A stretch of 25,820 nt of DNA from a virus: positions 1 through 25,820 of the IMG/VR virus record IMGVR_UViG_3300025889_000848. One strand, given 5' to 3'. The position numbers and the translations under genes were made by a program. A model generated the notes under the pieces. It was not told the origin of the DNA, did no database searches, and worked only from the letters and a program-made list of their open reading frames with translations. Of the stretch, positions 1 through 25,820 are shown one piece after another (position 1 is the stretch's first letter; every line of letters begins with the position of its first letter).

Positions 1-869
1 GAGATGCAGATCGGTTCTTTAAGCGAGGCGCACGGCAAGCTGGACGAGGCGAGCGGTTCCTGAGAGAAGGCCGTGGTCTTGCCCGTCAGGGGGCCGAGGC
101 TCTTGAACGGTCGCAAGGTCGCTTTACGGGTCAGGGTTATAAGCAGTTTATGGATCCGTACCTTGAAGAGGTTGTGAGGGCGGGTCAAAAAGACATTAGG
201 GAGCAAGGCGCACAGGCCATGAACCTAGAGCGTGGGCGTGGTTTGGGCGCGGCTGCACTGGGTGGAGCGAGCCGTGCGAACCTCGAAGCACGTAAGGTTG
301 CTGAGCAAACGGCGGAGTCGGCTACGGACCTAGGTAGCCGTCTACGGTCTGAAGGTTTCCGTGATGCAATGACTCGGGCAGGTAGTGCCTTTGAATCTCA
401 AAAGGGTCGTCAGCAAACGGCAGGTCAAGCCTTTGGGAATCTTGGTGTAGGCATGGGTCAGATGGCAGGGCAGCAGGCCAACATCGGGCGCGCAACCATG
501 GGTGCGGGCACTGGCATGACTGGTATCGGCACGGGCATTGGATCGTTGGCAGGCGGACTTGGATCGGTTGGTACATCGCAGGCCAAACTGGCGGGCTTGG
601 GTCAGCAGCTGTCTCAGAGCGACATCAACATGCTCTACGGCATGGGCAGCAACCAGCAACGTCAGCAGCAGGCGGAACTGGATGCGATGCGCATGAACCA
701 GTATCAGAACTACATGCAGCCATATCAGCAGCTTGGGTTCTACTCCGACATCTTCTCTGGCGTACCGTCGTCACAGATCAGCTTTACAATGCCGCAGCAG
801 CCTAACCCATATACTCAGATTGGTGGCTTGATGATTGGTGCAGGTGGTGCCATGGGGGGATATGCATGA
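1..869 (+). CDS. Gly/Gln-rich virion-associated protein, C-terminal part (5' end outside window)
   Basis: The reading frame is open from the first complete codon at base 3, so the gene starts upstream of the window; the ATG at 150 is internal. The visible part of about 288 residues begins with a charged Arg/Gly/Glu/Gln region. A long low-complexity stretch of alternating Gly, Met, Ala and Gln follows (about bases 430-600), then a Gln/Asn/Tyr-rich tail containing QYQNYMQPYQQLGFYSDI and GVPSSQ. I recognise this tail style from the protein that precedes large internal virion proteins in marine phages, but no enzyme motif is present. Its TGA overlaps the next ATG (ATGA at 866), so the two are translationally coupled. 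A role as an internal virion or ejection-complex component is inferred from composition and context only. Confidence 0.7.
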   Translation, partial: DADRFFKRGARQAGRGERFLREGRGLARQGAEALERSQGRFTGQGYKQFMDPYLEEVVRAGQKDIREQGAQAMNLERGRGLGAAALGGASRANLEARKVAEQTAESATDLGSRLRSEGFRDAMTRAGSAFESQKGRQQTAGQAFGNLGVGMGQMAGQQANIGRATMGAGTGMTGIGTGIGSLAGGLGSVGTSQAKLAGLGQQLSQSDINMLYGMGSNQQRQQQAELDAMRMNQYQNYMQPYQQLGFYSDIFSGVPSSQISFTMPQQPNPYTQIGGLMIGAGGAMGGYA

Positions 870-3100
870 ACGTAGCTAACCGCAAACTGTTCGCGAACCG
901 TGATGCACGGAAAAAGCTTGCTGAAATGGGTGGTATCCTAGCCTCGTCTCCAGAACTTCTGGGCGAGGCCATGACGTTTGCAAATGGCGGGGAAGCTGAA
1001 GTTGAGCAATACGTTGTAATTATCCGTGGTATAAATGGGGGTCGGCCCATTCGGTTACGCGGTGACACGCTTGCAAGACTACAGGATCTCGTACCTGAGA
1101 TCATGCAACAGGCGTTTGTTATGGACGCCGCTACTGCGGCTGAACGTGGTGTGGATGTAAACAGACTTCGTCCAGGTGATGCGTTTGTTGAGCGTCAGTT
1201 AACACCCGCTGCACCTGTGCCCACGGTCCAAGAATCTGTGGACGACCGCAGCATTCGCGACATCGATCGTGAGGGTTTAGCGTCGACATATGACTACAAC
1301 CCGTTGAGTGGAAACTTCACTGAGCAGAGCCTTTCAGAGTTGTTGACCCCCCCAACGAACCAGATGGTTCAGATGGTTGAGTCTGGACTACAGTCTTTGG
1401 GTGTTGATGATCCAAACAAACCGTTAGTTGCGCAAGTTGATCCTAGTCTCGTAGCTCGACTTTCGTCTCCCCCCATGTATGACGTGACGGGGTTTGGGGA
1501 AGCATTTCAAGATGTTCTTCCTAATTTCACAAACGCAACGACGCTTGATTTCACAAACGCAACGATGCCTGCGCCAGAGGCATTCACTATGGATGACTCA
1601 ACACAACGGATAACAGACGCCGCACTTGCTAACGCCGCACTTGGCCCTGTAAATATCCCACAAGAGGAAGATGAAGATGCGCTATTGGCTCAAGCTCAGG
1701 CGCTTTTGTCTGATGAAGCTAAAGCTCGTATTAACAGTGGAGATATACAAGCAACTGTAGAAAATGCTTCTAAGCTCTTGGCTTCCGAAGAACGAGCCGC
1801 AGCTACGGAGAACGACGGTTTTGTTCCAGTGATTTTAAACCAAGGGACACCAAGCATGGCGGTCTTTGATTTTGACCCAGCAACAGGGGAGATCCGTCCA
1901 CGAGGCACGAATGCAGAGATTATGTTAATCGGCGGTGCCAACGCAGAAGCCAACGTGCAGAAGATGGTTATAGATCAATATAATCTCGAAAAAAACATAG
2001 CTCCTAGAGCAGAGGCGGAACGAGTCGCAGACGCCGCTCAACAACAGTTTGAGGCTACTGGAACAGGAGCAGATTTAGCTGCGGCTGCGGAAGCACGAAG
2101 AAAAGCTACAGATCTTATGAACACCGAAATGATACCGCTACCCTCTGCGGTGGATCAAGTTCTTAGCCGAACACAAACATTTAAAGACGTGCCATACGCA
2201 TTAGACGAAATGGAAACGGAGCTTGCAGACGCCGCTAAAGCCGTTGCTGAGTCAGCAACCAACAACCCAGAAAATAAGGAAACTGTTCTTGACGCTACGG
2301 TGCTAAACTTTGACGAGCTTGTAAAGAAGTATCAACCGCGTGGCCCTGGCCCATATGAAGATGGGTATGTGTTTCCAAAAGGCGACGGAGAAAAAGGCGG
2401 CGACGGAGAAAAAGGCGACGACGAAGAAAAAGGCGACGACGAAGAAAAAGGCGACGACACACCAGACCCGACAAGTATGTCCCGTGCCGACAAATTAGAT
2501 AAATACTACAGCGATCTACAAAAACTGTTTGGCTTTTCGGACAAAGACAAAGCACAAGACGCCGCAATGCTCATGGCACAGTTTGGTTTTGCCATGGCAG
2601 CAGGTCAGTCACCTAACGCTATAACCAACATCTCCAACGCCGCAAGTGCAGCATTGGTCCAGCTTCGTGAGTCTCGTGCATCAGATCGTGCGCGAGATGA
2701 TAAGTTGAAAGAGATAGCGTTCACTGAGTCTCTTGCTGATAGACGAGCGGAAGAGAAGTTTACTCGGGATCTTGAGTTGGCGTCAGCAAGAATAAAAACA
2801 GATAGCGGGTTTGAACCTCTGCCTCGGTTCTCCGAAGCTTTGCAAAGTAAGATTGACGAGTTGCGTAAGAACCTATCCTATTATGGTCAGCCTACAGAAG
2901 TGATACGTCGTGTTGCGCTTGAGGAGCTAAGACTGTCTCCCGCTTATAAGGAACAGGCAGACTCTCTTCTCGAAAGCGACCTTTCGGGTTCCGGTGTTAC
3001 TTTAACTACTGACCAATATAAAGTCGGAGAGATAGTAACTGACCAAGTACATGGTAAAATAAAATACTTAGGTGACGGTAAATGGCTACCGATCGACTAA
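866..3100 (+). CDS. 744-aa putative structural / internal virion protein with acidic repeat linker
   Basis: The start is fixed by an ATGA overlap with the preceding gene. The protein is 744 aa, acidic and Ala/Asp/Glu-rich, with no signal peptide or clear membrane segment. Around residues 220-235 a 24-nt tandem duplication gives DFTNATTLDFTNATM. Around residues 505-530 there is a run of GEKGDD-type repeats, a highly charged flexible linker. The C-terminal part (from about residue 540) is helical, with an Ala-rich segment (AAMLMAQFGFAMAAGQSPN) that resembles the coiled or amphipathic regions of virion ejection proteins. It overlaps the start of the next gene by 19 nt. I do not recognise a named family. 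The structural role is inferred from its place between two other virion-like genes. Confidence 0.7.
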   Translation: MNVANRKLFANRDARKKLAEMGGILASSPELLGEAMTFANGGEAEVEQYVVIIRGINGGRPIRLRGDTLARLQDLVPEIMQQAFVMDAATAAERGVDVNRLRPGDAFVERQLTPAAPVPTVQESVDDRSIRDIDREGLASTYDYNPLSGNFTEQSLSELLTPPTNQMVQMVESGLQSLGVDDPNKPLVAQVDPSLVARLSSPPMYDVTGFGEAFQDVLPNFTNATTLDFTNATMPAPEAFTMDDSTQRITDAALANAALGPVNIPQEEDEDALLAQAQALLSDEAKARINSGDIQATVENASKLLASEERAAATENDGFVPVILNQGTPSMAVFDFDPATGEIRPRGTNAEIMLIGGANAEANVQKMVIDQYNLEKNIAPRAEAERVADAAQQQFEATGTGADLAAAAEARRKATDLMNTEMIPLPSAVDQVLSRTQTFKDVPYALDEMETELADAAKAVAESATNNPENKETVLDATVLNFDELVKKYQPRGPGPYEDGYVFPKGDGEKGGDGEKGDDEEKGDDEEKGDDTPDPTSMSRADKLDKYYSDLQKLFGFSDKDKAQDAAMLMAQFGFAMAAGQSPNAITNISNAASAALVQLRESRASDRARDDKLKEIAFTESLADRRAEEKFTRDLELASARIKTDSGFEPLPRFSEALQSKIDELRKNLSYYGQPTEVIRRVALEELRLSPAYKEQADSLLESDLSGSGVTLTTDQYKVGEIVTDQVHGKIKYLGDGKWLPID

Positions 3101-6100
3101 TCCTACCCGAAGGTTTTGTACCAACACCGGTTGAGGACGTTCTTCCTGAAGGCTTCGTACCAACTCCTGTTGTTCAAGAGGAGGAGGAAAAAGGTACTTT
3201 TCAAGACATCGGTCAGGGCATAGGTGCAGGGGTCGTGAACATCGGTCAGGGGCTCGTGGAACTTGGTGCTGCGGGTGTGGACGCTGCCATGGACACGAAC
3301 TACAGTAAAGATGTTACTGATTTTTTCGAAAGCACCAAAGAGTATTTAAACTTCACCCCTACAGGCGGTGCGGGTAAGGTTGCTGAAGGTGTGGTTACGT
3401 TTGGTTCTGCCGTTATCCCGATTGTTGGCTGGTTAGGACGCGCTAACTCTATAGCCAAAGGCGCAAAAGTTATACCCGCGACAAGTCGTTTTGGTCGCAC
3501 AGCGGAAGCTTTTGGCAACTCAGCCTTGGGTAAAACGATGCTTGGCAATCGAGTCAAGCTTGCTGGAACCACGGCCCTTGCTACTGGGGCCGCGGATGTT
3601 TTCATTGCACCCAGTACATTTAATACTTTGTCAGATAGTTTTGACGCACTGCCCGATGTTCTCAAGACAGAGGCCGACACAGGATTGACTGGGTCGGATG
3701 AGGCCTACCGTCGATTACGGAACAAGTTCCGCATTGGGGCAGAAGGTTTTGGTCTTGGTCTTGGTTTTGAGGCGGCACTGCCTGTTGTAGGGACGGCGGC
3801 GCGGATGCCCGCATATATCCCAGGTGTTCCTCAAGTAGCGCGTTTGTTTACAAACGGGTTTGATAAACTTGCTGAGAAGCTATCAGGTGGACGTTTAGAA
3901 AAATACTTTACTGCAAAAGGTCTTGCTCCTCGTGAGATCTATGAAGGTATACAAGATGTGGAAAACGTAGCTAAAAGCTCGGTTCGAGAAGCAGAAAAAA
4001 GATTCCAAGCTTTTGAGAAAGCGGCGAAGAAAGTTGTAAAATCCTCCAAATTATTCGGACGTGGCAAAGATGGTATAGATAAAGCGTACAACGATTTATA
4101 CACCTATTTGACTGGGGGCTTTGACGTAGACGAATTGTCTAAACGCTATGGGTCGGAAGTTGCTAAAGCGGCAGAAAACATGCGGTCCCAAGTTGATGGC
4201 ATGACTGACATCTTTATGAAAAGCGTAGAAGACGTTCCAGACACAGTTCTAAATGCGCAAGCCAAAGCCTCCCTTGTTAAACAGTTTTCTGACAGCCAGG
4301 GAAAGTACCTTCGTCGTCTGTACGAAGTGCACTTAAACCCACAAGAGTTTGTCGCTAACCCAAAGCTGTATGAAAAAGCAGTCAAAGAAGTTGCCGGACT
4401 AATCCAGAAGAAAAGCGGGTTAGTTGGTGATGAACTTATGGCAGAAGCCACTAAAGTTGTTAACGGTACACTCCGCGGAAATGTGGTCGATGCGGGACTC
4501 TCCGTTGACAATGTTCTTGCCCGTTTAGACAGCGCCTTAGTCGCCGCAAAGAAACCCGTGGGTCCATCAAACAAGATCATAAAAGAACGCTCTTTGTTTA
4601 ATATTTCGCAGGGCATGTTAAAGGATCGCCTGAAGTGGATGGAAGCCGCCCCTACCCTGCGAGAATTGATGGGCGAAATCAAAAGCCCAAAAGAATTATA
4701 CCTCCGCACCGTAAACGACATGGCAGAAACTATCTCTGCAAACCAGTTTTACCGCTCCATTCCAGTTGAAGACATCAACACTGCCGCAGGTAAACTTGCT
4801 GCGGGTGGTCGTCCTCTTGCTATCAATGGTCGAGACGTTGTTGGAAACACAGAACTAGAGAAACGCTTGGCAGATCTCAACTACAAACGAATGGGTGAGT
4901 TTGCTACAGATGAGGCCGCAAAGAAAATGAGTTTGGCGGAACAAGCTTTCGGCGGACAGTATGGAGCTTTGACAGGACACTACGTCCCCGTTGAGATTGC
5001 TGATTCTTTGACGATAGCTGGGCGCGTAAACAGCCCACTACAAGAAGCTCTGGCTTTGTCTCTGCAAGCGAAGGGTTTGTCCCAGATGGCAAAGACTGTT
5101 CTTAACCCACTGTCTCAGATCCGTAACTTTAACTCAGGGATCTTTATGGTTGGTGCGAATGGCAACGTCGCTCGTGATATGGACCTGATGGAAAGTGCGC
5201 GGCTAACGATTGGCAAACTGGCGGATATGGAAGATGCCGAGTTTGCTAAGACCTTTAACATATTGCAAAAGGCTGGAATCGTAGAACAGAACTACGTTGT
5301 CAGCGAATTTCGCGACCTGCTAAAAGAAGGGGCTGACCTAAAAGTCTCTGGCAAAGTCTCCGATATGTCCAAAAAAGTTCTGAACAAACTTCCATTTGTC
5401 CAGTCCATGCAGAAAGTTTACTCAGGAACAGACAACTTTTGGAAGACTGTTGGGTATATGGGGGAAAAGGCTAAGTACACTAACGCTATCCGCCGTGGAA
5501 CTCAAGGGACAGCGGCAACGATGGATGACATTGCCCAAGAGTTTAGAAACGCTAATCTTGCTCCTCGCACCTCGGAACTTACAGGAGAAATGGATTTCTT
5601 AGATTTGATGGCAACGGACATTGTCAAGTCTACGATGCCGACCTACAGCCGTGTGCCAGAGGTGATTAAGCAAATCCGTAAGATTCCTTTTGTCGGTAAC
5701 TTCATGGCGTTTCCAGCGGAGATTGTTCGTACCACAACGAACATTACTCGGCAGGGGATGCGGGAACTTGGATACAAAGTTAGTCCCGAACTAGCTGCAA
5801 AACTTGGTCCAAAGAAAGCGGCCCAACTCCAAAGACAAATTCGAGCAATTGGTGCGAAGCGTCTGAGTAACTACGCAGCCATGGCGTATGTTACACCTAT
5901 TGCTGTACAAAAAGCTGCAATGGAACTGACCGATTTCACACAGGAACAAATGGATGCACTGCAACGTATGGCTCCTTGGTTCATGAAAGGTCATACGCTT
6001 GTCCCAATTCGTAACGAGAAAGAAGACGGTAAGCCGCAGATTGAGTACATCGATCTCTCTTACATGATGCCATACGATTTCATGGTTGCGCCTGTTCGTG

Positions 6101-7173
6101 CTGCGATGCAAGCGTACGCTGAAAAGGGTGAAATTACGGACTCTGAGTTAGATAAGATTGGCACAGCTATGACAGAAGCTGTCCTAAAATTTACAGAGCC
6201 ATTTGCTTCAGAGGGTCTACTGGCAGAACGCATTGCAGATGTTACTCTTCGTAACGGTAGGACTAAAACTGGTTCCGAGATCTTTATTGAGGGTGAGAAC
6301 GGCGTGGATCGTGGCTGGAAGACGGTCAACCATATTATGGGTGGCTTTACCCCAGGTATAATTGAAATGTTTTATCGCGAACGGGGCGGTGAAATGGAAC
6401 CTGGTCGCATCTCTAAAGCTGCAATGGGAGAACCTGGTCGTTATGGCGAAGAATATACGTTAGCTGGGGAAGCCGCAAGTCTACTTACAGGCTTCCGTGA
6501 AATGAAGGCAGACTTAGATAAAAACTTTTATTACAAAGGTGCAGAGTTTACCTCGAAGCGTTCTGACTTGATTGGTAGTTTTACCAGTTTTGCGAAACGC
6601 AACGATGTGACTCAAGACGAAATCTTGGATAAGTTTATTCGAGTTAACCAAGACTTGATGAAGGTGCAAGCAGACATGTTTGCAGATATCCGTGCCGCGC
6701 AAGAATTAGGGTTGTCCCGCAGTGAAATCATTAGGCAACTGAAAGAAAAATCCAAACTCGGGACAGAAGAACTGGGGTTGTTGTTGCAGGGTAAGTTTCG
6801 TCCAATGATGCCCACAAAAAATTTATTAGAATCAATTATCATGGAGTCTAGGATTGAAGGCCAGCCACGACTAGCAAACGAGTTGCCAATTCGAAACATG
6901 GTTGCGATTGCCAATCAAATGAGGGGCCAGCCTCTTCAACCGCCTGAGACAGATACAGATACAGAGAGCCTTATATTGCCAGAGGGTTTTGTTCCAAATC
7001 CAGTTGTGGAACCTCAGAGCACTCCCACTGCTCCTGTGCCTATTATGCCCACGGCTCCTGCACCACAGGCGCAGCCTCAGAGCAATACGCGTTCGCTTCC
7101 GTTCTTGGGGTCTAATCCGATTGATGCGCTGCGGAACATGGAGATTCTACAGCGCATATCTGGGGGTCAATGA
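3082..7173 (+). CDS. 1363-aa large internal virion / DNA-ejection-like protein
   Basis: This is the largest gene in the window (1363 aa). It starts within the end of the preceding gene. Two copies of the motif LPEGFVPTPV lie at residues 8-17 and 21-30, and a third copy (LPEGFVPNPV) at about 1299-1308, near a Pro/Gln-rich C-terminus. Residues of about 40-70 form a Gly/Ala-rich amphipathic stretch (IGQGIGAGVVNIGQGL), followed by a mostly helical body with many Lys/Glu segments. Very large helical proteins after two smaller structural genes are typical of podovirus-like internal virion proteins that enter the host with the DNA. No lysozyme or protease motif was found. The end overlaps the stop of the convergent replication operon by 7 nt with no terminator between them. 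Confidence 0.75.
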   Translation: MATDRLILPEGFVPTPVEDVLPEGFVPTPVVQEEEEKGTFQDIGQGIGAGVVNIGQGLVELGAAGVDAAMDTNYSKDVTDFFESTKEYLNFTPTGGAGKVAEGVVTFGSAVIPIVGWLGRANSIAKGAKVIPATSRFGRTAEAFGNSALGKTMLGNRVKLAGTTALATGAADVFIAPSTFNTLSDSFDALPDVLKTEADTGLTGSDEAYRRLRNKFRIGAEGFGLGLGFEAALPVVGTAARMPAYIPGVPQVARLFTNGFDKLAEKLSGGRLEKYFTAKGLAPREIYEGIQDVENVAKSSVREAEKRFQAFEKAAKKVVKSSKLFGRGKDGIDKAYNDLYTYLTGGFDVDELSKRYGSEVAKAAENMRSQVDGMTDIFMKSVEDVPDTVLNAQAKASLVKQFSDSQGKYLRRLYEVHLNPQEFVANPKLYEKAVKEVAGLIQKKSGLVGDELMAEATKVVNGTLRGNVVDAGLSVDNVLARLDSALVAAKKPVGPSNKIIKERSLFNISQGMLKDRLKWMEAAPTLRELMGEIKSPKELYLRTVNDMAETISANQFYRSIPVEDINTAAGKLAAGGRPLAINGRDVVGNTELEKRLADLNYKRMGEFATDEAAKKMSLAEQAFGGQYGALTGHYVPVEIADSLTIAGRVNSPLQEALALSLQAKGLSQMAKTVLNPLSQIRNFNSGIFMVGANGNVARDMDLMESARLTIGKLADMEDAEFAKTFNILQKAGIVEQNYVVSEFRDLLKEGADLKVSGKVSDMSKKVLNKLPFVQSMQKVYSGTDNFWKTVGYMGEKAKYTNAIRRGTQGTAATMDDIAQEFRNANLAPRTSELTGEMDFLDLMATDIVKSTMPTYSRVPEVIKQIRKIPFVGNFMAFPAEIVRTTTNITRQGMRELGYKVSPELAAKLGPKKAAQLQRQIRAIGAKRLSNYAAMAYVTPIAVQKAAMELTDFTQEQMDALQRMAPWFMKGHTLVPIRNEKEDGKPQIEYIDLSYMMPYDFMVAPVRAAMQAYAEKGEITDSELDKIGTAMTEAVLKFTEPFASEGLLAERIADVTLRNGRTKTGSEIFIEGENGVDRGWKTVNHIMGGFTPGIIEMFYRERGGEMEPGRISKAAMGEPGRYGEEYTLAGEAASLLTGFREMKADLDKNFYYKGAEFTSKRSDLIGSFTSFAKRNDVTQDEILDKFIRVNQDLMKVQADMFADIRAAQELGLSRSEIIRQLKEKSKLGTEELGLLLQGKFRPMMPTKNLLESIIMESRIEGQPRLANELPIRNMVAIANQMRGQPLQPPETDTDTESLILPEGFVPNPVVEPQSTPTAPVPIMPTAPAPQAQPQSNTRSLPFLGSNPIDALRNMEILQRISGGQ

Positions 7174-7379
7174 TCTGTTTCGATTGTAACTTCGACTCCA
7201 TTGCCGCCAAAAATCTTTACAAGGTCGTCAGCAGCAGCTTCCGTCTCTTCCAGAATTTCCATGTCGTTTGTCAACGAAGCAAGCTGTAAGGTTAAGTCAA
7301 CAAACTCCATCAACATCTTGATCTGCATAGGATGCATGTCTTTTAAACCTAATGTTTTGCCAATGTTTGGATCAATCAT
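7167..7379 (-). CDS. small conserved-looking protein, last gene of replication operon
   Basis: The protein is 70 aa and starts MIDPNIGKTLGLKD. The start chosen is the ATG that overlaps the DNA polymerase stop (ATGA), preceded by GGGGAGAAG. An in-frame TTG 15 nt upstream is less likely. It is acidic and probably all-helical (HPMQIKMLMEFVDLTLQLASL), with a short beta-like tail (GVEVTIETD). No catalytic motif is visible and I do not recognise the family. Coupling to the polymerase suggests a replication-linked or early role, but that is context only. Its stop codon overlaps the stop of the 1363-aa virion gene on the other strand. Confidence 0.65.
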   Translation of the reverse strand: MIDPNIGKTLGLKDMHPMQIKMLMEFVDLTLQLASLTNDMEILEETEAAADDLVKIFGGNGVEVTIETDH

Positions 7380-9346
7380 TCTACTTCTCCCCAATCTGGT
7401 TTGATATCTACGTCGATTTTAGAGGGGACCTTGAGCGGTACGCCAGTCTCCATAATCTCCTTAATCCTGTCTGTCTGCTCTTGGCTCTCTATGTTAAAGC
7501 ATAACTCATCGTGGACCGTGAGCATAGGAGTAAGTCCCTCGGTGTAGCAATCTAACATTGCTTTCTTTGTTTGGTCTGCCGCTGACCCTTGGATCAGCCT
7601 GTTCAGTGCCTTGTATGTGAAGGCGCGTTTAATACGTGGGCCGTACTCCTTCAGAGCTTCGTCGTACGGTAGGGGTTTGCCTACGCCGAAGGTAAGAGGC
7701 TCCCAAAGTGAAAACCTGCACTTACGGCCCAGTAGAGTGCGTATCTGTCCGTGGTCCGCTGCTTGTTTGGTAGCTGTGTCCGCCAAACCTTTAACGAACG
7801 GCACCTTGTTGTGGTGCTGCTTGATCAAGTTCTTTGCGTCTGCGGCAGGAATACCAAGCTGATCCGCAAGTTTAGCAACGCCCATGCCGTACATAATCCC
7901 AAGGTTTACTGTCTTGGCTTGCTTCCTCGTAATTCCGGCTAGGTCCGCCACCATCTGGTGCAGGTCCACGTCCCCTGTGTTGAACTCTTCAACGATGTCA
8001 TCAACTACATGGTGCCGCATGTAATCAGGCATGGACGCTGCAAAGTGCACCAAGAGCCGCGGTTCTTGGCTCGAATAGTCGAACGATCCCCACTGGCAAC
8101 CCTCTTCTGGGATGAACAGACCACGGATCATCTTCTTGATGTCTGGGTCACGCGCAGGAATTTGCTGGAGGTTTGGGTTCGACGACGAGAATCTACCCGT
8201 TACGGTCCCGCCCTCGTCCCGACGGGTGGAGTGCAATTCTGTATGGATACGTCCGTTGTGTTCGTGCCGCAGGATGCTGTCGATAAACGTGGCGTCTGCT
8301 TTGTCGAACTCACGCAACTTAACCAGAGCCTGACAGATTTTAGCTGGGTGATCATTGAGCCAAGATTTAGTAAACGATGGAGCATCACCGGATCGACTAA
8401 CCTCTTGTTCTTCAACCGTCCCATCCTCTAGTATTACTTTCTTAGTTTCTATCCTGAGTGGGGTTCTCGGATACTCCATGCCCAACTTGTCAAACATCTT
8501 AGCAATCGAAGCAGAGGCCCAGATGTCGACCTCCGTCCCTGCTTCCTTTTCAATCTTTCGGCGCAGAGCGTCGGCTTGTTTCTTGATCAGCTTCTTGTTT
8601 CGGTCAGCCTTGTCCAGATCGACACGCACCCCATTGCTCCGCATGTCGAGCATACACGGAATCAGCCCTGTCTCGACGTTCCAAATCTCCCAGAGTTCCT
8701 GCTTCTCAAGTTCTATCTTCAACGCTTGCCACAGTTTAAGTGTCGCCACGGCATCCTGTTCTGCATAGGACCCCACATACTTGGGCGGAAGCAGGTACAT
8801 GCCTGACTTAGGATCAACGCCCCACTCCTTGGCGGCGGCTTGCAGTAGCTTCTCATCTTTACGCAGGGACACATAGTCACGGGCCATTGCATCTAGGCCA
8901 AAGGACCAACGGTTCTCGTCAATCAGTGCGCCAGTGATCATCGTATCGATGATCCGGCCTTTGACTTCTACGCCCTCGGCCCGTAGCCATCCCGCATCGT
9001 AGGTCGCGTTGTGCATAATTACGTTCATGTCAGGCACAGACAGTTGTTTGGCAATCCATTTGAGCGTGAACTTCGGATCAAGGTTATGTCCGTTCTCATG
9101 CCTCATGGGGAAGTAACCTTTGTATTCCCCCGCAGCTACAGCTATCCCGATAATGTGCCCGTCTTTACGCGCCCATCCTGGCCCTAGAGTTTTGATGTTG
9201 GGATCATACGTCTCAAGATCCACAGCCACCTCTTTGTAGGAGGTCAGGTCAGGATACGCTGGTGGTATGTTCCAATCTACATCTATCAAATCCAACTCAT
9301 GTTTGATCTGATGGTGTAGATCACTCCCGAATAGATTTCTTTGCAT
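7376..9346 (-). CDS. polA: family A DNA polymerase with 3'-5' proofreading exonuclease (Leu762 type)
   Basis: This 656-aa replicative polymerase has an N-terminal DnaQ-like exonuclease and a C-terminal family A polymerase domain; there is no 5' nuclease domain. Exonuclease motifs are intact: DLE at 43-45 (Exo I), NATYD (Exo II) and YAEQD (Exo III). Polymerase motif A is DYSSQEPR (Asp423), motif B is RKQAKTVNLGIMYGMG (474-489, with Lys478 and Tyr486), and motif C is VHDE (611-614). The residue matching E. coli Phe762 is Leu482. I chose the ATG at 9346; an in-frame TTG at 9364 is possible but lacks a ribosome binding site. The gene overlaps the 66-aa gene before it and is coupled by ATGA to the 70-aa gene after it. 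It is the replicase of the primase/SSB/helicase operon. Confidence 0.95.
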   Translation of the reverse strand: MQRNLFGSDLHHQIKHELDLIDVDWNIPPAYPDLTSYKEVAVDLETYDPNIKTLGPGWARKDGHIIGIAVAAGEYKGYFPMRHENGHNLDPKFTLKWIAKQLSVPDMNVIMHNATYDAGWLRAEGVEVKGRIIDTMITGALIDENRWSFGLDAMARDYVSLRKDEKLLQAAAKEWGVDPKSGMYLLPPKYVGSYAEQDAVATLKLWQALKIELEKQELWEIWNVETGLIPCMLDMRSNGVRVDLDKADRNKKLIKKQADALRRKIEKEAGTEVDIWASASIAKMFDKLGMEYPRTPLRIETKKVILEDGTVEEQEVSRSGDAPSFTKSWLNDHPAKICQALVKLREFDKADATFIDSILRHEHNGRIHTELHSTRRDEGGTVTGRFSSSNPNLQQIPARDPDIKKMIRGLFIPEEGCQWGSFDYSSQEPRLLVHFAASMPDYMRHHVVDDIVEEFNTGDVDLHQMVADLAGITRKQAKTVNLGIMYGMGVAKLADQLGIPAADAKNLIKQHHNKVPFVKGLADTATKQAADHGQIRTLLGRKCRFSLWEPLTFGVGKPLPYDEALKEYGPRIKRAFTYKALNRLIQGSAADQTKKAMLDCYTEGLTPMLTVHDELCFNIESQEQTDRIKEIMETGVPLKVPSKIDVDIKPDWGEVE

Positions 9347-9521
9347 GGTTTCGTCTGCTCTCAATGAATTTATTTTTGCTGTTTTCTACTTGCTGCCAAC
9401 GCACATGCGCCGATAATTCTGCAAGTATGTGGACGAATTGACTAGGTTCGAACTTCGCTACTCTAACACCATCCTCGTACACATTCATCCCATTATCTGT
9501 AACTTCCCAAGTATACCTCAT
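9321..9521 (-). CDS. small hypothetical protein (66 aa) upstream of polymerase
   Basis: This 66-aa protein starts MRYTWEVTDNGMNVYEDG. The ATG overlaps the stop of the previous gene (ATGA) and has a strong GGGGGGAG ribosome binding site. The N-terminal half looks like a short beta meander (YTWEVTDNGMNVYEDGVRVAKF). The C-terminal half is basic and helical (NSKNKFIESRRNHAKKS). It overlaps the polymerase start by 26 nt. No family is recognised. Its position between a DUF6378-like gene and polA suggests an early phage function only by context. Confidence 0.65.
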   Translation of the reverse strand: MRYTWEVTDNGMNVYEDGVRVAKFEPSQFVHILAELSAHVRWQQVENSKNKFIESRRNHAKKSIRE

Positions 9522-9769
9522 TTTTCTCCCCCCAAAGCTGCGTACCCACAAATGTCCACCCATCCGTCCATGTGATTAGACTTCATCAACCGTGAACATT
9601 TCATCAGGATCATGCATACTGCCACCTGTTCTCTCGTTATCTTCGTACCAAGGAACACGGACCATAGATCTGCTATGTCTTGGAAGTTCTGTTTAGCGTC
9701 GCCGTAGTCTTTGTTGCGGTCCCCGTTGATAAGGTTCTCTGCCTGTTTGAGGATCTCATCTCGTTTCAT
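9518..9769 (-). CDS. DUF6378-like phage protein
   Basis: The protein is 83 aa, starting MKRDEILKQAENLINGDR. The pattern is an N-terminal helix, then DYGDAKQNFQDIADLWSVFL, then ITREQVAVCMILMKCSRL and a terminal DGWVDICGYAALG. This matches the phage family I know as DUF6378 (roughly YGD..NF..IA.LWS, M.L.K..R, D.W.DI.GYAAL). The biochemical function is unknown; members occur among early and nucleotide-metabolism genes. The start ATG overlaps the helicase stop (ATGA), and the gene is followed by another ATGA coupling. Family assignment is from memory of the conserved pattern. Confidence 0.75.
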   Translation of the reverse strand: MKRDEILKQAENLINGDRNKDYGDAKQNFQDIADLWSVFLGTKITREQVAVCMILMKCSRLMKSNHMDGWVDICGYAALGGEK

Positions 9770-11295
9770 ATCGTGTACCTGTATTTGTTATTGCTCTGTA
9801 GAATGTAGAGGTTGTGCCTTGCCCGTGTGACCGCAACGTAGAACGCACGGTGCTCATCGTCAGGGTGGTCACTCTCCACACACGCTCTGGTCGACGCTAG
9901 ATACACAACGCAGTTGTCATCCTCCCCACCCTTCATCGCATGGAAGGTGGAAAGTTTAATCCTCGGCTCTGATAACAGGTCATCGCCCCGTCTTTCCATC
10001 GCATCTATGTAGTCCCGCTCGGCTCCGCCCACGCGCATAACCTCATACGCACTCTGCTCTGGCCCCGCCAACAATCCAAACTCCTCCTGCAATCGATCCA
10101 TGTTGAGCTCCGCATCGGGGGCCAACAGGTCTAGCATCTGGGTCGAGCCGCGCTTGACGACGGCGTTTTGCCCCTGCTTTGGAACTGATGAGTACAGATC
10201 CTTGATCCTTTGCAGCCCCACAGATTTGCCCGCACACAGATCATCCCATGTATACAGGTTCGCAACGAGCTTTTCTGACACACTGGGTCTGCCCTTCAAA
10301 GAATACTTGAAGCCCATCTCCTTGATCCGCTTTGCCAAATCGTGAACGTACCCGTTGGTCCGAGCCATGATAGTCCATGAACCCTCGTACAAGGGTATCT
10401 CATCGAGGTATGTCACCCATTCGACAGTGCCCTCTTCTTTTCTGGGCTTGAACACTTTGACGTGACGATCCTCAATCCGGTTGGCAATGGTCACAGCTAA
10501 CCTGTGCACAGATGCAGGGATCCGGTACGATTGCTCAAGCACCTCCACTTGATCCGTGCTTGTGTTAAAAACACTAACATCCACGCCCGTCCAACGGTGG
10601 ATGGCCTGATCGTCGTCGCCAGCAATAAAGACTTGATCAGATGCGTCAGCGATCTTTGCCGCCATTTCCCACTGCAATGGCGTGAAGTCTTGGGCCTCGT
10701 CGATAAACAAATAGTCAAGAGCAGGGGGCTCCCCCACCTGTATGTACTTATCAATCATATCAACGTAGTCGAACTTATTTGTCACCCGCTTGTACTCTTC
10801 GATCTGCTCATGCAGTTGCACCAACTTAGGATAAAATAAACTACGATCCCCTGCGTCGTTAAACTCCGTGTTCAAGTCCACCATTCGCAACCGTGCTCGG
10901 CCCACCATCTGTAAGTACACGGCCCCCGAACCTCCAATCGAAGGCAGTGACAAACCATCCTCAAGGTTGTTGGTCATCTTGCCCTCAAAGGTCAGGCCCA
11001 CCATTTCCCCAATGTTGTCATAGTCCTGCTTGTTCATAATGTCGGTAGGCTGTAACCCTAAACCACGGAATCCAAACGAGTGGCTCGTCCGCATAAACGG
11101 AAAGTCTTTTGGCTCCAGTTGGAACTCGGCACATGCCCGTGTCACCATCTCCTCGATAGCCTTACGTGTGAACGAAATCACCCCTATGCGTGAGGGGTGC
11201 GCTCCTTGTACCAAAGCTGCCTTGATTTCTTCTATCAAACGATAGGTCTTGCCGCACCCTGGTGGGCCCAGGATTAGTTTAGCTTTCGGTATCAT
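9766..11295 (-). CDS. UvrD/PcrA-type superfamily 1 DNA helicase
   Basis: This is a 509-aa ATP-dependent DNA helicase. Walker A is GPPGCGKT (10-17), with SFTRKAIEEM as motif Ia, DEAQDF as motif II (199-204), GDDDQAIHRW as motif III (226-235), QSYRIP as motif IV, TFHAMKGGEDD as motif V and VAVTRARHNLYIL as motif VI. All are characteristic of UvrD-like SF1A helicases. It is shorter than bacterial UvrD (about 720 aa), as usual for phage versions. I chose the ATG at 11295, directly ahead of the Walker A strand with GAGG nearby. The frame stays open to 11454, but that part reads like non-coding peptide and overlaps the HTH gene. It sits between the primase/HTH genes and polA and probably unwinds template for the polymerase. 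Confidence 0.93.
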   Translation of the reverse strand: MIPKAKLILGPPGCGKTYRLIEEIKAALVQGAHPSRIGVISFTRKAIEEMVTRACAEFQLEPKDFPFMRTSHSFGFRGLGLQPTDIMNKQDYDNIGEMVGLTFEGKMTNNLEDGLSLPSIGGSGAVYLQMVGRARLRMVDLNTEFNDAGDRSLFYPKLVQLHEQIEEYKRVTNKFDYVDMIDKYIQVGEPPALDYLFIDEAQDFTPLQWEMAAKIADASDQVFIAGDDDQAIHRWTGVDVSVFNTSTDQVEVLEQSYRIPASVHRLAVTIANRIEDRHVKVFKPRKEEGTVEWVTYLDEIPLYEGSWTIMARTNGYVHDLAKRIKEMGFKYSLKGRPSVSEKLVANLYTWDDLCAGKSVGLQRIKDLYSSVPKQGQNAVVKRGSTQMLDLLAPDAELNMDRLQEEFGLLAGPEQSAYEVMRVGGAERDYIDAMERRGDDLLSEPRIKLSTFHAMKGGEDDNCVVYLASTRACVESDHPDDEHRAFYVAVTRARHNLYILQSNNKYRYTI

Positions 11296-11506
11296 ATTCT
11301 TTTCCTCGTGGTCTTGAGTTGACCCAATCCTCGATCTCGCTAAGAACCCAGCGACTAGACGACCGCTTGTTGGTTTCGTCACCCAACACAATCGGTTGTG
11401 GAAAACTGGTCGAGTTATGCGCCAACTTGTAAACGTAGGATTTAGACACCCCAAGCAGGTCAGCTACCTCTCCCACGCGCAACAGTCTGTTAGAATGGGA
11501 TGTCAT
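11279..11506 (-). CDS. AlpA/MerR-like helix-turn-helix DNA-binding protein
   Basis: The protein is 75 aa. RVGEVADLLGVSKSYVYKLA forms a helix-turn-helix at about 10-29, followed by FPQPIVLGDE and SSRWVLSEIEDWVNSR. This is the AlpA/excisionase-like layout of HTH, short wing with an S-R-W strand, and terminal E...W helix. The ribosome binding site is perfect (AAAGGAG before the ATG). It overlaps the primase end by 17 nt and the helicase start by 17 nt. AlpA-type proteins act as transcription activators or excision factors. No integrase is in the window, so a regulatory or origin-binding role within the replication operon is as likely as excision. Confidence 0.8.
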   Translation of the reverse strand: MTSHSNRLLRVGEVADLLGVSKSYVYKLAHNSTSFPQPIVLGDETNKRSSSRWVLSEIEDWVNSRPRGKEYDTES

Positions 11507-13025
11507 TACTCATCTCCTTTTTTGGCAATTCTACTTCTTCCTCATCAAATGCAGGGACAGCCCAACACCGTACAGTGCTTCTCTTTTCCCCCTTCGGTGT
11601 TCTTTTGACTACATTCAAATGGGTGTTGTCCCCGCCCAAGTCCCGTATCATTTGAGTAACCGCGCCTCGGCTCTCCACTTTGAACCTGCGGTTATGCAAG
11701 AACTCTAGCAATCCATCCAGTTTGAACTTCGTCACGCCGCCATCGGTCCACGGCTTGCCCATATCGATTTCCTCTGGTGCCATCGCACGAATATGGCTCG
11801 TGCAATAGGTGCGAAGCAGGTCGGAGAACTGTCCCTTGATTGTCAATTCCGCTGGTACATCGAGGAGCGTGGCTTGGTTCATCAAACTGTTAACCATCTG
11901 CTGCCACTTCTGTGCCTTGGTTGTCGGCGGCATGAACATACACTGGTCCATGCAAGCCCGTTGCCAAAGCGTTTGGTTCTGTAGCTGCTCCGTCGTCAGC
12001 GTAATCCGTGTGCCGTTCACATCCATAAAGTACAAGCGTGGCTCGGACAACATGATCGTCAAACCACCAACCTGCGGTGCATCAGGAGCCTCGCTTCCAA
12101 TGCCATATTTAGACATCGCACAGAGCGATGGGTCACAGTAAGACTTGAACGGCTCGTCCTTGCAGGTGTACCCGTAGTCTTTCTTCTCATGCTGACTGAT
12201 GATCGTCGTCACTTCTTTGGCTGGCAGCGGGGGGGAGAAGAGTGTACGGTTGTACTCCTCCAGTGACTCCTGCCAACTGTCAGGGAATTTATTCTTGCAG
12301 TACACCGCTATCATAAACAGCAGCTTGTTCCGAGGCTCAGACAATGGCCCGTTCTGAAACAGATACCGTAGGCACGGTGGTCCATCCTCAAAGTGTTGAC
12401 GCACCTTCTTAACTGTACGCACCAGTTCCAATTCATCCAGCGATGTACGGTGGTCTTCGATCCAATCCAAGAACTCATCTAATTCCATGGCCTCGGTCGC
12501 CCCGTTATAGCAAAACCGTTGCGGCATCTCTGCGTCAAAGTATGGCATGTTGATGAAGTTGCCCACGTCCCCACGCTCGGCAATGATCTGATCCTGCTTC
12601 GGGAATATCTCACACCCACTGTGCCCCAACAAGATCGACATCTCCGTAAGGTACTCACGAACAATCGCGGCCTTTTCAAATTCTTTAAGAAACAAATACA
12701 AGTGCGCCCCGCCAGACTTAGATCGGCAATGCGCCAGCGGTAAATCCAACTGCTGTATCTTTTGCTGCAACTCTCTGTGGTTCAGGTCGTACACATCGAT
12801 GTCGATGGCCCCAAATTTACACTCGTTGTTCTCGTTGATTGGTATCGCACCAACGCCGTGCTTCCCATCTATGTGGTCCTGCACCAGCTTCTCGGTCAGT
12901 GGCTCCCGAACAATTCTACTTTGACTTTCTGCTTTACCGTTCCGACTAACACGACCAACAACAGTCGTACCGTGAGCGTTCGTCGCACCGACGTACGCGG
13001 CAAGCAGCCTTTTTGCTTGTGACAT
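11490..13025 (-). CDS. archaeo-eukaryotic primase (AEP) superfamily primase with Cys-rich C-terminal part
   Basis: The protein is 511 aa. The AEP catalytic core is visible as FGAIDIDVY (acidic pair Asp75/Asp77), then HCRSKSGGAHLYLFLKE (the SGG-HLY histidine motif, about 100-114), then CEIFPKQDQI (about 138-147). This arrangement resembles the AEP primases of TOTE systems and of many phages. A second part carries PPCLRYL (Cys218) and CKDEPFKSYCDPSLC (Cys288, Cys297, Cys302), a possible four-Cys metal or Fe-S site like that of primase large subunits. The extreme C-terminus is SNDIPF, resembling the tip of bacterial SSB. The ATG has AGGAG 7 nt upstream. It probably makes primers for the family A polymerase. 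The domain assignment is from motifs; the metal site is inference. Confidence 0.8.
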   Translation of the reverse strand: MSQAKRLLAAYVGATNAHGTTVVGRVSRNGKAESQSRIVREPLTEKLVQDHIDGKHGVGAIPINENNECKFGAIDIDVYDLNHRELQQKIQQLDLPLAHCRSKSGGAHLYLFLKEFEKAAIVREYLTEMSILLGHSGCEIFPKQDQIIAERGDVGNFINMPYFDAEMPQRFCYNGATEAMELDEFLDWIEDHRTSLDELELVRTVKKVRQHFEDGPPCLRYLFQNGPLSEPRNKLLFMIAVYCKNKFPDSWQESLEEYNRTLFSPPLPAKEVTTIISQHEKKDYGYTCKDEPFKSYCDPSLCAMSKYGIGSEAPDAPQVGGLTIMLSEPRLYFMDVNGTRITLTTEQLQNQTLWQRACMDQCMFMPPTTKAQKWQQMVNSLMNQATLLDVPAELTIKGQFSDLLRTYCTSHIRAMAPEEIDMGKPWTDGGVTKFKLDGLLEFLHNRRFKVESRGAVTQMIRDLGGDNTHLNVVKRTPKGEKRSTVRCWAVPAFDEEEVELPKKEMSNDIPF

Positions 13026-13091
13026 AAACTGCTCCTAATGTGAATGGTGGGGGAGGGTTGAGTGGACATGTGGATCCCTCCCCCAAACTGC
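13026..13091 (-). promoter_or_regulatory. hairpin between SSB-like and primase genes
   Basis: The only real gap within the replication operon contains a perfect 9-bp stem. GGGGGAGGG at 13049-13057 pairs with CCCTCCCCC at 13076-13084, with an 18-nt loop. No T tract follows on the minus strand, so it is not a standard terminator. The primase ribosome binding site lies just after it. It could attenuate read-through, stabilise the SSB mRNA or shield the primase start, giving more SSB than primase. The function is inference. Confidence 0.5.
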
Positions 13092-13883
13092 TTAGAACGG
13101 AATGTCGTCCCTTTCAGAGTTGGATTGAGTGTCATTACCCATCTCTGGTGCAGCTTTCACTTCACCAGCCGCAACGCTATCGCGGAACGACTTGGCTTCC
13201 AATAGGAGTTCGCGGTTCTCTAACAAACCGACCTTCTCGACAGAATAATTAAACCATGAACCTTGGTCATTAGCTTCCTCAACTGTCGTAAACCTCCACT
13301 GTGTAGCAAACAGCGGTGGCGTAATCAACTGCCCTGTCTTAGGGTGCTTGACTTTCTGCATCGCAATCTGCGTTTTCCAACGTCTACTAACCTTCAACTG
13401 AGACGACTTCATGTCGACCACAACAGGTTGGAAGCCGCCGTCGTCATCCAAGATCAGGCAATAGTGTTGATCTGATTTAACCAACTCGTTACCTGTCGGA
13501 AGCATCTCCTTCGCACCTTGGCGCTCGGTCCGTTTCAGTATTGGGTCCGTTGCCGAAATCTCGCCACGGAAACCACCACCCTGCTCACGCGGCGTGAACT
13601 CCAGATACTTTGTGGTTTGGAAACATGGGATGATAGTTATTCCATCTTCGCCTGTCCAAAGCTGCTTTGTCACAGTGTTAAACATGTCGCCCTGTTCTGC
13701 ACCTTCAATGTACTCAGCTTCACGCTTCTTCAACTGTGGGGACATCGCTTGCAAGATACGCACGAACGGGATCTGCATCTCCGAACTGTCGTATGCTGTA
13801 CCTTCACCCGCATACTCAAAGATGTCATCCAATACATCTGTGCTTAACTCTGCACTTTTTTTCTTTGCAACTGCGGTAGCCAT
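13092..13883 (-). CDS. single-stranded-DNA-binding-like protein ending in DDIPF
   Basis: The protein is 263 aa. The central region (about 30-210) is rich in beta-strand and aromatic residues (DGITIIPCFQTTKYLEFTPR, KVSRRWKTQIAMQKV), compatible with a phage OB-fold ssDNA-binding protein. It ends with a polar linker and the acidic tip SERDDIPF, nearly identical to the C-terminal peptide by which bacterial SSB recruits partners. I chose the ATG at 13883 (TGATG overlap with the previous gene, GGAGG 8 nt upstream) over an overlapping GTG at 13886. It lies directly before the primase. The SSB role is inferred from the tail, the composition and the location between replication genes; the core is not a recognisable E. 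coli-type SSB. Confidence 0.7.
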   Translation of the reverse strand: MATAVAKKKSAELSTDVLDDIFEYAGEGTAYDSSEMQIPFVRILQAMSPQLKKREAEYIEGAEQGDMFNTVTKQLWTGEDGITIIPCFQTTKYLEFTPREQGGGFRGEISATDPILKRTERQGAKEMLPTGNELVKSDQHYCLILDDDGGFQPVVVDMKSSQLKVSRRWKTQIAMQKVKHPKTGQLITPPLFATQWRFTTVEEANDQGSWFNYSVEKVGLLENRELLLEAKSFRDSVAAGEVKAAPEMGNDTQSNSERDDIPF

Positions 13884-14443
13884 CACGCTTTCCTCCGAAT
13901 TTGTGCTGCGTTTGAAATGAACGCCCCGAACATATCGAGGTCGATTGGTTTGCCATCCGTCACACGTTCCTTCACGAACGCTTTCAGTGTGGACGGATGT
14001 ACGTGGGTCTTGGTGCTCGGCTCAAAGCCAGCGTCTTCCAAGATGCTGATCACATTCTTGGCGCTGTTGTCCTGACCCTTTCCAAAAGAACAAGTAACAT
14101 CGTTCTTAATGATGTCGTCGCACCCGTTCTCTCGCAGCCATGCGAAGGCTTCGTCTTTGCGATCCGCTGGGATCGATGCGCTCACGATCATCTTACGCTC
14201 GACGGTCACACCGTCTACGTCCAATCGCTCCACGCCCATCTCATCCATCAACTGCGGGATCGTCTCCACCGACATGCGATGCTTGTCCTGCTTCAATAGT
14301 TTAAGATGGTTTTCCGCGTCCTCGATCTGTTGTTCTACTCCGCGAAGTGCTCGGACCAGTTGGCTTAACTGCTTTCCTGTTCCTGTATCGACGTTAGCCA
14401 GTGCCTGACCTTCGTCAAATATGTCGTCGAATATATCGCTCAT
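13883..14443 (-). CDS. conserved phage protein with N-terminal coiled coil, first gene of replication operon
   Basis: The protein is 186 aa. An acidic start (MSDIFDDIFDEG) is followed by a coiled coil (about 22-58, QLVRALRGVEQQIEDAENHL). A small alpha/beta domain follows (MGVERLDVDGVTVERKMIVSASIP), then FAWLRENGCDDIIKNDV, CSFGKG and a C-terminal HPSTLKAFVKERV. I recognise this combination (helical spacer, FAWLREN.G..D.IKN, VHP.TLKA.V) as a family common in the early region of tailed phages and often next to SSB genes. Its function is unknown. The ribosome binding site AGAGGA is 9 nt before the ATG. It is transcribed divergently from the SNF2 helicase. Confidence 0.75.
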   Translation of the reverse strand: MSDIFDDIFDEGQALANVDTGTGKQLSQLVRALRGVEQQIEDAENHLKLLKQDKHRMSVETIPQLMDEMGVERLDVDGVTVERKMIVSASIPADRKDEAFAWLRENGCDDIIKNDVTCSFGKGQDNSAKNVISILEDAGFEPSTKTHVHPSTLKAFVKERVTDGKPIDLDMFGAFISNAAQIRRKA

Positions 14444-14519
14444 AAGTTTTTCCTCTTCAGGGTTGCTTTCTGCGGTAGCCTCGTGCTATCCGTAATGTAG
14501 ACAATAGTGGAGATATGTA
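14444..14519. promoter_or_regulatory. divergent intergenic region between replication operon and SNF2 operon
   Basis: This 76-bp gap must contain the start signals for two divergent operons. Ribosome binding sites are clear on both sides (AGAGGA for the minus gene, GGAG for the plus gene). Candidate sigma-70 elements are weak: TTGCTT at 14463 with a poor -10 on plus, and TTGTCT with a poor -10 on minus. The promoters may depend on phage factors or lie inside neighbouring genes. Confidence 0.4.
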
Positions 14520-15992
14520 ATGAGTGTCAACTACAAATTTAAATGTAAACCCTTCGACCACCAACTTTCAGCGTTGGATACAGGTTGGGATCGACCTGAG
14601 TTTGGCCTGTTCATGGAAATGGGTACGGGGAAATCAAAGGTTCTGATCGACAACATGGGCCTGTTGTATCAAGCAGGGCGCATCAACTTCGCTTTGGTCA
14701 TCGCACCAAAGGGCGTGTACCGCAACTGGGTCTCCAAAGAAATCCCAGAACACATGTCCGAGGACATCCCGCATCGGGTGATCCGGTGGGTCGCGTCCCC
14801 AAACAAAACCCAACAGGCTGAGATGCGCTCGGTCAAGGACAAGTTCGATGGGCTCACCATCTTTGTCATGAACGTCGAAGCATTCTCTTCTTTGAAAGGT
14901 AAACAAGGGGGAGAGTGGATGGCTCGTGCGCTTGGGCCTCATGGCCTAATCGCTATCGACGAATCAACAACTATCAAAAACCACAAGGCCAAGCGCACTA
15001 AGAACTTGATGAAAATCGCATCGGGATTCAAGTACAAAAGACTGTTGACGGGCTCCCCTGTGACAAAAAGTCCAATGGATATATACGCACAGTGCGAGTT
15101 CCTGCGACCAGGTCTTCTGGGATACGACAGCTATTACGCTTTCCAGGGTAGATACGCCATCGTGCAACGCAAAACCATGGGATCACATGCGTTCCAACAG
15201 ATCGTCGGTTTTCGCAACTTGGATGAACTCACAAACAAGATCGACATGTTCTCATACCGCGTCCTTAAAAAAGACTGCCTCGATCTACCCGACAAAATAT
15301 ACACCGTTCGCTATGTCGGCATGACCACCGATCAAGTAAACATGTACAACCAAATCCGGCAACACGCCATGGTCCTATTGGAAAACGGCGAGATGTCCAC
15401 GGCCCCCGCCGTCATTACCCAGATGCTACGACTGCAACAGATCCTGTCGGGCCACCTCAAAACCGACGACGGTGATACCATCTATTTCCCGTCCAAACGC
15501 ATGGACTCCCTCAAAGAAATTCTTGAAGAGCATGACGGCAAGGCAATCATTTGGTCCCGTTTCCGATACGACATCCAACAGATCACGCGTACGCTAAACG
15601 AAATCTTTGGTGAAGGGAGCGCCGCATCATACTATGGGGATACATCAGACGACGTCCGACAGTCCATAGTCCAAACATTCCAGAACCCAAACTCAAAGCT
15701 CCGGTTCTTCGTAGGCAACCCCGCCACCGCTGGGTACGGCCTGACGTTGACCGAAGCAAACCTCGTGGTGTACTATGCCAACGACTTTAATCTCGAAACC
15801 CGAGCGCAGTCAGAGGACCGCGCACATCGGATCGGTCAAAAGAACAACGTGACCTACGTCGACCTGATCACTGAGGACACAATCGATGAGAAGATCGTGA
15901 AGTCCCTCCAAGCCAAGATCGACATCGGCGCGAGAGTTCTAGGTGAGGAAGCAAAAGAATGGCTGAAACTAAAACCGACTACGAAGCTATAA
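14520..15992 (+). CDS. SNF2-family (superfamily 2) DNA helicase/translocase
   Basis: The protein is 490 aa with both RecA-like lobes of an SNF2 ATPase. Motif I is MEMGTGKS (32-39), Ia is VIAPKGVYRNW (60-70), II is DEST (147-150), III is LLTGSPV (175-181), and V/VI include NPATAGYGLTLTEAN and QSEDRAHRIGQ (430-440). The last is the signature SNF2 motif VI. There are no accessory chromatin domains; the length fits the minimal phage SNF2 proteins found with replication genes. GGAG precedes the ATG by 7 nt. It probably remodels or unwinds protein-DNA or fork structures during replication or recombination. The exact role of phage SNF2 proteins is not established. Confidence 0.93.
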   Translation: MSVNYKFKCKPFDHQLSALDTGWDRPEFGLFMEMGTGKSKVLIDNMGLLYQAGRINFALVIAPKGVYRNWVSKEIPEHMSEDIPHRVIRWVASPNKTQQAEMRSVKDKFDGLTIFVMNVEAFSSLKGKQGGEWMARALGPHGLIAIDESTTIKNHKAKRTKNLMKIASGFKYKRLLTGSPVTKSPMDIYAQCEFLRPGLLGYDSYYAFQGRYAIVQRKTMGSHAFQQIVGFRNLDELTNKIDMFSYRVLKKDCLDLPDKIYTVRYVGMTTDQVNMYNQIRQHAMVLLENGEMSTAPAVITQMLRLQQILSGHLKTDDGDTIYFPSKRMDSLKEILEEHDGKAIIWSRFRYDIQQITRTLNEIFGEGSAASYYGDTSDDVRQSIVQTFQNPNSKLRFFVGNPATAGYGLTLTEANLVVYYANDFNLETRAQSEDRAHRIGQKNNVTYVDLITEDTIDEKIVKSLQAKIDIGARVLGEEAKEWLKLKPTTKL

Positions 15993-16198
15993 CCAAACTG
16001 ATGGAAGAACGTGCCACGGGATACGCGTCCCGTGACACCGCAGCCAAAGAACTGGCTGAAATGATCGGGCTCGACATCGATGTCGCCCGTGCCTTCTGCT
16101 CAAACCTCAAGCCCAGAGGATCCGCAGGGATTGCCGAGGTGCGTGGGTATAAGAAAGGCGAGTTCCCCAAAAAGAAAACCCCGCCAGAGCGGGGCTAG
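15959..16198 (+). CDS. small protein co-transcribed with SNF2 helicase
   Basis: The 79-aa protein starts MAETKTDYEAITKLMEERA. The ATG lies 34 nt inside the end of the SNF2 gene and has GAGGAA about 10 nt upstream. The N-terminal two thirds are predicted helices (AAKELAEMIGLDIDVARAF), possibly a short HTH-like fold. The C-terminal tail is basic (GYKKGEFPKKKTPPERG). The last codons coincide with a GC hairpin that is a terminator for the opposite strand, so the Lys/Pro-rich tail may be shaped by that double use. No named family is recognised. Confidence 0.7.
   Translation: MAETKTDYEAITKLMEERATGYASRDTAAKELAEMIGLDIDVARAFCSNLKPRGSAGIAEVRGYKKGEFPKKKTPPERG
16160..16195 (-). terminator. rho-independent terminator of the small-gene cluster
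   Basis: Read on the minus strand, a CCCCGC-TCTG-GCGGGG hairpin (16179-16194) is followed by TTTTCTTTTT, a strong intrinsic terminator. It lies 74 nt downstream of the ribbon-helix-helix-like gene. On the plus strand the same hairpin ends the SNF2 operon but is followed only by CTAGTTTG, a weak signal. It sits inside the 3' end of the plus-strand 79-aa gene. Confidence 0.8.
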
Positions 16199-16268
16199 TT
16201 TGTGAGGCAGTAAGGGCCACAGGCGTGAGACTCTTACCAATCGAGCAGTCGTTCGATAATTCAATCTA

Positions 16269-16439
16269 TCATGCCGCTTCCATCTCCGCAACAGCTTTGC
16301 GAATAAGAACCGAAAGTTGACGCGACATCGAACGCTGCTCACTGTCGGCAAGCTTCCGCAGCAGTTCATGGTCCTCCTTAATCAGACCAACATTCTGAAA
16401 CTGCACCTTGTCTTTTTCTTTTAACTTCTTTCGTGCCAT
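16269..16439 (-). CDS. ribbon-helix-helix-like (Arc/CopG-type) regulator
   Basis: The protein is 56 aa: a basic start (MARKKLKEKDKVQF), a short strand (QNVGLIK), then two helices (EDHELLRKLADSEQ and MSRQLSVLIRKAVAEME). This is the strand-helix-helix layout and length of Arc/MetJ/CopG repressors. The ATG at 16439 has GGAG 7 nt upstream. An upstream in-frame start would cover the promoter and is rejected. It has its own good promoter and two operator-like repeat sets just upstream, consistent with autoregulation. Family assignment is by pattern; the DNA target is inferred from the neighbouring repeats. Confidence 0.65.
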   Translation of the reverse strand: MARKKLKEKDKVQFQNVGLIKEDHELLRKLADSEQRSMSRQLSVLIRKAVAEMEAA

Positions 16440-16447
16440 TTTTGTCT

Positions 16448-16501
16448 CCAGTTGTAAGCCAGTTGTTATCAGCTTATACAACATTTGTTTCTAGTGTTCA
16501 A
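16448..16501 (-). promoter_or_regulatory. sigma-70-like promoter with overlapping operator repeats
   Basis: On the minus strand, TTGAAC (16496-16501) and TATAAG (16473-16478) are separated by exactly 17 bp. Between the -10 and the start codon of the RHH-like gene are two direct copies of ACAACTGG (plus-strand CCAGTTGT at 16448-16455 and 16459-16466), 11 bp apart. An inverted pair GTTGT/ACAAC (16462-16466, 16478-16482) overlaps the -10. These are plausible binding sites for the RHH-like product. Confidence 0.65.
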
Positions 16502-16745
16502 GCAGTTCGCACTTGATACAACGCCATGGAATGTCGTCACGTTTGTCCGCATAATTTGGAATGCAATGCGCTATGACCTCGTCCCCTTCTTCCAAGTCAA
16601 CCTTGTCCATCAGCCGCTTGCTGAAAAATACAGCGTCCCCATCGTCGTTCACACCAAAACCACTGCCTGAATAGGTCGTCGCTTCGATCAAAACAACCAT
16701 CTCCGCGGTCTCAAACTTGTTCTTAGTCTCAAAACCTTGGCTCAT
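16491..16745 (-). CDS. small beta-rich protein with terminal CxxC
   Basis: The 84-aa protein starts MSQGFETKNKFETAEM. The ATG at 16745 has a strong AAGGAG 8 nt upstream; the 20 codons upstream are rejected. The body alternates strand-like segments (MVVLIEATTYSGSGFG, DAVFFSKRLM, GDEVIAHCIP) and resembles a small OB-like or SH3-like barrel. The C-terminus has DDIPWRCIKCELLEH with a CxxC pair that may bind metal. No family is recognised. A perfect TTGTT-G-AACAA palindrome (16786-16796) lies upstream. Confidence 0.65.
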   Translation of the reverse strand: MSQGFETKNKFETAEMVVLIEATTYSGSGFGVNDDGDAVFFSKRLMDKVDLEEGDEVIAHCIPNYADKRDDIPWRCIKCELLEH

Positions 16746-16893
16746 GCGTTTCTCCTTGATTGTGTTTGTTCTTATAATAATTGAGTTGTTGAACAAGGCC
16801 CTCAATCCTCGGATCTCGGTAGTTCTCCCACTCGATGTCGTCGATCTGCTTCTGTAGTCTTTTGATTATGTCGCTTATCAGATCCAATTCCAT
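16729..16893 (-). CDS. small phage protein overlapping its upstream gene out of frame
   Basis: A 54-aa frame starts MELDLISDIIKRLQKQ, contains WENYRDPRIEGLVQQLNYYK and ends THEPRF. The DPRIE.L..QL.YYK pattern followed by a short EP-F tail looks like a real phage family I have seen in small early proteins. GGGAG lies about 7 nt before the ATG. It shares 92 nt, in a different frame, with the end of the 65-aa gene at 16802-16999, and overlaps the start of the next gene by 17 nt. Either both genes are real, or the upstream one has been frameshifted or extended. I trust this frame more over the shared segment. Confidence 0.6.
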   Translation of the reverse strand: MELDLISDIIKRLQKQIDDIEWENYRDPRIEGLVQQLNYYKNKHNQGETHEPRF

Positions 16894-16999
16894 CGTCCTT
16901 CTCCCATGGTGGTTGAGACAAGGTTACAGTCTCATGACCATACGCCATCTTGCGCTTGTACCCCTGCCACTCTTTCTCTGCTTCTGTCCATCGGCTCAT
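16802..16999 (-). CDS. small hypothetical protein (65 aa), doubtful C-terminal half
   Basis: It starts MSRWTEAEKEWQGYKRKMA with an ATGA overlap with the previous gene, which supports the start. The first 35 residues are well behaved (helix, then TVTLSQPPWEKDD). The last 30 residues are Arg/Asp/His-rich and low in hydrophobics. That half is encoded over the start of the 54-aa gene in another frame, so it may be non-functional tail. No family is recognised. Confidence 0.5.
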   Translation of the reverse strand: MSRWTEAEKEWQGYKRKMAYGHETVTLSQPPWEKDDGIGSDKRHNQKTTEADRRHRVGELPRSED

Positions 17000-17184
17000 A
17001 TCGTCTTCCCCGCTTCTCGCAGTGCCTTCACAAAATTATCTAGCTCTTCACGAGCAGCAAACAATTCACGTTGTATGTTTGGACGGGCATCCTTCCGGTA
17101 TCGCTCATCCTGTAAATTGTCCACTTGCTGCTTGAGCCATTTCAATTGTGCTGCTTGGAACGTGCTCAACTGCTCATCACCCAT
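16996..17184 (-). CDS. small coiled-coil protein (62 aa)
   Basis: It starts MGDEQLSTFQAAQLKWLKQQ. Nearly the whole protein is a charged helix with heptad-like spacing (LKWLKQQVDNLQDERY, RELFAAREELDNFVKALREA), so probably a coiled coil. A GGAGG ribosome binding site lies 8 nt before the ATG. It overlaps the upstream gene by 8 nt and couples to the next by ATGA. Function unknown. Confidence 0.65.
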   Translation of the reverse strand: MGDEQLSTFQAAQLKWLKQQVDNLQDERYRKDARPNIQRELFAAREELDNFVKALREAGKTI

Positions 17185-17422
17185 TTTTTATAACCTCCGG
17201 TCTTAATTCGGGCCTTAGTATGTACGAAACCTCCTCCGATACATAACACTCCATCATGATGTCGGTGCCGTACAACTCATACAAATGATTATAAAGAGGA
17301 TCAAACAACCTGTCGTTCATCGCCTCAATGCAACGGCTCTCCCGATCATACCATACCGCCGCTTTAACAGGCTCACCGTCAATCGCGTAACTGATCACCA
17401 ACGCAGTATAGTAATAAATCAT
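17177..17422 (-). CDS. small hypothetical protein (81 aa)
   Basis: It starts MIYYYTALVISYAIDGE. The ATG overlaps the previous stop (ATGA) and GGGAAG lies about 8 nt upstream. The N-terminus is strand-rich and aromatic and the middle is helical (FDPLYNHLYELYG). It continues MMECYVSEEVSYILRPELRPEV. It could be a small alpha/beta fold. No recognised family or catalytic motif. Confidence 0.65.
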   Translation of the reverse strand: MIYYYTALVISYAIDGEPVKAAVWYDRESRCIEAMNDRLFDPLYNHLYELYGTDIMMECYVSEEVSYILRPELRPEVIKNG

Positions 17423-17661
17423 CTGACAACTTCCCAAACATTCTCCCGCGCAACGTTGTCCTCAGTGTCCCTGATCAAACCCTGCTTGTGCAAAGCAGTC
17501 AGGGTCGCCCGAATAATCGTCAGCTTCAAACCGGTTCGATCCGCCAACTGCCGCGCAGTCCCCGCACCTCGGCCCAACTCAGCAAGGATCTGCTCCTTCC
17601 GCGTTAGCTTCTGGTTGGTCTGTTGCTTGCGCGTCATCCTGTCCCACATTTTCTTAAACAT
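17419..17661 (-). CDS. winged-helix DNA-binding protein
   Basis: The 80-aa protein has a basic N-terminal tail (FKKMWDRMTRKQQTNQK). A winged-helix/MarR-like HTH follows: LTRKEQILAELGRG, then TARQLADRTGLKLTIIRATL as the HTH (about 40-59), then ALHKQGLIRD and a wing strand (ENVWEVV). It is probably a transcription regulator of early genes. The start at 17661 has a perfect AAAGGAG site; an in-frame GTG at 17679 is rejected. It overlaps the upstream gene by 8 nt. Confidence 0.75.
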   Translation of the reverse strand: MFKKMWDRMTRKQQTNQKLTRKEQILAELGRGAGTARQLADRTGLKLTIIRATLTALHKQGLIRDTEDNVARENVWEVVR

Positions 17662-18235
17662 TCTTTGTCTCCTTTTCACTATAGATGTCTATCACTCCGA
17701 CACCCTCCATCTCTGCGCCCGTAAGTGCAGAAAATTCCTCCCGTGCTAATTGCGCAGCTTCAACGCTGTTCGCCGCTTCAACCAACACCAACCGAGAAAC
17801 CACGCCCTCGCATACTACTTCATACGTTTTCATTTCTTTCAGATACCTTTCTTCTAGTCCCATTAACCAAAACGTTGTCGCGTCAAACTCAACACGCAAC
17901 AACTCATCTCGTATCTCGCACCAACGGTTCATGTTGATCCCCGTCTCCTCGATAAACTCTTTCGCACTGTTCGTCTTAACAAGGAACTCCAGTGGACTTA
18001 GCTTCAGATAGCCTCGATTGCTCAGATACGTCTTCGTTCTTGTTTGCAGCCGCAAGTACCACATAGTCTTTGGGTCTTTGCTGCGCTCCAACGCACCATC
18101 ATAACAGTCCAGTTTCCATAGCCAGTTTCGGATTGTAGCCGAGGTCACGCCAAACTCTTTCGCGATCTCCTTCTGAGCGATACCCTCGTCATGCATAGCC
18201 TTGGCCTTGACCCACCTGTTATCAAGTTTCCGCAT
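17654..18235 (-). CDS. HTH protein with resolvase-type N-terminal helix-turn-helix
   Basis: The protein is 193 aa. Residues of about 3-40 form an HTH: RWVKAKAMHDEGIAQKEIAKEFGV then TSATIRNWLW, like the helix pairs of resolvases and transposases. The middle is helical and aromatic with no recognised fold (LSPLEFLVKTNSAKEFIEET). The C-terminal 60 residues form a beta-alpha unit (TYEVVCEGVVSRLVLVEAANS, AAQLAREEF, GVGVIDIYSE) similar in style to small DpnD/PcfM-like domains. The ATG at 18235 has AGGAGG 9 nt upstream. It is likely a DNA-binding regulator. The C-terminal comparison is tentative. Confidence 0.7.
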   Translation of the reverse strand: MRKLDNRWVKAKAMHDEGIAQKEIAKEFGVTSATIRNWLWKLDCYDGALERSKDPKTMWYLRLQTRTKTYLSNRGYLKLSPLEFLVKTNSAKEFIEETGINMNRWCEIRDELLRVEFDATTFWLMGLEERYLKEMKTYEVVCEGVVSRLVLVEAANSVEAAQLAREEFSALTGAEMEGVGVIDIYSEKETKNV

Positions 18236-18551
18236 CGCTCCAATCCTCCTCGTACTCAACCAACGGGGCCGTGTATTCCCGACACTCCTTGTCTGTCTGC
18301 ACCTGTTCCTTCACGAACTTGATGAAATCAGAATACTCCCACTTCCATACCACGCCAGTGAACCGATCAACCGCGTCCCTCTGGTCCTTGGTCAACGTCT
18401 GCCAGTACAGATACAACTTGTTGCAGTATCTCGCTTGGTCATCCCATTCCTCCGAGTCCAACTCGTCTTCAGGATCAATCAAATCCATCCAGTTAGACAA
18501 GGTCGGGTCGGTGATGTCAGCCTCGATCAATCTATCTAGTTCACTGGTCAT
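18222..18551 (-). CDS. acidic small protein (109 aa)
   Basis: It starts MTSELDRLIEADITDPTLSN, with GGAG 8 nt before the ATG. It is very acidic (DLIDPEDELDSEEWDD) and rich in Trp/Tyr (KLYLYWQTLTKDQRDAVDRF, WKWEYSDFIKF). Acidic, aromatic small proteins in phage early regions often inhibit host enzymes or mimic DNA, but nothing here proves that. It overlaps both neighbours by 11-14 nt. No family is recognised. Confidence 0.6.
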   Translation of the reverse strand: MTSELDRLIEADITDPTLSNWMDLIDPEDELDSEEWDDQARYCNKLYLYWQTLTKDQRDAVDRFTGVVWKWEYSDFIKFVKEQVQTDKECREYTAPLVEYEEDWSDAET

Positions 18552-18813
18552 CGGCACACTCCATACACACCTCCGCATCCTCGCCCATGATCTTAGTCAC
18601 AGGCATCCCACAATCGCACAGCCGCTCCATCTTACCGTCACCGCTGCACGTCTCGCAGACCTCACGAACCTCCTCCACATATCCAATGTCTCGGGTGAAA
18701 CTCTGAGGCCGAATAATCTCAAAGTAACTGTAACCCTCACCATCGCAGTCCGCACAACAGTCCATGATCGGCGTCTCTTGCAACTCAAGCAACATCTCTT
18801 TCATCTTACCCAT
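18541..18813 (-). CDS. DnaJ-type zinc-finger protein
   Basis: The 90-aa protein contains CCADCDGEGYSYF and CETCSGDGKMERLCDCG, the CxxCxGxG pattern of DnaJ central zinc fingers, then CMEC near the end. There is no J domain. Free-standing DnaJ-like zinc fingers are common in phages; they probably bind zinc and may bind protein partners. GAGGA lies about 10 nt before the ATG. It overlaps the previous gene by 8 nt and the next by 11 nt. Confidence 0.75.
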   Translation of the reverse strand: MGKMKEMLLELQETPIMDCCADCDGEGYSYFEIIRPQSFTRDIGYVEEVREVCETCSGDGKMERLCDCGMPVTKIMGEDAEVCMECADDQ

Positions 18814-18985
18814 TGTTCTTGATCCTCTGATTAACTCCCAAATTGTAAATCAACTCACGCTTGAAATCATCAAGCCGCTTGTAAATGTACTTCAAATCCG
18901 CAATCTCCGGCGCATCAGGGTCATAGTTCCCCATGACGTCCTCAATGCGGTCGATCACATAATGCATACAGATACGGTCATCCAT
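18806..18985 (-). CDS. small hypothetical protein (59 aa)
   Basis: It starts MDDRICMHYVIDRIEDVMGN and continues DLKYIYKRLDDFKRELIYNL, so probably two helices. The ATG at 18985 forms a TGATG overlap with the previous gene and has GGAGG 8 nt upstream; the adjacent GTG at 18988 is less likely. No family is recognised. Confidence 0.6.
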   Translation of the reverse strand: MDDRICMHYVIDRIEDVMGNYDPDAPEIADLKYIYKRLDDFKRELIYNLGVNQRIKNNG

Positions 18986-19200
18986 CACGCCACCTCCATT
19001 TTATAAACAGGAATAACAAAACCCGTGTTCTGAAAGTTCTCGTCAGCATATTCTCGCGCCTCCGAAACACAACAAAAGGGACCATACGTCCGAGAAGCCG
19101 CAGGAGAACGATCCTCATCACCCTCCGCATCAGGAACCATGTTCAACCAAACATCCCCCTCGTCACATTCAAATATCATCGCGTGCCTCGGCTCAGACAT
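18985..19200 (-). CDS. small hypothetical protein (71 aa)
   Basis: It starts MSEPRHAMIFECDEGDVWLN, with GAGGAG 8 nt before the ATG. The pattern is strand (AMIFECDEGDVWLNMV), acidic loop, then YGPFCCVSEAREYADENFQN and a terminal strand (GFVIPVYK). The 45 in-frame codons upstream are antisense-like and rejected. The strand-loop-helix-strand layout suggests a compact small fold. Function unknown. Confidence 0.6.
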   Translation of the reverse strand: MSEPRHAMIFECDEGDVWLNMVPDAEGDEDRSPAASRTYGPFCCVSEAREYADENFQNTGFVIPVYKMEVA

Positions 19201-19393
19201 ATTGATACTCCTCAATAAATGCGAACCCGCCGCCGTTGCCCTCTTCGTCCATCGACAAAGACATCTCAACAGTCTGTCCGCCCAACCGTAACGTAAACAC
19301 AGGGAACGGCTCCAAGGCATACTCGTCCTCAACAAACCGAAACCCTATGATCTTCGCGCCAACCAACTGGCTGTAATATTTCTCCATGTCCAT
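19193..19393 (-). CDS. small beta-rich protein (66 aa)
   Basis: It starts MDMEKYYSQLVGAKIIGFRF and reads as successive strands (GAKIIGFRFVED, FPVFTLRLGG, QTVEMSLSMD, GGGFAFIEEY). The ATG at 19393 forms TGATG with the previous stop and has GGAGGAGG upstream. It resembles the small single-domain proteins common in phage early operons. No family is recognised. Confidence 0.6.
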   Translation of the reverse strand: MDMEKYYSQLVGAKIIGFRFVEDEYALEPFPVFTLRLGGQTVEMSLSMDEEGNGGGFAFIEEYQYV

Positions 19394-19896
19394 CACGCTT
19401 CCTCCTCCTCGAACTCAGGCGTCCAACTTTCATCCACGCCATTCAGATACTGGCCCTCAAACAAACCACCCTCGTCCTGATAGTCAGCGTCAACACTAAT
19501 ACCCATCGAATGCAGCTTGTCCCACACTGGAATAGGCGGACCCCACGCCGTCCAACAGTTGAACGAAAACGATGCGTTCATACTCGCAGGATCAACATCC
19601 TCGTCGTCATGCAACGTCAGCGGCTGCGTGATCTCAACCTCCGCAACATCCCACTTCGTACCCCAGTTCTCAACACGCCAGTCATACCAACCCTCAACAT
19701 CAAACCCCTGCCACTGGGTCCGCGGCGCAAGCCACTGCTCAAACGGCATCGGCTTGATCAACTGACAGAATTGTGGGTTCAAAGCCCGACCCCCATTGTG
19801 AGGATCATAACCGTTCTGGGTCAGCGCGTTATAGATTTCCTTCACCAAGAACCTCGGCCCATGGATGTGGACCCCCTGATAACAATGATTAGGCAT
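19393..19896 (-). CDS. YubB/Api92-like protein (DUF1281-type ferredoxin-like domain)
   Basis: The 167-aa protein starts MPNHCYQGVHIHGPRFLVKE. The MPN-C...-V-I-GP start, LNPQFCQLIKPMPFEQW, WYDWRVENWGTKWDV and FSFNCWTAWGPPIPVWDKL match the plasmid/phage family known as YubB or Api92-like, which has a ferredoxin-like fold and no established function. The tail is acidic (FEEEEA). GGAGG precedes the ATG. Relatives occur on plasmids and phages, so it is a typical mobile-element gene. Family call by motif memory. Confidence 0.8.
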   Translation of the reverse strand: MPNHCYQGVHIHGPRFLVKEIYNALTQNGYDPHNGGRALNPQFCQLIKPMPFEQWLAPRTQWQGFDVEGWYDWRVENWGTKWDVAEVEITQPLTLHDDEDVDPASMNASFSFNCWTAWGPPIPVWDKLHSMGISVDADYQDEGGLFEGQYLNGVDESWTPEFEEEEA

Positions 19897-20215
19897 TCTC
19901 TTTCCTCCTGATTAAAATCCCCCCGACAGCACAGTCGTAAGTGATCACAACCTCATCGCCAACACGCAACTTGCTGTTCACAATCTCCGAACCAACAATG
20001 TCAACTATCGGGCGGTCACCCTTCCCCGACACCTTGCGCTTGCCAGTCCCCTCCTCGTTCTGAACCAACGCCATGCCTCCCTCACGCAACGGTAACCGAA
20101 TTACGTTAAACCGTACGCCGCGCTCAAAACCCGCCGCAACCAACCGCTTGCCCTCCAACCAAATGCGAGGACGACCACGGTTCGCTCGGATCGTATACTC
20201 CTGTAGTAAAATCAT
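19889..20215 (-). CDS. SymE/AbrB-like beta protein paired with methyltransferase
   Basis: The 108-aa protein starts MILLQEYTIRANRGRPRIWL. The N-terminal half (YTIRANRGRPRIWLEGKRL then AAGFERGVRF) resembles the SymE/SpoVT-AbrB swapped-hairpin pattern (P-I-L-G-L--AGF--G). The C-terminal half repeats the idea (RPIVDIVGSEIVNSKL then GDEVVITYD). It starts at an ATGA overlap with the methyltransferase stop. I recall similar sequences fused to phage cytosine methyltransferases, so this may be the DNA-recognition or partner part of a split enzyme. SymE toxin function is not implied. Confidence 0.55.
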   Translation of the reverse strand: MILLQEYTIRANRGRPRIWLEGKRLVAAGFERGVRFNVIRLPLREGGMALVQNEEGTGKRKVSGKGDRPIVDIVGSEIVNSKLRVGDEVVITYDCAVGGILIRRKENA

Positions 20216-20841
20216 GCCAAAGCCCCCCACTGCATAGCCATCGCATCCGCAATGCCCCTGTAAAACTTCGACCGCAACTTCCAACGATCCGCACTCGGCG
20301 GTAACTTGTGACACTCATCCCGAGCCGTCGATCCATCCAAACTCCCAGTCCGAACCAACTTCGGTAAATTACGCAGCCACAAACAGGTCCGCTTCTTCAC
20401 ATTGTCCTCACTGTCGTCAGCCTCCGCAAACTCCCAAGGCTGTATGCTCTGAGCAAACGGCTCGTAGTTCTTAATCCGAGCCTTCGCATGCTTGTGCATC
20501 ACAGGGTTCTCAACCGCGACCATCGGTATATGATCCACGTTCCATACATCCGAAAATAATGCAGCACCCTCATCCAACTCACGCCACATCTCTTCCAACG
20601 TCCGATTGGGCGGAGCCTTGTGCAACCAACGAACACCAGAATTACACAACCTCGTGCAAGGCGGATGCATCACCGCCAATAAATCCCAGTCACCACGCAT
20701 CACGTTCCGAATGTCATCCTGTATGTGACGATTAGTCGGAGTGTCCGCAGGTAAAATATCACAGGACCACGCATCATGGCCCATTCTCAAAAACGCATCA
20801 CGCACCGTGCCTGATGTCTCGCAACCAATAAGTACCTTCAT
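20212..20841 (-). CDS. DNA cytosine-methyltransferase-like protein
   Basis: The protein is 209 aa, starting MKVLIGCETSGTVRDAFLRM. It has a SAM-binding start (VLIGCETSGTVRDAF), CDILP, then DWDLLAVMHPPCTRLCNSG (the PC dipeptide at 61-62 matches the catalytic PCQ motif of C5 methyltransferases) and VAVENP (the ENV motif VI, 109-113). At about 210 aa it lacks room for a full target-recognition domain (typical C5 enzymes exceed 300 aa). The next gene may supply that. The ATG at 20841 has GAGGAGG upstream. Possible roles are protection from host restriction or regulation; the exact base target is unknown. Confidence 0.75.
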   Translation of the reverse strand: MKVLIGCETSGTVRDAFLRMGHDAWSCDILPADTPTNRHIQDDIRNVMRGDWDLLAVMHPPCTRLCNSGVRWLHKAPPNRTLEEMWRELDEGAALFSDVWNVDHIPMVAVENPVMHKHAKARIKNYEPFAQSIQPWEFAEADDSEDNVKKRTCLWLRNLPKLVRTGSLDGSTARDECHKLPPSADRWKLRSKFYRGIADAMAMQWGALA

Positions 20842-20843
20842 GA

Positions 20844-21017
20844 TCACACCTCCTCTTTGCAAGAAAAGAATGTGAGAAGAGACTGATCAGTCTCCCAGAA
20901 ACCATCCGCCCACTCCAACCATTTGGTGTGCGCTTCTTCTTTGGTAGTGGCAGCGATCGATGTCTCAAAGAAATCACCGCCCTCAACTTCACGCCATGTA
21001 AAAGTAAATGTAGTCAT
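20844..21017 (-). CDS. small hypothetical protein (57 aa)
   Basis: This short frame starts MTTFTFTWREVEGGDFFETS, continues AATTKEEAHTKWLEWADGFW and ends SCKEEV. A good ribosome binding site (AAGGA, 8 nt) precedes the ATG, and the stop lies 2 nt before the methyltransferase start. The layout is strand-turn-strand then an amphipathic helix, as in small phage HNH-free alpha/beta proteins. An overlapping frame to 20992 is basic and unstructured and is rejected. No family is recognised. Confidence 0.65.
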   Translation of the reverse strand: MTTFTFTWREVEGGDFFETSIAATTKEEAHTKWLEWADGFWETDQSLLTFFSCKEEV

Positions 21018-21075
21018 AGATCTTTCCTTCTCTACTTGTTGATAGCTTGTAAGTTAGTTGAAAGTTGTAGGGCAG

Positions 21076-21345
21076 TCAAGCCCCACGTTCGTTCTCGAAA
21101 AAATCCTCCACCATTAAATGCACACGGTACAACGTGTCGATTGCAAAAGACGAGGATTGGCTGTCGTCCCAGAGATACAACTTCCTGATCGTGGGATAGG
21201 AAATCCCGTCCCATTCAATACGCATCGTGTAGAAATGATTTGTGTCATGCATACGATCAAGAAATGCCTTGATCGAACCGCAACGACCAACAGCAATTTC
21301 TAACGCATGTTGGATTTCAGATATTTGTTTGTGGGGGTGTTCCAT
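21076..21345 (-). CDS. small hypothetical protein (89 aa), first gene of small-gene cluster
   Basis: It starts MEHPHKQISEIQHALEIAVG. Helices at both ends flank strands (FYTMRIEWDGISYPTIRKLYLW). AGGAG lies 10 nt before the ATG and a strong promoter lies 30-57 nt upstream. It opens the minus-strand cluster that runs to 16269. The next gene begins 58 nt on, where a weaker TTGACT element (21074-21079) could add a second start. No family is recognised. Confidence 0.65.
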   Translation of the reverse strand: MEHPHKQISEIQHALEIAVGRCGSIKAFLDRMHDTNHFYTMRIEWDGISYPTIRKLYLWDDSQSSSFAIDTLYRVHLMVEDFFENERGA

Positions 21346-21374
21346 TTACACTTACTCCTATAATTATAATTATT

Positions 21375-21402
21375 TTTATAGCAGGTGTAAGGAAAAAGGC
21401 AA
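21375..21402 (-). promoter_or_regulatory. sigma-70-like promoter for minus-strand small-gene cluster
   Basis: On the minus strand, TTGCCT (21397-21402) and TATAAA (21375-21380) are 16 bp apart, with very AT-rich DNA downstream. It lies just ahead of the AGGAG and ATG of the 89-aa gene. It needs no activator by sequence, and is probably the early promoter of the cluster. Confidence 0.7.
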
Positions 21403-21490
21403 GCGGTTCGCGGCTCTTGGTCCTGTGTTTACCCTTATAACAGTTTTTTCTAGATTTTTACGACCACCGTTCAATCCCTTTCAAATTTAA

Positions 21491-21577
21491 TGTAATCAGC
21501 GTAATAAGTGTAATCACCCATTGAAAACATTGCAAAAAACTGCCCTGAGAAGATTACACTTGATTACATTTATTACG
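21491..21577. repeat. two inverted arrays of three octamers (GTAATCA-type)
   Basis: Left array: TGTAATCA (21491), CGTAATAA (21500), TGTAATCA (21509), exactly 9 bp apart. Right array, in opposite orientation: AGATTACA (21551), TGATTACA (21561), TTATTACG (21570), spaced 10 and 9 bp. TTATTACG is the exact complement of CGTAATAA, and TGATTACA of TGTAATCA. The arrays are 34 bp apart. The right array ends 20 bp before the TATACT -10 of the terS promoter. This is most likely a protein-binding site set (regulator, packaging or replication); see findings. Confidence 0.75.
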
Positions 21578-21597
21578 TTTTCGCTGGAGAAACCCCC

Positions 21598-21603
21598 TAT
21601 ACT
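21598..21603 (+). promoter_or_regulatory. -10 element of promoter for terS and nuclease genes
   Basis: TATACT matches the -10 consensus at five of six positions. No acceptable TTGACA-like -35 lies 15-19 bp upstream; that position is next to the last octamer of the inverted array. This suggests a promoter that depends on an activator bound to the array. The leader of about 100 nt to the terS ATG includes a small GCAC/GTGC hairpin (21609-21620). Confidence 0.55.
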
Positions 21604-21711
21604 AGAGTTGCACTGGGTGCATGAGCCCCTTTGCAAACGCATAGCTCCACCTGTCTATTGAAAACTTTTTGCCCTTGGTTTAACTTGTGGTCAGAACACA
21701 ACGAGGCAGAC

Positions 21712-22266
21712 ATGGCATCCCTTGAGAAGAAAATTGAACAACAACACGGTCGCCAACTGACCAACCGACAGAAGACGTTTGCTAGACACATTGTCGAGGG
21801 CATCTACTCGAATGCTGAGTGTGCAAGGAAAGCAGGGTATGTAGAAACAAAGGCCAAAGACTATGCCTCTGTTCTGCTTAATGGCAGAGACTACCCACAT
21901 GTTCTGGAATATATACAGGAACTAAGAGAGGAACGAGAGCGGCGATATGGTGTGACAACTATTGGTCAGCTTGAGCGGCTGCATAAGTTATCCTTGGGTG
22001 CGGAAGACGCGGGGCAATTCTCTGCGGCAATCAACGCTGAAAAGATACGGTCTGCCTTGGGTGGTTTGACGGTTGACAGAAGGGAAAACATAAACACCAT
22101 TGATCAGATGTCGCGGGATGAGATCACCGCTCGACTGGCTGCATTGCAGAAGCAATATCCTCAAGCGTTTGTGATCGAAGGTACAGCAAAGGATATTACA
22201 CCGGATGAGCAAGGGACCAGAGGCGAACTTTTGGCAATCGATCAGGAGCAACCTACCGAAGAATAG
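21712..22266 (+). CDS. terminase small subunit (TerS)
   Basis: The protein is 184 aa. The N-terminal region (LTNRQKTFARHIVEG then NAECARKAGYVETKAKDYASVLL) matches the HTH segment of Terminase_2-type small subunits (LT.kQ..F......G....A...AGY....A). A helical oligomerisation region follows (YPHVLEYIQELREERERRYG). The C-terminus is acidic, as in other TerS proteins that contact the large subunit. TerS rings recognise pac/cos DNA and start packaging. I chose the ATG at 21712 (GAGG upstream); the 27 upstream codons are not protein-like. The large terminase is not visible downstream, so the packaging genes are separated or lie beyond the window. Confidence 0.75.
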   Translation: MASLEKKIEQQHGRQLTNRQKTFARHIVEGIYSNAECARKAGYVETKAKDYASVLLNGRDYPHVLEYIQELREERERRYGVTTIGQLERLHKLSLGAEDAGQFSAAINAEKIRSALGGLTVDRRENINTIDQMSRDEITARLAALQKQYPQAFVIEGTAKDITPDEQGTRGELLAIDQEQPTEE

Positions 22267-22615
22267 CTTTGCTACCCGCATTGAGAACAAGCACGGCGGC
22301 GGTGTGCCAGATGTCCACATGGTATGGGATGGCCTACCGTTTTGGATGGAATTGAAAGTAGCCAAATCGAGCGCAGTAAAAGTCTCGCCTCATCAAGTCG
22401 CTTGGAACATGGCATATTTTGTGCGCGGCGGTGCAAATTTTTTCTTAGTAAAGAGGGCCTTGGAGCGTGATCTATTTTTATTTCGGGGGGATGCGGGGCC
22501 CGACCTTGCGTCCTGCGGGCTGTCCTGCGGCCTTGGTACGCGGTTCACGGACCCTGCGGCCTTGTTCGAGGGCCTGCGGCCCGAGCTAGAGCGTATCCTG
22601 CGCCCTGCGCCCTAG
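22205..22615 (+). CDS. VRR-NUC-like PD-(D/E)xK nuclease with repeat-derived C-terminus
   Basis: The 136-aa protein starts MSKGPEANFWQSIRSNLPKN and overlaps terS by 62 nt. The catalytic core is GGGVPDVHMVWDG (Asp), then FWMELKVAKSS (E-x-K), then SPHQVAWNM (Gln). This order of G-PD, ELK and Q is that of VRR-NUC and phage Holliday-junction-type nucleases. The core ends near residue 85. The rest (GDAGPDLASCGLSCGLG... to RILRPAP) is Gly/Leu/Cys/Arg-rich and coded by CCTGCGG-type repeats, so it is probably a repeat-derived extension. The likely role is recombination or packaging-linked DNA cleavage. Confidence 0.75.
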   Translation: MSKGPEANFWQSIRSNLPKNSFATRIENKHGGGVPDVHMVWDGLPFWMELKVAKSSAVKVSPHQVAWNMAYFVRGGANFFLVKRALERDLFLFRGDAGPDLASCGLSCGLGTRFTDPAALFEGLRPELERILRPAP

Positions 22616-22660
22616 CCCTGCGCCCTGCGCCCTAGCCCTGCGGCCCTGCGCCCTTGTTTG
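22597..22660. repeat. CCTGCGCC tandem repeats at the 3' end of the nuclease gene
   Basis: Two perfect 20-bp units (cctgcgccctgcgccctagc) occupy 22597-22616 and 22617-22636, followed by a partial third unit. The nuclease TAG stop lies inside the first unit. Related CCTGCGG words continue upstream into the gene to about 22497. This is the first of three islands of the same repeat family. Confidence 0.8.
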
Positions 22661-22768
22661 TTTATTGTATCCGGTCATGTGCCGTGGAACAAGGGCCATG
22701 TGCCAGGGGGAAAGTTTCTGTCATAAACTTTCCCTTGACATGGACAAGGGGCCAATGGCCCCTGGTCT
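22616..22768. terminator. hairpins between convergent nuclease and DUF7227-like genes
   Basis: Two perfect hairpins are present: GGGAAAGTTT/AAACTTTCCC (22708-22717, 22725-22734) and AGGGGCC/GGCCCCT (22747-22753, 22757-22763). The second is followed by GGTCTTTA on plus and sits 6 nt from the stop of the minus gene. They probably act as a bidirectional terminator or RNA-end barrier. Neither has a classic long T tract. Confidence 0.55.
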
Positions 22769-23482
22769 TTAGTGTTCTACTATTGCGATTGATTTTGCGT
22801 TGCTGGATCCCTTGCAAAGTTTACATGCGGTACACTGGACGCGGCGTCCTGCCTCTTTTGACGCGGGGCATAGGGCCTCGTTCGCGCGGTCCAGCTGTCC
22901 AAGATCCGCGATTACGCGGAATGTGCGGCGGCCCGCTTTCCAATGTGCGATTGCTTCCGCGTGTGAGTCTGCGCTTTGCATTGCGATTTCTGGTCGCCAA
23001 GGTTTTTGGTGTGTGTAGGCTGTCCAAGTATCGCACTCGGACAGCAAATCGTCCCAAACTTCGGACGGTACGGCAGCGGGGTCGCCGTATGTACCGACGC
23101 GGACAAAGCGACCGCGGCCCATGTCTTTTATTTGATTGATCTTGAACCCGTCGCCCTCTACCACTAGCGCCTCTTTATAAACGCCGCGCTTGTATGCTTT
23201 AAAGACAATTAAGACACCTTGCCCAAGATTAACGTAGCACTTGCGGCCCTTGGCAATCTTGCGCTTGGGATCCGTTGTAACTTCCCCGCGCATGGGACAA
23301 GATCCGCAAATTGAAAAGTCCGCGCCCGTCTTGCTGGCTTCGAGCGGGTTAATATCCGCGCGCAAGATGTAGGTTTGCACGACGTGTCCAGTCTTTTTGT
23401 TACGGTTTGAATAAGTCGCGATAACGACTATTGGCTTACCATCCAAGAGGCTTGGCCCGTTGTAGATGATTGCATGTTGCAT
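22769..23482 (-). CDS. DUF7227-like conserved phage protein
   Basis: The 237-aa protein starts MQHAIIYNGPSLLDGKPIVV. The pattern GPSLLDGKPIVVIAT, then KKTGHVVQTYILRADINPLEA, then SICGSCPMRG...RKCYVNLGQG is the conserved phage family I know as DUF7227. It has Cys pairs (CGSC, CYV) and a second Cys cluster at the C-terminus (CPAS, CTACKLC) that may bind metal. Function unknown. I chose the second ATG (23482) because AAGGA then sits 6 nt upstream, matching the leader of other genes here; 23488 would put AGGA next to the start. The promoter is at 23513-23539. Confidence 0.75.
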   Translation of the reverse strand: MQHAIIYNGPSLLDGKPIVVIATYSNRNKKTGHVVQTYILRADINPLEASKTGADFSICGSCPMRGEVTTDPKRKIAKGRKCYVNLGQGVLIVFKAYKRGVYKEALVVEGDGFKINQIKDMGRGRFVRVGTYGDPAAVPSEVWDDLLSECDTWTAYTHQKPWRPEIAMQSADSHAEAIAHWKAGRRTFRVIADLGQLDRANEALCPASKEAGRRVQCTACKLCKGSSNAKSIAIVEH

Positions 23483-23512
23483 GTTCATTCCTTTCTAATT
23501 GAACACTGACAG

Positions 23513-23541
23513 AGTATAAAACTTCCAAGCTAGATACAAGT
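23513..23541 (-). promoter_or_regulatory. ACTTGTA...TATACTCT promoter module (copy 1)
   Basis: On minus, ACTTGTA (plus TACAAGT at 23535-23541) precedes TATACTCT (plus AGAGTATA at 23511-23518). The -35-like TTGTAT is 15 bp from TATACT, a short spacer. The segment from TATACT to the ATG (TGTTCAATTAGAAAGGA) is nearly identical to the leader of the 75-aa gene at 25105, indicating duplicated control regions. Confidence 0.55.
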
Positions 23542-23555
23542 AAAAAGTTTTATAA

Positions 23556-23619
23556 GCTTGCGGCCCTGCGCCCTGCGGGCTCTCTTTTCCTGCGGGCTTG
23601 CGGCCCTGCGCCCTGCGGG
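23556..23619. repeat. tandem 24-bp GC-rich repeats (CCTGCGG family)
   Basis: A 24-bp sequence (from GCTTGCGGCC to CCCTGCGGG) occurs exactly twice, at 23556-23579 and 23596-23619, 40 bp apart, with pyrimidine-rich CTCTCTTTTC and TTTTCTTTTT after the copies. It contains the same CCTGCGG/CCTGCGC words as the islands at 22.5 and 24.3 kb. No gene is seen here. Confidence 0.8.
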
Positions 23620-23653
23620 TTTTCTTTTTTCTATTGTCCAGGGGACAAGGAAA

Positions 23654-23676
23654 AGGGGCCTTGCGGCCCCTCTTTT
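23654..23676 (-). terminator. terminator after DUF7417-like gene
   Basis: Perfect AGGGGCC-TTGC-GGCCCCT hairpin (23654-23671). On minus it is followed by TTTCCTTG and lies 4 nt after the stop codon; on plus it is followed by CTTTTA. It works best as the minus-strand terminator for the 60-aa gene. Confidence 0.7.
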
Positions 23677-23857
23677 ACGGTGCGGTGATAACTTCCTGGT
23701 CGATAAGTTCCTGGGCCATGCGCCCGAAGGATCCTTGCAGCGCCCAGGCTAGGCCGGTGTCGACCAGGTATTGCCAGGCTTCGATTTGGGTTTCCTGATC
23801 CGCGTCTAGTGCGCCTTCGGCAATTAGCGTTGCGTTGATGGGTGTCATTTCAATCAT
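23675..23857 (-). CDS. DUF7417-like small phage protein with no ribosome binding site
   Basis: The 60-aa protein starts MIEMTPINATLIAEGALDAD. DADQETQIEAWQYLVDTGLAWALQGSFGR followed by AQELID matches the phage family I know as DUF7417 (Q...FQ.L.D.GL.W.LQG.YGR.A..L). Function unknown. Its ATG directly follows the T6 tract of the upstream terminator (23858-23886), and no Shine-Dalgarno sequence is present. The alternative ATG at 23848 also lacks one. Expression may come from read-through or a leaderless message. Confidence 0.7.
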   Translation of the reverse strand: MIEMTPINATLIAEGALDADQETQIEAWQYLVDTGLAWALQGSFGRMAQELIDQEVITAP

Positions 23858-23886
23858 AAAAAATCGGGGGATCTTTCGATCCCCCG
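23858..23886 (-). terminator. strong terminator whose T tract abuts the next start codon
   Basis: Perfect 9-bp stem CGGGGGATC/GATCCCCCG (23865-23873, 23878-23886) with a 4-nt loop. On minus it is followed by A then TTTTTT (23863-23858), a textbook intrinsic terminator. It begins 8 nt after the stop of the 73-aa gene. The next base after the T tract is the A of the DUF7417-like ATG. Confidence 0.85.
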
Positions 23887-23893
23887 CCTCCTA

Positions 23894-24115
23894 TTATGTG
23901 CGCTCTAACATGTTTTGAAACTCGCGCCGCGCTTCCTCGGCAGCTTCGCGGCGTAACTCTTTTAGCTTGCGTAAAAGATCTGTGGCTTTCCAATTATTAG
24001 AACCGCCCTCTTCGTTAGCCACGTTTTGCAGCACGTCGATCAGCTGCGCGACGTCTCCCAGTTTGATGTCAACTAGGATTTCAAGAGTTTCTTCTTTAAC
24101 GTAAGATTTTTTCAT
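23894..24115 (-). CDS. small helical protein (73 aa)
   Basis: It starts MKKSYVKEETLEILVDIKLG. A strand (ETLEILVDIKL) precedes helices (VAQLIDVLQNVANEEG, ATDLLRKLKELRREAAEEARREF). The charged C-terminal helix could be a coiled coil. AAAGGAAAG lies 8 nt before the ATG. The leader holds a GAGGCA/TGCCTC hairpin (24141-24156). It ends just before the strong terminator at 23858-23886, so it is a single-gene unit. No family is recognised. Confidence 0.65.
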   Translation of the reverse strand: MKKSYVKEETLEILVDIKLGDVAQLIDVLQNVANEEGGSNNWKATDLLRKLKELRREAAEEARREFQNMLERT

Positions 24116-24180
24116 AGCGCTTTCCTTTATTGCTAGAATCGAGGCACCATTGCCTCTGACACCTTGGTAGCATGGATGTG

Positions 24181-24222
24181 CCAAGTAGTCCACAATTAAT
24201 TACAAGTAGCACACAACTAATT
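24181..24222. repeat. 21-bp tandem direct repeat upstream of the 73-aa gene
   Basis: Two 21-bp units (24181-24201 and 24202-24222) share, on minus, the pattern AATTA-TTGTG--CTACTTG. Twenty-one bp is two helical turns, so both copies face the same side of the DNA, as in paired operators. The unit includes the ACTTGT word found at the other accessory promoters. No clear -10 follows, so the promoter itself is not assigned. Confidence 0.65.
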
Positions 24223-24384
24223 AGGGTAGGTCATCGCTATACTTTCGGGTAGCCTGCGGCCTGGCTCAGATCCTGCGGGCCTGCGGCCCGCAGGGCCTTG
24301 CGCCCTTGACAAAAAACCCTGCGGGCTTGCGCCCGCAGGGGAAAGGAAAGACAGCCCATTATCCCAAGGGCCAGGGGATTTCGA
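24223..24384. repeat. CCTGCGG palindromic repeat island between minus-strand genes
   Basis: No gene is seen. CCTGCGGGC/GCCCGCAGG (24272-24280, 24286-24294) forms a 9-bp hairpin, with other CCTGCGG words at 24253 and 24281. The related perfect hairpin at 24317-24340 is described as a terminator. This is the third and most palindromic island of the family. Confidence 0.8.
24311..24340 (-). terminator. terminator built from a CCTGCGGG repeat
   Basis: CCCTGCGGGC/GCCCGCAGGG (24317-24326, 24331-24340) is a perfect 10-bp stem with a TTGC loop. On minus it is followed by TTTTTTGTC, giving a strong intrinsic terminator about 45 nt after the 123-aa gene. The stem is made of the same word as the dispersed repeats. 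Confidence 0.85.
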
Positions 24385-24756
24385 TTACTTGCCGCAACAA
24401 GGGCATTTGTCTTTCTTCAATGTGTTTAACCTGGTGGTGATCGATGTGGTGGTACGTCTGATGCACCATGCCAGGCAGTGGATAACGTCGCCTCGTTTCC
24501 CTGTGCCTTCGTACTTGTTCATGAATGACAGCATCAGGTTATCTTCTTTCTCTTCCCAAGGTAGTGACATCCTGTTCCAAAATCTTTGAGCATACGCTGG
24601 ATGATCCCATTGGTTCAGTCTTGCCTTGCGAACCATGTCGCGCCCGTCGTTGAGGGCGCGTTTGAACTCATCGTCATAGATCCAGCGGCTATCTACTACA
24701 GGCTCTCCATTGCTGTAGTATTCGCCTGTTTTCCATACATGATGATCTATTTTCAT
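24385..24756 (-). CDS. Myb/SANT-like DNA-binding candidate with terminal zinc-ribbon Cys
   Basis: The 123-aa protein starts MKIDHHVWKTGEYYSNGEPV. The C-terminal half (SLPWEEKEDNLMLSFMNKYEG, then HCLAWCIRRTTTSITTRLNTL) fits a SANT/Myb-like HTH (W-EED--L, then I--L-RT--SI--RL--L). It ends KDKCPCCGK, a possible metal-binding knuckle. The N-terminal 60 residues are unrecognised. The ATG overlaps the stop of the 41-aa gene (ATGA). It may be a DNA-binding regulator of the accessory region; the Myb match is pattern-based. Confidence 0.65.
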   Translation of the reverse strand: MKIDHHVWKTGEYYSNGEPVVDSRWIYDDEFKRALNDGRDMVRKARLNQWDHPAYAQRFWNRMSLPWEEKEDNLMLSFMNKYEGTGKRGDVIHCLAWCIRRTTTSITTRLNTLKKDKCPCCGK

Positions 24757-24878
24757 GTCGTTACTCCTAGTAAAATGAACAGCATCGCAAACAATGCGAC
24801 GCAGCCCAGTACATCCTCGAGTACCGTGGTCTGACGACCACGGCACCATTTAATTAATGTCTCGATAGCGTGAAACAT
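24753..24878 (-). CDS. 41-aa single-pass membrane protein
   Basis: It starts MFHAIETLIKWCRGRQTTVL and ends in VALFAMLFILLGVTT. A short basic N-terminal segment precedes one hydrophobic helix of about 16-18 residues, typical of tiny inner-membrane phage proteins. It is joined by TGATG to the upstream gene and ATGA to the downstream gene, which supports it despite the small size. The ribosome binding site is weak (AAGG about 11 nt away), fitting translational coupling. Function unknown; holin-like or signalling roles are possible but unproven. Confidence 0.6.
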   Translation of the reverse strand: MFHAIETLIKWCRGRQTTVLEDVLGCVALFAMLFILLGVTT

Positions 24879-25105
24879 CAGAGCATTGCCTTTAGCTCTT
24901 TCTTGATCTCACGCGCCTTGTCGCCGCGCCATGTTCCGGCGTTCGCCAGAAAGTAACTCACTACTGATCTACCGCTATCATAGATGTAATTGTCATCGAT
25001 GCTGTTGAGCGAGTGCATTGCCTCAAGGTAAGGTACCGCGCCAAAGTAAACTTTGTTCCAGTCTGCGCTGATCTCTTTCGCGATTGTGCTTATTGGTCTA
25101 GTCAT
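24878..25105 (-). CDS. small hypothetical phage protein (75 aa)
   Basis: It starts MTRPISTIAKEISADWNKVY and continues FGAVPYLEAMHSLNSIDDNY, then VVSYFLANAGTWRGDKAREIKKEL. I recognise this as a small protein widespread in unrelated tailed phages: I..EI..DW..V...A.PYL.AM, ...S....V..FL.NA..WRG..AR.IK.EL. Its function is not known. The ATG at 25105 has AGAAAGGA upstream and a good promoter at 25134-25162. Confidence 0.75.
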   Translation of the reverse strand: MTRPISTIAKEISADWNKVYFGAVPYLEAMHSLNSIDDNYIYDSGRSVVSYFLANAGTWRGDKAREIKKELKAML

Positions 25106-25133
25106 GTTCTTTCCTTTCTTATTGAACAAGTAG

Positions 25134-25164
25134 AGTATACCCCGCTTGTGGGCGGGGTACAAGT
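25134..25164 (-). promoter_or_regulatory. ACTTGTA...TATACTCT promoter with palindromic spacer (copy 2)
   Basis: On minus, TTGTAC (25157-25162) and TATACT (25134-25139) are exactly 17 bp apart. The spacer is a perfect palindrome TACCCCGC/GCGGGGTA (25138-25145, 25152-25159) that also includes parts of both boxes. A protein bound to the palindrome would block or reshape the promoter, as in MerR- or repressor-controlled promoters. The hairpin also starts 10 nt after the stop of the upstream 110-aa gene, so it may double as a transcript end. Confidence 0.6.
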
Positions 25165-25168
25165 GTTT

Positions 25169-25501
25169 TTATCGCATCATAGCATCAGCAGCGTATCTTA
25201 GGCGACGGTCGATATCCGCTTTGAATTTTGCTTTGGTGAGCGTTGATGCATTGGTATGTAGACCGATATGATCTTTCACGTCTTCGGGTGTTATTGGTCG
25301 ACGTTTCCCGTTTTGGTTTAACCATGTCCCGTGAATAGTCTCGATCATATAGCAGCGGGTGTAGAACTCTTTCCAATTGTCTTCGGTGATTTCGTTCATT
25401 GCCACTGACATGGTGCCCCAGATTAGAGCGTTAGTGATGGGCCAAACAGCGTCATCTTTATAGTCTGCTGCCACTTTGGTTAGATCATAATTTAAAGCCA
25501 T
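25169..25501 (-). CDS. conserved phage protein (110 aa) of unknown function
   Basis: It starts MALNYDLTKVAADYKDDAVW. The pattern TNALIWGTMSVAMNEITEDNW, then EFYTRCYMIETIHG, then ITPEDVKDHIGLHTNAS is a family I recognise from many actinobacterial and proteobacterial phages (LIW.TM....EIT..N..EFY.R....E...G, IT.EDV..HIGL.TN). Function is unknown. The ATG has the AGAAAGGAAAGA leader. Its presence in a mostly replication/regulation region indicates an early or accessory gene. Confidence 0.8.
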   Translation of the reverse strand: MALNYDLTKVAADYKDDAVWPITNALIWGTMSVAMNEITEDNWKEFYTRCYMIETIHGTWLNQNGKRRPITPEDVKDHIGLHTNASTLTKAKFKADIDRRLRYAADAMMR

Positions 25502-25548
25502 CGTCTTTCCTTTCTAGTTGATGGGTGGGGACCGAAGCCCCCAGTTGA

Positions 25549-25785
25549 TTAATCGGCAAGTATGGTGAAACGTTTGGTCGCTGTGTTCTTGCAATAGTTT
25601 TTCCAAGAACGGGGTTTGTTTTCTTTCCACCATTGCAGGTTCGGAACCGTGGTGCGGATGCTGACTGACCAGATGGCCCAGCCATTGGTTACTGCGTCGA
25701 GACGCAGCTGATCACGCTTGCCTTGAAGTTCTTTGATCTGGGCCTCGATGTCCGCGATCTGACCTAATGTTTCATATTTAGTCAT
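25549..25785 (-). CDS. small hypothetical protein (78 aa)
   Basis: It starts MTKYETLGQIADIEAQIKEL. A charged coiled coil (IEAQIKELQGKRDQLRLDAV) is followed by an aromatic, basic C-terminal part (WAIWSVSIR, LQWWKENKPRSWKNY). The ATG has the AGAAAGGAAAGACA leader. The promoter lies beyond the window edge. No family is recognised. Confidence 0.6.
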   Translation of the reverse strand: MTKYETLGQIADIEAQIKELQGKRDQLRLDAVTNGWAIWSVSIRTTVPNLQWWKENKPRSWKNYCKNTATKRFTILAD

Positions 25786-25820
25786 TGTCTTTCCTTTCTG
25801 GTTAAACTGTAACGCTTGTT

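Follow-up and report, generated by a model that had tools for sequence, protein, structure and literature searches.

What is the role of two short repeat arrays, inverted relative to each other, that lie upstream of the small terminase gene (terS) of an uncultivated virus? The window, by which we mean the whole 25.8-kb virus record analysed here, encodes before the array a DNA polymerase A, UvrD-like and SNF2 helicases, a primase of the AEP-TOTE family and a Pam3 gp34-like protein, and beyond it terS followed by a protein matching a helicase PHROG. The array sits between divergent transcription units (Table 1). A first-pass annotation had proposed a pac-type site, an origin or an activator site. 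The array is probably the replication origin of the phage, with its two inverted iteron triplets bound by the winged helix (wHTH) of the AEP-TOTE primase.

Table 1. Positions in the window of the double array, the surrounding elements and the primase domains.
Feature	Position	Strand	Remarks
T-rich tract left of arrays	21444..21459	.	many relatives have a run of ~15-25 T
Left iteron array, three units, GTAATCA core, 9-bp steps	21491..21516	+	same layout in relatives
Left-array units TGTAATCA, CGTAATAA, TGTAATCA	21491-21498, 21500-21507, 21509-21516		steps 9, 9
Spacer, 34 bp	21517..21550	.	homologous spacer holds cumulative GC-skew minimum in G001, G003
Right iteron array, three units, inverted vs left array	21551..21577	-	steps 10, 9
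Right-array units AGATTACA, TGATTACA, TTATTACG	21551-21558, 21561-21568, 21570-21577		
-10-like box TATACT, rightward terS transcript	21598..21603	+	CTATATAG in relatives
terS (Terminase_2)	21712..22266	+	gene downstream of arrays; not their reader
AEP-TOTE primase (PF22548), putative initiator	11490..13025	-	57.9 bits vs cut-off 27
C-terminal winged helix, primase residues 436-492	11550..11720	-	covaries with repeats
Beta-hairpin wing, primase residues 466-491	11553..11630	-	hot columns 469, 471, 473, 478, 482, 484, 485

The six repeats are real. The octamers and the spacer were found where the annotation had placed them; its exact 9-bp steps hold for the left array and not for the right one, where the first step is longer. 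The two arrays contain arms of 17 nt (21500-21516 and 21561-21577) with 94% complementarity. A detector requiring at least two direct and at least two inverted copies of one 6-mer returned a single site in the window; run on 60 first-order Markov sequences of equal length, it gave a hit in one of them. Judging from the sequences of relatives, the recurrence of the layout at the homologous place is stronger support than this chance figure. The array consists of tandem short direct repeats spaced by approximately one helical turn, as expected of iteron origins. The T-tracts beside the left array are short in the window and long in relatives, and the T-rich tract is a possible DNA-unwinding element. 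The TATACT element that had been attributed to the terS promoter was recovered as a -10-like box placed after the right array and conserved among relatives.

We selected by TerS eighty loci among IMG/VR relatives. They keep the three direct copies, the spacer, the three inverted copies and the TATA-like box, and the 3+3 inverted layout is found upstream of terS in dozens of relatives. The unit differs among these relatives and is common to the copies within a locus, with occasional degenerate copies. Units include GTAATCA, GTATCCA, GTCATCA, GTCCTCA, GTACTCA, GTAAACA, GTAACGA, GATACA, and GGAACA, and further GTTACGA, GTGACGA, GTCTCA, GTTACA, GTAGCAT, GTAGAAA, GTAATGA, and GTACTGA (the unit names used in the statistics below were assigned by eye). 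Around the array, the identity between the genome G001, which has GTCATCA, and its relatives with GTATCCA is mostly 90-100%, and both triplets are different. The annotation had suggested a search for conserved GTAATCA arrays upstream of terS: the architecture is conserved, whereas the octamer sequence is not and switches in concert. Its proposal to take the lack of conserved octamers as a refutation would have misled, to judge by these alignments, since the architecture is kept while the sequence changes as a set.

Among 362 contigs selected by the primase, we detected an array in 73, of which 67 also contain the end of the primase gene; the remaining contigs often end short of the array, and a few detections are probably chance-like (e.g., L221, L309, and the second one in L412). 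Contigs carry about one array each, close to terS, even at primase identities of only 42-50%. Compared by TerS, the closest annotated records (31-39% identity) are the pelagiphages HTVC027P and HTVC023P, the phage 023Pt_psg01, and DSL-LC04. The detector found no double array in these four cultured or complete relatives, and blastn of the array region against phage records gave no match. HTVC023P has several CTAGGAAA repeats upstream of terS (L455, ~11700-11850), perhaps an iteron set of different layout. In L077, a further triplet of GTAAT units, additional to the double array, lies in the terS leader, within the 45 bases that precede the start of the gene.

Which protein reads the repeats? 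Binding sites of TerS proteins are often close to the terS gene itself, and the array adjoins terS, which would fit a packaging site of the pac type to which TerS binds. Yet all repeats change while TerS changes at zero or one residue, so the specificity of the site does not track TerS: L051 and L054 have GTCATCA and GTATCCA with a single residue exchanged in TerS, and L077 and L079 have identical TerS in spite of GTAATCA and GTAAACA arrays. We regard a TerS-read pac site as scarcely credible. The RHH-like protein, which the annotation had suggested as a binder together with TerS and an AlpA-like protein, shows 100% identity between G001 and G011 in spite of their different arrays, which excludes it as the determinant of specificity. 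Two further candidates were rejected. A Myb/SANT-like protein (24385-24849, minus strand) has no homologue in the near-identical relatives L054 and L072. It is a small protein of weak similarity to this family, with a homologue in L051 (7561-7914), and appears cleanly absent from L054 and L072. An HTH gene at about -5.1 kb, in which G001 and G011 have diverged, is outside the gene families common to most sister pairs. Between these two genomes, the HTH-like gene at G001 17345-17692 (minus strand) has a sharply diverged N-terminal half and a nearly identical remainder.

The primase follows the units closely. We counted substitutions in the wHTH (residues 440-492) and in the body (residues 1-430) of the protein. 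The seven closest pairs with different units accumulated 46 substitutions in the wHTH and 44 in the body, as against 14 and 170 in ten pairs with the same unit (Fisher test, p = 1.9e-15). In the former, the divergence is 0.5-3% in the body and 9-17% in the wHTH. The replication genes of G001 and G011 are nearly identical, with a mismatch hot spot among them at the end of the primase gene; some accessory genes elsewhere differ as well. We compared the gene families around the array in 11 close pairs whose arrays differ, taking those common to at least 7 of the pairs. The primase is the sole family that differs in every pair, and each of the others shows less than 1% divergence in at least two of them; most contigs in this sample span 10-20 kb around the primase.

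Some of these differences come down to single residues. The wHTH of L321, L436, and L450 differs almost solely at residue 484, which is Asn with GTAGCAT, Thr with GTAACCA, and Ser with GTAGAAA. Similarly, L114 and L116 have GTACTCA with T and GTCCTCA with N. In one clade, residue 469 is Leu with GTTACA, Gln with GATACA, Arg with GGAACA, and His with GTAACA. The combination of Leu469 and GTTACA is found in L197 and L417, and that of Gln469 and GATACA in L183 and L396, in parallel, although the primase body of each of the four is more similar to that of phages having different units. In the window's clade, GTA units go with Thr at residue 484, GTC units with Asn or Lys, and GTTCTCA likewise with Lys. 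The relation between residue and base is no strict one-to-one code. When columns were permuted within clades, some body columns ranked high too, this test being confounded by shared ancestry. Taken together, the covariation suggests that the primase reads the repeats.

This pairing has exceptions. L213 and L212 have identical primases and different arrays, the array module of L213 being that of L209. Around position 2233 of L213 there is an apparent recombination junction between the array-terS module and the replication genes. L213 is apparently a natural recombinant or a chimeric contig in which the pairing is broken. Also, L209 and L277 share one array module and have different wings (K and S at residue 484). 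The site might then be an operator or origin read by another phage protein beyond the sample, with the primase wing altered for a linked reason, and the break in L213 and the 10-20 kb spanned by most contigs leave room for such a reader. However, the changes sit at alternating residues of a DNA-binding wing, and residues and units match in parallel in separate clades, which makes this explanation very unlikely.

The structure of the primase is consistent with a role as a reader. The protein scores above the curated cut-off of PF22548, and its fold matches the CAPP prim-pol domain (E 3e-11). Pfam reports AEP-TOTE alone over its 511 residues and no helicase domain, the helicases being separate genes. 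In the AlphaFold model, the wing consists of strands E466-476 and E479-491, which carry columns 469/471/473 and 482/484/485; all seven hot columns are on the predicted hairpin or at its turn. The first match in a fold search with the C-terminal domain was TcpK (Z 7.2, rmsd 2.6 over 82 residues), where Z below 8 can mean a common fold only, and Foldseek with this domain alone gave no significant match. With an Odn-like nuclease in mind, we searched the fetched loci for stand-alone copies of the wHTH; the 359 matches were all primases, except two that were partial or frame-shifted. The primase ends in NDIPF and the adjoining Pam3 gp34-like protein (13092-13886, minus strand) in DDIPF, endings that resemble the extreme C terminus of bacterial SSB; all 33 aligned primases have PF as their last two residues.

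Independent of the primase, GC skew had been proposed as a support for an origin. The cumulative minimum is within ~15 bp of the array centre in three relatives (between the two triplets in G001 and G003, 11 bp from the centre in G002), and ~240 bp from the array in the window and in G010. In nine contigs, third-codon skew is set by the side of the array and not by the strand of the gene: left of it -0.24 (plus strand) and -0.25 (minus strand), right of it +0.36 and +0.19. The window's clade thus shows a strand-independent, replication-like flip, as at a bidirectional origin. We found no flip at the array in other, more distant clades (L293, L305, L321, etc.), and therefore it is the primase link alone that points to an origin there. 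These data also bear on whether the arrays are the operator of a transcription switch, in which the divergent promoters would be controlled by an activator or repressor of the phage, or by the primase in a purely autoregulatory role. In favour of this, divergent transcription units flank the site, the right array directly adjoins the terS promoter, and the -10-like box is conserved. But the covarying reader is a replication enzyme, the skew flips irrespective of gene strand, and the array occurs about once per contig. An operator is thus unlikely as the main function, and the arrays may have a regulatory role besides that of an origin. Of the options raised by the annotation, the origin gained from both wing covariation and skew, and the TerS-read pac site lost.

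An origin read by the primase would work as follows. Two triplets of ~7-bp iterons, with one-turn steps of 9-10 bp, are opposed across the 34-bp spacer. Each iteron would be held by the C-terminal winged helix of a primase, its bases being read mainly through alternate residues of both wing strands. Primases sitting on both inverted triplets would open the spacer together with the neighbouring T-rich DNA, or capture it, and would then prime one fork per direction. Unit and wing residues diversify jointly, which would give each lineage a private origin code. We advance more tentatively that this is a natural beta-wing recognition code, with which widespread aquatic phages re-invent a private origin by changing one to few wing residues and all six iterons. 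Such changes could be adaptive, possibly by escaping interference; if so, its sources might include satellites, competing phages, and origin-directed nucleases.

This proposal gives an origin and an initiator to a large group of mostly uncultivated phages. It also provides dozens of natural initiator-iteron pairs, several of them a few residues apart, as material for testing how the specificity of a winged helix changes, and these pairs bear on whether conflict diversifies phage origins. We did not find the origin of this primase family, the wing code or the 3+3 layout described in the open literature, subscription papers being mostly outside this search; nor did we find an origin discussed in the HTVC023P-type genome paper.

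By analogy, the nearest precedents are the alpha protein of satellite phage P4, the PLE RepA_N initiator with Odn, and AEP proteins that end in a winged helix. P4 alpha has its helicase in the same polypeptide. Its primase is of the TOPRIM type (PMC4234260); the phage primase is of the AEP-TOTE family, with no helicase domain detected. The winged-helix domain of P4 alpha binds short origin repeats (PMC4234260), and here too, by fold prediction, primase and putative origin-binding winged helix are joined in one protein. In PLE, the DNA-binding domain of RepA_N covaries with the origin and modules swap, and ICP1 encodes an origin-directed nuclease, Odn (PMC8263062). The phages resemble PLE in this covariation and swapping of modules. 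PLE differs in its three ~30-bp semi-palindromic iterons, its non-primase initiator, and its two main groups, where we find many unit types; neither the primase nor the other scanned proteins of the window matched RepA_N. TcpK of plasmid pCW3, a wHTH protein, reads tandem 9-nt boxes at oriT through a beta-wing that enters the major groove (PMC6137059). The phage wing would read tandem boxes in a similar way, although TcpK is a conjugation accessory protein. Finally, PolpTN2, PrimQH, and pRN1 ORF904 combine, like the phage primase, an AEP domain and a C-terminal winged helix, for which origin recognition was proposed (PMC5862659; PMC4234260). The pRN1 origin lacks iterons, in contrast to the phage array; and whereas the origin role of these proteins is a suggestion, the covariation between repeats and residues supports such a role here.
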